A stretch of DNA of 64,000 nt, from assembly GCA_021774785.1 (NCBI GenBank), contig JAJFIQ010000019.1, positions 1,054,001-1,118,000 on the forward strand, in the 5' to 3' direction. Origin of the DNA: Emcibacter sp. GTDB lineage: Bacteria; Pseudomonadota; Alphaproteobacteria; Sphingomonadales; Emcibacteraceae. The notes below the pieces were generated by a model. The model ran no database searches. It was not told the DNA's origin and saw nothing but the letters and a program-made list of their open reading frames with translations. Numbering within the stretch: the stretch's first letter is position 1; the number at the start of each line of letters is the position of its first letter. Positions 1-64,000 of the stretch are shown one piece after another. The position numbers were made by a program, and so were the translations under genes.

Positions 1-367
1 TCATCCGGGCATAGCTGCCCGTTACCATAAACACGCATAAGGTGCAAATCGAGAAATCCCAACGGACAGCCGAATGCAACATGTGCTTACATGCCAAAAA
101 TTATTTTATGTTGATGATATGTTCCGAACCTTCGTAATTTAGCCCGGATTACATAGGAGTAACCCTAAGGGGTAAAAAAGAAGATGGAGAACATATCAGT
201 GATTATGATTTTATTATTAATCACATGTTTCTCCTGTTAGTGGTTAATTCAGTCCTTCACTTTGAAGGAAGTGCGTATCTAGCACAACTTTTTGTAGAGG
301 TCAAGTCCTGCACCTGAAAAAATATTTTATACTCCTATGGCCTGGAAAGTTATATTACTGACTTGGC
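1..367. other. Left-edge region without a recognised gene
   Basis: No coding region, RNA gene or mobile element could be supported here. A short perfect hairpin (CGGGCA, loop TAGC, TGCCCG) sits at 6-21 without a T-tract. A short minus-strand frame stays open to the left edge but matches nothing recognisable. The downstream gene at 368 ends in this direction, so this is 3' flank of that gene. Confidence 0.4.
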
Positions 368-1150
368 TTATGTAACGGGTTCTTCGGCTTTCTTAGGTTT
401 AACGAAGATGCCTATTATTTTTTTGAGTGTACCCACAAATAACGGATGGCTTTTGAAAAGTAATTTAGCCGCATAGCGATCCGCTTCTTTTTCCTGATCC
501 GGGTCCTGTCCAAAAGTGTGCCTGTGGGCATGATGTCCAATCTCGTGATAGAAAGTCTTCTTGATGAGAAAGAGGAACAGCCATGAAACCGGATTGAAGT
601 TTGAAAACGGCATATCCCATTCAACCACAATCTTGCAGAGGATCGGCATATAATAGCCGAGATAATCACTATCACTCTTCGGAACAAGATAAAGTCTTTC
701 AATCTGAGCCAGATCCTCCGGCGGCACGACCGCCAACCATTTTTTCATTCTTCTTTCAAAGGACAATTGTTTGCCGAGTTGTTTTGCCTGATATATCTTC
801 ACACCAGCGACCTCAAAGCAATTGAAATTATCCATGGTGAAACTGGTGATGGCTGATATCCTTCTATTAACCTTCACACTGCACCCAGACTTCCTGATCT
901 GCTCACCCACGGCTTTCGCTCTCTCTTCATCTATGTCATGAATAAGGTTGAGCATCCCGATCAGCTGACCAATTTGCGCCCCATGCTTGACGTCTCCCCA
1001 AGACTGCTTGAGGATTGTTTCTTCGATGAGCGGCAAAGCCTCTGTACCGATATTATAGAGCGCATGGTGGGCTTTATAGACCTGTTCGTAGGAGCCTTGC
1101 ATGATGCCAAAGGACAATGACTTCAAGTGTTTGGCAACGTCTGATGACAT
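368..1150 (-). CDS. HExxH zinc-metallopeptidase-like protein
   Basis: A 260-residue protein with the zinc-binding signature HEIGHH near residue 205, followed about 15 residues later by EKEADRYAAKLL. That is the HExxH...ExxxDxxA layout of M48/ImmA-type gluzincin peptidases. A hydrophobic segment (WLFLFLIKK) directly precedes the motif and could place the active site at the membrane. The N-terminal 100 residues are helical and resemble no domain I know. No signal peptide is seen. The start at 1150 follows an AGGAGG-like sequence on the minus strand (revcomp of cctcctt, 1159-1165). It is probably an active peptidase, but the substrate is unknown. The small membrane gene at 1218-1454 lies upstream on the same strand. 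Confidence 0.7.
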   Translation of the reverse strand: MSSDVAKHLKSLSFGIMQGSYEQVYKAHHALYNIGTEALPLIEETILKQSWGDVKHGAQIGQLIGMLNLIHDIDEERAKAVGEQIRKSGCSVKVNRRISAITSFTMDNFNCFEVAGVKIYQAKQLGKQLSFERRMKKWLAVVPPEDLAQIERLYLVPKSDSDYLGYYMPILCKIVVEWDMPFSNFNPVSWLFLFLIKKTFYHEIGHHAHRHTFGQDPDQEKEADRYAAKLLFKSHPLFVGTLKKIIGIFVKPKKAEEPVT

Positions 1151-1217
1151 GAAATATCCTCCTTTGATCGGTGTTCAGAAAACTGACTTGTGGTTTTGAT
1201 ATATCGGCGGGCACTTA

Positions 1218-1454
1218 TTAATCCGCTTTTATTTTCAGCCCATTCCAGTATTTTGGAATTGTCCAAAACCAAGCGAAAGTGAGGAAGATGAGCATAATAA
1301 ACATACCCATTGTGCTGATATCTGCGTTCCAATAATTTTTGTAGGCAAATACCTTTCCGTCCGCGAATGCCGTATAGGCAATAATCCAATATTGAATTAA
1401 AAATAATGCCCCAATGATGTATCCGGCTCTAATCCAATATTTACTGCGCATCAT
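1218..1454 (-). CDS. Small membrane protein, unknown
   Basis: A 78-residue protein with two predicted membrane helices (about residues 10-32 and 48-66) separated by a short polar loop containing ADGKVFAYKNYWN. No family is recognised. It lies on the same strand as the HExxH peptidase-like gene with a 67-bp gap, so the two may be co-transcribed. Upstream of its start on the minus strand the sequence contains a GGAAGGATGA-like ribosome site, which supports real translation. The function is unknown. Confidence 0.5.
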   Translation of the reverse strand: MMRSKYWIRAGYIIGALFLIQYWIIAYTAFADGKVFAYKNYWNADISTMGMFIMLIFLTFAWFWTIPKYWNGLKIKAD

Positions 1455-1714
1455 TCATCCTTCCTACCTGGCTAATCTCTGCCCCTACTATTGCGTTTTT
1501 ACCTAAGGCAATCAACTGGATTAAGTTGCACCTCATCCACCCTTCTCAACTCTACGAATTTTAAGCCGACTAGAGTATGTGCAGAATTCAACAAGGGGTA
1601 TGTAATATTCTAATCATATGGTAGTCATAGAGCATGAGTTGCAAATTCCTATCCTCGCGATATAGTATTTCTGGAATATTGCTGTCGGATGGGTAATTGA
1701 TATTGAGGGGGCTT

Positions 1715-3469
1715 ATGAGCATTGTTGAAGAATACGGGGAGATTAATCATTCTCTGATCCGTGCGAATACTATCTTGTCTGTGGCACTTTTCAGCCTTGG
1801 AATTTTGATATCATTACATGCCGCAAACATAGCCTTCGCTGATGTCGATTTTCATGCCTCCGGCCCACTGGCATTTCATCTGTTATTAATGGCAGGCCTT
1901 TTCACAACCTCAAAGCGCAAACTCCTAAATCCGTATCGACCAATGTCAACATTGATGATTTGGCTCCATGTATTTATGGGTTTGGGACTTTTGGCCATAT
2001 CTACCATAAATGTTATTCTTTCTGGTGGTGCTTTGTTTCAGATGAAGGCTGATGACCTATGGGTCGTCTTTCTGGCATTACCTGCTTATTTCAACTGGCT
2101 GAATTATAGTCAAAACGAAATTCACGACAATCTAAGAAAAGAAGCTGACCTAGAGGCGGCGGACGAAGATAAATTTTCTGATGCAGAGGTCGCCTCTGAA
2201 GTCACCAAAGCCAATCCCCTTCAAATATTATGGTCTGGTTTTATAAATATCAAACATCAGGTTTTAGTCAGTTTCTTGACCATTCTCTTTCTCATTATCG
2301 GCCTGTTGTATTATTACTTTTTATCGGCCGCATTTTTTGATGACTACATCTGGTCATTTGACATCACACTCCGGATTATTCGTGAATCCGGCAAGGGACT
2401 GATACCTGTTGTCATTGCCATTATCGTTGTTATCCCTCTTATCTTTGGCTCCATCAGTCTTTGGCAGGCCCTGGTTCGCTGGAGGCTTAAAAAGGATCAG
2501 GATGATATTGACAGGGACTTAAGGGATGACGAGATTGACCTAATCAACCATTGTACAACGCGTTTAGAAAATTATCTTGAGGAAAAGAAATATTCTCCCC
2601 TCGTAAAGTCGGTCTACTGGTTTGTTATCATTGGTTTCGTTGGCGTTATGGTGGGGTATATATTTGTCGCCATAGCAGGTAATGGCATTGGATCCAGTTG
2701 GTTTAAAGGCGATAGAGTTGCAGGCCTGGAGTGGTATATCTACCTTGATTCTATTGGCGTAGCGGAAATTCTTGGTCTTTTTGTCATAGGTATTGGCTAC
2801 TTTGCTTTATTCACTCATTTATTTCGTAATTGGCGGGATTTATCTGAACATAACTTACTGAAGTCAAAGACTGAACATTCTGGACCTTATGACATATTGG
2901 GCACACTAAGTGAAAATATTGCCCTAGATGTCAGGAAATACATAATTACCAGCAAACACACTTTTGATCCGGCATCCTATTTGCAATTTCGCAGCAAGAG
3001 CTATGGAAAATGGATGAATATATTCACCTTAATTCTCTTCAGTATCAGTCTTTATTTTTGGATCCTTGATCGTAGGGACTATGACCTGTTCGCGCCGGAC
3101 TTTATTGAATATACTGACTATTGGTCAGGGAAAGTCCATCAGGCCAGGTATAGTGATGTGGTTGCGGTCCAAATAACGTGCAAAATAGGCAAGAAAGATA
3201 AGTTGAATAGAAATTATGAGTTACTGCTCCATAATGGCCGCGAAATAAGTGTGACTGAAACAGACGGAAGTCTCACCAAAAATCTGGATAATTGGGAGCG
3301 GGTCGATAAGATTTTATCCGACCAGGAAACACCCAGAATATATGGCCGTTTTAATCAAGACCCTGACAGCACCAAAATTTTCTTTAATAGCGAGCAATGT
3401 CGAGCGGGGTTAACTAAACTTCATGGCCATTCAACAGCTGATCGCATCATGGAATTAATGAGGAAATGA
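1715..3469 (+). CDS. Large multi-pass membrane protein, unknown
   Basis: About 584 residues from the ATG at 1715, which follows a GAGGGG ribosome site at 1705-1711. The longer frame beginning with TTG at 1697 lacks this support. At least eight hydrophobic segments are visible, in pairs: residues ~20-45, 55-70, 85-105, 190-215, 240-265, 300-325, 350-375 and ~440-460. A charged linker (RKEADLEAADEDKFSDAEV) follows the first group and another (RLKKDQDDIDRDLRDDEID) follows the central group. The last ~130 residues form a soluble tail. No known family is recognised. It heads a tight four-gene run (1715-5301) with gaps of about 1 bp, 2 bp and a 4-bp overlap, so the four products probably act together at the envelope. 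Confidence 0.6.
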   Translation: MSIVEEYGEINHSLIRANTILSVALFSLGILISLHAANIAFADVDFHASGPLAFHLLLMAGLFTTSKRKLLNPYRPMSTLMIWLHVFMGLGLLAISTINVILSGGALFQMKADDLWVVFLALPAYFNWLNYSQNEIHDNLRKEADLEAADEDKFSDAEVASEVTKANPLQILWSGFINIKHQVLVSFLTILFLIIGLLYYYFLSAAFFDDYIWSFDITLRIIRESGKGLIPVVIAIIVVIPLIFGSISLWQALVRWRLKKDQDDIDRDLRDDEIDLINHCTTRLENYLEEKKYSPLVKSVYWFVIIGFVGVMVGYIFVAIAGNGIGSSWFKGDRVAGLEWYIYLDSIGVAEILGLFVIGIGYFALFTHLFRNWRDLSEHNLLKSKTEHSGPYDILGTLSENIALDVRKYIITSKHTFDPASYLQFRSKSYGKWMNIFTLILFSISLYFWILDRRDYDLFAPDFIEYTDYWSGKVHQARYSDVVAVQITCKIGKKDKLNRNYELLLHNGREISVTETDGSLTKNLDNWERVDKILSDQETPRIYGRFNQDPDSTKIFFNSEQCRAGLTKLHGHSTADRIMELMRK

Positions 3470-3470
3470 C

Positions 3471-3932
3471 ATGACAGCTGATCCGATTATCGCTCAAATG
3501 GGAAGTTTGATGGGCTATCCCGTAATAAATATCCATCATGTTACCGGCAGCATTATATGTATCAACATGGGTAAGCCGATAATCGTTCAACGCAACCATG
3601 GTGGGCCACTCCAAATAGGAAGCATTACATTCACTATTCAATATTGTCTTTGGGATTTCTGCGGACCTGATGATGAGATTATTATAAATGATGAAGGCAT
3701 TAGTTTACAAAACCACGAACATCACTTTTCCATACTTCAAGGAAAGATACTACAAAAAATAGCACAACCCGCAAGCGATAAATTACGGCTGATATTCGAT
3801 GATGGTTTCTATATTGATCTAGTTGGGCATCCCGATTTTTATGAGTTGGAGGATGATATGTTTATGATCCATTCCAGTCACGACAAGACCCTCTGTTATT
3901 CACTGGCAAACGGATATTATTTGGCGAAGTAA
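3471..3932 (+). CDS. Soluble protein of an unknown membrane-associated operon
   Basis: A 153-residue protein rich in beta-strand-forming residues, with no signal peptide and no membrane helix. It starts one base after the stop of the large membrane protein and ends two bases before the next gene, so it is translationally coupled. Patterns such as QRNHGGPLQIGSITFTIQ and LRLIFDDGFYIDLVGHPDF suggest a small all-beta fold. I do not recognise a family. The function must be inferred from its membrane-protein neighbours, and nothing more specific can be supported. Confidence 0.55.
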   Translation: MTADPIIAQMGSLMGYPVINIHHVTGSIICINMGKPIIVQRNHGGPLQIGSITFTIQYCLWDFCGPDDEIIINDEGISLQNHEHHFSILQGKILQKIAQPASDKLRLIFDDGFYIDLVGHPDFYELEDDMFMIHSSHDKTLCYSLANGYYLAK

Positions 3933-3934
3933 TT

Positions 3935-4204
3935 ATGATTGAGCTTGTATTTGAAATGATCGGCGGGTGGTTACAGTTTGGTTCTGATAAAGGCTGGCAG
4001 GGTAAAGCCAGAGCGTTCATACTATATACACTGGTTCTTGGCTTTGCCGGACTCGGTATCTATCTCTATATCATAAATCTCGCCGATATGGGGCGAGTAA
4101 AAGCATTTGTTATTGGCATAAGCATTTCGATGACCTACAGCCTTTTTGGGTTCATTTTTTGGGCGGTGAAGCGCACTACTGAAAATAATGGGGATAAAAA
4201 ATGA
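3935..4204 (+). CDS. Small membrane protein with two helices, unknown
   Basis: An 89-residue protein with two predicted transmembrane segments (residues ~27-48 and ~57-78), a short amphipathic N-terminus and a charged C-terminal tail (KRTTENNGDKK). It begins two bases after the previous stop, and its stop overlaps the next start by four bases (ATGA-type overlap at 4201-4204), which is typical of coupled translation. The family is unknown. It is probably a small subunit or anchor for the products of the same operon. Confidence 0.55.
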   Translation: MIELVFEMIGGWLQFGSDKGWQGKARAFILYTLVLGFAGLGIYLYIINLADMGRVKAFVIGISISMTYSLFGFIFWAVKRTTENNGDKK

Positions 4205-5301
4205 AGAGTAAATTGATCAGAACAATAGTGTGCCTGGTATTTTTAGTGCAATTCACCAGTGTGTTACATGCTGAAGAAGAAAGTATCTATGACCTTCCTT
4301 TGGTCGTCAGTGAAACGACAGTGGATTTGCCTCATATCCCAAGCACACCCAATTATAGCTGGTCACCTTCACCTGAGGACACTCGACAATATATACGATA
4401 CGAAGAAGTTCCCGGCCTGTGCTTTGGTCAGTGCACATCATATTTTGTTTATCTTTTTGAAGATGAAGAGATCGTATATTATGGTGAGGGCATAAACAAG
4501 ATAAAGGGCTTAAGAAAAAAACATGCTGCCGAAAGCACATTCGCTATTGTAAGCCACCTTATAGAAATGAATGATTTTAATAAGCTGGCCAATCATTATC
4601 AATACGAAGATAAACACTGTGGGTCTGAATATTTGACAGATCAAGGTTCGCTCAAATTTTCTGTAAAAACTCAAAAAACCAATAAAAGCGTTGATTTTGA
4701 TCTTGGGTGTGCCAATACTAAAGATGCTGAAACTGTTCATAAACTCTCCCGCTACATCAGAAAGATTCTACCCATTGAAAATTTGGTCGGGAAAAAGCAT
4801 TATTGGTGGGGTTTCGATAAAGACAACGCAATGGGCCAAGAAGAAATGATGGCAGATTATATACAGCAACATGACAAACTGGAGGCTCGCTTTGCACCCT
4901 ATGCGAACACACTCACGACTTTTGCCCAAAAACATAATTTGTTGATTGAAAAATATTATCATGATGCGTCGGTGTGGAGCTTGAATTTTGAACACCCACT
5001 GGGCGGACAAGCAAAAATTGATATTTTTATCATGAATACGCAGGAGATTGAGATACAATCTGTCAGATGGATCGATACATACTCAGAATGGACCCGGTCC
5101 TTAAAGTGGGGCAAGACAACAAAGGTTATACCTGATAACACAAAACTGTCAGATGCATTACCCGCAACTCTCAAAGAGATACTTACTTGGAAAGCAGATG
5201 ATTGGTCCACTGTCGTAAACAATTATGAAAGCATTTGGGGCAAGTTCACAGAAGAAGAATTCAAGGCCATGACACCCAAATTGCCAAAAGTGAAGCCCTA
5301 A
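4201..5301 (+). CDS. Secreted protein of unknown family
   Basis: A 366-residue protein with a clear signal peptide (hydrophobic residues ~5-22, cleavage likely after LHAE or similar near residue 24). The mature part has four or more cysteines, including a CFGQC pair around residue 76-80, which suggests disulphides in the periplasm. No known domain is recognised. It is the last gene of the operon that starts at 1715 and overlaps the preceding small membrane gene by 4 bp. The 79 bp to the convergent rtcR gene show no strong terminator. Confidence 0.55.
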   Translation: MKSKLIRTIVCLVFLVQFTSVLHAEEESIYDLPLVVSETTVDLPHIPSTPNYSWSPSPEDTRQYIRYEEVPGLCFGQCTSYFVYLFEDEEIVYYGEGINKIKGLRKKHAAESTFAIVSHLIEMNDFNKLANHYQYEDKHCGSEYLTDQGSLKFSVKTQKTNKSVDFDLGCANTKDAETVHKLSRYIRKILPIENLVGKKHYWWGFDKDNAMGQEEMMADYIQQHDKLEARFAPYANTLTTFAQKHNLLIEKYYHDASVWSLNFEHPLGGQAKIDIFIMNTQEIEIQSVRWIDTYSEWTRSLKWGKTTKVIPDNTKLSDALPATLKEILTWKADDWSTVVNNYESIWGKFTEEEFKAMTPKLPKVKP

Positions 5302-5380
5302 ACAAGAAACTGCCGGTTCAAATGACCTAAATTGTAATACTTCAGTTGACAGACCAGCCAGTTTAATTCTAATGACATGA

Positions 5381-6955
5381 TCATTCGGAAACCATCTGCC
5401 AATTCAGGTCAAATTTCTGGAGATATTTGCGTAGCCTGTCCGCATCGTTGGTCACTTTTTTCTTTGACCGCGTTGCCGCATACAGGGTGCGCCCTGCAGC
5501 ACTTAGGGATTTCTCGGATCGACATATTTTAATCACCTGAGCCAGTTGCAACCGATCGAACAGGTCCATATGAGTAATCATTTCAGCCCCTAAAACATCT
5601 TCCACAATGGCATCTGAAGGGTTTTTTGAACCCGCATGCCAGGTTTTTGCCAGCCGTTCGATTTCAAATGTCACCTCTGTTACCGTGATACGCCCATTCT
5701 GGGCGAAGGTAGACATGCGGGTGATAGAAGCCGACAAGTCACGAAAATTAGCCGACCATACCGCCTCACCTGACAAAGCAAACTTCAGGTATTTGTCCCT
5801 GGCCTCCTTGTTAAAGGTGATTTTCTGGCCATTGTCTTCGGCATATTTTGTCAGCTCATAATCGATGTTGGGCTCAATATCCTCCCGACGGTCTTTCAAT
5901 CCCAGCATGTAGAATGTCCAAAGGTTCAGACGCGCCAGCAGGTCTTCCCGAAAGACACCCTTTGCCACCGCCTCATTCAAATCCCGGTTAGTACCTGCCA
6001 AAAGCTGAAAATCGCTGCCGGTTTCCTGATCCGCCCCCACCGGAAGGAACCGCCTCTCTTCTATGGCGCGCAGGATCATGGCCTGCTCGTCAAGGCCAAG
6101 TTCGCCGATCTCATCCAGAAACAATACCCCCTTGTCGGCGGTTTTTAGCAACCCGGCACGGTCGCTGGAGGCCCCGGTAAAGGCACCTTTCTTATGACCA
6201 AACAAGGCCGACATGGCACTGTCACCTTTAAGGGTCGCGCAGTTAACTTCGACCAGAAGGCCATCCACCTGATGGCGGCTTTTTTTCAGGTCATAAATAC
6301 GCCGGGCAAGCTGTGACTTTCCCGCGCCGGTTGGCCCCATCAGCAGGACCGGAGATTTTGTCCGGATGGTGACCTGCTCAATCTGATCAATCATCCGGTT
6401 GAATGTTTCATTGCGGGTCGAGATACCAGACTTCAGAAAAGACGTTGCTTGTTGCTGTTCAATCTGGAAACGGGTGGCGATCCGGTCATATTTGGACAGG
6501 TCCAGATCAATGATCGTATAAGTGCCTTCAACCCGGCGGCCCGGTGACGACTGGATCAGCTTGCCGGGGAAATAGCGCGCTTCAGTCAACAGGAACATAC
6601 AGATCTGCGCCACATGGGTGCCGGTGGTGATATGGATCAGATAATCTTCGTTATCGCTGTCAAACTCATAGCCGTCAGCAAAATCATGGAGTGCGCCATA
6701 TACCTCTTCAAAATCCCACGGATTTTTAAGTTCGACAATATGGCGGGTCACCTGGGTCTCTGGCGATATCTGCTGGATGTCTTTGACGATCCGTTTTGCC
6801 AAGGCTTCATTGCGTTTGTCATGAAGTAATTCATAGCTATCAATCAACAGATCTTCCTGCTGATGAAGACTGATGGTCGGACGCCAGCGTTCCCATCTCT
6901 TGTTCCGCCCGCCTGCCGCATCCAGAACCGTGCCTAAGAAACCAATGACTTTCAA
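5381..6955 (-). CDS. rtcR: RtcR, sigma54-dependent activator of RNA repair
   Basis: A 524-residue protein that matches E. coli RtcR (about 532 residues) along its whole length. Residues ~1-180 form the CARF-like sensor domain (start MKVIGFLGTVLD, conserved HITTGTHVAQIC and IIDLDLSKYD). Residues ~185-420 form the AAA+ sigma54-activator core, with Walker A GPTGAGKS near 206, the sigma54-contact loop GAFTGA near 257 and Walker B FLDEIGE near 277. Residues ~470-524 form the DNA-binding end (SLSAAGRTLY, NDADRLRKYLQKF). In Salmonella and E. coli the CARF domain is reported to respond to tRNA fragments, and it then activates rtcBA transcription. It is divergent from the rsr-rtcBA operon and faces the sigma54 promoter at 7110. 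The key activator motifs are intact. Confidence 0.97.
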   Translation of the reverse strand: MKVIGFLGTVLDAAGGRNKRWERWRPTISLHQQEDLLIDSYELLHDKRNEALAKRIVKDIQQISPETQVTRHIVELKNPWDFEEVYGALHDFADGYEFDSDNEDYLIHITTGTHVAQICMFLLTEARYFPGKLIQSSPGRRVEGTYTIIDLDLSKYDRIATRFQIEQQQATSFLKSGISTRNETFNRMIDQIEQVTIRTKSPVLLMGPTGAGKSQLARRIYDLKKSRHQVDGLLVEVNCATLKGDSAMSALFGHKKGAFTGASSDRAGLLKTADKGVLFLDEIGELGLDEQAMILRAIEERRFLPVGADQETGSDFQLLAGTNRDLNEAVAKGVFREDLLARLNLWTFYMLGLKDRREDIEPNIDYELTKYAEDNGQKITFNKEARDKYLKFALSGEAVWSANFRDLSASITRMSTFAQNGRITVTEVTFEIERLAKTWHAGSKNPSDAIVEDVLGAEMITHMDLFDRLQLAQVIKICRSEKSLSAAGRTLYAATRSKKKVTNDADRLRKYLQKFDLNWQMVSE

Positions 6956-6975
6956 AATAAATTCCTATCTTAATA

Positions 6976-7050
6976 TCTAATAAAATAGAATATATTATAA
7001 TTTATTTCTATTCAAGACTTTCCTTAAAGCTATAGTCTAATTTTATTAGA
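6976..7050. promoter_or_regulatory. Candidate RtcR enhancer sites
   Basis: Two similar short palindromic sequences lie in the AT-rich gap between rtcR and rsr: TCTAATAAAATAGA at 6976-6989 and TCTAATTTTATTAGA at 7036-7050. Their centres are about 60 bp apart, close to six helical turns, and the nearer one lies about 65 bp upstream of the -24 element. That is a suitable position for sigma54 upstream activator sites bound by RtcR. The binding itself is inferred. Confidence 0.4.
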
Positions 7051-7109
7051 TCTAAAAAACCATTTAAATTCAAAGCACTATAAAATAATTATCTCCCTGG
7101 CATCAGAAC

Positions 7110-7125
7110 TGGCACGGTCATTGCT
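7110..7125 (+). promoter_or_regulatory. Sigma54 (-24/-12) promoter of the RNA-repair operon
   Basis: The sequence TGGCACGGTCATTGCT matches the sigma54 consensus TGGCAC-N5-TTGC(A/T), with GG at 7111-7112 and GC at 7123-7124 separated by exactly ten bases. Transcription should begin near 7135, leaving a short leader before rsr at 7162. The divergent RtcR gene is the expected activator and RpoN is encoded at 59339-60892. Confidence 0.9.
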
Positions 7126-7161
7126 ATTCATTAGGTAAGTTTTTAATGAAGGAATAGAGAA

Positions 7162-8715
7162 ATGGCTAATTTGGCACTCTTTACATCGGTTGTAGGCAAG
7201 CTGCTCCCACGGGCGGATAGATTGAACCATGAAATGGCTCCGGCTTATGATTACACACCGCGTCACAAGCTGGCGCAGTATGCAGTCACCGGATGTCTCA
7301 ATGGAACATTCTATGCGTCAGCGTGGGAGCAGGCGGAGACCGTTCTGAAGCTGGTTAAGGATATTGATCCGGAATTTATTGCAAAGACCGCAGTCTATTG
7401 CCGGGAGAAAGGTCACATGAAAGATATGCCTGCCCTGTTGGCAGCCTCCCTTTCTGTTACCGGGCCGGAATATCTGGGACCGGTTTTTGGCCGGGTGATC
7501 AGAAACGGTAAAATGCTCCGTAATTTTGTCCAGATCATGCGCTCCGGCGTTGTGGGTCGCAAGTCTCTGGGCAGCCAGCCGAAGCGTCTGATCCAGAATT
7601 GGCTGAAAACAGCCTCTGATATTCAGTTGCTACGGGCTTCTGTGGGCAAATCGCCCTCTTTGGCGGATGTGATCAAGATGGTTCACCCCAGGCCAGAGAA
7701 TAAAGCCCGTGAGGCCCTGTTTGGCTATATTCTGGGCAAGAACCATAATGTGGAACTGCTTCCGGATGAGATCAGACAATTTGAAGCTTATAAAGCTGAT
7801 CGATCCGCAGGCGTTCCCGATGTTCCGTTCCAGATGTTGACAGCTTTGGCGCTTGATACTTCTGCCTGGGCCGAGATTGCACGCAATGCCGGCTGGCACA
7901 TGATCCGCATGAACCTGAACACTTTTGCCCGTCACGGCGTATTTAACGTGAAGGGCATGACTGAGATGATTGCGGAACGGTTGAGAAACCCGAAGGAGAT
8001 CAGAAAGGCTAAAGTTTTTCCATATCAAATCATGGTGGCTCATTCGATGGTGACAAATGATGTACCACAGGCGATCTGTGATGCCTTGCAGGAAGCACTG
8101 GAGATTTCATTGGATAATGTCCCGGAAATCAAGGGTCATATTGTGATCTGTCCGGATGTATCAGGATCCATGTCATCACCTGTTACAGGGTATCGTCCGG
8201 GGGCATCCACTGCGGTGAGATGTATTGATGTGGCAGCCTTGATTGCTTCGGCTTATCTGTACAAGAACAAAACTGCACGGATCATGCCCTATGAAGACAA
8301 GGTGGTTAATGTCAGGCTTAATGCCAGGGACAGCATCATGACAAATGCGGCAAAACTTGCGGCCATTGGCGGCGGCTGGACCAATTGTTCCGCCCCGTTG
8401 CGCAAGCTGAACCGTGAAAAGGCGGATGTGGATATGGTGATACTGGTTTCAGACAATGAATCCTGGATCGACAATATCCGTAATTCAGATACCGGCGTTA
8501 TGCGGGAATGGGCAAAACTTAAAGCCCATAATCCAAATGCCAAGCTGATCTGTATTGATATGCAGCCATATGGCATGACGCAGGCCAAGGAACGGGAAGA
8601 TATCCTCAATATTGGGGGCTTCTCAGATAATGTCTTCGACGTTATGGCGGCCTTTGCAAAGGAAGAACTTGGCGGCGATCACTGGATAGGAGAAATAGAG
8701 AAAGTAAAACTATAG
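7162..8715 (+). CDS. rsr: Rsr, bacterial Ro60 (TROVE-domain) RNA-binding protein
   Basis: A 517-residue protein. Residues ~15-300 form the HEAT-like TROVE ring that in Ro60 proteins binds Y RNA on its outer face and the ends of misfolded RNAs through its central hole. Residues ~325-510 form a von Willebrand factor A domain with a metal-site motif DVSGSMSS near residue 331 and VSDNESW later. An AAGGA ribosome site lies about eight bases before ATG 7162. In Deinococcus and Salmonella, Rsr with its Y RNA guides RNA processing by exonucleases such as PNPase. Here it is the first gene behind the sigma54 promoter, and the Y-RNA array starts at the very next base after its stop codon. The length and motifs are complete. 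Confidence 0.96.
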   Translation: MANLALFTSVVGKLLPRADRLNHEMAPAYDYTPRHKLAQYAVTGCLNGTFYASAWEQAETVLKLVKDIDPEFIAKTAVYCREKGHMKDMPALLAASLSVTGPEYLGPVFGRVIRNGKMLRNFVQIMRSGVVGRKSLGSQPKRLIQNWLKTASDIQLLRASVGKSPSLADVIKMVHPRPENKAREALFGYILGKNHNVELLPDEIRQFEAYKADRSAGVPDVPFQMLTALALDTSAWAEIARNAGWHMIRMNLNTFARHGVFNVKGMTEMIAERLRNPKEIRKAKVFPYQIMVAHSMVTNDVPQAICDALQEALEISLDNVPEIKGHIVICPDVSGSMSSPVTGYRPGASTAVRCIDVAALIASAYLYKNKTARIMPYEDKVVNVRLNARDSIMTNAAKLAAIGGGWTNCSAPLRKLNREKADVDMVILVSDNESWIDNIRNSDTGVMREWAKLKAHNPNAKLICIDMQPYGMTQAKEREDILNIGGFSDNVFDVMAAFAKEELGGDHWIGEIEKVKL

Positions 8716-8814
8716 ATTTCAGGGGGAATACCTCAATGAATACATCGATCCAAACTTCACTGATCTGAAAAGATCAGGAACAGATATCATTGAAAAACCT
8801 TGTCCCCCTGAAAT
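8716..8814 (+). ncRNA. Y-RNA-like module 1 (no tRNA-like cargo)
   Basis: A 12-bp perfect terminal helix joins 8716-8727 to 8803-8814. Inside it comes the conserved internal loop, GAATACC on the 5' side and ACCTTGTC on the 3' side, then an upper helix TCAATGA/TCATTGA and ATC/GAT. The interior holds a 7-bp hairpin CTGATCT-GAAA-AGATCAG with a GNRA loop. This is the shape of a Ro-binding Y-RNA stem without an added tRNA-like domain, similar in idea to the simpler member of Salmonella YrlA/YrlB pairs. It begins immediately after the rsr stop codon. Confidence 0.85.
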
Positions 8815-8818
8815 TCTG

Positions 8819-8952
8819 GAGAAAAGGCGAATGCCTGTGGAACTACATCATTGTTACTGACCATGTCGCGGGTTCGAGTCCCGCCAGAATTAACAATTCT
8901 GTAGCTCAGTTGGTAGAGCAGGATGTTTCACAAAACCTTGTCGCCCAATCTC
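8819..8952 (+). ncRNA. yrlA: YrlA-like Y RNA with circularly permuted tRNA domain (module 2)
   Basis: The outer helix GAGA/TCTC and GGCGA/TCGCC (8826-8830 with 8941-8945 region) is followed by the Ro-site signature GAATGCC ... ACCTTGTC and an upper helix TGTGGAA/TTTCACA plus CATC/GATG. The part inside (8850-8921) is a permuted tRNA. A T-arm (8868-8884; stem GCGGG/CCCGC, loop TTCGAGT) runs into a 7-bp acceptor helix CAGAATT/AATTCTG closed by the loop AAC (8892-8894), then the linker TA and a D-arm with stem GCTC/GAGC (8904-8919). The Y stem stands where the anticodon arm would be. This matches the known architecture of bacterial YrlA RNAs. Confidence 0.92.
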
Positions 8953-8971
8953 TTGATGGATTAAAATTTAA

Positions 8972-9046
8972 TGGAAAGTAGCTCAGTGGTAGAGCAGAGG
9001 CCTGTTAAGCCTAAGGTCGTAGGTTCGATCCCTACCTTTCCAGCCA
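8972..9046 (+). tRNA. tRNA-Asn (GUU) embedded in the RNA-repair operon
   Basis: A 75-nt cloverleaf. The acceptor is TGGAAAG/CTTTCCA with discriminator G and encoded CCA. Linker TA is followed by D-stem GCTC/GAGC and anticodon stem GAGGC/GCCTA with loop CTGTTAA (anticodon GTT at loop positions 3-5). The variable loop is AGGTC, and the T-arm has stem GTAGG/CCTAC with loop TTCGATC. U1-A72 and G73 agree with asparagine tRNAs. The only flaw is a G-A opposition at the top of the anticodon stem (27:43). It lies between Y modules 2 and 3 in the same orientation, so it should be cut from the sigma54-driven transcript. Confidence 0.85.
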
Positions 9047-9064
9047 AATAATGGCATTAATTAA

Positions 9065-9184
9065 ATTGGGGGAACGGGCGAATGCCTGCGAGATTACATG
9101 GGAAAAGCTAACGCTTTGAGGTTCAAGTCCTCGGTCTCTTCGAAAGAAGATGGCAAATCTCGCACATACTTGTCGCCCACCAAT
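9065..9184 (+). ncRNA. Y-RNA-like module 3 with partial tRNA-like cargo
   Basis: The outer helices are ATTGG/CCAAT (9065-9069 with 9180-9184) and GGGCGA/TCGCCC (9076-9081 with 9173-9178). The internal loop signature is GAATGCC ... CTTGTC, and there is a perfect 9-bp upper helix TGCGAGATT/AATCTCGCA (9087-9095 with 9156-9164). The 60-nt interior has a hairpin AAAGC-TAAC-GCTTT that looks like the extra arm of a Leu/Ser-type tRNA. A T-arm (GAGG/CCTC with loop TTCAAGT, 9118-9132) follows, then an acceptor-like hairpin TCTTC-GAAA-GAAGA. No D-arm is present, so the tRNA mimicry is reduced to the T-arm/acceptor half. Confidence 0.8.
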
Positions 9185-9188
9185 ATTC

Positions 9189-9318
9189 GCGGTGAATGCC
9201 GGTGAGATTACATAGGTTAGAGCACCTGTTGAAAAACAGGAGGTCGGAGATTCAATTTCTTCCGCCGTTTACAAACGGCTGTAGCTCAGAAAACATCTCA
9301 CTAAACCCTTGTCACCGC
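9189..9318 (+). ncRNA. Y-RNA-like module 4 with Y stem in the tRNA D-loop
   Basis: The terminal helix is GCGGTGA/TCACCGC (9189-9195 with 9312-9318), the signature GAATGCC ... CCTTGTC, and the upper helix GTGAGAT/ATCTCAC. The cargo is a permuted tRNA with a different breakpoint from module 2. The D-stem is split, GAGC at 9220-9223 and GCTC at 9284-9287. After GAGC come a hairpin CCTGT-TGAAAA-ACAGG resembling a Phe (GAA) anticodon arm with a six-base loop, the variable loop AGGTC, a T-arm GGAGA/TCTTC with loop TTCAATT (9246-9262) and a 6-7-bp acceptor-like hairpin GCCGTT/AACGGC. The join between acceptor and D-stem is irregular. Confidence 0.8.
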
Positions 9319-9357
9319 ACTTAAATTAATAAAAGATAGAAAGTGAAGGATAAAAAA

Positions 9358-10584
9358 ATGACAGATCGGAATTATGACATCATAGCAGAAACTTCTGCGA
9401 CCCCGATCAAAATGTGGACACGGGGTGTCCCCGTTGATGACGGGGCAAAGCAGCAGCTCATAAAAACGGCACAGATGCCTTTCATCCATAAACATCTGGC
9501 GGTGATGCCGGACGTTCATGTGGGCAAAGGCTCCACCATTGGCAGTGTTATCCCCACCAAAGGGGCCATCATTCCGGCGGCGGTGGGCGTTGACATTGGC
9601 TGTGGCATGATGGCGGTACGTACCAGCCTGAGCGCCAATGACCTGCCTGATAATCTGGGCCATATCCGTTCTGCCATTGAGCGGGCAGTGCCCCATGGGC
9701 GCTCATCCGGCCGTGGCAAGCGGGATAAAGGGTCATGGCATGACATCCCAGGTAAAACCGCCGACGCCTGGAAACATCTGGACGCCGGGTTTCAGCGCAT
9801 GGTTGAGACCACTCCGCGCCTTAAGAAAACTAATAATGTTGTTCATCTTGGAACTCTTGGTACCGGCAATCATTTCATCGAGATCTGCCTTGATGAGGGG
9901 GATCAGGTCTGGTTCATGCTTCATTCCGGATCACGCGGTGTGGGAAATGCCATCGGCAGCCATTTCATCGCTCTGGCCCGCAAAGACATGGAACAGTGGA
10001 TGATCAATCTGCCGGACCGGGATCTGGCCTATCTGCCCGAAGGCACCGATCATTTTAATGATTATGTCTTTGCGGTTGAATGGGCACAGAATTACGCACG
10101 GCTTAACCGTGAAGTGATGATGTCCAATGTGATCGAGGCTGTACGAAACGTGATGCCCATGCCCTTTGATGCGGAACTGGAGGCGGTCAACTGCCACCAT
10201 AACTATGTCAATCGGGAGCATCATTTCGGCGAAGATATCTTTGTCACCCGCAAGGGCGCCGTGCGTGCTCGCAAGGGTGATATGGGGATCATTCCGGGCA
10301 GTATGGGGGCACGGTCCTTCATCATACGCGGCCTTGGTAACGAGGACAGCTTTTGCAGCTGTTCCCATGGTGCCGGACGCGTAATGTCCCGAACCGAAGC
10401 CAAACGGGTAGTATCGATGGAGCAACATCTCAAGGCGGTATCAGGTGTGGAATGCCGGCAGGATATCGGTGTGCTTGACGAAACACCGTCAGCCTACAAA
10501 GACATCGATAAAGTGATGGAAGCCCAGAAAGATCTGGTGGAAATCGTCCATACCTTGAAACAGGTGGTCTGTGTGAAGGGCTAA
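9358..10584 (+). CDS. rtcB: RtcB, RNA-splicing ligase
   Basis: A 408-residue protein from ATG 9358, the same length as E. coli RtcB. The start is supported by AAGGA at 9345-9349; an earlier in-frame GTG at 9343 would put the ribosome site inside the gene. It is a GTP- and Mn-dependent ligase that joins RNA 2',3'-cyclic phosphate or 3'-phosphate ends to 5'-OH ends. Metal-site residues are in DIGCGM (Cys82), HSGSRGVGN and NCHHNYVNREHH. The guanylylated histidine is His337 in SCSHGAGRVMSR, the same number as in E. coli. All catalytic motifs are intact. It follows the Y-RNA array and precedes rtcA by 50 bp in one operon. Confidence 0.98.
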   Translation: MTDRNYDIIAETSATPIKMWTRGVPVDDGAKQQLIKTAQMPFIHKHLAVMPDVHVGKGSTIGSVIPTKGAIIPAAVGVDIGCGMMAVRTSLSANDLPDNLGHIRSAIERAVPHGRSSGRGKRDKGSWHDIPGKTADAWKHLDAGFQRMVETTPRLKKTNNVVHLGTLGTGNHFIEICLDEGDQVWFMLHSGSRGVGNAIGSHFIALARKDMEQWMINLPDRDLAYLPEGTDHFNDYVFAVEWAQNYARLNREVMMSNVIEAVRNVMPMPFDAELEAVNCHHNYVNREHHFGEDIFVTRKGAVRARKGDMGIIPGSMGARSFIIRGLGNEDSFCSCSHGAGRVMSRTEAKRVVSMEQHLKAVSGVECRQDIGVLDETPSAYKDIDKVMEAQKDLVEIVHTLKQVVCVKG

Positions 10585-10634
10585 CTCTTCACACAGACAC
10601 CAAAAAAAGATAGAAGTATAAATGGGGGAAACTC

Positions 10635-11669
10635 ATGACTGAAAAACACATTATTATTGATGGCTCTATGGGCGAAGGCGGCGGGCAGATATTGCGCTCC
10701 GCTTTGTCTTTGTCCATGATCACGGGCACGCCCGTGACATTGAAGAATATACGTGCCGGCCGTAAAAAGCCCGGCCTGATGCGTCAGCATTTGACCTGCG
10801 CCCGGGCGGCTGCGGAAATTTGCGATGGCGATATTGGGAATATAGGAGTCGGATCAGCTGAACTGACCTTCGCGCCCGGCAAGGTCAAAGCCGGAGACTA
10901 TCATTTTACCATTGGCACGGCGGGCAGCACCACTTTGGTCGCCCAAACGGTTATCCCTGCCCTGATGTTGTTGGGTCAGACTTCAACTATACGCCTCGAA
11001 GGCGGCACCCATAACATGAAATGCCCGCCTTATGAGTTCATTGAACAGTGTTTTTTGCCTGTGCTGAGACGTATGGGCGCGGATATTTCCAGTGAATTGT
11101 ACAAATATGGTTTCTACCCGGCAGGTGGCGGCATGATGTCTGTTGCTATCGGGGCAGCAAAGTCGCTCAAACCCATAGAGATGATCAATCGCGGCAAGGA
11201 AAAAAGCTTGCAGGCAGAGGCCTTCATATCCAAAATTCAAGTTGAAATAGCTGAACGGGAATTAAAAGTTGTCGGAAAAAGGCTCGGCTGGATGGAAGAG
11301 CAGTTGAAAGTACGCAGCATATCGCATGCTGTCAGCCCCGGTAACATCCTGCTGTTAAAACTCGAATTTGAACAAGGGGTGGAAATCGTTTCCGGCTTTG
11401 GTGCTTTTGGCATCTCCGCAGAAAATGTGGCAAAGAACGCCTGCAAGGCCGCCAACCGCTATCTCAACAGTGAAGCCGTCGTCGGCCCTTATCTGGCGGA
11501 TCAATTGCTGTTGCCGATGGCGCTGGCTGGCGGCGGTCAGTTCACCACCCTGCGCCCGAGCCTGCATCTGAAAACCAACATAGATGTCATTCAAAGGTTC
11601 TTGGATGTGAAGATAACTCTGGAAGAAATCAAACCCGGCCTGTGGCTGGTGAATGTGGAGAAAGTTTGA
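10635..11669 (+). CDS. rtcA: RtcA, RNA 3'-terminal phosphate cyclase
   Basis: A 344-residue protein, near the usual ~340. It converts an RNA 3'-phosphate to a 2',3'-cyclic phosphate with ATP via an adenylated histidine, preparing ends for RtcB. The signature GEGGGQILR lies at residues ~11-20, GTAGSTTLVAQT near 98-108, and the cyclase motif with catalytic histidine in PSLHLKTNIDVI near the C-terminus, aligning with the known His of E. coli RtcA. A GGGGG ribosome site precedes the ATG. Its stop overlaps the start of the next small gene by one base (TGATG at 11667-11671), so translation is coupled. Confidence 0.97.
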   Translation: MTEKHIIIDGSMGEGGGQILRSALSLSMITGTPVTLKNIRAGRKKPGLMRQHLTCARAAAEICDGDIGNIGVGSAELTFAPGKVKAGDYHFTIGTAGSTTLVAQTVIPALMLLGQTSTIRLEGGTHNMKCPPYEFIEQCFLPVLRRMGADISSELYKYGFYPAGGGMMSVAIGAAKSLKPIEMINRGKEKSLQAEAFISKIQVEIAERELKVVGKRLGWMEEQLKVRSISHAVSPGNILLLKLEFEQGVEIVSGFGAFGISAENVAKNACKAANRYLNSEAVVGPYLADQLLLPMALAGGGQFTTLRPSLHLKTNIDVIQRFLDVKITLEEIKPGLWLVNVEKV

Positions 11670-11989
11670 TGCAGGTTGATAAATATCTAGAGATGCATAA
11701 AAAAGGGGCAAGTCATAATGATCTGGTTAGCCAATTATATCAGGATAGTTTAAGTCCGATGCAAGCAATAAAAATTATCAGAGCACTACTTTCCGTAGCA
11801 CTAGGGGATGCCAAACAAATAGTTATGTCAAAAGGGCTTTGGTCGAACCCCTATACGCCAGAAGTAGTCGATCAGATTCTAACAGATATCCAACAAGATG
11901 AAAATTGTGAAATTATGGAAAAAGACGGACATATTTCGATCAACATCAACCTTGTTGATAAGCTGAAAGTGGGAAATGACGAAAGCTGA
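11669..11989 (+). CDS. Small L7/L12-C-domain-like protein of the RNA-repair operon
   Basis: A 106-residue protein from the ATG at 11669 that shares an A with the rtcA stop. An upstream in-frame start at 11642 would lie inside rtcA and is not needed. The stretch SPMQAIKIIRALLSVALGDA (about residues 29-48) followed by KQIV resembles the ribosomal L7/L12 C-terminal fold (VIKxVR...LGLKEAKxLV), which often marks ribosome- or factor-binding adaptors. The rest is charged and helical. It overlaps the next gene (rlaP) by 14 bp. The position between rtcA and the nucleotidyltransferase gene suggests a part in RNA repair. The L7/L12 resemblance is by eye and the function is unknown. Confidence 0.6.
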   Translation: MQVDKYLEMHKKGASHNDLVSQLYQDSLSPMQAIKIIRALLSVALGDAKQIVMSKGLWSNPYTPEVVDQILTDIQQDENCEIMEKDGHISININLVDKLKVGNDES

Positions 11990-12797
11990 AAGCAAAGAAC
12001 AAATGCACAAATATATAGCGCCGGAATTTCAGGGGAAGATCATGGCCGAGCTTGCGGGGCTAGAGAAAGAGCATGATATCCGCATTCTCTTTGCCATTGA
12101 GAGCGGCAGCCGGGCCTGGGGCTTCCCCTCACCTGACAGTGATTATGATGTCAGGTTTGTTTACCTGCGACCGCTGGACAGCTATTTGACACTCAATCCG
12201 CCACGTGATGTGGTGGAACTGCCCATTGATGACCTGCTCGATATCAATGGCTGGGACATAAAAAAAGCCCTTGGGCTGATGTTAAAATCCAATCCTGTTC
12301 TGCTGGAATGGCTGCAAAGTCCGATCAGATACATGTGGAATGAAGCCGCGTGCAGTGACCTGATGGCCCTCGTCCAGAAAACAGCCTATGGCCAGTCCTG
12401 CCTTCATCATTATCTGAGTTTGGGGCAAAGACAACGCAGGGTCTATATTGAGGGCAAGTCAGCGGTAAATCTAAAAAAATATTTCTATGTGGTCCGCCCC
12501 GCCATGGCGATCCGCTGGCTCCGGCTGAACCCAGACATCATGCCGCCCATGAACTTTCATGATCTGAAAGACGGCATCGGTTTACCGGATGATTTAACCT
12601 CAGAACTTGATATATTGTTAGAGAAAAAAAGCCGATCAAAAGAACTGGGCCAAGCGGAACCGATAAAACTCATCGACCAGTTCCTTGACGCAGAATTTGC
12701 CTGGGCTGAAGAAGCCGTGAAGGAATGTCATAAAGAAAGACCGGACTTGACCACGGAAGCGGACGACTTATTTCGGAAATTGATAAATGAGGAGTGA
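11976..12797 (+). CDS. rlaP: RlaP-type DNA-polymerase-beta-fold nucleotidyltransferase
   Basis: A 273-residue protein of the YcgL/COG3541 nucleotidyltransferase family. The active-site motif GSRAWGFPSPDSDYDVR near residue 43-59 carries the glycine-serine and the two aspartates that bind metal. A helical C-terminal half contains YFYVVRPAMAIRWL, typical of this family. Comparative genomics has named these proteins RlaP because they travel with RtcB-type RNA ligases. A role in rebuilding or tagging RNA ends before ligation is proposed, not proven. It overlaps the L7/L12-like gene by 14 bp and the next gene by 11 bp, so it belongs to the sigma54-driven operon. The motif residues are intact. Confidence 0.85.
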   Translation: MTKAESKEQMHKYIAPEFQGKIMAELAGLEKEHDIRILFAIESGSRAWGFPSPDSDYDVRFVYLRPLDSYLTLNPPRDVVELPIDDLLDINGWDIKKALGLMLKSNPVLLEWLQSPIRYMWNEAACSDLMALVQKTAYGQSCLHHYLSLGQRQRRVYIEGKSAVNLKKYFYVVRPAMAIRWLRLNPDIMPPMNFHDLKDGIGLPDDLTSELDILLEKKSRSKELGQAEPIKLIDQFLDAEFAWAEEAVKECHKERPDLTTEADDLFRKLINEE

Positions 12798-13395
12798 AAT
12801 ACGCATCGTTATTCTTATGAAATACCTAGCATTAATGTTGGTTCTGCTGCTGGTTAGCTACACAACCTTCACATATGAAAGTGATAGTAAATACAACACT
12901 GACACTTCAAGCTTTGATGATTTACTCGATTTATTAGAAGAACCATCGCTCAAAGAAATATCAACTCTAGATAAGAATGCTGTCATTTACAGGCTCACCG
13001 CCGAACCATTCTTAAAGAGCCATTATTCAATCCGGTTTGAAGTTAATCCGGATGGTTCTGGTATCATTCATTATGCAGAAACAAAAGGGCCGCGTGAGCC
13101 CCATAAAATAGTAAGACAAGCACCAAAATATTTAAACCAGAAGGAAGCAACCGCGCTGTTAACATCTATCTCAGAAATCAAGTTTTGGTCATTGCCATCA
13201 AATCCACCCCCAACACCCATAGCTCCAGAAGATGCAGATTATATGAGTGAAGATGTAGTAATATGTGTCAATGCAAACCCAATGAAACTTGAAGGTGTCT
13301 ACGCTGGAAAATACCATGTCATTGGGCAAAGTTGCAACAAAGTTCTGGGCAGTGTTCCTCAAGCATTTAAAGTTCATATTTCTGCACAAAACTGA
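12787..13395 (+). CDS. Membrane-anchored protein of unknown function
   Basis: A 202-residue frame with one hydrophobic segment near the N-terminus (LALMLVLLLVSYTTF), which is a signal anchor or uncleaved signal peptide. The remaining ~165 residues are mixed beta/alpha with two cysteines (VICVN and GQSCNK) near the end. The start at 12787 overlaps the rlaP stop by 11 bp. An ATG at 12817 (MKYLALML) would give a more usual signal sequence, and neither has a clear ribosome site. No family is recognised. It is probably still read from the RNA-repair operon, though an envelope protein there is unexpected. Confidence 0.5.
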   Translation: MRSEIRIVILMKYLALMLVLLLVSYTTFTYESDSKYNTDTSSFDDLLDLLEEPSLKEISTLDKNAVIYRLTAEPFLKSHYSIRFEVNPDGSGIIHYAETKGPREPHKIVRQAPKYLNQKEATALLTSISEIKFWSLPSNPPPTPIAPEDADYMSEDVVICVNANPMKLEGVYAGKYHVIGQSCNKVLGSVPQAFKVHISAQN

Positions 13396-13403
13396 CCAAT
13401 GAA

Positions 13404-13568
13404 ATGACCATAAACACCCTGCCCATCCCTGAATTTTGCCTTTTGCTGCTGGTCGGCCCGTCCGGCGCGGGGAAGGCCAGTTTTGCGGAGCGGCATTTCA
13501 GCAACTTCAACACCAACCGCACCTTCTTCATAACTTTCCGCAACAATGGCAAGCTTCTCCGCCAGTGA
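13404..13568 (+). pseudogene. Stump of a Pnkp-type polynucleotide kinase gene
   Basis: The frame begins 8 bp after the previous stop and reads LPIPEFCLLLLVGPSGAGK, then ASFAERHF. This closely follows the N-terminus of bacterial Pnkp (IPELSLVVLIGxSGSGKSTFAKKHF), the kinase domain of the RNA-repair enzyme that works with Hen1. The similarity stops at about 13502, where sequence belonging to a transposase frame on the other strand takes over. The frame ends at 13568 after 54 codons. The residue after the P-loop lysine is Ala instead of Ser/Thr, so the remnant was decaying. No kinase can be made. Confidence 0.65.
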
Positions 13569-13610
13569 CCAATCCCGCTTTACCTTAACAACCGACTTCT
13601 TTTTACCCAT
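13503..13610 (-). pseudogene. Transposase N-terminal fragment
   Basis: On the minus strand the frame starting at 13610 reads MGKKKSVVKVKRDWSLAEK and then LAIVAESYEEGA. That is like the N-terminal helix-turn-helix region of small transposase subunits (IS66 TnpA or IS3 OrfA type; WSxEEKxxIVxES). The resemblance ends after about 36 residues at the join with the Pnkp stump. The frame continues only as the antisense of that gene. It is the debris of an insertion that destroyed pnkp; the exact IS family is not certain. Confidence 0.5.
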
Positions 13611-13689
13611 ATCCCGTCCTTATTTATCCAAAAAGACAATATGCATCAGATAAATGCCAGAAAACAGGTGGGAGCAACGCACCGCTTAC

Positions 13690-13835
13690 AGATGATCTGG
13701 CGCACCAGCTTTGCCACAAGAAAGGAAGCAGAAAATATGATTGGACAATATATTGATGGATTTTATAATCCCAAACGTCGACATTCGACATTGAACTACG
13801 TAAGCCCTATGCAGTTTGAAAATCAAACTGCATAA
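13690..13835 (+). pseudogene. IS3-family transposase C-terminal fragment
   Basis: The plus strand encodes WRTSFATRKEAENMIGQYI, then DGFYNPKRRHSTLNYVSPMQFE, the typical end of an IS3-family OrfB integrase (YIxxFYNxxRRHSxLxxxSPxxFE). Only the last ~48 residues remain. The catalytic DDE residues are missing. About 45 bp downstream the sequence CAAACGGTCA (to 13881) could be the right IS end. Its orientation is opposite to that of the transposase fragment at 13503-13610, so at least two rearranged IS pieces are present. Confidence 0.65.
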
Positions 13836-13920
13836 ACACAGAGATTGCTCTCCACTTTACTGAAGAAAGTCCAAACGGTCACTTACACGGAATATCGGAT
13901 ACTGCGAGGATAATTAAATT

Positions 13921-14874
13921 TTAAAATCTCTCATTCAAAGAAATTATTTTAATTGTGAAAGGGGATGGTTTGCCAGCTTTTTCCGGATCAAATAAATGAT
14001 CTAGCTGAGCCTGAACAACTATCGCCCTTCCATCTATGATGTCCATGGTTGTTGGCACATCAAGCCCTTCTGAAATCAATTTGATATTGCCCTCATCCCC
14101 ATCTATGGAAATTTCAATGAGATTACCGGATCCTTCCACTACAAACAGCGTACCATTGTTTGATAACTCAAGACCATCGGGGAACTGTAGTGACCGAGGT
14201 GTTTTTATTTTTGTGACAGCTAAGCCCTGTGTGGTGTCCCTCTGACTGATCTGAAAAAGCTCCCCACTATTGGATTTGACCACATATAATTTATTATCAG
14301 ACCATACAAGGCCATTAAGATTAATGCCTTCGCCACCAAACATTTCATTTTCAAGCCAGACATCAAGGGCCGAAGCATTAGGGCGTAAAATTAATATACG
14401 CGGTTTTTTGGTGTCCGTTACATAGGCCGCACCATCATGTCCCAAAGCTATATCATTACAGAAGCCGCCATCAGGCAATGGGTAGCGGGCAGGCTGCTTT
14501 GGATTTTTTATATTAAAAACAAACAGACTTGTTACCTTGTCCTCGTCAAGATCTGCAACGCCAGCGTCAGTGGAACAAACATACAACAGCCCTTTTTTCT
14601 GATCCACCAATAGGCCAAAAACCGACAGTAATCCGGGAATAGTTTTATCTGCAAAAACCGATACATCTTTGCTCTCCAAATTAATATATAGAATTTTTCG
14701 TTGTGTCAGGCTCCCCACATAAATTCCGCCATTGCCATCGCTGGCTATCCCCTCAGGAAAGAAATTATCTCCCGGAATCAAGATTGTATCATCCGCATAA
14801 AGGGATTGAATTTGCCAAATAGTGCTAACGATTAAAAAGAAGAAACAGCAAATTCTATTGATGACTTGGGCCAT
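13921..14874 (-). CDS. Secreted SMP-30/NHL-like beta-propeller protein
   Basis: 317 residues from the ATG at 14874, chosen because an AAAGGA ribosome site precedes it and a signal peptide follows at once (CCFFFLIVSTIWQIQSLYA). The frame could be extended to 14922, into a large inverted repeat. The body has repeated blades such as PEGIASDGNGGIYVGS, FCNDIALGHDGAAYVTD, LNGLVWSDNKLYVV and FPDGLELSNNGTLFVVE. These are the pattern of SMP-30/gluconolactonase and NHL propellers, which include lactonases and sugar or lactone-binding proteins. It is periplasmic or exported. The substrate is unknown; divergence from a TonB receptor suggests a link with uptake. Confidence 0.75.
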   Translation of the reverse strand: MAQVINRICCFFFLIVSTIWQIQSLYADDTILIPGDNFFPEGIASDGNGGIYVGSLTQRKILYINLESKDVSVFADKTIPGLLSVFGLLVDQKKGLLYVCSTDAGVADLDEDKVTSLFVFNIKNPKQPARYPLPDGGFCNDIALGHDGAAYVTDTKKPRILILRPNASALDVWLENEMFGGEGINLNGLVWSDNKLYVVKSNSGELFQISQRDTTQGLAVTKIKTPRSLQFPDGLELSNNGTLFVVEGSGNLIEISIDGDEGNIKLISEGLDVPTTMDIIDGRAIVVQAQLDHLFDPEKAGKPSPFTIKIISLNERF

Positions 14875-14911
14875 GTTTTTTTCCTTTGTTTTTTTAAACA
14901 CCTGCTTAATG

Positions 14912-14991
14912 GACGTAGCCACTCGAAAGTCACCTCACTCCCGCCATTACGGTCAAAAATTACGGTGAGGTGACTTTCGAGTGGCTACGTC
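14912..14991. repeat. Perfect 27-bp inverted repeat between divergent genes
   Basis: The 27 bases at 14912-14938 are repeated exactly, in reverse complement, at 14965-14991, with a 26-bp spacer. Within the spacer and right arm the octamer ATTACGGT occurs twice as a direct repeat. No T-tract follows in either direction. It lies in the gap between the beta-propeller gene and the TonB receptor. It could be a MITE-like element, a cruciform regulatory site or an RNA hairpin in either leader. Confidence 0.9.
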
Positions 14992-15087
14992 TTTTAACTA
15001 TTGGGGGCATGGAAGCCGTAGGAGAAACTACACATCCATGAAAAGAGAAATGAAATAAATATTTGAGAGAATAAAAGGGAGAATAAA

Positions 15088-17487
15088 ATGTGCAAAAAAT
15101 CAGTATCTATAAATCTTCGTCCAGCAGGACTTTCCCTGCTCATGGCCGGGACTATATTGACAAGCTTACCCGTGACAAATGGGTTTGCCGCCGGAGAAGA
15201 CACAAGCCTTCAAATTGAAGAAGTGATTGTTACGGCCCGTAAACGATCAGAAAGCCTGCAGGTTGTGCCCATCGCGGTATCCGCCCATACGGGGGCCAGT
15301 CTTTCCAAGCAGGGCATGACAAATATCGCAGAAATTGGCGACCTGATTCCCAATATGGAATTTGACAGCATTTCACCTATTAACGGAAGTTCCAACACGC
15401 CAAATATCAACCTTCGTGGTATAGGTACAACAGATTTTCTATTAACCATTGACCCCAGTGTCGGCGTTTATCTGGACGGTGTTTATGTTGCCCGTTCTGT
15501 TGGTGGCTTGTTTGATTTGCTTGATGTGGAAAGGGTTGAAGTCCTTAGAGGCCCGCAAGGTACTCTGTTTGGCCGGAACACAATTGGTGGCGCGGTGCAG
15601 ATCGTATCCCGAAAACCAGATGAAGAGTTTCGTTTCACGGCAGAAGCAACCACGGGAACCGATAGCCGCCGTGACTTTCGCGCCAGTATCAGTGGGGCCT
15701 TGTCAGAAAAACTTTTTGCAAGTCTTTCCCTGTCCAGCAAACAGCGGGATGGTTATGGAAGACGTCTGGATTATTTTGATGAACATCCTGAGCTGGAAGG
15801 GCCAATAGAAAGCATTAAATTTTTTGATGAGCCAACAGGTTTTGACGGTATCGCCGCCCAGCCGGACCCCGACGAGCAGCCCGGAAATGAAAATAAACGT
15901 TCTGGCCGCCTGAATGTTGTCTTTGCGCCATCTGAGGATTTTACCTTATCACTGAGCGCGGATTATTCATGGTCGGATGAAACCGCGCCGGCACTTGTTT
16001 TGATGGATGTGTTTCTTGACGATCTCTCGGCCCCGACGCCGGGGGTTCAAAACCCCTTAACAGGAAATGAATTTGCCCCTAATATCGCGGCTTTACATCA
16101 AATGTTTGGATTTGCCGCCGGTACTGTTCCTTACGATGAACGCTTCATCATTGGTGATAATTTTTCCACTTATGCCAGTGGTCCGGGGGCTTCAAAAAGT
16201 GAGATTTGGGGGATTTCAGCCACAGCGGACTGGCAGCTTAACGAAACGATCAGCCTTAAATCATTAACGGCTTACCGGGAACTTGATTCCCTGTTTGGTC
16301 AGGACCCGGATCATTCTCCATTTTTACTGGATGCCCATACAAATGACTATACCCACAATCAGTTCAGTCAGGAATTTCGACTGAACGGTCTGTCGCTGGA
16401 TGGAAAATTCAAGTGGGTATTAGGGGCCTATTACTTTAAGGAAGAAGGGCGGGACCGCGTTATTGTACCGCTTTTACATGGTTTGGTACTGTTAGATGAA
16501 GCCAATGATATTGATAACAGTGCCCTGGCAGCCTTTGGTCAGGGAACCTATGATTTTACGGATCAAACCAGCCTGACAGTAGGATTGCGGTATACTGACG
16601 AGAAGAAAAAATATGTCGCTACCCACGTGGATCACGGTTCGGCCAATGCATTAGGGTCACAAATTCAATTGCCCGATGGCACACTTGTTCTTCTGATAGG
16701 TTCCTCTGAGGTAGATTTTAACAATGTCTCACCCTATGTCAGCGTTTCTCACCGATGGAATGAAGATGTCATGACCTATGCCTCTTTCTCCAAGGGTTTC
16801 AAGTCTGGTGGCTTTACCGGACGGACGACAGCATTTATCGCGGATCAGAAGCCAATTCCGTTCAACGAAGAAAAAGCCTCAACCTTTGAGGTTGGTTTCA
16901 AATCAAGCCTGATGGATAACCGGGTTCGCCTGAACGCAGCCTTCTTTACCACAAGCTATACCGATCTTCAGGTCACGGTTCAGGAAGGTGTTGCACCGAT
17001 CACAGCCAATGCCGGGAATGCGCGGATAAATGGCGCCGAATTTGAGCTCGTGGCAGTGGTTTCAGAATCTTTGAATTTTAATGCGGCGGTTGGCCTGCTG
17101 GATGCGAATTATAATGAGAAACCTTCACAGATAGGTGACCATCTGGTGAATGCGCCAAAGGCCACATTCAATCTGGGTTTTGATTATACAGCGGATTTGG
17201 GTGATCAGGGATATGCCCTGGTATTTCGGGGGAATTATACCCATAAAAGCACCGTGTATAATAATACAGAAAATACCGCCCTTCTTACGCAACCAGCTGT
17301 CGACCTGATTAATGGTTCAGTAACGCTTGAGGGGCCGGACAATAGATGGTCAATAACTTTTGGCGGCAAAAACCTGACCAACGAAACTTATCTTGTCACA
17401 GGCTTTTTCCAACCCGGCGTTGGCTATACCGAAGGTGTCTTTGCCCGGCCAAGAGAATGGTATTTATCCGGAAAAATTAATTTCTAA
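15088..17487 (+). CDS. TonB-dependent outer-membrane receptor
   Basis: A 799-residue protein with a signal peptide (to about residue 36, ending near NGFAAG), a TonB box EEVIVTAR, a plug domain with RGIGTTDF and GPQGTLFGRNTIGGAVQI, and a C-terminal 22-strand barrel ending in aromatic W-Y-L-S-G-K-I-N-F. Length and order are those of a complete siderophore/vitamin/sugar receptor of the type abundant in marine alphaproteobacteria. It lacks the N-terminal STN signalling domain. It is clearly related to the next receptor on the opposite strand (17536-20211); both share a GVYLDGVY-like plug segment and a TALLxQP barrel segment. The ligand is unknown. Confidence 0.93.
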   Translation: MCKKSVSINLRPAGLSLLMAGTILTSLPVTNGFAAGEDTSLQIEEVIVTARKRSESLQVVPIAVSAHTGASLSKQGMTNIAEIGDLIPNMEFDSISPINGSSNTPNINLRGIGTTDFLLTIDPSVGVYLDGVYVARSVGGLFDLLDVERVEVLRGPQGTLFGRNTIGGAVQIVSRKPDEEFRFTAEATTGTDSRRDFRASISGALSEKLFASLSLSSKQRDGYGRRLDYFDEHPELEGPIESIKFFDEPTGFDGIAAQPDPDEQPGNENKRSGRLNVVFAPSEDFTLSLSADYSWSDETAPALVLMDVFLDDLSAPTPGVQNPLTGNEFAPNIAALHQMFGFAAGTVPYDERFIIGDNFSTYASGPGASKSEIWGISATADWQLNETISLKSLTAYRELDSLFGQDPDHSPFLLDAHTNDYTHNQFSQEFRLNGLSLDGKFKWVLGAYYFKEEGRDRVIVPLLHGLVLLDEANDIDNSALAAFGQGTYDFTDQTSLTVGLRYTDEKKKYVATHVDHGSANALGSQIQLPDGTLVLLIGSSEVDFNNVSPYVSVSHRWNEDVMTYASFSKGFKSGGFTGRTTAFIADQKPIPFNEEKASTFEVGFKSSLMDNRVRLNAAFFTTSYTDLQVTVQEGVAPITANAGNARINGAEFELVAVVSESLNFNAAVGLLDANYNEKPSQIGDHLVNAPKATFNLGFDYTADLGDQGYALVFRGNYTHKSTVYNNTENTALLTQPAVDLINGSVTLEGPDNRWSITFGGKNLTNETYLVTGFFQPGVGYTEGVFARPREWYLSGKINF

Positions 17488-17512
17488 TTCTATTTTTGGG
17501 ACCTCTCCCTAT

Positions 17513-17537
17513 GGCCCGCTTCGGCGGGCCTTTTTTT
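17513..17537 (+). terminator. Rho-independent terminator after the TonB receptor
   Basis: A perfect hairpin GGCCCGC-TTCG-GCGGGCC (17513-17530) is followed by seven T (17531-17537). It ends the receptor transcript, and the convergent STN-receptor gene ends at 17536. Confidence 0.95.
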
Positions 17538-20211
17538 ATCTGTGAAAAGTTAACGACAAATACCAGTTACGGGGACGGGGGAAGGTTGCCTCGGTAAAAC
17601 CAACACCGGGCTGGTCAAAACCAGAAATAATATATTCCTCATTAAGCAGATTATTTACCCCAATAGCAATTGACCAGTTCCTGTCATTAAAATCTACTGT
17701 CAGGCTGGTATTAACGAGATGTACTGATGGTTGGCGTAATAAAGCGGTGTTGGTGGCATTGTGATAAATATCACTTTTGAAACTATAGCTACCCTTCCAA
17801 AACAAAGAAAAATCATCGTTTATGGACATGGTATAATCAGCGGAAAGATTGAACATCCATTTTGGCGTTTTTTGAAAGTGATTACCCGGCTGGATACGGC
17901 TTGTTTCTGAGAGTTTTGTGTATTTTGTATGAATATAGCCAAAGGATGTGGATATATTCAAGCTATCGGTCGGGGCAATGCGGCTATCAAACTCTATTCC
18001 CCAAATGACGGCATTACCAGCATTTTCAATTTCCGGCGTGACACCAACGAGAGAAACCAGTTGAAGGTCCTGATAATTAGTATAAAAAGCCGCTAAATTA
18101 AATAGCGCGTGCCTGTCAGGGCTACTGATTTTTATACCCGCCTCATAAGACCATGCATTTTCAGGATCAAAAGAGTTTATTGTCGTCGCAGGCTGGACAG
18201 CTCGGTAATTAAACCCGCCGGGTTTGGTGCTTATTGCTGCTGAAATATAGGTGAAGAAACCATTATTGTCATATTCCATGCTAAAGCGGGGCGACAGGGT
18301 GGTTAATTTGATTTTATCCGGTTGGTTGGGCCGTAACAATGTCAGGTCATCGGGATCGGGAAACTGGGACAGAGGCAGACCCTGACGGACGGCAAAAAGC
18401 TCCAGTTCATGAAAATCAAGTTGGAGATTTTTTTTCTCATTTGCAAAATGAAAACCGCCGGTAAAGCTTAACCCCTGTGCCAACGGGATATTAGCATGAC
18501 CAAAATAATTATAGGAAATATTTTTGCTTTTTTCCACAGCCTGCAGATCAATCAGGGGTAATCCGCCAATAATGACATGGGTATTCATGCGGGCTTTTTC
18601 ATAGAAATAAAGAAAACCGCCATACCATTGAATATTATTTGTCGCGCCCGATAACTGGATTTCCTGTGAATGTTGTTTATGATCATAAATGTAAGATGTG
18701 TGATCAAGCAATAATGGTGTCTTATCGCCGTCCCGTCCCAGCTCCGCTTCCGTATGCCGGAAACCAGTAATATATTTCAGGAAAAGATTATCATTCAGTT
18801 GCCATTGCAATGTCCCGATTATACTGAAAATATCATGATTGGAGTGGTTTGGCCCACTGGAAAAATTTTCATAGGGGCTATCGGTGATGAAACGGCCATC
18901 AAACGGCGTACGGTCATTGGTGGGGTCTGCATCCACATTAACACCGTAAAGGTCACTGCAGAGGTCTTGAGATACGGATGATCCCTCATTCGCCGCAATG
19001 CATTGGTTATAAAAATTACCTATGCTATTTCCGTCTGGCCCAATGACATTATCATTAAACCCCAACAGCGTTGATACCGGTGTTAATTCCCGCGATCTTG
19101 ACACATCTGTAATCAGGGATAATTCTACATCATTGCCCGCATCCCAGACGACTTTACCGTGAAGGGTATCGACATTCTGATTGCCCATTTCCAAAGATGC
19201 GGGCTGACTTCCCTGAACAGATTCCAGTGAGGCCAGATCGGCGGGGGTCAGACCGTCAAATTCAAGGCGGGTTCCATAACCGCCTCTATTACGACTGATC
19301 AGGAGGAAATTCCCCAAGATCGTATCCGATACAATAGGAATATTCATGTTAATCAGGATATCTTTGCGGGCATTACTACCGGCTGTGACCTGTCCCCTGA
19401 TGCGAAAATTCTTTCCCGGTTTATGAGAGGTGATATTAATCGTACCGCCAATGGCATTGCGGCTAAATAAATTGCCATGAGAGCCCTTGTATATTTCAAC
19501 GCTGGAATATTGGGCAAGATCAATAACAGAACCAATGGAGCGGCTAAGATAAATACCATCAAGATATATGCCGATGCCAGGATCAGTAGCAATGGCAAAG
19601 TCAGATTGCCCAATACCACGAATATAGGCCACCAGTGAATTGCTGCTGCCGCTAAGTGTTGAGGTATAATCAAGCGTTACATTTGATGCCTGTAATGATA
19701 ATTGATCCATATTACCCACATTAGGTGCAGACAGATAGTCCTGTGTAAAAAGGGCCACGGATGCAGGAGACGTCTGTAAATTACGGTTCCAACGCCGGGA
19801 GGAGATTACTATTTCTTCAACAAAACCTTCTGAAGGGCTACTGTTATTGGGTGGGGATGGTGTTTTCGCATGCAGTATTTTTGGGGATTTTACCGGTTTC
19901 TTATTCTTAATTCGAAAGATAACCAAAGTGTCACTATTGATGAATTTATAATCGAAAGGATGGTCTGCGAGGAGCTTGCCAAGGACGTGGCGAATATTCT
20001 TTTTTGATGTTATCACAACGGCTTTCAGGCCTTTTATTTCAAGTGCCTGAAAAAGAATGGTCAGGCGGAAATCCTGACCCACTCTGAGCAGGGCCTTGTC
20101 TAGCTGAGGTTCCTTTAAAGAATAGTCCGGCTTGTCCGCAGCCAGTGACAGGCTGTGACATATCATAATAATGATACAGGCAACAACGCTGCCACAGAAC
20201 TTGTCTTTCAA
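17536..20211 (-). CDS. TonB-dependent transducer with STN domain (FecA type)
   Basis: An 891-residue receptor. A signal peptide (to about residue 24) is followed by an STN domain at residues ~28-100 (LKEPQLDKALLRVGQDFRLT ... PFDYKFINSDTLVIF). Next come a proline-rich linker, a TonB box EEIVISSRRW, a plug with RGIGQSDF and NAIGGTINI, and a barrel ending RNWYLSLTFHR. The STN domain contacts the FecR-type anti-sigma factor, and the fecR- and fecI-like genes lie directly upstream in the same direction, so binding of its ligand should induce its own gene. It is related in sequence to the receptor at 15088. The ligand is unknown. Confidence 0.94.
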   Translation of the reverse strand: MKDKFCGSVVACIIIMICHSLSLAADKPDYSLKEPQLDKALLRVGQDFRLTILFQALEIKGLKAVVITSKKNIRHVLGKLLADHPFDYKFINSDTLVIFRIKNKKPVKSPKILHAKTPSPPNNSSPSEGFVEEIVISSRRWNRNLQTSPASVALFTQDYLSAPNVGNMDQLSLQASNVTLDYTSTLSGSSNSLVAYIRGIGQSDFAIATDPGIGIYLDGIYLSRSIGSVIDLAQYSSVEIYKGSHGNLFSRNAIGGTINITSHKPGKNFRIRGQVTAGSNARKDILINMNIPIVSDTILGNFLLISRNRGGYGTRLEFDGLTPADLASLESVQGSQPASLEMGNQNVDTLHGKVVWDAGNDVELSLITDVSRSRELTPVSTLLGFNDNVIGPDGNSIGNFYNQCIAANEGSSVSQDLCSDLYGVNVDADPTNDRTPFDGRFITDSPYENFSSGPNHSNHDIFSIIGTLQWQLNDNLFLKYITGFRHTEAELGRDGDKTPLLLDHTSYIYDHKQHSQEIQLSGATNNIQWYGGFLYFYEKARMNTHVIIGGLPLIDLQAVEKSKNISYNYFGHANIPLAQGLSFTGGFHFANEKKNLQLDFHELELFAVRQGLPLSQFPDPDDLTLLRPNQPDKIKLTTLSPRFSMEYDNNGFFTYISAAISTKPGGFNYRAVQPATTINSFDPENAWSYEAGIKISSPDRHALFNLAAFYTNYQDLQLVSLVGVTPEIENAGNAVIWGIEFDSRIAPTDSLNISTSFGYIHTKYTKLSETSRIQPGNHFQKTPKWMFNLSADYTMSINDDFSLFWKGSYSFKSDIYHNATNTALLRQPSVHLVNTSLTVDFNDRNWSIAIGVNNLLNEEYIISGFDQPGVGFTEATFPRPRNWYLSLTFHR

Positions 20212-20268
20212 TATTCTCCTCTCCCGTGAATGGCTCCTTATTATTAATTATTTGGCGGGCCACCCAAT

Positions 20269-21231
20269 TTATTTTCCGTTATACAACACGATATTATTTG
20301 ATGTTAAGGGCATAGCTTTCAGGTTCAGCAGATTTTCAACGGCCTTTATTGCTTTATTTCTATCGCCTATCTGGAACACACCACTAATCCGCATTTTTCC
20401 CAGCTCTTTATCCTGTAAAATAATTTTACCCACATAATAGCGATTCAAATCTCGAATAAAATCCTGAAGGAGAATGTCTTCATAGACCAGTTGACCTTCC
20501 TTCCATGCGGTTACATTATTAAGGTTGAGCTTAATGGTTTTTTGAATCTCATTCTTCTGATTAATGATAATCTGTTTTCCCGCAAGAACCTGTTGCTCGA
20601 TGATGTCGTCGTCTGTTCCTTCAAGAATCGCGACAATGCCTTCCGTTACGCTTAAGGTTGTTTCATTATCGGTGCGGTAAATATTGAATTTTGTCCCCAC
20701 GACCCGGATGACCCGCTGACCAACGGCGACCATAAAAGGGCGATGTTTGTCCGGTGTAACCTGAAAATAAGCTTCGCCTTTGATCAGGTTAATGGTGCGT
20801 TCCTTGTCGCTCATATCAACCTTTAAGGCCGTATTCGTATTCAGAAAAACTGAGGATCCATCCGCCAGATATATTATTTTTTGTTCGCCAATGGCGGTGG
20901 TATGTTTTTCGAAAAATGGTGCAAAAATTACCAAGGTTGTCATAATCATTATCAGGGATGCGGCGACGACCCCCACCCAGCGCATATTTCCTATGGTTGG
21001 CACGACATGGTGTTTTTTACTATTTAGGGCGTCATGTATCTTATCTTTATGCACTTCAAGAACCGCCCAGTTTTCCTCAACATGATGCAAATAGACCTCA
21101 TTCTCCCTATCGGCCTGTTGCCAACTGAGAAATTTTTCCATTTCCTGCGAACCAAAATCACCGGATAATAATCTCACATGCCAGTATATGGCACGCTCCA
21201 TTTTTTTATCATCCTTAAAGTTCATAGTCAT
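20269..21231 (-). CDS. FecR-family anti-sigma/sigma regulator
   Basis: A 320-residue protein. The N-terminal cytoplasmic DUF4880-type segment (YWHVRLLSGDFGSQEMEKFL ... W at the ends of helices) is followed by one transmembrane helix at ~residues 80-100 (VGVVAASLIMIMTTLVIFA). The periplasmic FecR domain (GEQKIIYLADGSSVFLNTNT, RPFMVAVGQRVIRVVGTKFN) comes next, then a C-terminal STN-like DUF4974 part (LLQDFIRDLNRYY ... KMRISGVFQIGD). It carries the signal from the STN receptor to the sigma factor encoded just upstream. The gap to fecI is 22 bp and to the receptor gene 57 bp. Confidence 0.93.
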   Translation of the reverse strand: MTMNFKDDKKMERAIYWHVRLLSGDFGSQEMEKFLSWQQADRENEVYLHHVEENWAVLEVHKDKIHDALNSKKHHVVPTIGNMRWVGVVAASLIMIMTTLVIFAPFFEKHTTAIGEQKIIYLADGSSVFLNTNTALKVDMSDKERTINLIKGEAYFQVTPDKHRPFMVAVGQRVIRVVGTKFNIYRTDNETTLSVTEGIVAILEGTDDDIIEQQVLAGKQIIINQKNEIQKTIKLNLNNVTAWKEGQLVYEDILLQDFIRDLNRYYVGKIILQDKELGKMRISGVFQIGDRNKAIKAVENLLNLKAMPLTSNNIVLYNGK

Positions 21232-21253
21232 ATTTCTTACTCTTCATTTTTTC

Positions 21254-21796
21254 TTACCTATTATCATCACGGATATGGTTGATTTTTTTCAATGCTCTAA
21301 TCATATATTTTTCTACCATACTTTTTGAAATACCCACATGCTCGGCTACCTGCCTGTGGCTCAATCCTTCAAATTTATGCAACATGAATACATGCCTGCA
21401 TTTCGGTGACAATTCTTGTAACAGGCTAAGAATTCCCTTTATTCGCCTTCGTGAATCCAACGTGCGGTCCGCATGAGGCATTTCCATTATCGGCTCTCCA
21501 GATAAATAGGTTATATTTTCATTTACCCAAGAGCTTTCCCGCGCCAGATCACTTTTCTTTTTTCGAATTGAATCAATCAACAGAGTATAGGCAATTTTAA
21601 ACAGTAACCCTTCTGGATTTGCAATGTTTTCTTCAGGCTTATACCCCCTGAATTTGATAAAACATTCCTGAAGAACATCCTCTGCATCCTGTTCATTTTT
21701 TAATCTCTGTAGCAAAAAACGTTTCAGATCACCCTTTACCTCATGGTAGAGCCTATTCACTTCATCATCGCGTTTTATATTATAGATTTTAGCCAA
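21254..21796 (-). CDS. ECF sigma factor, FecI type
   Basis: A 180-residue sigma70-family protein of the extracytoplasmic-function group. Region 2 carries EQDAEDVLQECFIKF and region 2.4 FKIAYTLLIDSIRKKKSD. Region 4 carries LSPKCRHVFMLHKFEGLSHR and then QVAEHVGISKSMVEKYM, the helix-turn-helix for the -35 element. It is the first gene of a sigma/anti-sigma/receptor set and should direct transcription of the STN receptor gene when the ligand is present. No cognate promoter could be identified with confidence. Confidence 0.93.
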   Translation of the reverse strand: MAKIYNIKRDDEVNRLYHEVKGDLKRFLLQRLKNEQDAEDVLQECFIKFRGYKPEENIANPEGLLFKIAYTLLIDSIRKKKSDLARESSWVNENITYLSGEPIMEMPHADRTLDSRRRIKGILSLLQELSPKCRHVFMLHKFEGLSHRQVAEHVGISKSMVEKYMIRALKKINHIRDDNR

Positions 21797-22130
21797 ATAG
21801 TTTCGCCTTTATCAAAACTAACTTTGATCGAAAATTCAATCCTACATACTAATGACGAAGCAGGAATTGTTTTACCTCAATATAAACTCGAAATTTTCAT
21901 CAGATTATCAAATAAGTCCCAATGCGTGTTAATTAGCATTCCTGCCGCGAAAATTTACTGCGCCCCAGCGCACTAACTTCTTTTTCGCCTACATAAAACC
22001 TACATAATTGCTAAAAAGCGGAGTTTTTCTTGAAAATTCTTATCACTTATTATAACATTAAAATACTTTAAAAACAGCATGTTAACTAAAGTTATGCTTT
22101 GCTTTTATGTGGCGTTTAAAAATTTGGCTG
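21797..22130. other. AT-rich gap upstream of the FecI-type gene
   Basis: This 330-bp stretch separates the minus-strand sigma-factor gene from the tRNA remnant. It must hold the fecI promoter. It has no supported gene and is rich in A and T. Short frames across it are not credible. No terminator or repeat is visible. Confidence 0.5.
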
Positions 22131-22181
22131 AAAATCCTGTTAATCTATTTGTCGCAGGTTCGAGTCCTGCTCGGGGAGCCA
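22131..22181 (+). pseudogene. 3' half of a tRNA-Asn (possible integration scar)
   Basis: The sequence carries an Asn-type anticodon loop CTGTTAA followed by TC, a variable region ending TGTC, a complete T-arm (GCAGG, TTCGAGT, CCTGC), the 3' acceptor strand TCGGGGA, the discriminator G and CCA at 22181. It aligns with the 3' half of asparagine tRNAs. The sequence before 22131 has no matching acceptor strand or D-arm. A 3' tRNA fragment of this kind is what a site-specific integrase leaves at one end of an island. Confidence 0.75.
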
Positions 22182-22190
22182 TCTCTTTCA

Positions 22191-22228
22191 AAGACTTAAC
22201 AGATTTACTGTTAGGTCTTTTTTATTTT
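22191..22228 (+). terminator. Terminator after the tRNA-Asn remnant
   Basis: The hairpin AAGACTTAACAG-ATTTA-CTGTTAGGTCTT (one T-G opposition) is followed by TTTTTATTTT. It directly follows the tRNA 3' end. Just after it the octamer GGGTCGCA is repeated at 22229-22236 and 22240-22247, a possible recombinase arm site. Confidence 0.75.
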
Positions 22229-22360
22229 GGGTCGCATATGGGTCGCAACAGAATTCAATTCAATCCTACATAACAGTTACCGCTCAATAGAATAAGCGTT
22301 AAAATATTGAAAAAACATAAATCACGTATATAATTTGAATATATTAACGAAAGAAAATCC

Positions 22361-22927
22361 ATGATTTTTATGAGAAAAATTCTATTTTACAGCATATTCC
22401 TTATTCTATTTACGTCTGTATTTTCCTTCGCTGAAATTGGGCGAAAATCACCAAACTTTGAAGGTACAGCAAGTGCAGGGCCTTATTATAACCCAGCATC
22501 AAAAAGTTATTTTGAACTTTTTAAAATGCAAAATACACCTGGTATGCATACAAGATGGATGGAAGCAAAAATACTTGCCGAAAAGAGGTCATACAAAAAT
22601 ACTCAAGGGCGACTTGCCATAATCAAAGACCTCCCAACCCATCATTTTTTATTGCGGAATTTTTTGTCTGAGAATTACTGGATAGGATTGCAGTATTTTT
22701 GCGGTTCCAATAAATTGTTATGGGTCGATGGCACAGATGCCACGCAATCAAAATTTTCTGCCTGGGATACCGAATGGTCAAATACAAATATACGCTGCGG
22801 GGAGGTAGGTTTTATGCCCGTCCACTATACCACTCAAACTCAAACTAAAGCGTTAAGATGGCGTGCCTCAGGACCCCAAAAAGGTTATCATCTGTATTTA
22901 GTGGAATATCCAACGGGTAAAAAATAA
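22361..22927 (+). CDS. Secreted C-type-lectin-like domain protein
   Basis: A 188-residue protein with a signal peptide (hydrophobic residues ~6-22, cleavage near FSFA). The mature part fits the C-type lectin fold: YFELF, WMEAKILAEKRSY, QGRLAIIKD, then FLLRNFLSENYWIGLQY, WVDGTD, FSAWDTEW and a final cysteine-containing strand. Cysteines in YFCGS and IRCGE could pair. Bacterial CTLD proteins are known as adhesins, and some coat glycans, but calcium-site residues are not clear here. An alternative start is the ATG at 22370. It stands alone between the tRNA scar and a TonB receptor. Confidence 0.7.
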   Translation: MIFMRKILFYSIFLILFTSVFSFAEIGRKSPNFEGTASAGPYYNPASKSYFELFKMQNTPGMHTRWMEAKILAEKRSYKNTQGRLAIIKDLPTHHFLLRNFLSENYWIGLQYFCGSNKLLWVDGTDATQSKFSAWDTEWSNTNIRCGEVGFMPVHYTTQTQTKALRWRASGPQKGYHLYLVEYPTGKK

Positions 22928-23220
22928 CGAGCATATTTTACCAAGGGCGTAGCTTATCACAGTGATATAATTTATCCAAATTCTCGCTTAATTTTGGAAA
23001 TAGGCCCTTAAATTCAGAATCCTCCGTTAATCAGTCACGAGAATTAGCCACGCTTCCCAATATTTTGAAATCATTTTATATTTAAAGTAAATGCTATTGT
23101 GGCCGCGTTTTATTTGACATGACATATGAAATATCATATTACTTGTTAAATAATAAAATAAAGTGACCATTCGTGCCATTTCTTGCCCCCGCGCAGAAAT
23201 TTCTAGCAAATACAAAATAT

Positions 23221-25569
23221 ATGGATAGGAAAATGAACACCAAAATTTCAAATCATAAAAATATAACCACAGCACTTAAATATACATTGATCGCTGGTGT
23301 CTCCTGTGCGGCTATGCTTTACCTTACGCCTGCCGCCTATGCTGCTGATGATGAAGACGGGAAATTTGAACTGGAGGAAATTCTTGTAACGGCATCAAAA
23401 CGCGGCAGTCAGACATTGATTGATGTGCCTATTGCAATGCAGGCAATCGGTGGCGATGCACTCCACGACCGAGGAGTTCAGGATTTTGCCGACTGGGCTA
23501 TCGCTGTAACGGGATTACGATTTGAAGATTTGGGACCAGGCGATAAAAGAATATTCCTGCGCGGGGTAAATTCCATCGGCGCGTCCACAACCGGGGTATA
23601 TTTTGATGAAGCCGTAATTACCGGCTCCAACAAAGAAGACGGCGGCGGTCGCAACGTGGATATCAAGATGTATGATATTGACCGCATCGAAGTATTGAAA
23701 GGCCCACAAGGTACGCTTTACGGGGCCAGTTCAATGTCCGGCACCATTAAAATGATCGCCAACAAACCGGATTTAGAGGGCATTGATGCCTATGTTGATG
23801 GCTCGCTTGGTAATACGGATGGTGGTGGTTTTAACTGGGACATAAACGCCATGGTCAACCTGCCGCTTATTGAAGATAAAGCGGCGCTTAGGGTTGTGGC
23901 ATGGAATGTGGACCGTTCCGGCTTTGTGGATAACGTACGTTTTGGTACAGATGACATAAACAATGAAGAAACATACGGGGGTCGGGTAATGCTGCGGCTT
24001 GCGGCAAGTGAGAATTTCACTCTCGATGCGTCTGTAATGATACAGCGTACAGAAGTGGGGGGCGGCTCCCGCATTACCCCCGAAGGTACCATCGGCCATA
24101 TTGATGCGGAACCGGCTTTGACAAGCTTTCCAGGCGGCGATCTGAAAACGACCTCCTTCACCCGCGACAATTGGAATGACGATTGGGAAATATATAGCCT
24201 GACTGCAAACTTTGAAATGGATCACGGGTCCATTACAGCAACCACCAACTGGTTCGACCGGGAACTGAATTTTAATTTTGATTCAACCCCTATCCTGATC
24301 TTCTTTGGCGCGCCTGTTGCCGGAATTACACATCAACCTCAATCCCGCCGCGTATGGTCCAATGAAATTCGTTATGCGTCGAATTGGGATGGCCCCATAC
24401 AGGTTGTAATTGGTGGCTTGATCCAACAGGAAAGAACCAATTTTGAAGTACAGGTCATCGCATCTGATCCAGATACAGGTCTGGCACTTGGGGCGTGGGA
24501 CCCGGAAAATGATTTTTTCACTGGTAGCGGGGTAGCCATATTTGGCCGTACCAATGACGGAAGCATTGATCAGGAAGCGATCTTTGGGGAAGCCTCCTAT
24601 GAGGTGTCTGACAAATTAACAGCGACTGTTGGCTTACGTTATTTCCATTCAAGCCAGAAATCAAGCGAACTGGAAACCCATCCCTTCTTCGGTTTTGGGT
24701 CAGATGAACGACCTCCCATTCTTCCCAATGATTCCAGCGATGACAAGCTGACAACAAAATTTAATATTGCCTACAAACATAGTGAAGATATCATGATTTA
24801 TGCCACCGCATCACAGGGTTTCCGGGTTGGTGGTCTGAATTCGGCGGGAATACCATTAATAGCACAAATACCCCGCAACTTTGAGCCAGACAGCCTGTGG
24901 AATTATGAACTTGGCCTGAAATCACGTTTTGCTGAAAACAGAGCGGTTCTAAATTTATCAATCTTTCAAATTGACTGGTCAGATATGCAGTCGGTCAGCA
25001 AGGATGAAACAGGCGCATTCCAGTTTATTGCCAATGCGGGCGATACCCGTATCAAAGGCATCGAGGCTGATTTAACACTGCACCCGGATGAGCAACTTGA
25101 AATTACCATGGGTGGGGCATATACCGACGCTAAACTGAACGAAGATCAACCGGGTGTCACACCGGGCAATGTGGTTGAAGTTGTCTTCCCTGGGCGTAAA
25201 GGTGATAGGGTACCCAACGTACCGGAATTCACCTTTAATGCCTCTGCACAATATACATTTGATGTGACAGAAGAAATCGGCGGGATGTTCAGGGTTGATT
25301 ATTCATGGGTAGGTAAGTCCAAAACCGAGTTCCGACCCCGTGGGGACGGTGATGCCGGCTTTAACCCCCATACAGAAGATATCGGCGGATACAGCAACTT
25401 TAATGCCCGTCTTGGCATTGAAACAGAAACCTGGAGCGCCAAACTTTTTGTCAACAACCTGTTTGATACCCGTGGTATAGTGGATGCCATTTCTTCGGAT
25501 CAGGACCCGCTGGCAGAATTGGTGATCCGGCCCAGGACTTACGGCCTGAATATCACCTGGCGCATGTAA
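23221..25569 (+). CDS. TonB-dependent receptor
   Basis: About 782 residues. The start was placed at the ATG at 23221, with 23233 as an alternative, because a signal peptide follows (ALKYTLIAGVSCAAMLYLTP, ending AAYA). The upstream GTG at 23173 is less likely. A TonB box EEILVTASKRG, a plug with FLRGVNSIGAS and GPQGTLYGASSMSGTIKMI, and a barrel ending RPRTYGLNITWRM are all present, so the receptor is complete. It belongs to the large iron-complex/sugar receptor family common in marine alphaproteobacteria. The terminator at 25598 ends its transcript. The following cyclase-like gene may act on related compounds, which is an inference. Confidence 0.9.
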   Translation: MDRKMNTKISNHKNITTALKYTLIAGVSCAAMLYLTPAAYAADDEDGKFELEEILVTASKRGSQTLIDVPIAMQAIGGDALHDRGVQDFADWAIAVTGLRFEDLGPGDKRIFLRGVNSIGASTTGVYFDEAVITGSNKEDGGGRNVDIKMYDIDRIEVLKGPQGTLYGASSMSGTIKMIANKPDLEGIDAYVDGSLGNTDGGGFNWDINAMVNLPLIEDKAALRVVAWNVDRSGFVDNVRFGTDDINNEETYGGRVMLRLAASENFTLDASVMIQRTEVGGGSRITPEGTIGHIDAEPALTSFPGGDLKTTSFTRDNWNDDWEIYSLTANFEMDHGSITATTNWFDRELNFNFDSTPILIFFGAPVAGITHQPQSRRVWSNEIRYASNWDGPIQVVIGGLIQQERTNFEVQVIASDPDTGLALGAWDPENDFFTGSGVAIFGRTNDGSIDQEAIFGEASYEVSDKLTATVGLRYFHSSQKSSELETHPFFGFGSDERPPILPNDSSDDKLTTKFNIAYKHSEDIMIYATASQGFRVGGLNSAGIPLIAQIPRNFEPDSLWNYELGLKSRFAENRAVLNLSIFQIDWSDMQSVSKDETGAFQFIANAGDTRIKGIEADLTLHPDEQLEITMGGAYTDAKLNEDQPGVTPGNVVEVVFPGRKGDRVPNVPEFTFNASAQYTFDVTEEIGGMFRVDYSWVGKSKTEFRPRGDGDAGFNPHTEDIGGYSNFNARLGIETETWSAKLFVNNLFDTRGIVDAISSDQDPLAELVIRPRTYGLNITWRM

Positions 25570-25597
25570 ATAAACGCCAATGATATAGTTCTTTATG

Positions 25598-25634
25598 CCG
25601 CCGCTGAGATACGTCTCATCGGCGGTTTTTATTT
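25598..25634 (+). terminator. Rho-independent terminator after the TonB receptor
   Basis: The hairpin CCGCCG...CGGCGG with inner TGAGA-TACG-TCTCA (25598-25625) has one mismatch and is followed by TTTTTATTT. It separates the receptor from the cyclase-like gene. Confidence 0.9.
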
Positions 25635-25647
25635 AAGGGAACCTATT

Positions 25648-26454
25648 ATGATTAAAAATCCAATATATATTATCATATTAGCCATAAGCCTATTCATCGG
25701 ATATTCCATAGCACCAGAGAGAAAGCAAGATTTTTCCTCCGCAAAATATATTGATCTGACCCATAGTTTTCATCCTAACATCCCCCATGGGCCGGGCTTG
25801 AAAGTGCAACAGATTGAAACTCTTTTTCACTATGATCCGGGCGTTGGAACAATGGGGCATGGCGCCCTCATACATTTTTATCAATTGCCCGGACAATGGG
25901 GTACCCACGTAGATGCCCCGGCTCATTTCATTAAGGGTAAAAGATATCTGGATGACATTCCGGTTAATGATATGGTTTTACCTCTCGTCGTAATTGATAT
26001 TCATGAAAAAGCTGAAAGCAATCCGGATTATCAAATATCTCTCGCAGATGTCAGGGACTGGGAAAGACGAAATGGCCCCATCCCTGAGAAATCATTTGTC
26101 GCCCTGCGCACGGACTGGTCAAAAAGATGGCCAGATCAGAAAAAAATACAGAACAAGGATAAGTACGATACTTCCCACTATCCCGGATGGTCGCATGACG
26201 TATTGGCGTATCTTGCCCAAGAGCGGAATATAACAGCTATCGGACATGAAACACCCGATACAGACCCCGGAATTGATGCCTCAAAATTTAATTTTGCACT
26301 GGAAATATATTTTCTTAGCCAAAATAAATACCAAATTGAAATGATGACTAACCTAGACAAGCTACCTGAAACGGGCGCGATGATTATTGCCAGTTGGCCC
26401 AAAGCTTATCAAGGATCCGGTTTTCCGGCCCGTGTCTTTGCAATCATACCATAA
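25648..26454 (+). CDS. Cyclase/kynurenine-formamidase-family metal hydrolase
   Basis: A 268-residue protein with an N-terminal hydrophobic segment (IYIIILAISLFIGYSIA) that probably exports or anchors it. The cyclase-family metal motif HxGTHxDAPxHF appears as GQWGTHVDAPAHF near residue 88-100. The first histidine of the classical motif is replaced by Gln/Trp context. IDLTHSFHPNIPHGPG and IGHETPDTDPG follow family patterns. Members hydrolyse formamides or lactam-like rings. The substrate here is unknown. A good ribosome site (AAGGGA) precedes the ATG. It is flanked by terminators on both sides, so it is a single-gene unit. Confidence 0.8.
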   Translation: MIKNPIYIIILAISLFIGYSIAPERKQDFSSAKYIDLTHSFHPNIPHGPGLKVQQIETLFHYDPGVGTMGHGALIHFYQLPGQWGTHVDAPAHFIKGKRYLDDIPVNDMVLPLVVIDIHEKAESNPDYQISLADVRDWERRNGPIPEKSFVALRTDWSKRWPDQKKIQNKDKYDTSHYPGWSHDVLAYLAQERNITAIGHETPDTDPGIDASKFNFALEIYFLSQNKYQIEMMTNLDKLPETGAMIIASWPKAYQGSGFPARVFAIIP

Positions 26455-26459
26455 TTAGA

Positions 26460-26486
26460 TAAAAAAAAAGCCAGCGCGAGGCTGGC
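26460..26486 (-). terminator. Terminator of the rarD gene
   Basis: Read on the minus strand, GCCAGC...GCTGGC with loop CTCGC is followed by a run of nine T (26461-26469 complement). It lies about 75 bp past the rarD stop. On the plus strand no T-run follows, so it acts mainly for the leftward transcript. Confidence 0.8.
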
Positions 26487-26559
26487 CAAGTCTGAGGGAG
26501 GAACTATGTTTCCCATTCACCATACTCAGCAACCACATCACAGACAAATCAACATATAG

Positions 26560-27489
26560 TCATACATTTGTGATCTTTTCCCGGGACGGTAAGAAACTGT
26601 CCATGGAATAAATCGCCAATGCCCCCCAGATGCACCCAAATGCAATAACATGAGTCATTGTAAAAGGCTCATTCCATAGGAATACCGCGAGCAGTAAGCT
26701 CATAGAAGGGGCTACATATTGCAGTAATCCTATTGTTGATAGGGGCAATCTTCTTGCCGCCGATGCAAATAAAACCAAGGGAATAGTCGTGATCGCACCG
26801 CTTATCACCAGCATGAACAAAGTATAGTTGCTATGACTAGCAATTTCTGGCGGTGTCGATAGTTCTAAAAAAACCAAATACCCAAAAGCGGCAGGCAGCA
26901 AAACGAGCATTTCAATCCACAGACCCATAATAGCCCCGATCAGTACTTTTTTCCTGACCAACCCATAGAGGGCGAAACTTGTGGCCAGATAAAGTGCTAT
27001 CCAGGGAAACTCCCCCCCTTTTATGATCAAATAAAGCACCCCAACAGTTGCCAGACCAACCGAATATAATTTGATTTTACTTAATTTTTCCCCCAGTACC
27101 AGCATACCAAGCGTCACGCTCATCAATGGGTTGATAAAATAACCGAGACTAGTTTGCACAACATTATCATTAGCTATCGCCCAGATAAAAACCAGCCAGT
27201 TAGAACTGATCAATGCCGCAGAGAACAATAGCATCAGTATCAATTTTATATTGCCAAATGCTTGCATGATTTCCTGAATTAGCATTGGAAAGGTCCGCCT
27301 GAAAAATAGCAGAAAAATTAGAAAAACAAATGACCAGACCATCCTGTGTCCAAGAAATTCAGAAGCTTCCACATGGGATAATTCCTTAAAGAATATTGGC
27401 ATCAGTCCCCACAGGATGAATGCTCCTAGGGCAAAGGAAATACCGGCAGTATTATTTTCCTGAGTTATATTTATTTCACTTTTAGACAT
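26560..27489 (-). CDS. rarD: RarD, EamA-type drug/metabolite transporter
   Basis: 309 residues from the ATG at 27489 (MSKSEINI), which has a better ribosome context than the 20-residue upstream extension. Ten hydrophobic helices form two EamA repeats. The motifs GAFILWGLMPIFFKEL at the start and LISSNWLVFIWAIANDNVVQ, SLGYFINPL, LLQYVAPSMSLLLAVFLWNE follow RarD proteins (chloramphenicol-sensitive protein family). It is an inner-membrane permease. Substrates of RarD are not firmly established. It is divergent from the dipeptidase gene with 149 bp between the starts. Confidence 0.92.
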   Translation of the reverse strand: MSKSEINITQENNTAGISFALGAFILWGLMPIFFKELSHVEASEFLGHRMVWSFVFLIFLLFFRRTFPMLIQEIMQAFGNIKLILMLLFSAALISSNWLVFIWAIANDNVVQTSLGYFINPLMSVTLGMLVLGEKLSKIKLYSVGLATVGVLYLIIKGGEFPWIALYLATSFALYGLVRKKVLIGAIMGLWIEMLVLLPAAFGYLVFLELSTPPEIASHSNYTLFMLVISGAITTIPLVLFASAARRLPLSTIGLLQYVAPSMSLLLAVFLWNEPFTMTHVIAFGCIWGALAIYSMDSFLPSREKITNV

Positions 27490-27638
27490 TCTTACACTCA
27501 CTGGTAGACACGGCATGTCACTGGTATCGGATAATGTATGAAAAATCAACTTTACTTGATAATTATCTTTTCATTGCCATAAATGCCATTATCCAGCATA
27601 CTTAATTCAAACGTATGATTTATATAATTTGAGGAAAG

Positions 27639-28817
27639 ATGATGTCTGGAAAAATCAAGTTAGTATTCATAATAATAGTTGGCGCCCTTCTGGTCATATA
27701 TTATATCGGTCTGCCACTATATGCTTCCCGTATGGATGCCAAAATGAATAGGGCTACAGTCCCGGCACCCTATCAGGTTTCTGTTGCTGCGCAAACACTC
27801 CATGACAGCTTAATTGTAGCAGATCTTCATGCGGATTTTCTGCTTTGGAATCGGAACTTCCTGAAAAAGAATGATTATGGCCTCGTTGATCTGCCCCGAA
27901 TGCAAGAAGGCAACCTATCGCTTCAGGCCTTTACCATCGTGAGCAAAGTTCCCAAGGGCATTAATATCCATAAAAACACTGGCGATACAGACCAGATTAC
28001 CCTACTTACCTTGGCGCAACATTGGCCATTTAAAAGCCTGTCCAGCCTAAAGGAACGGGCATTATTTCAATCCCGAAAACTCCATGATTTTGCTGAAAAA
28101 TCCAATGGTAAGTTTGTAATCATCAAAACCAAAGGCGAGCTTGCTAATTTTATGTCGGCCCGCGCTAAGCGCGAGAAACTATCCGCTGGCTTTCTTGGTA
28201 TTGAAGGTGCCCAAATATTAGAAGGGAATATAGCCAATGTGAAGGTCATGTATGATGCCGGATTCCGCATGATGGCTGCGACTCATTTCTTCGATACTAA
28301 ACTGGGCGGATCAGCCCATGGAGTTAGCCTTGGCGGACTAACAAATTTTGGCCGGCAGGTCTTTCAGGAAATGCAGCAGCGTGGCATGCTTATTGATATT
28401 GCGCACGCCTCACCCGCCCTAATTGATGATATTCTAGCCTTCGCCACGACACCCGTTGTGTCATCCCATACCGGGGTCCGTGGCGTCTGTGATAATCAAC
28501 GGAATTTAAGCGATGACCATATCAAAGGCATTGCCGCGACAGGTGGTGTCATCGGGATTGGTTTCTGGGATGTGGCTGTTTGTGATTTCAGCGCAGAAGC
28601 TATCGTCAAAGCCATCAAATATACAGCAGAGCTTGTTGGTGTCGACCATGTGTGCCTTGGCTCAGATTTTGACGGAGCCATTGAATCTCCTTTTGATGCC
28701 AGCGGTATGGCTCTAATTACAGAAGAACTTATAAAACAGGGTTTTTCCGAGAAGGATATTCGTAAAATAATGGGTGAAAACACCGTACGGGTATTAAGTC
28801 AGGTCTTACCGGACTGA
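27639..28817 (+). CDS. Membrane-anchored M19 dipeptidase
   Basis: A 392-residue protein. The N-terminal helix (LVFIIIVGALLVIYYIGL) is a signal anchor. The zinc-dependent M19 (renal dipeptidase) fold follows, with DLHADF (metal ligands), GIEGAQIL, MAATHFFDT, IDIAHASP, SSHTGVRGVCDNQRNLSDDH and CLGSDFDGA as the conserved metal and substrate positions. It hydrolyses dipeptides, some members acting on D-amino-acid or cell-wall dipeptides. A GAGGA ribosome site precedes two ATG codons (27639 and 27642), and the second is equally possible. It probably acts in the periplasm. Confidence 0.93.
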   Translation: MMSGKIKLVFIIIVGALLVIYYIGLPLYASRMDAKMNRATVPAPYQVSVAAQTLHDSLIVADLHADFLLWNRNFLKKNDYGLVDLPRMQEGNLSLQAFTIVSKVPKGINIHKNTGDTDQITLLTLAQHWPFKSLSSLKERALFQSRKLHDFAEKSNGKFVIIKTKGELANFMSARAKREKLSAGFLGIEGAQILEGNIANVKVMYDAGFRMMAATHFFDTKLGGSAHGVSLGGLTNFGRQVFQEMQQRGMLIDIAHASPALIDDILAFATTPVVSSHTGVRGVCDNQRNLSDDHIKGIAATGGVIGIGFWDVAVCDFSAEAIVKAIKYTAELVGVDHVCLGSDFDGAIESPFDASGMALITEELIKQGFSEKDIRKIMGENTVRVLSQVLPD

Positions 28818-28950
28818 TAGAAGAATACACCCTTAATTCACTTGGATCTGGGCCTTGCTAACCGTAAAAATAAAAATCTTTAACTTTTTCGCCCTATATA
28901 TTACTTTAGTCAGATGTAACCTTATCAAAGTCGAGGGTTTTCTATAGATT

Positions 28951-29694
28951 ATGAGACTGGGCGTATTTACCATATTTATACTTTTGGCCGGAAGGTTCAT
29001 TCCTGCGGATCATGCCAATGCTGTGGTTATCAAATCAACTGATACCCTGAAAAGTAACTACGAAATGCATCATAGTGTTGTCATTTATAATAATTTATCA
29101 AGTTACCAGAATATCCAAAAAAAAACGTTTGATAATAAGCAGACTATGATAAGTCAGCTATACTCCACCCACGATACATTCGACAGTAATAAAGATAAGC
29201 CAATAAGTTCGAATGAACTTGAAAAAATCAACCTGACACAATTTCCCATCTCGACTTCAATTTTGGAAACTTCCTATACCTATACCTCAAAAGAACGCGC
29301 CAAATTGTTTCTCGAAAATGACCAGAACGACAACTATATGGAAATGCCCGTTGGTTCTTTTCTTGATAGTTTTAAAAATGACCCTCTCTTGAGAACCATA
29401 TTTTTTACTTCAAAAGACCTGATATTCAGCTACAAGAAAAAAATTGCAAATATATTACAACTTGGGTTTGATATGGAAGCAAATGATTATAAAAATTATC
29501 ATGAATCATGGCGAAATGAACAAGATACTGCAAAAAAACGCTTAGGTCAAAAAGGGGGAGAAAATATGAAGCGGGAAGCCGGGCTTCTTTTTGGAGTTAT
29601 TTCAGAATCATATAAAACGATTCTCTATACCATTTTAATTATTCTGGTCACCGTATATATTAGTTTCCGATATTTTCTAAATAAATATATCTAG
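28951..29694 (+). CDS. EF-hand-like protein with C-terminal membrane helix
   Basis: A 247-residue protein with a hydrophobic N-terminus (FTIFILLAGRFIPADHA, signal-like) and a C-terminal transmembrane helix (TILYTILIILVTVYISFRYF). Two calcium-binding loops can be read: DSNKDKPISSNE (residues ~76-87) and a weaker DQNDNYMEMPVGSF. Between them the sequence is helical and polar. No family is recognised. A protein held in the inner membrane with calcium-binding loops in the periplasm would fit. It stands alone between a dipeptidase gene and the convergent cobA gene. Confidence 0.5.
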   Translation: MRLGVFTIFILLAGRFIPADHANAVVIKSTDTLKSNYEMHHSVVIYNNLSSYQNIQKKTFDNKQTMISQLYSTHDTFDSNKDKPISSNELEKINLTQFPISTSILETSYTYTSKERAKLFLENDQNDNYMEMPVGSFLDSFKNDPLLRTIFFTSKDLIFSYKKKIANILQLGFDMEANDYKNYHESWRNEQDTAKKRLGQKGGENMKREAGLLFGVISESYKTILYTILIILVTVYISFRYFLNKYI

Positions 29695-29716
29695 AGCATA
29701 ATCAGATCATATGAGC

Positions 29717-30562
29717 TCATAACTTCTTACCCTGTAGTTTAACATTTGATAAGTCTGTCGTTAGAGTTTTTCCTTCCATTGCCCCAAGCCAATCTAGGCC
29801 AGCCCTTAATTTAACGTTCTCACCAAGAACAATCATCGCCGGCGCCTTTATCTGTGCCTTGACCGCATCCTCTGCGGCCTGGGCTAAGGTTGTCTCCAAT
29901 ACAGTCTGCTTTGCCGTTGTGGCCTTACTTATTATGGCAATTGATTCATCTGGTCGGCGCCCTGAGTTCAAAAATTGCTGGCACATTAATTCAACCCTGC
30001 TTAATGCCATATATACAACGATAACAGGCGAAGATTTAGCCAACGCGTCCCAATCAATATCCTTTGACAAGCCACCGTCCTCACCATGACCCGTAAGAAA
30101 GGTTACCGCAGAATTTGTATGTCTGTCAGTTACGGGAATTCCCGCATAAGCAAGGCCACCAATACCAGCTGTTATTCCGGGTATCACACGAAAGGGAATA
30201 TTCGACCCTGCCAGACTGCGGGCTTCTTCCCCTCCCCGTCCAAATACAAAGGGGTCGCCCGCCTTCAGCCTTAAAACTTTCTTTCCCTCTTTTGCAAGGG
30301 TTATTAGCCGCCCGGATATATCCGCCTGTTTCAAAGAGGGCTTGCCCCCCCTTTTTCCTGCAAACTCCAGCGACAATTTATTATCAATCAAATCCAAAAT
30401 CTGCTGACTTACCAGGGCGTCATAAACGATAATATCTGCCTGCTGCATGCCTTTTAATGTCAAAAGAGACAATAAGCCCGGATCGCCGGGGCCTGCACCA
30501 GCCAACCATACCCATCCTTCCTCCATATCAGGTAAATTCTTAAGCACATCTTCTATACTCAT
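29717..30562 (-). CDS. cobA: CobA, uroporphyrinogen-III C-methyltransferase
   Basis: 281 residues from the ATG at 30562, preceded by AAGG; the longer frame from TTG at 30589 is unsupported. SAM-dependent methylation of uroporphyrinogen III to precorrin-2 feeds siroheme and cobalamin. The motifs LAGAGPGDPGLLSLLTLKG (SAM loop), DALVSQQIL, RLKAGDPFVFGRGGEEA, PGITAGIGGLAYAGIPVTDR and TGHGEDG match SUMT enzymes. There is no fused CysG oxidase/chelatase part. No cobalamin-type leader is visible upstream. The gene is isolated here, so its partner pathway genes lie elsewhere. Confidence 0.95.
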   Translation of the reverse strand: MSIEDVLKNLPDMEEGWVWLAGAGPGDPGLLSLLTLKGMQQADIIVYDALVSQQILDLIDNKLSLEFAGKRGGKPSLKQADISGRLITLAKEGKKVLRLKAGDPFVFGRGGEEARSLAGSNIPFRVIPGITAGIGGLAYAGIPVTDRHTNSAVTFLTGHGEDGGLSKDIDWDALAKSSPVIVVYMALSRVELMCQQFLNSGRRPDESIAIISKATTAKQTVLETTLAQAAEDAVKAQIKAPAMIVLGENVKLRAGLDWLGAMEGKTLTTDLSNVKLQGKKL

Positions 30563-30801
30563 TGTCTGCCTTGTATTATCCTGTCTCAAAATACTCAGTA
30601 TCTAAGAAAATTATGATCATTTAAAAATTTCACACATCAAGTTGTATTAATATAACCTAGATTGTGATATTTACATATTATTAACCTAGATTCTTATCAT
30701 CTTTTTAATGCTTTGGGTTTCAATATAGGAAAAGCAATTATTTAAAATAACTTTATGCAAAATTTTAACTGTGGCAAGTGAGTAAAGACGAGTTAAAGTA
30801 A

Positions 30802-32916
30802 ATGGGATTAAAATACAAATTATTGGCTGTGGTAAGCACCTTTGCATTAAGTATTTGGGGTTATAATGATTTCATAGACAATAGTGCTACTGAAAAAGCA
30901 CTACTGGATCAGGTGGATCTTCTGACTGAGAATGAAGTTGCTGCTGTTGACAGCACAATGGGTGTTATTGTTGCAAGTCCTGAAGATACAGGAAAAAATA
31001 TAACCCGTCCCCAAAAATTTGCAACCCGGGATATTATCCCTAAAAAAGCTACGTTGATACCACAAGGCCCCGCCTTTTCCGGTAGCACTACAGCGAAGAA
31101 ACTTCCGCATACATCACTGATTGTTCCCCAGAAAACAGAACAAATAACACGGGAGGAAGCCGTTTATGCAGCCATAGATGGCTCAGAAGAATCCTTAAAA
31201 ATATTACAACATTATTTTGATAGTTCAGCTGGACAGTCCGACAAAATTACCAAACTTGCATCAGAGGTGTTAAGTAAACTCGGCAATTCCGCCCTCGCTA
31301 ATAATAACCACAGCCTACAAGATGCCGCAGCAAGAGTTATTGATGCCGCAGCAAGGGCCGCGACATCTGCTTACACAATCCCCTATTCATCCATTTCTGA
31401 CTTTGGTTTGAGTTTTGGCGATCTTGGTTGGGATTTCGGCCCGGCAAAAAAAATTCCCCACCGTGGCTTTATTAGAATTACGCCCGCAAGCGGAAATATT
31501 GAAGGCACGGGCCTATTGGCATTGGAAGCCTCAAAGGAAAATGACTTTCTAAAAGACGGAATTATTAATGTCAGTGCTTTTGGAATTCCTGAAATGGAAG
31601 AAGGAAGTTTCCGCCTATTTGTGTTCACCGCACCCTTGCCCTCCGGCGTGTCTGTTTCCCAACCGTTTGGCGACAGATTTGGCGTTAATGGTAATCAGCT
31701 TCGCGTAATAGATACAGCAAAAACCGGCTCGCCCCAATGGGCCAAACTATCGTCTAACGGCGTTAGCTTAACCGGGGAAGAAGGCAATAAGGAATTCGCT
31801 TCTGCTACTGAGCCTATCAAACTGGGTTTCGAGCAAAAAAATGATATCAATGGATGGTTGCTAACCACTTTAGTTAAAAGTGGTGGCGAACCAATCAACA
31901 TGAGATTTGAGTCCGACAGCAAGTTGGAGACATATATCGTTGGCATCATTATGTCACCCGTCGATATGACCGAAATGGAAGAATTGTTAAATGAACAGCT
32001 TTTTGCCATGCTGGAAAACCTAGCTCCTGGCGGGTATGACACAGCTGGCCGTACTTTCAATAATGATTTTACTGCAAATATATTTAGCCAGTTCTTTAAT
32101 AATCCAAATTTACGTTCCGCTCTGGGACCCAACGCCCAAAATCTTGATGGCTTTGGTAGTCGGATTTCATTACCATCAGGAAATCCCCCTGCTGATGATC
32201 CCCCTGCTGATGACCCGCCTGCCGATGATCCCCCTGCTGATGATCCGCCTGCTGATGATCCGCCTGCCGATGATCCCCCTGCCGATGATCCGCCTGCTGA
32301 TGATCCGCCTGCTGATGATCCGCCTGCTGATGATCCCCCTGCTGATGATCCCCCTGCTGATGATCCCCCTGCTGATGATCCGCCTGCTGATGATCCGCCT
32401 GCTGATGATCCGCCTGCTGACTCTATACAGCTCTTTGCTGATGCTGGCCCGGATCAGACCATCTATTTGGGTATGGACTTTAATCTGGATGGATGCGCGC
32501 CAAACCCTTTCTCAATCTCTACAATATCATTATGTGATATCGAAAATGAGATAGGATCACTTGTATTTGACGAACTTTTTGATATTAGTTGGGAACTCCA
32601 GCTTGATGGCGATACCACGGTATCACTTGGTAATGACTTGCAATTATTTAATGTCATAGCCAATAACGGTGGGTTGTTCCCACTAGGGACTACTAATTTT
32701 CCCGGATTGGGCAGTTACATCATTGAATTGGTCATAGATTATAGCGGGAACGCGTTTGAATATAACAATATCACAGTGACTAATAATGGTGTGGCACTAT
32801 CTGCAGCCGATCAAATGACTCTTTTCATCGTCAATATTTCAGCACCACCCATGTTGGCTTTATTTGGATTGGGCTTTGCCTTTACCGTTTATCGGCGACG
32901 GAAGAACCCAAAATAA
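30802..32916 (+). CDS. Exported protein with PPADD repeats and PEP-CTERM-like tail
   Basis: A 704-residue protein with an N-terminal hydrophobic segment (YKLLAVVSTFALSIWGY). A large unique region to residue ~460 contains no domain I recognise. Fifteen exact PPADD pentapeptides plus a final PPAD (residues ~462-540) follow, then a beta-rich segment beginning FADAGPDQTIYLG (PKD/Ig-like start). The C-terminus is APPMLALFGLGFAFTVYRRR, a PEP-CTERM-like sorting tail (Pro-rich motif, helix, basic end), although the classical PEP is APP. It is probably sorted to the outer surface. The acidic proline-rich stalk may span a surface layer or bind cations. Confidence 0.75.
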   Translation: MGLKYKLLAVVSTFALSIWGYNDFIDNSATEKALLDQVDLLTENEVAAVDSTMGVIVASPEDTGKNITRPQKFATRDIIPKKATLIPQGPAFSGSTTAKKLPHTSLIVPQKTEQITREEAVYAAIDGSEESLKILQHYFDSSAGQSDKITKLASEVLSKLGNSALANNNHSLQDAAARVIDAAARAATSAYTIPYSSISDFGLSFGDLGWDFGPAKKIPHRGFIRITPASGNIEGTGLLALEASKENDFLKDGIINVSAFGIPEMEEGSFRLFVFTAPLPSGVSVSQPFGDRFGVNGNQLRVIDTAKTGSPQWAKLSSNGVSLTGEEGNKEFASATEPIKLGFEQKNDINGWLLTTLVKSGGEPINMRFESDSKLETYIVGIIMSPVDMTEMEELLNEQLFAMLENLAPGGYDTAGRTFNNDFTANIFSQFFNNPNLRSALGPNAQNLDGFGSRISLPSGNPPADDPPADDPPADDPPADDPPADDPPADDPPADDPPADDPPADDPPADDPPADDPPADDPPADDPPADDPPADDPPADSIQLFADAGPDQTIYLGMDFNLDGCAPNPFSISTISLCDIENEIGSLVFDELFDISWELQLDGDTTVSLGNDLQLFNVIANNGGLFPLGTTNFPGLGSYIIELVIDYSGNAFEYNNITVTNNGVALSAADQMTLFIVNISAPPMLALFGLGFAFTVYRRRKNPK
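32185..32421 (+). repeat. 15-bp tandem repeat coding for PPADD
   Basis: Fifteen complete units of CC(C/G)CCTGC(T/C)GATGA(T/C) (32185-32409) and a shortened sixteenth (to 32421) follow one another without interruption. All differences between units are silent third-position changes, so the pentapeptide is kept exactly. Such an array can gain or lose units by slippage without changing the frame. Confidence 0.97.
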
Positions 32917-33061
32917 AAAACATTAAATTTATCCGTTGGTAGCCTATTTGACATAGATAATATATAATTGACCTAAATATAAGAATTGGGGAACGTCTAT
33001 ATTAGATATTTTCACAAATTATCTTTTTTTCCTGAAACTGTCATTTTTTGTCACGGCCGGT

Positions 33062-34594
33062 ATGATCCTGCTGAGTAATATTGATGACAGCTTTGTCGAT
33101 TTCTATTACATCATCCTTAAAATCAGACGAAAATTCTTCATCTACCAAAAATTTCGACCTTTTCAGGCCGAAGACCTTCTAACAAAAGAAGAACAATATT
33201 TTGCTATCATGATTCCCGCATGGCAAGAGGCTCAGGTCATCCAGGCCATGTTAAAAAATGCCTTTTCCAGCTATAATTACAAAAATTACCATATCTTTGT
33301 CGGCTGTTATCCCAATGACCCCGATACCATTTCAGAGATAAAAGAAATACAGCCAAATCATACTAATCTTCATATCTCACTTCTCTCATCAGTCGGCCCA
33401 ACCAGTAAAGCCGATTGCCTGAACTGTATTTATCAAGAGATTTATGAATTTGAGCAGAAAACCAAGTTAGAATTTGCCGGACTGATCCTCCATGATGCGG
33501 AAGACATCATTCACCCACTTGAATTAAAGCTATATAACCACCTGATCCCGCGCAAGGATATGGTACAGATCCCCGTCATCCCCCTTGAGCGGCCATGGTA
33601 TGACATGACAGGGGGGCATTATCTGGATGAATTTGCAGAGAACCATATCAAAGAGATGGTTGTTCGGGAAAGCCTGACCGGTCATGTTCCATCAGCAGGT
33701 GTTGGCACAGCACTAAGTCGTCGGGCAATATGCGCTATCAGCAAAAACCATACCGTATCCCCGTTTGATGTTAAAAATTTGACCGAGGATTATGATCTGG
33801 CGTTGCGGCTAAAGAAACACAAACTCAAAATGATCTTCGCACGGTTTCAGGCCGGGTCCGGTGACATCATCGCAACCCGTGAGTTTTTTCCGAACAAGAT
33901 CGGTGCCGTGGTAAGACAAAAAAGTCGATGGCTTATGGGGATTGCCTTTCAGGGCTGGCGAAATCAAAAATGGCATGGCTCACTCGCCATGAAATATGCC
34001 TTATATCGAGACAGAAAAGGCATTTTAACTGCACAATTATCTATTGCAGCTTATTTTATTCTGCTCAATATTCTTGTTGTCTGGTTAATTGAATGGTTCT
34101 TTCCACAAGGATACCGTTATCCACCGCTGTTACGTCGCGGAGAACTGCTTGAATATCTCCTCTGGGCAAATCTATTTTTTCTGATCAATCGCGCCCTACA
34201 CAGGCTTTACTATACATATCAGGTTTATGGCATCGTATCTGCTTTGCTGTCACTGCCACGACAGTTATGGGGTAATATACTAAATTTTCTGGCTTCACAA
34301 AGAGCAATATATCTTTATAGCAGGCATTTATTATTCAATAGCCCGCTCCTATGGGACAAAACAGATCATATGTTCCCTGATATGAAACAATTAATACCTT
34401 ACCGCAAGAAACTGGGGGAATTTCTTTTACAAAACAAGCTATTAACAGCTGATATTTTACAAGAGGCGCTAACCATTCAGAAAAAGAGTGGCAGTAAACT
34501 TGGACAGATACTCATAGAGAAAGGCCATATCACTAACCAGAAATTATCAGAGGCCCTATACTTACAGGAAGCACAGAATGACTACGCGGATTAA
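33062..34594 (+). CDS. nfrB: NfrB-like membrane glycosyltransferase with MshEN domain
   Basis: 510 residues from the ATG. Residues ~45-330 form a GT-2 glycosyltransferase with HDAEDIIHPLELKLYN, TEDYDLALRL and QKSRWLMG (the QxxRW motif). Membrane helices follow at ~330-400 and a C-terminal MshEN/GspE-N domain at ~440-505 (GEFLLQNKLL, QILIEKGHITNQKLSEALYL), known in related proteins to bind cyclic-di-GMP. The order matches E. coli NfrB, which with NfrA makes and exports an exopolysaccharide used by phage N4. In-frame sequence upstream (ILDIFTNYLFFLKLSFFVTAG) encodes the missing first membrane helix, so the real start is probably before 33062. The next gene overlaps by 17 bp. Confidence 0.85.
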   Translation: MILLSNIDDSFVDFYYIILKIRRKFFIYQKFRPFQAEDLLTKEEQYFAIMIPAWQEAQVIQAMLKNAFSSYNYKNYHIFVGCYPNDPDTISEIKEIQPNHTNLHISLLSSVGPTSKADCLNCIYQEIYEFEQKTKLEFAGLILHDAEDIIHPLELKLYNHLIPRKDMVQIPVIPLERPWYDMTGGHYLDEFAENHIKEMVVRESLTGHVPSAGVGTALSRRAICAISKNHTVSPFDVKNLTEDYDLALRLKKHKLKMIFARFQAGSGDIIATREFFPNKIGAVVRQKSRWLMGIAFQGWRNQKWHGSLAMKYALYRDRKGILTAQLSIAAYFILLNILVVWLIEWFFPQGYRYPPLLRRGELLEYLLWANLFFLINRALHRLYYTYQVYGIVSALLSLPRQLWGNILNFLASQRAIYLYSRHLLFNSPLLWDKTDHMFPDMKQLIPYRKKLGEFLLQNKLLTADILQEALTIQKKSGSKLGQILIEKGHITNQKLSEALYLQEAQNDYAD

Positions 34595-35957
34595 ATTCCT
34601 ATTACTGTTATTTCTAATCTTTGGGGGGCTTTCTCTGATGCTCAGGTTTTTTATGCTCACTGACTATGCCAAAGAGGAGCAGGCTTATTTCCAATCTTAT
34701 CCATATCTGGAAATGGCCGCCCGTGAAAAAATAAATTTGCCTGTCGCTGAAATAATGATGACAGCAAATATGAAAGAAAAGAAAGTTCCTAAAGATAAAA
34801 TAAAAACACTGTTTTATGTTCATCCAAAAACACCCGCGATACAGGAAACAGAAGCAGAACTAGTTGTAAGTCAGGTAATCCGGCCAAAAATAAAGCAAAT
34901 TCAAGTTCCCGTAAAACACCAAGTAAAAACAAATCTTCCTCAAACAAAAGTACCGATAGTACAAAAACATCGCAAAAACCCACCTGAAGCAAATTGGCAA
35001 CATAACGCCAAACTAGGCTTTGACGCCTATAACGCGGCTGATTATGAAACGGCTACTCGGTATTTTGAACAAGTTTTAAAGATCACGCCGTATAACCGCA
35101 AAATTCGTTTGCAACTGGCATATACTTATAAAATGACAGGACAAAATTCACTTGCCATAAGGCAGTTTGAAGCAGCTATTGACCATTCTGACGATGACAA
35201 CGCATCCTTTGCCTTAAGACGCGAAGTGGAACAGTTAGAGAACCGCTTTGAGGTGAATGGCTATGTCATTTACCGTGATGAATCCTCTGGCACCAGACAA
35301 TTAGGAGCCGACCTAACCCAGTCTCAAGCTGGAATAGAGGTCAGTTATCAACCGGAAAATGTCGGTTCTAATAATGGTCGAAAATTCCAAATTTATGCCC
35401 GCCTTTTGGCCGGTATGGAACAGGACCGGTTTGAATTTAATCCGGATAGTTATCAGGCGGCTATGGGACTGCGCCTGAAACCATTTTCAAACCACAACCT
35501 TGTCCTATCGGCGGAGCGTTTGGTCAGGATGGGCGATTTTGCCCGCAATGACTGGATGGTCCGGGCAGGATATTCCCTGGATCACGGCACAGATTACAGG
35601 GAGGATAAGACAAAATGGTGGAGCTACAGCCTGTATTTTGATGCAGCCCTTATTGACCCTGCCAGCCCGGATATTTTCCTCACATCACAAATCACAAGCG
35701 GTTATAATATGACTGTCGCAGAAGGGCTGGTTCTGCAACCACGCCTAACCAGCCTGGTCAGTTGGCAAAAGGACAGTTTCCGGCGAGCCAGCCTTTTCGA
35801 AGCAGGGCCGGGCGTTAACCTTAGGTACCATTTCAACGATACAAAATATGAGGCCTACAGAAGTTATATTGATCTGACCATTGAATACCGCATAAAGTTA
35901 TCTGGCAACAGCATCGGCAGTTCCGGTCTTGTTATCAGTTTTCAAGTTCACTTTTAA
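34578..35957 (+). CDS. NfrA-like TPR and outer-membrane barrel protein
   Basis: A 459-residue protein. The hydrophobic N-terminus (IKFLLLLFLIFGGLSLMLRFF) anchors or exports it. A basic proline-containing linker leads to tetratricopeptide repeats at ~140-215 (AKLGFDAYNAADYETATRYF, LQLAYTYKMTGQNSLAIRQF). The last ~230 residues read like beta-barrel strands ending in IGSSGLVISFQVHF, with an aromatic final residue. This TPR-plus-barrel layout resembles the C-terminal part of NfrA and other glycan exporters such as BcsC and PgaA, though it is much shorter than NfrA (about 960). It overlaps the NfrB-like gene by 17 bp, so the pair probably synthesise and export one glycan. Confidence 0.7.
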   Translation: MTTRIKFLLLLFLIFGGLSLMLRFFMLTDYAKEEQAYFQSYPYLEMAAREKINLPVAEIMMTANMKEKKVPKDKIKTLFYVHPKTPAIQETEAELVVSQVIRPKIKQIQVPVKHQVKTNLPQTKVPIVQKHRKNPPEANWQHNAKLGFDAYNAADYETATRYFEQVLKITPYNRKIRLQLAYTYKMTGQNSLAIRQFEAAIDHSDDDNASFALRREVEQLENRFEVNGYVIYRDESSGTRQLGADLTQSQAGIEVSYQPENVGSNNGRKFQIYARLLAGMEQDRFEFNPDSYQAAMGLRLKPFSNHNLVLSAERLVRMGDFARNDWMVRAGYSLDHGTDYREDKTKWWSYSLYFDAALIDPASPDIFLTSQITSGYNMTVAEGLVLQPRLTSLVSWQKDSFRRASLFEAGPGVNLRYHFNDTKYEAYRSYIDLTIEYRIKLSGNSIGSSGLVISFQVHF

Positions 35958-35959
35958 AT

Positions 35960-38635
35960 TTACTTCAAACTTTTCGACACGATCTCATAGACATTTTCTG
36001 ACAGATTGGGCAGCATTAATATCCGTTCCAATGTGGCCTTCATAAGGCTTTGACGAACCTCATCATAATATTTCCAACGTCCTAGCGGTTGCACGAGGCG
36101 GGATGCTATCTGCGGGTTGATAGAGTCCAGTTTCTCGATCATATCACCCAAAAAATTATATCCCCGCCCTGACGTCTCATGGAAGCAAGTTAAGTTCTGT
36201 CCGCAGAACGGTCCGACAACGGAGCGTACCCGGTTTGGCGTTGCAAGATCAAAGTCCTCATGCAAAATCAATTCCCGTACCTTGTCCTGTGTTTCAGGCC
36301 TGCTTACGGCACTTTGCACCGAGAACCATTTATCCAGAACCAGGTCATCATGGTGCCATTTATTATAAAAACTGTTGATGGTTTCTTCTCGTCCCGTAAA
36401 ATCACTATTCACTATATGGGACAAAGCCGCTATCTCATCGGTCATGTTATTCGCCGTATCTAACTGTTCTCTGCACAGATCATAAACTTCCTTGTCTTCC
36501 AATTTCATCAGGTATGACAAGCTCAAGTTTTTCAGCCGCCGGTCCGCCACGGCTTCCTGTGTGAAGGCATAAGGTTTATCTGTATTACAAGCATGATAAA
36601 TCTCTTTGAATTTATTCCGATGAGATTTTGCCAAGGCTCTGATAACAAATTTTCTTGACCGATGTATGGCATCCACATCCACTGGCGATCTAAATTGACC
36701 CAGAATAGCTTCTGTCGGAAGACTTAATATTTCTGCCAAAAATGCCCGGTCAAGATCAATGTCGCCAAGCACCCGACCCACTGCGGCAGAGAAATCTTCA
36801 TCAAGGGATAAACCTTCGCCAGCATTAATATCATCCACTAAACCCATAATAATACCAACTGCAATATTCTGCCCCGCTTCCCATCGGTTAAAGCTGTCAC
36901 TGTCATGGGCGAGCAGAAACAGGCGATCTTCACGACTCAGATCACTTTTCAATTTCACAGGCGCTGAAAACCCTCTCAGAACAGACGGCACGGCATTTTC
37001 TTTCACACCAACAAAAGTGAAACTCTGCTTTGCTTTCGTCAGGTCAAGCATTCTGGTGCCATTATCATCCATCTTGTTTTCTTGGGGAGCATTTTCCCCA
37101 TCTAGCTGAAGGGGAATATCCTTACCATCGCTGCCCACCAGACCAACCGCTATGGGAATATGCATGGGCTTTTTATCCGTCTGTCCCGCCGTATCAGCAA
37201 TGGATTGGCAGAAATTCAAAACCATTATCTGGGCGTCTTTGTCATAACGATGTGACAAAGTAACTGCCGGGGTACCTGCCTGAGAATACCACAGGCGAAA
37301 ATGCTTGAGATCTACGCCGGACGCCTCTTCCATGGCGGCCACAAAATCATCACAGGTCACCGCCTGCCCGTCATGGCGTTTAAAATAAAGGTCCATGCCT
37401 TTGCGGTAATTTTCCGCGCCCAATAGGGTATGAATCATGCGAATAACCTCTGCCCCCTTTTCATAAACCGTCACCGTATAGAAATTATTGATTTCCATAT
37501 AGCTGTCGGGGCGCACAGAATGAGCCATAGGGCCACTGTCTTCAGCGAATTGGTGTTGACGCAGGATACGCACATCTTCGATACGCTTGACCGCCCTCGA
37601 CCCCATATCAGCGGAGAATTCCTGATCCCGGAATACGGTCAGGCCTTCTTTGAGGGAAAGTTGGAACCAATCGCGGCAGGTTACCCGATTCCCGGTCCAG
37701 TTATGGAAATATTCATGGGCAACTACGGCCTCCACGGCAGAAAAATCGCCATCTGTTGCCGTTTCTGGTTTGGCCAAAACACATTTTGTATTGAAGATAT
37801 TAAGGCTCTTATTCTCCATGGCCCCCATATTGAAATGACTGACGGCCACGATATTAAAAATCTCAAGATCGTATTCCAGACCGTAAACCTGTTCATCCCA
37901 AAGAAAAGCTTTCTTCAGGCTTTCCATAGCGTGAGGGCATTTATCAAGATCTGCCTGATCAACAAAAATACGTAATGTTACCTGAGACCCAGACTTGGTG
38001 ATGAACTGATCCTCCAGACATTGCAGATCACCGGCAACCAGCGCGAAAAGGTAACTTGGTTTTGGAAACGGGTCATCCCAAACCGTAAAATGCCGCCCGG
38101 CTGTTGTTGTTTCACCTTCATCCGTTTTATTGCCATTGGACAGCAATATGGGAAAAGCTAATTTGTCGGCCTCTATGCGCACCCGAAAGGTGGCCATTAC
38201 ATCCGGCTGATCAAGGAAATAGGTGATTCTACGAAAACCTTCAGCCTCACATTGGGTGCAATACATCCCCTTGGAGATGTAAAGCCCTTCCAACGCGGTA
38301 TTGCTGCCCGGGTCAATATCGTTTTGGATGACAAGCTCAAACTGGTCAGGGACGTGGTGAATTATCAAGTTATTTTCGGAAATTTCATACTGATCATTTG
38401 TTAATTTTACCCCATCAACACAAACGGAATTCAGGGTCATATTTTGTCCGTCTAGTTTTAACGCCTGATCTCCCGATGCCATACGTTTAACCGTTGACCT
38501 AGCCGTGACATGAGTCACACCATCCCGCAGGTCAAAATCAAGTTCAACGCGTTCAATTTGAAAATCTGGTGATTTGTAATTTTTTAAATACTTAGTCTGG
38601 GGAAGGGTTAGGTCTGCGTTATGCTCATCAGACAT
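35960..38635 (-). CDS. pepN: PepN, aminopeptidase N (M1 family)
   Basis: An 891-residue protein, the usual size for bacterial PepN. It is a zinc aminopeptidase that removes N-terminal residues from peptides in the cytoplasm. The exopeptidase motif GAMENKSLNIFN and the zinc motif VVAHEYFHNWTGNRVTCRDW (HExxH) followed by LKEGLTVFRDQEF supply the ligands and the catalytic Glu. The C-terminal ARM-like helical domain is complete. It ends convergently with the NfrA-like gene two bases away and starts one base after the stop of the sigma54 response-regulator gene, suggesting read-through. Confidence 0.97.
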   Translation of the reverse strand: MSDEHNADLTLPQTKYLKNYKSPDFQIERVELDFDLRDGVTHVTARSTVKRMASGDQALKLDGQNMTLNSVCVDGVKLTNDQYEISENNLIIHHVPDQFELVIQNDIDPGSNTALEGLYISKGMYCTQCEAEGFRRITYFLDQPDVMATFRVRIEADKLAFPILLSNGNKTDEGETTTAGRHFTVWDDPFPKPSYLFALVAGDLQCLEDQFITKSGSQVTLRIFVDQADLDKCPHAMESLKKAFLWDEQVYGLEYDLEIFNIVAVSHFNMGAMENKSLNIFNTKCVLAKPETATDGDFSAVEAVVAHEYFHNWTGNRVTCRDWFQLSLKEGLTVFRDQEFSADMGSRAVKRIEDVRILRQHQFAEDSGPMAHSVRPDSYMEINNFYTVTVYEKGAEVIRMIHTLLGAENYRKGMDLYFKRHDGQAVTCDDFVAAMEEASGVDLKHFRLWYSQAGTPAVTLSHRYDKDAQIMVLNFCQSIADTAGQTDKKPMHIPIAVGLVGSDGKDIPLQLDGENAPQENKMDDNGTRMLDLTKAKQSFTFVGVKENAVPSVLRGFSAPVKLKSDLSREDRLFLLAHDSDSFNRWEAGQNIAVGIIMGLVDDINAGEGLSLDEDFSAAVGRVLGDIDLDRAFLAEILSLPTEAILGQFRSPVDVDAIHRSRKFVIRALAKSHRNKFKEIYHACNTDKPYAFTQEAVADRRLKNLSLSYLMKLEDKEVYDLCREQLDTANNMTDEIAALSHIVNSDFTGREETINSFYNKWHHDDLVLDKWFSVQSAVSRPETQDKVRELILHEDFDLATPNRVRSVVGPFCGQNLTCFHETSGRGYNFLGDMIEKLDSINPQIASRLVQPLGRWKYYDEVRQSLMKATLERILMLPNLSENVYEIVSKSLK

Positions 38636-38636
38636 A

Positions 38637-40052
38637 TTAATTCAATTCCTTTTCTTCTTCTTTTGACCAAGACTGTAATTTTCGATAAATCGTCGACGGA
38701 TTGATATCCAGATAGGCCGCTGCACGAGATATATTTCCCTCACAAATTTCAATGGCCTCTTCTATCACTTTCTTTTCTGTTTCCCACAAGGGGCGAATGT
38801 TCTGAACGCCTAGTTTTTTATCCACTTCAATTTCTGAAATATCATTGTCATTAACTGATGTGCCATTACGTCCATCATCTTCGACAATACTATCCAGGAA
38901 ATCATTTGGTAACATATCTATTTCTACGACTTCACCTTCGTTCAGAACTACAACATTGCGAATAACATTCTGCAATTGGCGAATATTTCCGGGCCAGGGG
39001 TGTCTTAAGATAACATCCTCTACCTGCGTGGCATAATTCTTGAAGTTCTTATTTTCTTCTTCAGAAAATTTTCTTAGGAAATTCAAAGCAATTTCCAGCT
39101 TATCCCGTCCCCGTTCCCGTAAAGACGGCAATTTTAACGGAATAACATTCAATCGATAATATAAATCTTCACGGAACAGCCCCTCTTCCACCATTTTAAG
39201 CGGATCGCGGTTTGTCGCACATATATACCTTATATCTACCCTACAAGTTTTTGCATTTCCAACCCGTTGGTATGTTCCGGACTGGATCAGTCTGAGTAAT
39301 TTTGCCTGAAGATTTATGTCCATTTCGGCTATTTCATCCAGAAACAGAGTTCCGCCATCTGCCCTTTGTGCTGCCCCTTCCCGATCCGCTATAGCACCGG
39401 TAAAGGCCCCTTTAACATGACCGAATATTTCGCTTTCCATAAGATCCTTTGGAATAGCACTACAGTTTAAAATCACCATTTCCTTATGTCCGCGCGTACT
39501 GATGTCATGAATGGCCTGAGCACAAAGTTCCTTACCTGTACCGCTTTCCCCTGTAATAAAGACTGTGGCTGAGCTTGAGGCAACATTTTCAATGGTATCA
39601 TATACCGTCTGCATCACTTGCGAGCTACCCAGCATATTGTGATATTCGGTAATGCCATATTGACTTTTGTAAGTATCTACCATCTGACGCAGATACATGC
39701 GTTCCATGGCGTTGCGAACGGTAAGAACAAGCCGCCCCTGGTCAAAAGGTTTCTGAAGATATTCAAATGCGCCCAACCGCATGGCTTCCACCACACGGGA
39801 TACAGAACCATAACCCGTTATAACGATCACACAGCAATTCACCCCAATATCCGCAACATATTTCAGGATATCCATGCCATCCACATCGGGCAGATTCATA
39901 TCAAGTAATATAATATGCGGGCTGTTTTCTCCAAGATATGCAAAAGCAGCATCACCCGTTGTAACATGGATAATTTCAGCATTTTCCTCATGCAAATACT
40001 CCATATATACTTCGGCTAATGGAATGGTATCTTCGATGAGTAATATGGTCAT
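38637..40052 (-). CDS. Sigma54-dependent response regulator (NtrC/LuxO type)
   Basis: 471 residues from the ATG at 40052 (MTILLIED); the 19-residue extension to 40109 is not needed. The receiver domain (residues ~1-115) has the phosphoacceptor in LLDMNLPDVDG and the lysine in YLQKPF. The AAA+ core (~140-375) has GESGTGKE (Walker A), GAFTGA and FLDEIAEMD. The C-terminal Fis-type helix-turn-helix is NISRAAAYLDINPSTIYRKL. The order and the receiver sequence resemble LuxO/QseF-type regulators. No sensor kinase is adjacent. It needs RpoN, encoded at 59339. What it controls cannot be told from the context. Confidence 0.92.
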   Translation of the reverse strand: MTILLIEDTIPLAEVYMEYLHEENAEIIHVTTGDAAFAYLGENSPHIILLDMNLPDVDGMDILKYVADIGVNCCVIVITGYGSVSRVVEAMRLGAFEYLQKPFDQGRLVLTVRNAMERMYLRQMVDTYKSQYGITEYHNMLGSSQVMQTVYDTIENVASSSATVFITGESGTGKELCAQAIHDISTRGHKEMVILNCSAIPKDLMESEIFGHVKGAFTGAIADREGAAQRADGGTLFLDEIAEMDINLQAKLLRLIQSGTYQRVGNAKTCRVDIRYICATNRDPLKMVEEGLFREDLYYRLNVIPLKLPSLRERGRDKLEIALNFLRKFSEEENKNFKNYATQVEDVILRHPWPGNIRQLQNVIRNVVVLNEGEVVEIDMLPNDFLDSIVEDDGRNGTSVNDNDISEIEVDKKLGVQNIRPLWETEKKVIEEAIEICEGNISRAAAYLDINPSTIYRKLQSWSKEEEKELN

Positions 40053-40161
40053 TTTATTCACAGTATTATGCCTCACGGGATTGAAAAACTGAAAGCAACT
40101 GGAATACAAAGAGTATTGATTTTAACATAAATTTTAAAATAATATTATTTAGATCAATGAT

Positions 40162-40527
40162 TTAGACAACTTCACTGAACAACCTATCAACCTCATCAAC
40201 CATATCTTTAAGGTGGAAGGGTTTTTGCAATACTTTAGAATTTGCTGGGCGATCTTTTGCCTTATCCATGGCAACAGCGGCAAATCCAGTAATAAACATA
40301 ACATTTAAATTAGCTTGCATATTTGTTGCTCGGCGGGCCAATTCAATGCCATCCATCCCAGGCATAACGATATCCGTTAGCAGCAAATCAAATCCACCTC
40401 CGGCAAGCAGGGGTAATGCATCTGTTCCCAAACCTACTGAGACAACCTGATACCCAGCTTTCTCAAGAGATCTGGTCAAAAAACCTCTCATTGTATCATC
40501 ATCTTCAGCGAGCAAAATACGCGGCAC
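40162..40527 (-). CDS. cpdR: CpdR, single-domain response regulator
   Basis: A 121-residue receiver-only protein nearly identical in pattern to CpdR of Caulobacter and rhizobia: MPRILLAEDDDTMRGFLTRS at the start, phosphoacceptor Asp in LLTDIVMPGMDGIELARRA, VMFITGFAAVA, and VLQKPFHLKDMV at the end. CpdR in its unphosphorylated form directs ClpXP proteolysis in the alphaproteobacterial cell cycle and is controlled through the CckA-ChpT relay. The start at 40527 was chosen by length and similarity. The N-formylglutamate-amidohydrolase-family gene is divergent next to it, a neighbourhood kept in many alphaproteobacteria. Confidence 0.95.
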   Translation of the reverse strand: MPRILLAEDDDTMRGFLTRSLEKAGYQVVSVGLGTDALPLLAGGGFDLLLTDIVMPGMDGIELARRATNMQANLNVMFITGFAAVAMDKAKDRPANSKVLQKPFHLKDMVDEVDRLFSEVV

Positions 40528-40736
40528 AGGCTATACCCTATATAATAAGTTTAATATTAGGGTTGTTACCCTATCCTATATTTTTTAATAACGCATCAGG
40601 TATTAATTATTCAATAAAGAATTCATATATTTTTCTGTTTCTTAATTTTTTTTAAGTTAAACTTACACCATAAATACATCTATATGATCATAAATTGATC
40701 GAGGTAAATACTCAAGGTCGTAAACACATAACTATG

Positions 40737-41603
40737 ATACAACCATATTCAGTATTCCAACCAGAATCCAACCAAAACGGCGTAGTGTTTAACAGCCCGC
40801 ATAGTGGTACTTACTTGCCTGAAGATTTTCTCAAACAGATATCCATTGACCCCGCTATCCTTCATTACTCAAGTGATATGTTAGTGGATCAATTGATTAG
40901 TGAAACGCCACTTTTCGGCGCAACTAATTTCATCAATCATTTTGCCCGAATTTATGTAGATACAAACCGTTCTGCCCGGGAAATAGACTCCGATATGTTT
41001 CAGGATTCAAAACATAATATCAATTTTAAAAAAACAAGTAAAGTTGGCCGGGGCTTTGGAATTTTTTCACGGAACGCCTATAACGGACAGAAAATTTATC
41101 AAGATAAATTACCCTTCTCAGAAATTGATCACAGACTGAAGCAAGTTTATAACCCGGTTCACAAAGCCTTGACCAATCTGCTCAATCAACTTCACAAGAA
41201 ATTTGGGTTTTACATCATGCTGGATTGTCACTCCATGCCCTCCTATGAATTCATAGACCCTAGGCTTTCAAATACAAAACAACCCGACCTGATCATTGGG
41301 AATTGTTACGACAGCAGTTGCCACGCGCTATTATCTCAACATGTGGCAAATTATTTCAAAAATCATGGCCTGAGAGTTGACTTTAATGTGCCCTATGCGG
41401 GTGGTTATAATACCCGGCATTATGGCAGGCCGGAAGATAATAGAAATACGCTCCAGCTAGAATTCAGCCGCGCATTATATATGGATGAAAACAGCCTGAA
41501 ATCTCATGAAGGCTTTTCTGCCTTACAAATACTGCTAACCGGACTAAGTGAGAATTTGGACACTAATTTATCCGTTTTTTTTCCTGCTGAACAAGCCCCT
41601 TAG
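40737..41603 (+). CDS. N-formylglutamate amidohydrolase family protein
   Basis: 288 residues from the ATG at 40737 (MIQPYSVF); the 14-residue extension to 40695 is unlikely. It belongs to the HutG-type FGase family of metal hydrolases: FNSPHSGTYLPEDF, FARIYVDTNRSAREIDSDMF, MLDCHSMPSY and LQLEFSRALYMDE are family motifs with likely metal-binding His, Asp and Glu. Classical members finish histidine degradation, but no other hut gene is present here, so the role may differ. It is next to cpdR, as in many alphaproteobacteria, and its 3' end overlaps the convergent murJ by 36 bp. Confidence 0.9.
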   Translation: MQPYSVFQPESNQNGVVFNSPHSGTYLPEDFLKQISIDPAILHYSSDMLVDQLISETPLFGATNFINHFARIYVDTNRSAREIDSDMFQDSKHNINFKKTSKVGRGFGIFSRNAYNGQKIYQDKLPFSEIDHRLKQVYNPVHKALTNLLNQLHKKFGFYIMLDCHSMPSYEFIDPRLSNTKQPDLIIGNCYDSSCHALLSQHVANYFKNHGLRVDFNVPYAGGYNTRHYGRPEDNRNTLQLEFSRALYMDENSLKSHEGFSALQILLTGLSENLDTNLSVFFPAEQAP

Positions 41604-43121
41604 TTCATCTGGTTTAACAGCCCCCGTAATGAACACCATCACCAGATAACTGCCAACACCGGCAGTGACGACTATTAAAAGACCCGCTATTTTTACACCC
41701 ATATGGCTGGCGATCATGCCTGTTACATATCCTGAAGCAACCCATATCACACCGCCCATAACGGCACTTGCCATCAAATATTTGCCTATACGTATCAACA
41801 CCGTATTATCAAATTTGAAATGCCCCCGCCGGACAAGCCCCCCTGATAGCATCGCCACATTGAGCCAGGCCGATATGGCCGTTGCCATTGCCAACCCCAC
41901 ATGGGCAAAATACTGCATCAAGATCAGATTTAAAGTGATATTGACCACCAGAGCCACCATGGCAAACTTCACTGGCGTTCTGGTATCTTTCCGCGCAAAA
42001 TAGCCGGGACTGAATATTTTTGCCAAAACGTAAGCCGGAAGTCCCGCCGCATAGGCCGTAAGCGCATAGGCTGTCTGCCAACTATCACTTTCCGTAAAGG
42101 CTCCCCGTTCAAACAAAACATGAATAAGCTGATAGGGAACAATCATAAAAGCTACCGCCGCCGGAATGGTTAAAAACAGACCCAGTTCTATGGCCCTATT
42201 CTGATTGTAGCTTACCTGTTTCTCATCACCCTCGGCAATATTACGCGCCAGCAACGGCAATAAAACCGTGCCAAGGGCCACCCCGATTACCCCGATAGGC
42301 AACTGATTCAATCTATCTGCATAAAATAGAAACGATATGGACCCGTCGGGCAGATGGGATGCAATAATCATATCCAGCATCAGATTGATCTGTATCACGC
42401 CCGCGCCCAGAGCCGCTGGCATCATGATAATAAGCATCTCTTTTACTTTGGGTGTCATATGCGGCATGACAATTCTGACTTTATAGCCAACACGCCGACA
42501 GGCCAGATATAACCATACCAGTTGAATGAAACCCGCAACCGATACCGCCAAAGCCAGCGAATGTGCAGCGGTTTCAAATTGGCCTGAAAAGAAGATCAGT
42601 GCCGAAATCATACATAAATTAAGGATAATAGGTGTCGCTGCGGTTTCCGAAAATTTTCCCAGCGCATTCAATATACCACCCAGTAAGGAGACCAGACTGA
42701 TAAACAAAAGGAAGGGAAATGTGATGCGAGTCAGGACGATGGCCAACTGAAATTTGGCCTCATCATCACTAAACCCCCCCGCCAATATATAAATTACGCC
42801 CGGTGCAAATATCTCCATAAGAGCAACCAGAATCAAAAGCACCACAATCAAACTGGAAAAGGCTGTCTCGGCAAAGCTGAGCGCCTCTTCTTTCCCGCCC
42901 TGGGTCAGGGTTGCAGTAAATACCGGCACGAAAGACGCGCTAAACGCCCCTTCAGCGAAAAGACGGCGGAAAAAATTGGGTAGCTTCAGAGCAACAAAGA
43001 AACAGTCGGCCACAATCCCGGCCCCAAGGATAGACGCAGACAGAATATCCCGAATAAACCCAAGAATTCGGCTTATAAATGTAAAACTGCTAAAAATTGC
43101 AACGGCTTTTCCAAGTGACAT
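41568..43121 (-). CDS. murJ: MurJ, lipid II flippase
   Basis: A 517-residue integral membrane protein with fourteen hydrophobic helices, the size and pattern of MurJ/MviN. It moves lipid-linked peptidoglycan precursors across the inner membrane. Family segments include TFISRILGFIRDILSASILG, FFRRLFAEGAFSASFVPVF and VLFERGAFTESDS. The conserved arginines near the N-terminus are present. It starts two bases after the glnD stop, in an operon mutS-glnD-murJ. The C-terminal 36 bp overlap the convergent amidohydrolase gene. Confidence 0.97.
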   Translation of the reverse strand: MSLGKAVAIFSSFTFISRILGFIRDILSASILGAGIVADCFFVALKLPNFFRRLFAEGAFSASFVPVFTATLTQGGKEEALSFAETAFSSLIVVLLILVALMEIFAPGVIYILAGGFSDDEAKFQLAIVLTRITFPFLLFISLVSLLGGILNALGKFSETAATPIILNLCMISALIFFSGQFETAAHSLALAVSVAGFIQLVWLYLACRRVGYKVRIVMPHMTPKVKEMLIIMMPAALGAGVIQINLMLDMIIASHLPDGSISFLFYADRLNQLPIGVIGVALGTVLLPLLARNIAEGDEKQVSYNQNRAIELGLFLTIPAAVAFMIVPYQLIHVLFERGAFTESDSWQTAYALTAYAAGLPAYVLAKIFSPGYFARKDTRTPVKFAMVALVVNITLNLILMQYFAHVGLAMATAISAWLNVAMLSGGLVRRGHFKFDNTVLIRIGKYLMASAVMGGVIWVASGYVTGMIASHMGVKIAGLLIVVTAGVGSYLVMVFITGAVKPDELRGLFSRKKNG

Positions 43122-43122
43122 A

Positions 43123-45897
43123 TTAGTTACTTGCCTGTCTTGTTTTTTTCTTTTTCTCCAGCGTTGGCTTGATTCCTGCCAATAGAGCCTCCATCAGTTT
43201 TTCCCTGATCTGCTTTAATTTCTTTTCATTATGCACTTTATGACCAAATAAATCACAGATAAAAAACACCGTAACCGCCCGTTCACCAAAGGTGGCAATA
43301 TGTGCGCTGCCGATGGATAATTTCAAATCCATCAATGCCTGTGACAGCAAATAAAGAAAGCCCGGACGATCTAGACCATTCAACTCAATGACCGTGTAAC
43401 GATTACTGGCCTTATTGTCGATCAATACCCGAGGCTCAATGCTGAAGGCATCTGTTTTACGGGTACGGCTACTAAGTGCCGCCAACTCTTTCCTTGGCAA
43501 TAATTTTCCAGACAGCATTCCCTCGATAGTTCTTTTAAGCCGGTCAAGCTTGTGTGTGTCTTTGAACAGCCCTCCATCTGCCTCCTGTATCCAGAAAGTA
43601 TCCAGTGCCATACCATCCTTGGTAGTAAAGACCTTGGCATCCTGAATAGAGGCACCGCAAACCGCAATGGCACCGGTCACCTGCGCAAAAAGACCCGGGT
43701 GATCCTGAGCATAGATGGTCATCTCTGAAATGCTCTGAAATTCATCCACATGAATATTAATGGTCAGCTTTTCATGCTGCTGGTCAGACATGGTTATCAT
43801 ACGAGCATTTCGCGCCTGATTTTCATCATTAAGGGCCAACCAGTAAGGCTCGTAAAAACGTTCACAATAAGCGGAGAACATATCATCAGACCAATCAGTA
43901 AGTGTACTACGAAGCCTATCCTGCACGGCCCCAATGCGGCTTTTATTGCCGCCTTCTATATGTCCGCCCAGAAGATATTCTTCTGCCTGATAATAAAGTT
44001 CCCGCAACAGCTGTCCCTTCCATCCGTTCCAGATTTTAGGCCCAACCGCCCGAATATCGACCACAGTTAGGATAAGCAATAGGCGTAAGCGTTCCGGGCT
44101 TTGGATAATTTTAGAAAAATCAGCAATGGTTTTCGCATCACTCAGATCACGTTTAAAAGCCACATGGGTCATAAGGAGGTGATGTCGCACCAACCATGAT
44201 ACCGTTTCAGTCTGCGCCGAGGTTAACCCCAGTCTCGGGCATATTTTCTGCGCTATCTTCTCTCCCAAAACCGAATGGTCACCTTTTCGGCCCTTGGCAA
44301 TGTCATGGAGCATAACCGCCACATACAGCACCTCTCTTGAGAGTAGTTTATGGACTATTTCGTTGGATAGGGGATGTTCCGCAGCCAACCTGCCCTGTTC
44401 TAATTCGGACAATAGTTCAATAGCCCGTATGGTGTGCTCATCAACGGTATAGACATGATACATGTCAAATTGCATCTGGGCGACCACCCGGCCAAAATCA
44501 GGGACAAATTTACCAAATACGCCTGCCTCATTCATCAGCCGTAATATAAAGCCCGGCCCCTTGTCATAGCTCAGTATATCCAGAAACAGCCTGTTAGCCT
44601 CCGGATTATTCCGCAGGTCTTTAGTTATCAGGTCCAGATTATGGCGTACCCGGCGCATAGCACGGGGATGAATATCCAGATTATGATGTTGGGCCACATG
44701 AAATATCCGAATAATATTTACCGGATCATCCTTTAAATCCTTGGACGTGGTCAAGGATATACGGCTGCCTTCAACCGGGAAAATACCTATTTTTCTACTA
44801 CGAAGTCCAAATTTTGGCATTCTGAGGCGCGGTTTACGTTTATGTTTATCTTCTAGGTAAGCACAATAAATCCGGGTAAGGTCGCCAACGGTTTTCGCAG
44901 TCAGAAAGAAATGCTTCATGAAGCGTTCGACATCGGACAATCCAGCGCGCCCCACATAGCCAAGTCGCACTGCCAAGATCTTCTGCACACCAAAAGATAT
45001 GCGTTCTTCTGCCCGGCCTGAAACATAATGCAGATGGCAGCGTACCGTGGTCAGGAAATTATAAGCCTTTTGAAACTGTCGATAATCACTCTTTGAAAAA
45101 ACGCCCTTTTCCACCACCTGTGACACACTATGCACGCCATATATATATTTAGATATCCAATAGAGAGTCTGCAGGTCACGCAGCCCACCCTTACCTTCTT
45201 TGATATTTGGCTCAACAACATAACGGCTCTTGCCCAGTTTAATATGACGCGCGTCACGTTCCGCCAATTTCTCCTCGACAAATTCAGGCCCTGTCCCGGA
45301 AATGACCTGTGTATCATAGCGTTCAATAAATTCCTCATAGAGCTCTTTATCAGCGCAGATATATCTGGATTCCAGAAGTGACGTACGTATGGTCAAATCT
45401 TGCTTTGACAGGCGAATGCATTCTGTCACAGTTCTCACCGCATGCCCCACCTTTAGACCAATATCCCACAGCATGTAGAGCATATATTCTACAACCTGCT
45501 CACCCCAAGGAGTTTGTTTGTAAGGCAGCAAAAACAATAGATCCACATCTGAATAGGGGGCCATATCTGCACGACCATAACCACCAATAGCCACCAGACT
45601 TAATCGTTCACTTAAGGTACGGTTCTGCACGGGAAGAATATATTCTGTGGTCACTTTATAGAGTTGCACGATTATTTCATCGGTCAGGAAGCTCTGAGTA
45701 TTAGTCAGTTTTTCACCATTTTCCCCTTCTTCACAACGCCGTTTAATTTCATCAAACCCAATATTATAAAATTCCTTGAAAAGTTCCAGCATGGCAGGCC
45801 GAATATTAGACAAAGACATTTCTTGTTGAAGAATTTCAAGCCTTGCCGTGAATTTCTTGCGATTAAATATCTGCCGATGTTTTTTTATTTTATTCAT
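43123..45897 (-). CDS. glnD: GlnD, PII uridylyltransferase/uridylyl-removing enzyme
   Basis: A 924-residue protein. The N-terminal nucleotidyltransferase domain has [20 protein letters not shown], the GG...DxD motif. A linker and an HD phosphohydrolase domain ([13 protein letters not shown]) follow, then two C-terminal ACT domains ([20 protein letters not shown] and [20 protein letters not shown]). It senses glutamine and modifies PII proteins in nitrogen control. The length and the four domains are complete. It overlaps the mutS stop by 8 bp and is followed by murJ two bases on. Confidence 0.97.
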
Positions 45898-48616
45898 TCT
45901 GTTGCAGCTTCTTCAATTTATAAAGCACATCCATGGCTTCTCTGGGAGTCAGTTCATCGGGGTGAATTTTTGATAATGCCGATGCAATTTTCACCGACGG
46001 ATTGTCTTCATCTCCATGGCCCTGTTCCACTGTTTTCTGCATAGCAGAGAATAATGGCAAATCATCGGCAAGACTGTCTATATTCTGCCCCTTTGCGGCA
46101 CCCTGTCCATCCTGTTCAAGGCTATGCAACACTTGGGCTGCCCTTTCCACAACAACTTTTGGCAGTCCGGCAAGCTTGGCAACCTGAATACCGTAAGAAC
46201 GATCTGCCGACCCCGCCGCTACCTCATGCAGGAAGATAATTTCACCCTTCCAGTCCTTGACCTTCATAAAATGCAGTGCCAGATCATCAAGCTTTGTCGA
46301 TAATGCCGTCATCTCATGATAGTGGGTTGCAAATAAGGCCCGGCATTTATTCACTTCATGAATATGCTCAACCGCCGCCCAGGCAATGGACAAGCCATCA
46401 TAAGTCGCCGTCCCCCGACCAATTTCGTCTAAAATCACCAATGACCTTGCCGTTGACTGGTTCAGGATTGCCGCCGTTTCAACCATTTCAACCATAAAAG
46501 TAGATCGGCCCCGCGCCAGATCATCAGATGCCCCCACCCGGCTGAACAAACGATCCACAATCCCCAGATGTGCGGATTTTGCAGGCACGAAACTGCCCAT
46601 TTGTGCCATCAATGCAATTAAGGCATTCTGGCGCAGAAAAGTGCTTTTACCCGCCATATTAGGACCCGTGATCAGCCATAAGCGGTTGCCTGGACCCAAG
46701 TCACAGTCATTGGCGACAAAATGATCTGTATTTGTCTTTTCCATGGCGGCTTCAACTACAGGATGACGACCATTTTCTACGTCAAATGCCAAGCTTTCAT
46801 CTACCAAAGGTCGAGCAAAGTTTTTCTCTGCTGCCAGTTCTGCCAAGGCTGTCGCTACATCCAGTTGTGCCAGACTTTGAGAGGCAAGGCTTATTTCCTG
46901 CCATTTCAGGATTACGTCCCCGACCAGTTCCGCATAAATTTCATGTTCCAGTGCCAAGGCGCGATCTGCTGCCTGCCCGATTTTACCCGCAAGATGTGCA
47001 AGCTCTGTACTGTTAAAACGAACCACATTGGCCAAGGTCTGGCGATGGATAAACGCCTCATTCAAAGGTGGGGTCATCAGCTTATCCGCATGAAGGGCAG
47101 TAACTTCAATGAAATATCCTAATACATTGTTATATTTGACCTTTAATCCATTTATTTCGGATATCTCACGATATTTGGCTTCCAGTGCCATGATAAGGCG
47201 TTTGCTCTCACTAGACAATATACGAAACTCATCAAGGGCCGCATGATAGCCCTTGGCAATAAAATTACCGTCCCGAATAATAACGGGAAGTTCTTCCGAC
47301 AGAGCCTTCTGTAGCAAATCAATGGTTTCCTGATGTGTTCCAAGATTTTTAAGGATAAGTTCAATATCTTCAGGTAGTGATACCAAATCCCCTTTGCGGC
47401 TTTGAAAATTGAACTTGATATCCGCCGCCTGAACTAACCCATCCCGCACCGCCGCAAGATCACGCGGCCCCCCCCGTCCAACGGAAAGGCGCGACATGGC
47501 CCGTTCCAGATCGGGGCACCGTTTCAATAGTTCCCTGATTTTACGGCGAAAAGCCTCATGTTCATGAAAATGAGACACCAGATCAAGCCGCCTGTTAATA
47601 ATCCTCGCATCCATCAGGGGCGCATTCAGGCGACCGTTCATCAAGCGTGCCCCTGCCCCGGTCATGGTCCGGTCAATGGTACTAAGTAAACTTCCCTTCT
47701 TCGCACCAGCCAGAGTGTGAGTGAGTTCCAGGTTGCGTCGGGTTGCCCCGTCAATCATCATGACACAATCTTCACTAACCGGAACGGGACGGGCTAACTT
47801 GGGCAACTTACCCTTTTGGGTATCATGCAAATAAGTCACCAAAGCCCCACAAGCCGATAATTCGGCCCGGTTGAAACTTCCCAGTCCCTCCAGCACTTTC
47901 ACGCCATATAATTCTTTCAGTGTCCTTTCGGCTCCCGCACTATCAAAGCTACGGCTTTCCACAAGGCTCAGGATATCCTGCCAATCCTCCAGCGCATCGC
48001 CCAGTTCTTCACTGGTAAGAACCTGTTCCGACAGGATCAACTCACCGGCCTGAAGTCGTGACAATTCCGCGTCAAGATTTGCTGGCGTAACCGTGCTGAC
48101 AAAGAAATCGCCGGTGGATATATCTAACCACGCCAATGCAAGTATATCCTGTGAGCGGGCCAGGGCAGCCAAAAAGTTATTTTGCCGAGCATTGAGAAGA
48201 TTTTCTTCGGTGATGGTTCCTGGTGTTACAAGGCGAACTACATCCCGCTTTACAACGGACTTGCTACCCCGTTTTTTTGCTTCTGCCGGATTTTCCATCT
48301 GTTCACATACGGCGACTTTGAAGCCTTTTTTTATCAAGCGGGAGAGATAGGTTTCTGCTGCATGGACCGGTACACCGCACATGGGAATATCATTGCCACC
48401 ATGTTTGCCGCGCTTGGTAAGGGTAATATCCAAAGCCGTCGACGCCTTGACCGCATCATCAAAAAACAACTCGTAAAAATCACCCATGCGATAAAACAGT
48501 AGATATTCCTGATGCTGTTTCTTTAGTTCAAGAAATTGCACCATCATCGGCGTCACCACAGAATCAGGTTTAGGTTTTTTTTTGGTTTTTTCAGATGTTA
48601 TCAGGATATCTGTCAT
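45890..48616 (-). CDS. mutS: MutS, DNA mismatch-recognition ATPase
   Basis: A 908-residue protein, typical for alphaproteobacterial MutS. The mismatch-binding Phe-x-Glu lies in [15 protein letters not shown] near residue 45. The clamp and lever domains fill the middle. The ATPase has Walker [14 protein letters not shown], Walker [16 protein letters not shown] and the conserved FATHYHEM. The C-terminus ends with [18 protein letters not shown], a dimerisation/tetramerisation end. It is the first gene of the mutS-glnD-murJ group and overlaps glnD by 8 bp. The gap of about 200 bp to the divergent maeB should hold both promoters. Confidence 0.98.
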
Positions 48617-48705
48617 TAATTATTCAATTTTTATAATATTAATAAAGTTTTTTAATGTTTACATTTAATATAATTACAATATATATAGCAATTAGGTAAT
48701 ATTAT

Positions 48706-48792
48706 ATGCAATCTATGATGCTATTTTTAGGCACTATCTTGAGTACACTTTATCTGTTCCGCAGCGGGAAAGCAATTTTTCCAGAGCTGTAA
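48706..48792 (+). CDS. Possible 28-residue membrane microprotein
   Basis: A short frame in the mutS-maeB gap encodes MQSMMLFLGTILSTLYLF followed by a polar end (RSGKAIFPEL). It has one hydrophobic segment long enough to cross the membrane. A TTAGG-like ribosome site lies about ten bases before the ATG, and maeB starts 31 bp after the stop. Short frames with hydrophobic stretches arise easily in AT-rich gaps, so this is only a candidate leader or small protein. Confidence 0.25.
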   Translation: MQSMMLFLGTILSTLYLFRSGKAIFPEL

Positions 48793-48823
48793 AGAGTAAT
48801 AAAAAGACAAAAGGACTATCGTC

Positions 48824-51100
48824 ATGAGTGACAGGAAAAATGATTTTGGTGATAAAGAAGCACTCCATTATCATGCGGCAGGGCGTCCCGGAAAACTGGA
48901 AATAGTTGCAACCAAATCCATGACAACACAGCGTGACCTGTCACTGGCATATTCCCCCGGTGTGGCTGCCCCGGTTCTTGCCATCGCAGATCATCCGGGC
49001 ATGGCTTATGATTATACGGCCAAGGGTAATCTTGTGGCCATCATTACCAATGGATCGGCGATCCTAGGTCTTGGTAACCTTGGCGCATTGGCCTCAAAAC
49101 CTGTGATGGAAGGGAAAGCTGTCCTGTTCAAGCGTTTTGCCGATGTGGACGGCATTGATCTTGAGGTGGATACACAGGATGTGGATGAATTTATCAACTG
49201 TGTGAAGTTACTTGGCCCCACTTTTGGCGGCATCAATCTTGAGGATATCAAGGCACCGGAATGTTTCATCATCGAACAAACCCTGCGTGAGAAAATGGAT
49301 ATTCCGGTTTTTCATGATGACCAACATGGAACCGCCATCATTACAGCGGCAGGTATCATCAATGCCATTGATATCACTGGGCGCGACATAAAAACCGTTA
49401 AAATCGTTGTCAATGGTGCAGGAGCTGCCGCCATAGCCTGTACTGAATTGGTCAAGGCAATGGGCGTCCCCCATACCAATGTCATCATGTGCGACAGCAA
49501 GGGCGTGATCTATCAGGACCGACAGGAAGGCATGAACCAATGGAAATCGGCCCATGCGGTAGATACGCCTCACCGTACCCTGGAAGAAGCCTTAGTGGGT
49601 GCAGATATTTTCCTGGGCCTTTCTGTCAAAGATGCTGTTACACAGGATATGGTCCTGAATATGGCCGACAAACCGATTATCTTCGCCATGGCTAATCCGG
49701 ACCCGGAAATAACCCCTGAGGACGTGAATACAGTCCGTTCTGATGCTATCGTTGCCACCGGACGGTCTGATTATCCCAATCAGGTCAATAATGTTTTGGG
49801 CTTTCCCTATATATTCAGAGGAGCATTGGATGTGCGTGCCACCACCATCAACGATGAAATGAAAATTGCCGCTGCCCTCGCCATTGCGGAACTTGCCCGG
49901 GAAGATGTGCCCGATGAAGTGGCAGCGGCCTATAGTGGCGGGCATCCCAAATACGGTCCGGACTATGTCATCCCCGCCCCCTTTGATCCACGCCTGATCA
50001 GCGCTATCTCACCCGCTGTCGCAGAGGCCGCCATCAAAAGCGGGGTAGCCAAAAGCCCGATCATTGATATGAATGCCTATCGTAAAGAGTTGGCCGCACG
50101 CTTAAACCCCACGACCGGCACGCTACAGATGATTTATGACCAGCTCGACACAGATCCGAAACGGGTGGTCTTTACGGAAGCGGATGAAGAAACCGTCCTC
50201 CGCGCGGCTTTAGGCTTTGAACAGAATGGATATGGTCATGCGGTATTGATCGGTTATGAAGATAAAATCCGCGATCATCTGGAACATATCGGCCATGACC
50301 GCAATGATGATCTGGAAATCCACCATGGGCGTACCAGCAATAAAAGCGAAAAATACGCCCAATTCCTCTATGAAAAATTGCAGCGCAAGGGTTTTCTTTT
50401 CCGGGACTGCCTGCGCCTTGTTCGGTCAGACCGTAATGTATTCGGGGCCTGTATGCTGGCTTTTGGTGACGCGGATGCTCTCGTCACCGGACATAACCGC
50501 CATTATGCCGCCGCGTTAGAAAGCATTATGAAAGTGATCGACCCCCTTCCCGATTGCAAGGCCATTGGCTTATCCATTGTGGTCAAGGAAGACCGTACAA
50601 TTTTTATAGCCGATACCGCCATCAATGAAATGCCAACCTCAGAAGAAACGGCAGAAATAGCCATACATGCCGCTAAGGCCGTTCGTCATTTCGGCATTGA
50701 ACCACGGGTCGCCTTTATGTCCTATACCAATTTTGGTAATCCGGTTGGGGGCATATTAGCCAAGACATCCCGTGAGGCGGTGAGCGTTCTGGACCGGCAA
50801 AAAGTTGATTTTGAATATGAGGGCGAAATGCACGCGGGCGTGGCCCTCAATCCGGAAATTATGAAAGCCTATCCCTTCTGCCGCTTATCTGGTCCCGCAA
50901 ATGTATTGATCATGCCGGGCATGCATTCCGCTCATATTTCAACCAAAATGATCAGGGAATTGGGCGGTGGTACCGTAATTGGCCCCATGCTGGTCGGGCT
51001 TACCCATTCCGTGCAGGTCATCCCCATGGGGTCTTATGCATCCGAGATAATTAATCTTGCCGCGCTGGCGGCTCATAATGTGAATCTTTTGAAGACATGA
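48824..51100 (+). CDS. maeB: MaeB, NADP-dependent malic enzyme with phosphotransacetylase-like tail
   Basis: A 758-residue protein. Residues ~1-430 form the malic enzyme, with [50 protein letters not shown] and the NADP loop [12 protein letters not shown]. It converts malate to pyruvate with CO2 and NADPH. Residues ~435-758 form the phosphate-acetyltransferase-like domain ([21 protein letters not shown]-like [13 protein letters not shown]), which in this family is regulatory and binds acetyl-CoA. The start has AAGGA about ten bases upstream. The last 50 bp overlap the convergent ceramidase-like gene. Confidence 0.96.
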
Positions 51101-51824
51101 GAAACATTTTAAGGATATAAAAAGAGCCAACAGCCGCCAACAGATGTTTCAGGGAATGACCACTAAGGTTTTGACCCAAAGCATTATAAATAGCCGCGTC
51201 AAAATATTCTGTCCCTTTGGCCGCCAGATAAAATAATAGCCCCAGAAACAGATCGAAACGGCTGCTATATCTGGGCTTATATAAAACAAAGATGAACGGT
51301 ATGAGCAGCATGGGCAGGAATTGAACCAAGCCGTAAGGCCGCAAATCCCCTGCCCCCATTTGCTCTGTCAAATACCAGTAAAGGATACTGAACCCACCGA
51401 ACAATAATGCCGGAATAAGAATCTTTTGCCCCCATTTTCCGGATACATAATCACGAATTATCAGGCTGAAAAATGACATGAAAGCTATCGTCATGGGTAA
51501 ACGGTCCCAGACAAGGGTATTATTTGAAGGGAACAGATGATACCAGCCAGACCCAAAAGCGGTTAATATCACACCAACGGAAAGAACAAGATAAGGGCGT
51601 TTATAGGACTGATACGCTAATTTCGTCGGATATCTTTTATAAGCCCATAGGCCGATGAAGATAAAAGGTATATTACTGGCTACATTAAAGAAATTTGGTA
51701 TGGCCCATAGGGTAAGCTGATCTGCAAAATTATGATATTCCAAATCTTGGGAAACAGGACCAATATACAACATGCTCCCAACAGCCAATAATGTCAGACC
51801 CGCTAAAATCATATGTCGATACAT
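51051..51824 (-). CDS. Alkaline-ceramidase-like membrane hydrolase
   Basis: A 257-residue protein with seven hydrophobic helices. It shows the pattern of the CREST/alkaline ceramidase superfamily: FNVASNIPFIF near the start, FGSGWYHLFPSNNTLVWDRL (Ser, His and Asp of the zinc site), and SGHSLKHLLAA near the end, with the two C-terminal histidines. It is an inner-membrane hydrolase that in related proteins cuts amide-linked acyl chains. It lies 17 bp after the OlsB-type acyltransferase gene, so amide-linked lipids may be its substrate; that is an inference. Its 3' end overlaps maeB by 50 bp tail to tail. Confidence 0.8.
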   Translation of the reverse strand: MYRHMILAGLTLLAVGSMLYIGPVSQDLEYHNFADQLTLWAIPNFFNVASNIPFIFIGLWAYKRYPTKLAYQSYKRPYLVLSVGVILTAFGSGWYHLFPSNNTLVWDRLPMTIAFMSFFSLIIRDYVSGKWGQKILIPALLFGGFSILYWYLTEQMGAGDLRPYGLVQFLPMLLIPFIFVLYKPRYSSRFDLFLGLLFYLAAKGTEYFDAAIYNALGQNLSGHSLKHLLAAVGSFYILKMFLMSSKDSHYEPPARQD

Positions 51825-51841
51825 GGGGCCTCACCTCTTTT

Positions 51842-52675
51842 TCAGGTACCTTCAAAAAGCTGGGGTGTTGTTTCTCTTAGCCTATCCGTCAGCAACAGAA
51901 TTAAAACATCCGTGGTATTAAACTGCTCATCGATCACCGCACCATCACCAATATAGCAACCCAGTCTGGCATAGCCGCGAACAAGGGGTGCCAATTGCCG
52001 TTTAGCCTTTATTTTATCCAGAGCATCACCCTTAAAATAGTCCATTTTCTGAAAGCGTTCCGGCAGGGCGGGAATATTAAATGCATCAGGTGTTTTATAT
52101 TTATGATGCAAATATGATAAGGGCAACTCCAGATCACCCTGAATAACACCAGCCAGACTTGCACAGCCAAACATGCACCCCACATCATGACGAACGATAT
52201 AACGGACGATAGAACGCCACATCAGATGGATGATATTATTGGACCGATATTCCTCACGAACACAGCTGCGACCCAGTTCCAGCAATTGGCGGCCTGCCAT
52301 GAGTTTTCGGAAATAATCATTATCCATATTGCTCAGGTCAAATTCCTGAAAGGAATAAAAATCATGGATACTGTCGATCTTTTCCTCTCTGAGCAGGCGG
52401 TAAGTAGCAATAACAGCATCATCGCCACTTTTTGTAGTATCAAATGCCAAAAGCTGATCACATATCAGGTCAAAATCATCAAAGTCGCGGCTTTGCTCTG
52501 CCATCGCCGGGCTGGGCTGGGCCTGCATCTCTTCATAGAAAACCTTATAGCGGAGCTTTTGTGCTGCGCGTAATTCAGCTTCTGACGTTGCTATACGTAC
52601 TTCTATCGATCCGACTTTAAGAATAAGGGGATCTGTTACTTGATCTGATTTTATGTTCATATGTCCTATCTTCAT
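51842..52675 (-). CDS. olsB: OlsB-type GNAT N-acyltransferase (ornithine lipid synthesis)
   Basis: A 277-residue protein of the GNAT-related family that uses acyl-ACP to acylate ornithine, giving lyso-ornithine lipid. The family pattern is seen in LRAAQKLRYKVFYEEMQA, DFDDFDLICDQLLAFD, VIATYRLL, LLELGRSCVREEYR and MFGCASLAG. No OlsA partner is adjacent, and hemolysin-like acyltransferases share the fold, so assignment to OlsB is good but not absolute. The ceramidase-like gene follows in the same direction. An alternative start at 52663 (MNIKSDQ) is possible. Confidence 0.85.
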   Translation of the reverse strand: MKIGHMNIKSDQVTDPLILKVGSIEVRIATSEAELRAAQKLRYKVFYEEMQAQPSPAMAEQSRDFDDFDLICDQLLAFDTTKSGDDAVIATYRLLREEKIDSIHDFYSFQEFDLSNMDNDYFRKLMAGRQLLELGRSCVREEYRSNNIIHLMWRSIVRYIVRHDVGCMFGCASLAGVIQGDLELPLSYLHHKYKTPDAFNIPALPERFQKMDYFKGDALDKIKAKRQLAPLVRGYARLGCYIGDGAVIDEQFNTTDVLILLLTDRLRETTPQLFEGT

Positions 52676-52775
52676 ATGATACTGAAATATTCTAATTCTT
52701 ATAAATCATCTTAACATAGGTTCAAGCCTAACCTATAAGAGTAACAAAAATTTTATCTAAGAGAATTAGAAATAT

Positions 52776-53201
52776 ATGGCTTCCCCTTCAATTACTTGCC
52801 CCATATGCGGTGCGAAAATACCCAACATACCCTCGGCTCAGGACTTCACCTGCCCCTTTTGTAAATTTGAACGGCGCACGGCTGTGGGTGTAAGAAACGA
52901 AAGTTTTTCTCAACCTGTCCCATTCGAGAATATTTCCGAAATATCAGACATGACCCTCCCCTACATAGAAGACTTGAATGGATATTTTCAGGAAAAATTT
53001 GCGCAACTAAAAACCAATAATCAGTGGTATTTGTCAACGCCAGTAAATAGATTTTACCATAAACCCACAGCATTGCCCGGACAGATTAACTTTTTCAATG
53101 AAAAGAACATAATGTTTCTTCTCGAGCAACATGGCTTTAAAATGTCATGGCGGCATAATAGATTTGCCTCAATCCTTAAGCTCATCGTCCGAAAATGTTA
53201 G
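52776..53201 (+). CDS. Zinc-ribbon protein with methyltransferase-like tail
   Basis: A 141-residue protein. The N-terminus has a four-cysteine zinc ribbon (CPICG at ~8-12, CPFCKF at ~30-35). The last ~45 residues (PGQINFFNEKNIMFLLEQHG and on) resemble the final strand-helix part of class I SAM methyltransferases (G(H)INFFxxxxLxxLLExxGF), but the SAM-binding core is missing. It could be a shortened relic of a ribbon-methyltransferase fusion or a small protein in its own right. It is divergent from olsB, and its 3' end overlaps ampG by 33 bp. Confidence 0.5.
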   Translation: MASPSITCPICGAKIPNIPSAQDFTCPFCKFERRTAVGVRNESFSQPVPFENISEISDMTLPYIEDLNGYFQEKFAQLKTNNQWYLSTPVNRFYHKPTALPGQINFFNEKNIMFLLEQHGFKMSWRHNRFASILKLIVRKC

Positions 53202-54533
53202 CTTGTCGCTGACATAACCCAGCCGTTTCATGACCACCAGCAAAATAATTCCCGGCAAGGCCATTATGGTGGTCAGCAGGAAGAAATCTGTATACCCCAT
53301 AAATTCCTGCATAAAGCCGGACGGCGCGCCAACCATCAAGCGTCCAACCGATGCAAAAGAGGATAATAATGCATATTGAGTCACCGTATAGGCCAGATTG
53401 CAAAGCCCGGACAGATAGGCAATGGCGATAGTGCCACCCATACCCGTGGCAAAATTTTCAAAACCAATAGTAAAAATAAGCAGATCAACGTTGCGACCAG
53501 TTTCCGCGAGCAGGGCAAAGCTAAGATTAGTAACCATCATTAAAATAGCGGCAACCATCAGCCCCCTATAGGTTCCAAGGCGGTTTAACAGCACCCCGCC
53601 ACAGAATGCCCCAACCAGAACCGCTATAAAGCCCACGGTTTTATTGGCCCAAATAATTTCATCCTTGGAAAAGCCTAAATCGCCGATCAGGGGCGCGGTC
53701 ATTACTGCCGCCGTACTATCACCCACCTTTAGCAACAGGATAAACAGCAAAATTACCCACCAGCCCGGACGCTGAATAAATTCCTTGAAAGGCACGATCA
53801 CCGTCATATAAATATTTTCAACAATCCTGCGGTAAGTTTCGGAGGCCTTACCATCTTCAGACACCCATCCTCTGACAACATTAATTTCTTTTTCCAAAAG
53901 ATGTTTACCTCGAAGCAGGGGTTCCCCAAAAATCAGAACGGGAATTAATCCAAAAAGCATCAACAATGGCATACTCAGATATGCAATATCCCAGCCATAC
54001 CAATCAGCAAGTTTCAGGGTGCCGACCCCGGCTATCAAATTACCAACCCGATAGCCAAACTGGGTCATCGCAGCTCCCGCTGGCATTTCTTCAGGGTCAA
54101 GAATTTCAATACGATAAGCATCTATTACCAGATCCTGACTGGCGCTCATGAAACAAACCATCAAGGCCATCAGACCAAAAACCAACGGGGCTTCTGCCGG
54201 TGACGTGAATGCCAATCCAATAATAGCCAGGCCCAACCCTATCTGAATAAGAATGAGCCAGGAACGGCGACGGCCAAACAGCCTGTGCAAAAAGGGAATA
54301 TGAAGACTATCCAAGGCCGGAGCCCAGATAAACTTCAGAAAATAGGGAAATAGGGACAGGGTCAAAAGACCAATAGTTGACTTTGATACCCCCTCATCAA
54401 TCAACCAGAAACCCAGAGACGACAAAAGCAGGGTAAGGGGAAATCCACTGGAAACCCCCATAAAAAACACGCCTACTACACGGGGATGCAGATATTCCTG
54501 AACTGACGTTCGCCAACTATTACCATTCGTCAT
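53169..54533 (-). CDS. ampG: AmpG-family muropeptide permease
   Basis: A 454-residue major-facilitator protein with about twelve helices. It imports GlcNAc-anhydro-MurNAc muropeptides for peptidoglycan recycling. AmpG features include FMGVSSGFPLTLLLSSLGFW, LKFIWAPALDSLHIPFLHR, SASQDLVIDAYRIE and GAAMTQFGYRVGNLIAG. The central cytoplasmic loop and the second six-helix half are complete. It ends convergently, overlapping the zinc-ribbon gene by 33 bp. No beta-lactamase regulator lies nearby. Confidence 0.93.
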   Translation of the reverse strand: MTNGNSWRTSVQEYLHPRVVGVFFMGVSSGFPLTLLLSSLGFWLIDEGVSKSTIGLLTLSLFPYFLKFIWAPALDSLHIPFLHRLFGRRRSWLILIQIGLGLAIIGLAFTSPAEAPLVFGLMALMVCFMSASQDLVIDAYRIEILDPEEMPAGAAMTQFGYRVGNLIAGVGTLKLADWYGWDIAYLSMPLLMLFGLIPVLIFGEPLLRGKHLLEKEINVVRGWVSEDGKASETYRRIVENIYMTVIVPFKEFIQRPGWWVILLFILLLKVGDSTAAVMTAPLIGDLGFSKDEIIWANKTVGFIAVLVGAFCGGVLLNRLGTYRGLMVAAILMMVTNLSFALLAETGRNVDLLIFTIGFENFATGMGGTIAIAYLSGLCNLAYTVTQYALLSSFASVGRLMVGAPSGFMQEFMGYTDFFLLTTIMALPGIILLVVMKRLGYVSDKLTFSDDELKD

Positions 54534-54592
54534 AATTTTCCTAAGCTTACAAGCTCACCTGTAGGTTATCAAACCGTACGGCGAATATTACT

Positions 54593-55366
54593 TTAGCCAA
54601 AACGCCGCCATAACAAGCCAAGCCCCAACAGGCCAAAGCCTATCGCGCCATAACCTATAAGACCTAATGAAGTTGCTTCATCGGCTTCAGAAACAGCAGA
54701 TTGGTCCTGATTAACGGTCAGCTCGTATGCTGTTGGTGATTCCCATAGAAGGTAAGTATTCGGGTGGGAGCCTTCCCCGCCATCATTTTGGAATGAGAAT
54801 TTAAAGCTATAGGTTCCTGCAACTGTGAAAATACTATTTAGAGGCCCACTCTCATCAAAAATTCTACCCCCCTTGGGGCCTTCTTCAAGATTATAGCGAT
54901 AAGCGTCCGGCGTTGTGGCCGCTTCGCCATAGATAACATTCTGTACGCCTGATGAAATACCGTCATCATTATTATAATCCAGCATGGCAGATAACGTTTC
55001 ATTGTCAGGATTTGTTACAGTAACAATAATATGACCACCAAAGACAACTCTGCCCTGACCAAAAAACACTTTTCCCTCATGCCCTGTGAGAGCCATCTGG
55101 GGTTCTGGGATATTATTCCATGCGATCCATGTTGTATTTGCCGGATCAATATCCACTGTAACCGTAGCCGTTTCATATTCTCCCTTATTCGCCGGTGTTG
55201 AGAAATATTCAGCAACAGAAACTGCGTATACTTTGGCATGGGAAACATTGATATTTGCAATTGATAATATTATGAACAATACAAATAAGCTTATAAGATA
55301 TTCGGCTAATCTTCCCCGTTTTTTAGTTATTTGTACAATCAAATTATTTTCATCAAGCAATAACAT
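54593..55366 (-). CDS. Exported protein with PEP-CTERM-like C-terminus
   Basis: A 257-residue protein. A signal-like hydrophobic segment lies at residues ~20-40 (AEYLISLFVLFIILSIA). The mature part is beta-rich and has VLWESPTAYELTV-like strands with no known catalytic motif. The C-terminus is LIGYGAIGFGLLGLGLLWRR, the glycine/leucine helix and basic end of PEP-CTERM-type sorting signals, though the PEP itself is not seen. A long N-terminus before the signal may mean that the start lies at a later methionine. It may be a surface protein processed by an exosortase. It lies next to the SYLF gene on the same strand. Confidence 0.6.
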   Translation of the reverse strand: MLLLDENNLIVQITKKRGRLAEYLISLFVLFIILSIANINVSHAKVYAVSVAEYFSTPANKGEYETATVTVDIDPANTTWIAWNNIPEPQMALTGHEGKVFFGQGRVVFGGHIIVTVTNPDNETLSAMLDYNNDDGISSGVQNVIYGEAATTPDAYRYNLEEGPKGGRIFDESGPLNSIFTVAGTYSFKFSFQNDGGEGSHPNTYLLWESPTAYELTVNQDQSAVSEADEATSLGLIGYGAIGFGLLGLGLLWRRFG

Positions 55367-55475
55367 TTTTTGTGTCCCTCCTTATATTTTTCACTCTTTT
55401 GCATTATGGATTTATAAAATAAAAGACAATATAATCATCAATCAATAAATTATGGCTTTCACTCACAAAAGAACC

Positions 55476-56036
55476 TCACTTGTTCAGTTTTTTGTTTTTC
55501 CAGTATTTGGTTCCCTGCAAAGTGGCTTGCAGGGCTAGGCCTTTTTTGGTCATCTGATAAAGTGTCACGCCACCAACAGCGGTTCCCGAACCACTAACTT
55601 CACCGCCTTCATCATCCGTCTTTGCTGCGGCATCGGCTTGGCCGGAAAAATCCCAGCCTTTATCAACAAAGGTATCAAATGCGGAACGATCATGAAAAAT
55701 CATAACCGCCCGATAGTCTTTTATGCCAAGACCAATGCCGACACCACCAGTAGCCATTCTCATAAAAGTATTTTTTCCGGTTTTATTGTCATGAGCTACG
55801 CCCTTGCCGCTACCCGCAGAAAGAAAAATAAGATTAACGCCACCATTGTTAAAGACCGCGTAACCTTCTGCTTCCTTGATCATTGATTTCGTTTCAGGAT
55901 TATTTTCATAGAGCTGCGCCAGAACCTCCGTCCGCATTTCAAGAATTTCGGCTCTTTTCTTTTCTTTGGATTTTGCCATCGCTGAAAGCGGTACGATAGT
56001 TAGTGCAATGATTAAAATAATTTTTTTAAACATCAT
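55476..56036 (-). CDS. Secreted SYLF (Ysc84-like) lipid-binding protein
   Basis: 186 residues from the ATG at 56036, preceded by GGGAG; the four-residue extension from TTG 56048 is not supported. The signal peptide is FKKIILIIALTIVPLSAMA. The SYLF/Ysc84 domain follows: LYENNPETKSMIKEAEGYAV, FLSAGSGKGVAHD, MRMATGGVGIGLG, YRAVMIFHDRSAFDTFVDKG. In eukaryotes the domain binds phosphoinositides; bacterial members are exported and their role is unclear. It stands between two PEP-CTERM-like genes, all on the minus strand. Confidence 0.88.
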   Translation of the reverse strand: MMFKKIILIIALTIVPLSAMAKSKEKKRAEILEMRTEVLAQLYENNPETKSMIKEAEGYAVFNNGGVNLIFLSAGSGKGVAHDNKTGKNTFMRMATGGVGIGLGIKDYRAVMIFHDRSAFDTFVDKGWDFSGQADAAAKTDDEGGEVSGSGTAVGGVTLYQMTKKGLALQATLQGTKYWKNKKLNK

Positions 56037-56157
56037 ATAATCTCCCAATTGCTTCTAAATGATCATAACATCAAAAAATAATAATGATACTAATTGAAAT
56101 TTGAATAAAAAAACGGCCAAAAAATGGCCGCTTAAATTTTATCTGATTACATAGAAA

Positions 56158-56769
56158 TTATGGTCGACGTTTCCGCGAAAAGCCTAAACCAAACAGACCA
56201 AGTCCAAAAATTGCCAGAGAAGCCGGTTCAACGACATCAATAGCTCTGGATTGATTACCTTCTGGAACAACTGAAACACCATTGAGCGCGGTTATAAAAA
56301 CATCGGTGGAAAATGTAATCTGAAAATCCTGATTGAACCCAAATACGCCGCTGGCTTCTCCTGTATTGGTGAATATCAGACAGCATTGACCTATTGCCAA
56401 AAGATAAGAATTCTCAGACAGGTTAGGTAAGACGAGTAGAGAGTCCAGCCAACTTGTTGATTCATCGATGCTTTCTGCCGGATTAGAATCATCATTCACG
56501 GCTATCAACGACCCGGTAAAAGACGATAATGGCGATCCGTCATCCAAGCGCAGTGTTAAGTAAGGGTCATCAATACCAATGCCCAAAGGCCCCCCAGTGA
56601 AACCATCAGCGAAAATATCAATGGTCAGATCGCCCCCAAAATGGTCAAACTGAATGATACCCCATTGCGTATCACCAAAGACTTTATCGATAACGACGGT
56701 ACTATTGGCCGTTCCAGGAAAACCAAATGAAACAAAAAATAATATTATATAAAAATATTTTTTAAACAT
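56158..56769 (-). CDS. PEP-CTERM-tailed exported protein (DVUA0089-like)
   Basis: A 203-residue protein with a signal peptide (YFYIILFFVSFGFPGTANS). The beta-rich body has LTIDIFADGFTGG, DPYLTLRLDDGSPL and LIAVNDDS, a pattern common in small PEP-CTERM proteins of the DVUA0089 group. The C-terminal sorting signal is VEPASLAIFGLGLFGLGFSR with a basic end. The PEP is VEP, followed by the membrane helix and RKRRP. It should be exported, cut by an exosortase and placed on the surface. An exosortase is not in the window. Confidence 0.8.
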   Translation of the reverse strand: MFKKYFYIILFFVSFGFPGTANSTVVIDKVFGDTQWGIIQFDHFGGDLTIDIFADGFTGGPLGIGIDDPYLTLRLDDGSPLSSFTGSLIAVNDDSNPAESIDESTSWLDSLLVLPNLSENSYLLAIGQCCLIFTNTGEASGVFGFNQDFQITFSTDVFITALNGVSVVPEGNQSRAIDVVEPASLAIFGLGLFGLGFSRKRRP

Positions 56770-57196
56770 TACTGTACTCGTTACTACTTATTTTAAAGGT
56801 TTTTATCTAATGCCTTATCAGATAACATAAAGACTATACTAAAATCAAAGAAATGTTGGCATAACACCCATATATTGTAGTTCATTCATATTCGTTATAC
56901 TATTTTATAGTATAATTTCAGAGCTTACTAAATGCTTAATAGTCACCATAGTATGTGGAATTTTTCCCCGGTTACTGCCAAACCCTTTATTATCATATAG
57001 TAATTAGTCTATTGCACTGATGTAGCGTAAATAATATGAAATATTATGTTAAGCCAATACCCTTGAACAAATGCCGATAAAATACTACATTTATAGAGAG
57101 GGATATTTAGTTTTCTTTATTTTGCCATTTTCATAGCCCAATATAACTAACTGAATATAACAACCCTAATGAAGTAATACATAACAGGACTTTTCT
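56770..57196. promoter_or_regulatory. Intergenic region with a 9-bp palindrome
   Basis: No gene is seen in these 427 bp between the PEP-CTERM gene and lptC. A perfect inverted repeat TTATACTAT-TTT-ATAGTATAA lies at 56895-56915 and could be an operator or a short hairpin. The promoter of the lpt-rpoN cluster should lie in the right half, but no element stands out. Confidence 0.3.
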
Positions 57197-57907
57197 GTGA
57201 CCGTAAACAGAACATTTAAACCACACACTGAAACATCTGAACATCTTAATAGCCTGCTACCGATGACAACCGTCACCTATCGGCAGATGCAGAGTGAAAT
57301 TGACCGGATAGCCCTGTTAAAAAAAATCATGCCAATTTTTACGGTGATCGTATTTGTTGCGTTGGTCCTGTGGCCCGTGCTCAACAGCAAGGAAGGCAGT
57401 TTTACACTTGCCATCGACCGTCTGGATGAGCGAGATGAAAATGCCAAATTGGTCAAACCGCGCTATGTCGGAATTGATAAAAATAATAATCCTGTCAATA
57501 TTTCCGCAGAAATGGCATTCCGTAAAAGCAATGACGACAAGGACTATTACCTGAAAAACCTTATTGCTGATATGAAAATGAGCAATGGAAGCGGCATTGA
57601 AATTCAAGCCACAAACGGTATGTTAGATGCCAAAGCGCAAGAGGTTACATTGGATGGTTCCGTAACAATTACGACGGAAAATGACTTTAATCTAAAAACA
57701 GCACAGACCTTGTTTCTTATAAATGAGAAAGTTGCCACCGGAGAAGATGGTGTGAACGGTACTATACCTTTTGGAACCTTTAGTGCTGATAAATTTCATG
57801 TGGATGTGGATCAGGAAATTATCCGCCTTAAAAATAATGTAATTCTGCATTTCGACCCGGATAAACAAATAGATTCACCAGAATCTAATAGTGATAAAAA
57901 ACAATAA
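57197..57907 (+). CDS. lptC: LptC, periplasmic LPS-export protein
   Basis: A 236-residue protein starting with GTG. A single membrane helix at ~40-60 (KIMPIFTVIVFVALVLWPVL) anchors it, and the periplasmic part is a beta-jellyroll (GSGIEIQATNGMLDAKAQEV, GSVTITTENDFNLKTAQ). It passes lipopolysaccharide from LptBFG to LptA. It leads the cluster lptC-lptA-lptB-rpoN-hpf-ptsN, the standard order in alphaproteobacteria, which supports the call as sequence conservation is low in LptC. It is longer than E. coli LptC (191), as is usual in this group. Confidence 0.9.
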   Translation: MTVNRTFKPHTETSEHLNSLLPMTTVTYRQMQSEIDRIALLKKIMPIFTVIVFVALVLWPVLNSKEGSFTLAIDRLDERDENAKLVKPRYVGIDKNNNPVNISAEMAFRKSNDDKDYYLKNLIADMKMSNGSGIEIQATNGMLDAKAQEVTLDGSVTITTENDFNLKTAQTLFLINEKVATGEDGVNGTIPFGTFSADKFHVDVDQEIIRLKNNVILHFDPDKQIDSPESNSDKKQ

Positions 57908-57927
57908 AACCTAAAGGAAACAATATT

Positions 57928-58479
57928 TTGGGTATTAGTAAATATAGCAATAAAGAATTAGTCGCTTTAGTTTTAGCTATCGGAATGATACTCCCTGTTT
58001 ACTGGGCTGAAGCACAAGTTACAGCAACGGCTGAGACCAAGCTTGATACAAAAGCACCCGTCGATGTTAGTAAAGATGTCAGCATAAGTGCCGATGAATT
58101 GGAAGCAAATTTACGTAAAGACATTGTTATTTTTGTTGGCAATGTCCTGGTAAGTCAAAAAGATCTAACCCTGAATTCAGACCGTATTACAGTTTTTTAC
58201 CAAAAAGGGAAAAATGAGAAATCCTCTATCAACCGTATTGATGCCTCTGGCAGTGTTAAATTAACCACCCTGACGGAAACCATAAACGCAACTTGGGGCA
58301 TTTATGATTTTACCGACAAAATTATCACACTGGGCGGTAAGGTAGTTTTGAAAAGAGAAGATGGCGAAATTAACGGCAAAAGACTTGTTTATAACCTTGA
58401 TACCGGCCTGATCACCATTGATGGCGACCCTAAGGATAAAAACCGTGTGAAAGGGCAATTTACACTACCGGAAAAATAA
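57928..58479 (+). CDS. lptA: LptA, periplasmic LPS-transport protein
   Basis: A 183-residue protein starting at TTG 57928, preceded by AAAGGAAAC. The signal peptide covers residues ~10-32, ending near YWAEAQ. The OstA/LptA domain follows: ISADELEANLRKDIVIFVGN, VLVSQKDLTLNSDRITVFYQ, KIITLGGKVVLKREDGEING, with the repeated beta-strand pattern that forms the LPS bridge across the periplasm. It lies 20 bp after lptC and 59 bp before lptB in the same direction. Confidence 0.93.
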   Translation: MGISKYSNKELVALVLAIGMILPVYWAEAQVTATAETKLDTKAPVDVSKDVSISADELEANLRKDIVIFVGNVLVSQKDLTLNSDRITVFYQKGKNEKSSINRIDASGSVKLTTLTETINATWGIYDFTDKIITLGGKVVLKREDGEINGKRLVYNLDTGLITIDGDPKDKNRVKGQFTLPEK

Positions 58480-58538
58480 TCCGGCAAAAGGTCAAATAAT
58501 CACAGCAGTCTGTTAACATTTATACGATAAAAGAAGAT

Positions 58539-59321
58539 ATGACCCCAAAGCAAATATCACCACTACAGGAAAACGTCACCACCACTGTCCCTCAATTGAG
58601 CAATGGACTGGTTATTGACGCCGTAGAAAAAAATTTTAGCAAACGTCCGGTCCTGAAAGGCGTTAGCCTCTCTGTGGAAAAAGGGGAGGTCGTTGGCTTG
58701 TTAGGTCCAAATGGTGCCGGCAAGACTACAACATTTTATTCCATGATCGGTTTAATTGAGCCCGATGCAGGGCGAATATTACTGGATGGTCATGACATTA
58801 CTTGTCTTCCCATGTATCGGCGGGCAAGGCTTGGCATAGGTTACCTGCCACAGGAAGCATCCATATTTAGGGGCATGACAGTGGAAGAAAATATCTGGGC
58901 TGTTCTTGAAATTAGTGAACCGGATAGAAAAACAAAAGAAGAAATGCTGGAAAGTCTGTTAACTGAATTTTCCATAACCCATATCCGACATGCATCGGCC
59001 CTTGCCTTGTCTGGTGGGGAACGCAGACGCGTTGAAATCGCCCGTGCTCTGGCAACCCGACCCGGGTTCATCTTATTGGATGAGCCTTTCGCGGGAATCG
59101 ATCCCATAGCGATTTCTGACATACGTAATCTGGTTTCGCATCTTAAGGACCGTGGGATTGGCGTTTTAATTACCGATCATAATGTCCGAGAAACCCTTGA
59201 AATCATTGACAGAGCATACATAATTCACGACGGACAGGTGCTAATGTCAGGAACGCCGGAAGAAATAGTCGCAAATGAAGACGTTCGTCGTGTATACTTA
59301 GGAGACAGCTTTAGCTTATAA
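58539..59321 (+). CDS. lptB: LptB, LPS-export ATPase
   Basis: A 260-residue ABC ATPase with Walker [22 protein letters not shown]-loop [20 protein letters not shown], signature [16 protein letters not shown] and Walker [16 protein letters not shown]. The switch histidine is in [11 protein letters not shown]. It powers extraction of LPS from the inner membrane with LptF and LptG, which are encoded elsewhere. A 20-residue N-terminal extension precedes the usual LptB start, and an internal start near [11 protein letters not shown] is possible. It sits between lptA and rpoN. Confidence 0.97.
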
Positions 59322-59338
59322 AGCGGGGTAAGATAATT

Positions 59339-60892
59339 ATGGCACTTTCGCCACGAATTGAATTAAAACTATCGCAATCACTGGTCATGACACCCCAGTT
59401 GCAGCAAGCTATCAAGTTGCTGCAATATTCTAATATTGATCTTGTGGATTTCGTAAATCAGGAAATTGAAAAAAACCCGCTGTTAGAATTGAGTGATAAT
59501 AACCAATCCGATGCTAGAACAGCCGAACAAAACAAAGAGAACGCTCAAAATACCGCTGGTGAAACATCGGAAGTTAAACCTACTGCCACTTCCGATGATT
59601 ACCTAAATAATCCTGGGGCTGAGAACCTGAATTCTGAAGCGGCACTGGATACAAATTTTGATAATGACTTTAACAATGACTGTGTAATTGATGCTGTTCC
59701 TACTTCTGCATCCAGCAATGATCTGGGCCTGAGTTCAAAATCGATGATGGGCGGTGGCGGTAGCTTTGATCACTCAGACTTTGCGATGGATCTTCGACTA
59801 ACAGATAATATTTCTTTAAGCGACCATTTGCTGGAACAATTAAACCTGCTGTCTGAGCAAGCCAACGACAAAATTATTATTCGGTTTTTAATAGGAATGC
59901 TGGATGAGTCCGGATATCTATCTGAAAGCTGTGAATTAATTGCCGAAAGATTTGGCTGCGACGTCGATGAAATAGAACGGATCATTGGCATTGCTCAAAC
60001 TCTGGAGCCGGTCGGTGTTTTCGCCCGTGACTTAAAAGAATGTCTCAAAATTCAACAGATAAATAATGACCGTCTTGATCCGGCCATGGAAATACTTCTG
60101 GATAACCTGGACCGTCTGGCAAATCGTGATTATCCGGCACTATTGAGGCTCTGTAAAATTGACACCGAAGACCTGAAGGATATGATCGAGGAAATACAGT
60201 CCCTCAATCCCAAGCCCGGCCTCGCCTTCAGTACAAACATTACTCAGGCCGTTATCCCGGACGTCTTCATACGCAAGACCCCCAAGGGGAACTGGATCGT
60301 TGAATTAAACAATGAAACCCTGCCGAAGGTACTGTTTAATAACAATTATCTCACAGAAATTAAAAGTCATGCCAAAGACAAGAAAGACAAGGATTATCTT
60401 GCCGAATGTGCGGCCTCTGCCAGTTGGCTGGTCAAGGCCCTGGACCAAAGGGCCAGAACAATCTTAGCGGTTTCAACTGAACTGGTTAAACATCAGGAAA
60501 ATTTCTTTAATGAGGGCATTAAACACCTCAAGCCCCTTAATTTGAAAACAATAGCCGATGCCATTGAGATGCATGAAAGTACAGTGAGTCGCGTGACCTC
60601 CAATAAATTCATAGCAACCAATCGTGGCATTTTTGAAATGAAATATTTCTTCACCACCGCCATCGCATCAGTAGAAGGCGGCGAGAGCCACTCATCTGAA
60701 TCTGTTAAATATACGATTCAGGCTCTGATTGATGACGAAGAACCGAAAAAAATTCTCTCTGACGACAAACTGGTCAATATTCTGAAATCGGAAGGTATTG
60801 ATATTGCAAGAAGAACTGTCGCCAAATATAGAGAGGCTTTAAATATTCCCTCTTCCATACAACGGAGGAGAATTAAGAATGCTGCATTTTAA
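59339..60892 (+). CDS. rpoN: RpoN, RNA polymerase sigma54
   Basis: A 517-residue protein. Region I contains PRIELKLSQSLVMTPQLQQA, rich in Gln and Leu, and contacts activators. An acidic linker lies at ~50-150. The core-binding region and the HTH have IEMHESTVSRVTSNKFIATN. The RpoN box is RRTVAKYREALNIPSSIQRR at the C-terminus. It is required for promoters such as the one at 7110 and by the two activators in this window (RtcR and the LuxO-like regulator). It lies 17 bp after lptB and is followed by hpf and ptsN, as in most proteobacteria. Confidence 0.98.
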   Translation: MALSPRIELKLSQSLVMTPQLQQAIKLLQYSNIDLVDFVNQEIEKNPLLELSDNNQSDARTAEQNKENAQNTAGETSEVKPTATSDDYLNNPGAENLNSEAALDTNFDNDFNNDCVIDAVPTSASSNDLGLSSKSMMGGGGSFDHSDFAMDLRLTDNISLSDHLLEQLNLLSEQANDKIIIRFLIGMLDESGYLSESCELIAERFGCDVDEIERIIGIAQTLEPVGVFARDLKECLKIQQINNDRLDPAMEILLDNLDRLANRDYPALLRLCKIDTEDLKDMIEEIQSLNPKPGLAFSTNITQAVIPDVFIRKTPKGNWIVELNNETLPKVLFNNNYLTEIKSHAKDKKDKDYLAECAASASWLVKALDQRARTILAVSTELVKHQENFFNEGIKHLKPLNLKTIADAIEMHESTVSRVTSNKFIATNRGIFEMKYFFTTAIASVEGGESHSSESVKYTIQALIDDEEPKKILSDDKLVNILKSEGIDIARRTVAKYREALNIPSSIQRRRIKNAAF

Positions 60893-61125
60893 AAAAGACA
60901 ACACAGGAAAAAATCAAATAGCGTTTCCTGTGAAATCAGCAAAATAGGATGGTATGATATTGACTATTTCATATTTTTTTATACAGCGGAAGTTTGTGAA
61001 TACTTGACAAATGTAAAGTCAGACACTAAGTTCCCCGCCTTTGGACAATATTTAATACAATCTATGTATTTTTTATTGTTCAGGCTTTCATTAATAAAAG
61101 CTATTTGAGAATGGTTAGATCCAAA

Positions 61126-61707
61126 ATGAAAATAATCGTTACAGGAAGACAAATGGACATTGGCGACAGTATGAAGTCATATGTTGAAGGCCATATCGAC
61201 GGAATTGTTGATAAATATTTTGAGAATACTATTGATTCAATCGACGGAACTGTAACGATGTCGAAAAATGCCCATCTCCATCGTGCAGATTGCAATGTGC
61301 ATTTGGGACATGGGGTATATTTGCAAACCTCAGCGGAAGAAGTAGATGTATATGCTGCCTTTGATTCCGCAGCCGAAAAGCTTGAAAAAAGATTGCGCCG
61401 CTATAAAAGACGGCTAACCAATCACCACAAAAGCCGTTCAAACGGTCAGGAAACAATACCCGCACAATATAATGTTTTTGAAGCCGAAGCCGAAGCGACG
61501 GATGAACCCGACGAACATCTTCAGCCAGCGATCATAGCCGAAATGCAACTTGATATTCCGGAAGTATCCGTAAGTGATGCGGTAATGAGACTGGACCTAG
61601 GTGAATTACAGACCCTGATGTTCCGCAACAGCTCTCATGGCGGATTAAATGTGGTCTATCGCCGTACCGATGGCAATATCGGTTGGATAGACCCAAAAGT
61701 GGATTAA
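61126..61707 (+). CDS. hpf: HPF, long-form ribosome hibernation factor
   Basis: 193 residues from the ATG at 61126 (MKIIVTGRQMDIGDSMK); upstream starts at 61105 and 61111 would add residues not usual in the family. The N-terminal HPF/YfiA domain binds the 30S decoding site (HLHRADCNVHLGHGVYLQ; KLEKRLRRYKRRL). After an acidic linker, the C-terminal domain (~135-190) with AVMRLDLGELQTLMFRNSSH marks the long form that makes 100S ribosome dimers. It follows rpoN by about 230 bp and precedes ptsN. A TTGACA at 61004 with weak -10 TAAGTT could be its own promoter. Confidence 0.95.
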   Translation: MKIIVTGRQMDIGDSMKSYVEGHIDGIVDKYFENTIDSIDGTVTMSKNAHLHRADCNVHLGHGVYLQTSAEEVDVYAAFDSAAEKLEKRLRRYKRRLTNHHKSRSNGQETIPAQYNVFEAEAEATDEPDEHLQPAIIAEMQLDIPEVSVSDAVMRLDLGELQTLMFRNSSHGGLNVVYRRTDGNIGWIDPKVD

Positions 61708-61724
61708 CAACAGAAAACTGTCGT

Positions 61725-62192
61725 ATGGAAATTACTGACCTGATAGATCTGAACGCAATAGTTCCGGATCTAAAAGCATCCAGCAAGAAACAAACCTTGC
61801 AGGAACTGGCTAATTACGCAGAGAAGATCATTCCGCAAGCGCATCATGACATTCTGGATGTACTGCTGGAAAGAGAAAGACTGGGGACAACCGGTGTGGG
61901 GCACGGCGTTGCTATACCCCACGGGAAATTTTCCAATCTGGATCGGCCCTATGGCCTTTTTGCCCGACTTGATCAGGCCGTTGATTTTGAATCTCTGGAT
62001 GATCAACCCGTTGATCTTATCTTTCTGCTGCTCGTACCGGAAACAGCTGGTGCCGATCACCTGAAGGCCTTGGCAAAAGTTTCCCGAACGCTGAGAGATA
62101 AGGCTATTTGCGAAAAATTGCGCGGGTCCGAAGGCGGGGATGCCATATATGCCATACTGACATCACCTTCCCAGTCAAGCCACGCAGCTTAA
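61725..62192 (+). CDS. ptsN: PtsN, nitrogen-related EIIA phosphoprotein
   Basis: 155 residues from the ATG at 61725; the frame extends to a TTG at 61683 inside hpf, which is unlikely. The phosphorylated histidine is in GVGHGVAIPHGKFS. LLERERLGTTG and LIFLLLVPETAGADHLKALA are family motifs. As the end of the nitrogen phosphotransferase chain it regulates potassium uptake and nitrogen/carbon balance by protein contact. It starts 17 bp after hpf. The strong inverted repeat at 62211 ends the cluster. Confidence 0.96.
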   Translation: MEITDLIDLNAIVPDLKASSKKQTLQELANYAEKIIPQAHHDILDVLLERERLGTTGVGHGVAIPHGKFSNLDRPYGLFARLDQAVDFESLDDQPVDLIFLLLVPETAGADHLKALAKVSRTLRDKAICEKLRGSEGGDAIYAILTSPSQSSHAA

Positions 62193-62210
62193 CCAGAGCT
62201 AATCTATAAA

Positions 62211-62245
62211 AAAGGGGCTGATCCAGCATTTGGATCAGCCCCTTT
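62211..62245 (-). terminator. Bidirectional terminator between ptsN and the SPOR gene
   Basis: A perfect 15-bp inverted repeat (62211-62225 with 62231-62245) has the loop GCATT. On the minus strand it is followed by TTTTTT, giving a strong terminator for the TPR/SPOR gene. On the plus strand the stem ends in TTT and then AATATT, a weaker stop for ptsN. Confidence 0.9.
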
Positions 62246-62264
62246 AATATTGCTTTGTATCTGA

Positions 62265-63695
62265 TTAGGCACCATCATCCGGTTTTGCATCTGTTTTGTC
62301 GGAATAAACCTTGCGGCGGAATTTTTCTGCCTTCTCTGTATCTTCATCAGAAACGGTACCTTCGGCAACCTCCGGAATACGAACCCAACAATCAGTTCCC
62401 TGTTCTCTGATTTCCCGGCAGGCTACTTGCGCTTCTTCCAGACTAGTCAGAGGACCGGCATTCAGGCGATAATAAAACCCATGTGGTCCACCTTCATATT
62501 TGGCATCCCCTAGGTCAATTTCGGAACGCCTTGGTTCCAGATCACCAATAATGTCAGAATATTTCTTTTTCAATTTTTCCCAACCGGGCATCAATTCAGA
62601 TTTATTACGATAGGCTGCTATTTGTAACGCCCATCCCTGTGGGCCCAACAATGGCGGAATATCTTCTACTACGGGCTCAGGTTCCGGCTCAACAACAGCA
62701 ATCGGCTCTGGTGGCACTTCCACCAAACGGGCAACTGTTACACTCTTGACCCGGCTATCATCTGTATAAACTTCATTGGCTACTTCAATTACATCCGTCT
62801 TCGGGCTGGTGGACTGACGCACAACGGCATCAAACCGATCGCCAGAAGAAAGACTAGCCAAAATTCGGAAATATCCGAGGTTTTCATTAGCCAAATCTGG
62901 CCCATTATCAATAGAAAGCAGACGTGAAGACATCACTTCATTACCGGCAAGAGCATATGCCATAGCAAGATTTTGCCTATGGGTTGCCCCGGCATCCCTA
63001 TGCTGTGCTGCCTGCTTCAATGTTTCAATGGCTTGATCATGACGAGATTGCAATGCCAGTGATAATCCGTAGTTATTCAACAATTTCAGATTATCTGGAT
63101 CAACATTTAGACCATCCTTATAGACTTCCATCGCCGCCCTTGGGTTCCCTTGTAATTCGAGAGCAAGAGCCAGACTTGTAATAGATTCCACATCACGGGA
63201 ATTTATAGAAATCGCATCATGAAGCATGGGTACAGCCATTGCCGGACGATTGAGAGCGATATAGGTTTTGCCCAGCCCCCTTAGCGCACGCAAATTCTGT
63301 TCATCACGGGATAACGCAGACTGATAGGCCTTCTCTGCCTGCTGATATTGACCAACGGCCCGTAAGCTATCACCTAGTCCGACCAAGGGTGCAGAAGCAA
63401 AAGGATGATATTTCATGGCCCGGCGATACAGGGGTATTGCCGCATTATGGTCCCCTTCTGCGACCATTTCATTTGCCAGCGCAACAAAGCTGCTTTCGGA
63501 AGCGCGGCCCTGCGTTCCCACCGATTGTACAGTTTTGCTGTTTACAGGCTCATAGCTTGTCGTCTGATAATCAGACCCACTGGAACAGGCAACGAGAAAA
63601 AGTGGCATCGCAACGGAAGCCAGTATTTTACCCATAGTTGAACCGTGTTTTTTACGTGGTAATTTCATTGTTTCACTCTTATCAATCTTTATCAT
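62265..63695 (-). CDS. TPR lipoprotein with SPOR domain
   Basis: 476 residues from the ATG at 63695, six bases after GGAG; the frame extends four codons further. A basic N-terminus leads to a lipobox (LFLVACSS, lipidated Cys). Tetratricopeptide repeats at ~75-260 include ALANEMVAEGDHNAAIPLYR, YQQAEKAYQSALSRDEQNLR and LLNNYGLSLALQSRHDQAIE, in the manner of TadD. A proline/glutamate linker follows, then a C-terminal SPOR domain (WALQIAAYRNKSELMPGWEK) that binds septal peptidoglycan. It is a likely outer-membrane protein acting in division or pilus assembly. The partial gene at the right edge lies upstream on the same strand. Confidence 0.88.
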   Translation of the reverse strand: MIKIDKSETMKLPRKKHGSTMGKILASVAMPLFLVACSSGSDYQTTSYEPVNSKTVQSVGTQGRASESSFVALANEMVAEGDHNAAIPLYRRAMKYHPFASAPLVGLGDSLRAVGQYQQAEKAYQSALSRDEQNLRALRGLGKTYIALNRPAMAVPMLHDAISINSRDVESITSLALALELQGNPRAAMEVYKDGLNVDPDNLKLLNNYGLSLALQSRHDQAIETLKQAAQHRDAGATHRQNLAMAYALAGNEVMSSRLLSIDNGPDLANENLGYFRILASLSSGDRFDAVVRQSTSPKTDVIEVANEVYTDDSRVKSVTVARLVEVPPEPIAVVEPEPEPVVEDIPPLLGPQGWALQIAAYRNKSELMPGWEKLKKKYSDIIGDLEPRRSEIDLGDAKYEGGPHGFYYRLNAGPLTSLEEAQVACREIREQGTDCWVRIPEVAEGTVSDEDTEKAEKFRRKVYSDKTDAKPDDGA

Positions 63696-63737
63696 CTTAC
63701 ACTCCATTCCATAGGGCTCCGGTTAAACAGGCACACC

Positions 63738-64000
63738 CTATATATTTTGAGATGCTATTTTCAGCAAAGGAACTTTATCGTTGTTTTCGGCAAGATATAG
63801 GTCCAGAGCTTCACTGAGAATTACCTGACAGCTTTTACGCGTATGTGCTGAATATAACCTTAACTTTAGGTGGTTTTCTTCTTCCATACGCAATGTCATT
63901 GCTATGCGCTTATGAACTGCAGGCTCATTAGACGATTTGACAGGCCTAGATTTTTTGGTCGAAACTTTTCCCTTTGACGCTTTTTCTTTTATATTACTAT
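63738..64000 (-). CDS. Partial gene, ribbon-helix-helix-like C-terminus
   Basis: The frame is open to the right edge on the minus strand and ends at 63738. The visible 86 residues have a lysine-rich linker (KASKGKVSTKKSRPVKSSN) and then RIAMTLRMEEENHLKLRLYS, AHTRKSCQVILSEALDLYLA. The strand-helix-helix pattern with a basic start resembles ribbon-helix-helix DNA-binding domains. The N-terminus is outside the window. The gap to the TPR/SPOR gene start is 42 bp, so they may share a transcript. The function is unknown. Confidence 0.55.
   Translation of the reverse strand, partial: SNIKEKASKGKVSTKKSRPVKSSNEPAVHKRIAMTLRMEEENHLKLRLYSAHTRKSCQVILSEALDLYLAENNDKVPLLKIASQNI

What the first reader, a model, noticed from the sequence alone, without database searches (positions are those of the whole stretch)
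8716..9318. Array of four Y-RNA-like modules between rsr and rtcB
Seen: four consecutive hairpin modules, each with the paired signature GAAT(A/G)CC and CTTGTC flanked by perfect lower and upper helices (see feature entries). Known: rsr-linked Y RNAs (Yrl) usually occur as one or two copies next to rsr or rtcBA. Four modules in a row with different internal cargo, in one transcript with the RNA ligase, suggest a diversified set of Ro60 gates or tRNA mimics. The number and diversity are the unusual part.
Basis: partly seen in the sequence, partly recalled or inferred. Interest (0 to 1): 0.88.

Follow-up and report, generated by a model that had tools for sequence, protein, structure and literature searches.

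The report
Y-RNA array with diversified tRNA look-alikes
Between a bacterial Ro60 gene and an RNA-ligase gene lie four small Y RNAs and one real tRNA gene; three of the Y RNAs carry differently rearranged imitations of a tRNA without an anticodon, and two of those designs fall below the threshold of the public library's Y-RNA model.

Summary
In detail: four Y-RNA modules lie between rsr (Ro60) and rtcB in an RtcR/sigma54-type RNA-repair operon. The number is ordinary: 90 bacterial rsr loci have a median of four modules. The diversity is real. Module 1 is stem-only; module 2 is a classic YrlA (81.6 bits). Module 4 (class B) is a nearly complete, circularly permuted tRNA entered by the Y stem through the D loop, with a GNRA tetraloop instead of an anticodon loop. 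Module 3 (class C) is a minimal elbow-plus-acceptor mimic. Both classes recur beside rsr elsewhere with strong covariation, and models built without the window pick its copies (100.9 and 70.7 bits). Outside the window some class B modules are isotype-coherent (Leu-type with long, Pro-type with short variable arm). Modules 3 and 4 score below Rfam's YrlA threshold. Most likely they are Rsr-bound tRNA mimics without the damage-prone anticodon loop, acting as decoys or adaptors during tRNA damage; this role is inferred. A new variant of a known kind.

The parts
5381..6955 (-). rtcR, sigma54-dependent activator with RtcR sensor domain
   Evidence: Pfam RtcR 274.5 bits, Sigma54_activat 166 bits
7110..7125 (+). 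sigma54 (-24/-12) type site TGGCACGGTCATTGCT, 36 nt before the rsr start codon
   Evidence: only zero-mismatch site among the 43 matches with up to 2 mismatches in the window; consensus pattern recalled
7162..8715 (+). rsr, bacterial Ro60 (TROVE + vWA)
   Evidence: Pfam vWA_Ro60 72.7 bits, TROVE 36 bits; D. radiodurans Rsr 2nvo E 1.7e-23
8715..8815 (+). Y1: stem-only Y RNA, 13-bp lower helix, 7-bp upper helix, no tRNA-like part recognised
   Evidence: (z -6.0); R2 model 39.0 bits over 8722-8808
8825..8946 (+). Y2: classic YrlA (class A): T arm - closed acceptor hairpin - D arm; the Y stem takes the place of the anticodon arm
   Evidence: Rfam RF02553 81.6 bits over 8824-8950, gathering score 69
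8972..9046 (+). intact tRNA-Asn(GUU) gene with encoded GCCA end
   Evidence: ARAGORN; Rfam tRNA 71.2 bits over 8972-9043
9076..9178 (+). Y3: class C, GG of a D loop + short arm + T arm + closed acceptor-like hairpin, no D stem, no anticodon
   Evidence: R2, built without the window, 70.7 bits, best of five hits in the window; YrlA model 39.6 bits, below its cut-off 69
9189..9318 (+). Y4: class B, permuted tRNA entered through the D loop
   Evidence: R1, built without the window, 100.9 bits, E 3.1e-23; other modules 55.7 and 55.1; YrlA model 23.7 bits
9215..9223 (+). Y4: G18G19 and 3' strand of D stem (GGTTAGAGC)
   Evidence: sequence; D stem columns in A2
9225..9240 (+). Y4: anticodon arm CCTGTT-GAAA-AACAGG, GNRA tetraloop instead of an anticodon loop
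   Evidence: sequence, fold
9241..9245 (+). Y4: variable loop AGGTC
9246..9262 (+). Y4: T arm GGAGA-TTCAATT-TCTTC
9263..9281 (+). Y4: acceptor strands joined by TACA (closed; one bulged T)
9282..9289 (+). Y4: U8, A9, 5' strand of D stem, A14, G15 (TAGCTCAG)
9358..10584 (+). rtcB RNA ligase
   Evidence: Pfam RtcB 439.8 bits
10635..11669 (+). rtcA RNA 3'-phosphate cyclase
   Evidence: Pfam RTC 256.6 bits
11976..12797 (+). RlaP, polymerase-beta-like protein of RNA repair
   Evidence: Pfam RlaP 290.8 bits

Best explanation
The interval encodes four Rsr-type Y RNAs and one tRNA-Asn, probably co-transcribed with rsr and rtcB from a sigma54/RtcR promoter that answers to broken tRNAs. Each Y RNA has the same lower stem plus internal loop (expected Rsr docking site) and a different head. 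Y1 has a plain stem-loop. Y2, Y3 and Y4 carry three different rearrangements of a tRNA: Y stem in place of the anticodon arm (Y2), Y stem in place of the D stem with only GG, a short arm, T arm and acceptor-like hairpin kept (Y3), and Y stem inserted in the D loop of an otherwise complete tRNA body (Y4). All three keep the elbow (T loop, GG) and a closed acceptor stem, and all three lack an anticodon loop. I infer that they work as uncleavable tRNA look-alikes held on the Rsr ring, made just when tRNAs are being cut. They occupy or recruit the proteins that grip tRNA elbows and acceptor stems (the attacking anticodon nuclease, decay or repair enzymes), so that broken tRNAs can be resealed by RtcA/RtcB. 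The tRNA-Asn would replace lost tRNA and, through RNase P and 3' processing, would cut the transcript between Y2 and Y3. Shown: anatomy, operon order, structural conservation, and restriction to rsr loci in the genomes scanned. Inferred: transcription as one unit, Rsr binding, decoy or adaptor action, processing.
For: Operon and regulator. Class B structure on 36 modules of other genomes: 95.0% of cells paired against 75.3 +/- 0.8 in shuffles (0 of 500 as high), 30 of 36 pairs with changes on both sides, 40-58% paired when partners are slid. tRNA tertiary-core letters kept in class B although the chain is permuted: U8 35/36, A14 35/36, GG 35/36, U54 U55 C56 A58 36/36, position 15-48 pair G-C 31, U-A 1, A-U 1, other 3. 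Anticodon arms of the same 36: 21 have 4-nt loops, one a 5-nt loop, one a 7-nt loop (CGAAAAA, no U33); the simple parse did not resolve the other 13. Class C: 96.0% paired against 76.6 +/- 1.2, 12 of 18 pairs double-changed. Window copies, left out of the models, are hit. Specificity: in 398 genomes of the phylum R1 matched (E <= 1e-9, strict filters) in 8, all among the 10 with Rsr. Isotype coherence outside the window: long variable arm in 9 of 9 parsed Leu-type modules, 0 of 49 parsed Pro-type and generic ones. Hughes et al. 2020 (PMC7790460; passages seen): RtcR is activated by tRNA 5' fragments ending in cyclic phosphate, no YrlA fragments were seen when tRNAs were cut, and the authors offer competitive inhibition of the nuclease as one possibility. 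Rsr binds the lower stem of bacterial Y RNAs (PMC4726728, passages).
Against: No expression, processing or binding data. Isotype marks could be relics of captured tRNA genes. The window's own Y4 is of the generic type, so isotype targeting is not seen in this genome. Class B is not detected in many rsr loci (R1 >= 74 bits in 50 of 91 sources) and not in the 42 phage loci (best 56.1 bits), so it is not required wherever Rsr is. No anticodon nuclease was looked for. The Y3 acceptor-like hairpin is weak (5 bp). The relatives sampled are the 80 best of at least 584 matches and so lean towards close homologues of this Rsr.
Confidence: 0.5

Rival explanations
1. Adaptor rather than decoy: the tRNA-like heads recruit elbow- or acceptor-binding enzymes (PNPase as in RYPER, RNase P, tRNA-modifying enzymes, RlaP) to Rsr, so that each Y RNA steers the ring to a different partner or substrate class.
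For: PMC8394870 (passages) reviews that Rsr and Y RNA form the RYPER machine with PNPase and that YrlA is modified by DusA and TruB. A median of four modules per locus with different heads fits several partners. Classes A, B and C all keep T arm and acceptor.
Against: Isotype-coherent D and variable arms outside the window are not needed by generic elbow binders.
Confidence: 0.35
2. Relics: modules 3 and 4 are decaying by-products of tRNA genes that recombined into Y-RNA arrays, without a function of their own beyond Rsr binding.
For: tRNA genes do sit in or next to some arrays (window tRNA-Asn; seven tRNAs after the array of L106), so capture is plausible.
Against: Covariation in the helices counted, tertiary-core letters kept, recurrence in Alpha-, Beta- and Gammaproteobacteria and in two Verrucomicrobiota MAG records (class B).
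Confidence: 0.1
3. The hairpins are mainly cis elements: processing sites or translation spacers that set the rsr : rtcB ratio.
For: They lie between two cistrons and the tRNA-Asn would be cut out. In the three other loci looked at (L061, L101, L102) the gene after the array is also an RtcB, two of them divergent.
Against: Conserved Rsr-type internal loop in every module, different heads, no excess of terminator-like sites (2 found, 2.1 expected in 6900-9400, neither inside the array).
Confidence: 0.05

Closest known systems
YrlA (Rfam RF02553), bacterial Y RNA with tRNA-like domain
   Same: Y2 is a member (81.6 bits). Y3 and Y4 share the Rsr-type stem, the T arm, the acceptor hairpin and the place beside rsr.
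   Different: Y3 (39.6 bits) and Y4 (23.7) fail the family score of 69. In Y4 the Y stem enters through the D loop and an anticodon-arm hairpin is present; in Y3 the D stem is gone.
YrlB and other stem-type bacterial Y RNAs
   Same: Y1 has the stem and internal loop without a recognised tRNA-like part.
   Different: Sequence not compared with Salmonella YrlB; its primary papers are not held.
Permuted two-piece tmRNA of certain bacteria (PMC10085705, passage)
   Same: Permuted gene with a tRNA-like domain (the latter recalled).
   Different: No tag reading frame looked for or seen; in Y2-Y4 of the window the acceptor is closed and has no CCA.
Circularly permuted tRNA genes (PMC3978253, start of abstract in listing; PMC10085705, passage)
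   Same: Parts of a tRNA encoded in reversed order.
   Different: Those are circularised and cut to give standard tRNAs. Y4 has no anticodon and stays tied to a Y stem.

Membership tests
YrlA (RF02553) | covariance-model score at or above the curated 69 bits | tested here: met
   Y2 only: 81.6 bits. Y3 39.6 and Y4 23.7 do not meet it; Y1 not reported
YrlA (RF02553) | order T arm - acceptor - D arm, Y stem in place of the anticodon arm | tested here: met
   met by Y2 only; not met by Y3 (no D stem) and Y4 (D stem split around the Y stem)
bacterial Y RNA (Rsr ligand) | lower stem and internal loop GA-ATRCC / CTTG-TC, encoded beside rsr | tested here: met
   all four modules
bacterial Y RNA (Rsr ligand) | bound by Rsr in the cell | not testable with these tools
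   needs pull-down
Class B, D-loop-entry Y RNA (defined here) | match to R1, built without the window, clearly above other Y RNAs | tested here: met
   Y4 100.9 bits; Y3 55.7, Y2 55.1. Across 91 sources there is a gap between 74.3 and 67.2 bits, but Leu-type members (not in the model) score 53.7-66.1, below it
Class C, elbow-acceptor Y RNA (defined here) | match to R2, built without the window, above other Y RNAs | tested here: met
   Y3 70.7 bits; Y2 54.0, Y4 46.8, Y1 39.0. Less sharply separated: over 27 other loci R2 scores run without a clear gap
functional tRNA gene | cloverleaf with anticodon loop in normal order | tested here: not met
   Y2-Y4 fail; only 8972-9046 passes ARAGORN. Sub-threshold tRNA-model matches overlap Y2 (27.4) and Y4 (22.8; threshold 29)

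The most novel reading that the evidence does not exclude
Bacterial Ro60 RNA-repair operons carry a panel of isotype-marked, anticodon-free, circularly permuted tRNA decoys (Leu-, Pro- and generic types), each mounted on the Ro60 ring through a different point of the tRNA body. Made in response to tRNA cleavage, they blunt isotype-selective tRNA nucleases while RtcB reseals the broken tRNAs.
Probability: 0.25. Interest if true: 0.87.

Novelty: new variant of a known kind. Interest (0 to 1): 0.62.

Why it matters
What Y RNAs do in bacterial RNA-repair operons is open: Hughes et al. 2020 (passages seen) list tRNA decay and nuclease inhibition as possibilities only. Two recurrent, covariation-supported classes that keep the tRNA elbow and acceptor but lack the anticodon loop give a direct test: which protein is held by each class, and whether the isotype of a mimic matches the tRNA that is cut. 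Rfam's YrlA model at its threshold undercounts Y RNAs beside rsr: 9 hits in 15 loci, against about four modules per locus with R2 (108 matches in 27 loci, E <= 1e-5; the two sets of loci overlap only in part).

Tried and rejected
A first structural parser for classes A and B was too loose: it called 49 class B modules against 38.7 in a null with shuffled flanks, and 98 class A against 39.4. I dropped it and relied on motif selection, alignment counts and covariance models built without the window. The RNAalifold consensus of class C did not resolve the acceptor hairpin, because linkers differ in length, so that helix is not in the counted structure; its presence rests on per-sequence pairing (29 of 31 have at least 5 bp, L109 and L119 none by that test). 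Chance repeats or terminators: rejected. 'Unusually many copies': rejected. The idea that the array tRNA-Asn is the genome's only one: rejected; a second, different tRNA-Asn exists (L019). No close phage source for the tRNA-Asn was found: the best-ranked, full-length phage match is 82.8% (four records show 90-95% over part of the query). An L068 tRNA-Gly call by ARAGORN coincides with an R1 hit (84.0 bits) and looks like a Y module misread as a tRNA. I had taken the gene after the array in two Rhizobiales loci for something other than rtcB; a Pfam scan shows divergent RtcB proteins, so that argument was dropped.

Rows left out: the 36-row class B alignment left out the window copy and three Leu-type modules (L099, L106, L121) of 40 distinct sequences. 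The 28-row class C alignment left out the window copy, L048:8394-8503 and L056:7909-8034 (the last is class B by R1, 89.8 bits) of 31. Three loci are held twice (L005/L061, L006/L112, L008/L101) and count twice in per-source tallies.

Literature: searches were. Chen 2014, Wang 2018, Sim and Wolin 2018 and Sim 2020 are not held, so I cannot say that classes B or C are unpublished. I only saw no description of them in the passages read, and in the window and 15 loci scanned at Rfam's gathering level no Y-RNA hit on them (one class B module, L102, reaches the tRNA model at 31.7 bits).

Full report
1. What is there. The window carries an RNA-repair operon: rtcR on the minus strand, then rsr, the interval in question, rtcB, rtcA, a small unassigned frame and RlaP. 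A perfect sigma54-type site, TGGCACGGTCATTGCT, ends 36 nt before the rsr start codon. It is the only zero-mismatch match in 64 kb; 43 matches with up to two mismatches were found and 36.8 expected. Rsr aligns with the solved D. radiodurans Rsr (2nvo, E 1.7e-23). That RtcR answers to tRNA 5' fragments ending in cyclic phosphate is from Hughes et al. 2020 (PMC7790460, passages).

2. The four modules are real. All four have GAATRCC and CTTGTC between complementary helices. The finder's noise is 1.6 hits per shuffled 64 kb. All four fold better than dinucleotide shuffles on average (z -6.0, -2.2, -3.1, -4.2; module 2 is reached by 6 of 200 shuffles, module 3 by 2). A model built from other genomes' modules (R2) recovers exactly these four above noise: 70.7, 54.0, 46.8 and 39.0 bits, next 12.1. 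Rfam gives YrlA for module 2 (81.6 bits) and sub-threshold YrlA scores for modules 3 and 4 (39.6 and 23.7; threshold 69). A second, dissimilar tRNA-Asn exists elsewhere in the genome (L019).

3. Four copies are ordinary. I searched for Rsr in 147 relatives (2 of 147, the genome itself included), in 398 genomes of the phylum (10 of 398, itself included), in genome contigs (best 80 of at least 584 kept) and in viral contigs (42 loci). In 90 bacterial loci with at least 1 kb downstream of rsr, the window among them, the finder sees a median of 4 modules; 50 have four or more, 20 have one or two, one has none (false positives of the finder are possible).

4. Class B: tRNA entered through the D loop (module 4). 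Modules like Y4 recur. I aligned 36 from other genomes (A2; selection). The proposed six helices (lower, upper, D, anticodon, T, acceptor) pair in 95.0% of cells, against 75.3 +/- 0.8% after shuffling and 40-58% when partners are slid. 30 of 36 pairs show changes on both sides; the acceptor is the weakest helix (83.8% of cells). The structure was chosen on this alignment, which favours it over the slid versions. The D stem is formed by strands on opposite sides of the Y stem. In A2 its second pair is A-U in 26, C-G in 8 and unpaired in 2; the eight C-G rows look like Mesorhizobium and its kin, so they may be one event. Other D-stem switches seen outside A2 are GCGC/GCGC in L102 (Scleromatobacter) and GAAC/GTTC in L048 and L049 (Labrys). 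The tRNA core is kept: U8 35/36, A14 35/36, GG 35/36, A21 33/36, U54 U55 C56 A58 36/36, and position 15-48 is G-C in 31, U-A in 1, A-U in 1 and otherwise in 3 (tRNA numbering recalled). The anticodon loop is gone as far as parsed: 21 of 36 arms end in 4-nt loops, one in a 5-nt loop, one in a 7-nt loop without U33; 13 were not resolved by the simple parse. The window copy, left out of the model, scores 100.9 bits (E 3.1e-23) and has a 6-bp arm capped by GAAA. Across 91 sources (window included), 60 hits in 50 sources score at least 74 bits and the next score is 67.2. Of these 60, 36 are training rows, 2 are duplicate loci of training rows, one is the window and 21 are new; I read the 21, and 20 have the D-loop-entry order clearly, while the D stem of L068:2057-2192 is uncertain. 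In 398 genomes of the phylum R1 matches (E <= 1e-9, with the stricter filters of a large search) in 8, all of them among the 10 that encode Rsr. Five of the eight reach class B level (100.9-127.1 bits); four of these five gave training sequences. No phage locus exceeds 56.1 bits.

5. Isotype marks (not in the window). Among the 150 best R1 hits, 73 have class B order by motif, in 55 of 91 sources: 36 generic, 13 with GGATAGAGC/GGACAGAGC, 12 Pro-type (T[AG]GCGCAG with GGTAGCGC) and 12 Leu-type (TGGCGGA with GGTA[AG]ACGC) (two low-scoring generic calls, L064 and L081, were not checked by eye; L006 and L112 are the same locus). In this genome's own 36 other tRNAs those D-arm combinations belong to tRNA-Pro and tRNA-Leu. 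Leu-type modules also carry a long variable arm: 9 of 9 in which it could be parsed (12 modules; three not parsed), against 0 of 49 parsed Pro-type and generic ones. D arm and variable arm thus go together as in real tRNAs. Shared ancestry among Rhizobiales means these are not 12 independent cases; Leu-type is also seen in L104 (Variovorax) and L106 (Caulobacterales MAG).

6. Class C: elbow plus acceptor (module 3). 31 modules, the window's included, were picked by motif: GG after the UACA(U) of the Y stem, then a T arm, then an acceptor-like hairpin, with no D stem (one of them, L056, is class B by R1). In 28 from other genomes (A4) lower, upper and T helices pair in 96.0% of cells against 76.6 +/- 1.2, 12 of 18 pairs double-changed. 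The acceptor hairpin varies in length and was not counted in columns. The model R2, built without the window, gives Y3 70.7 bits, above Y2 (54.0) and Y4 (46.8). Y3 has a weak acceptor (5 bp). This class is less sharply separated than class B.

7. How it most likely works. Shared design: Rsr-type docking stem, kept elbow and closed acceptor, no anticodon loop, three different mounting points. Made when tRNAs are cut, such RNAs can occupy or recruit tRNA-gripping proteins without being cut themselves. Hughes et al. saw no YrlA fragments when tRNAs were cut and offer competitive inhibition as a possibility. I put the decoy or adaptor reading at 0.5 overall. The adaptor-only rival (0.35) is close and not separable by sequence. 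The tRNA-Asn may replace lost tRNA or serve as a processing site, or both. None of this is shown experimentally.

8. Novelty. Y2 is a YrlA. Y1 is a stem-type Y RNA. Y3 and Y4 are not YrlA by Rfam's score. In 15 loci scanned at gathering level Rfam reports YrlA (9 hits), tRNA genes in L102 and L106, and one tRNA-model hit inside a class B module (L102, 31.7 bits). The key primary papers are not held, so prior description cannot be excluded.

Noticed in passing
window 8972-9046: Intact tRNA-Asn(GUU) inside the Y array, different from the genome's other tRNA-Asn. In 66 of the 80 named bacterial rsr loci (those with both flanks) only one (L106) has tRNAs within 2.5 kb downstream. Best-ranked phage tRNA-Asn 82.8% identical.
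   Followed up: partly
class A modules of other loci, e.g. L005, L007, L049, L051, L070, L089: 36 of 91 strictly parsed classic YrlA-type modules encode NCCA exactly at tRNA positions 73-76 (1.4 expected); 0 of 42 class B and 1 of 31 class C do. 13 of the 36 have G3:U70, the alanine identity pair (recalled), and all 13 have A73 (related loci, not independent). They could be processed to two-piece, chargeable RNAs. The window's Y2 lacks this.
   Followed up: partly
L126-L167 (viral contigs): Phage rsr genes often sit among tRNA genes: of 34 with both 2.5-kb flanks, 14 have 38 tRNAs downstream and 12 have 58 upstream; 9 and 6 loci within 300 nt (several contigs are near-duplicates).
   Followed up: partly
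L106:8390-8990: Caulobacterales MAG: seven tRNA genes (Gln, Arg, Leu, His, Asn, Pro, Tyr) directly after a Y array that includes a Leu-type mimic.
   Followed up: no
window 8812-8818 and 8895-8901: AATTCTG, the 5' acceptor strand of Y2 (8895-8901), also occurs upstream in the Y1 stem. It allows a competing non-permuted tRNA-like fold at 8812-8892 (27.4 bits, below the threshold of 29).
   Followed up: no
window 11642-11989: 115-aa frame between rtcA and RlaP, overlapping both, without a Pfam or NCBIfam match.
   Followed up: no
L008:3374-3505 and relatives (L080, L085, L092, L100, L101, L108, L116): A further recurrent Rhizobium Y-RNA head with the constant CGCTCTCTGGCACGAGCGGGGCCATCC after the T arm, not assigned to class A, B or C.
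   Followed up: no
L101:8334-9752, L061:4149-5573: The RtcB encoded after the Y array in these two loci is divergent (97.1 and 107.2 bits to Pfam RtcB over its C-terminal part, against 439.8 for the window's RtcB).
   Followed up: no
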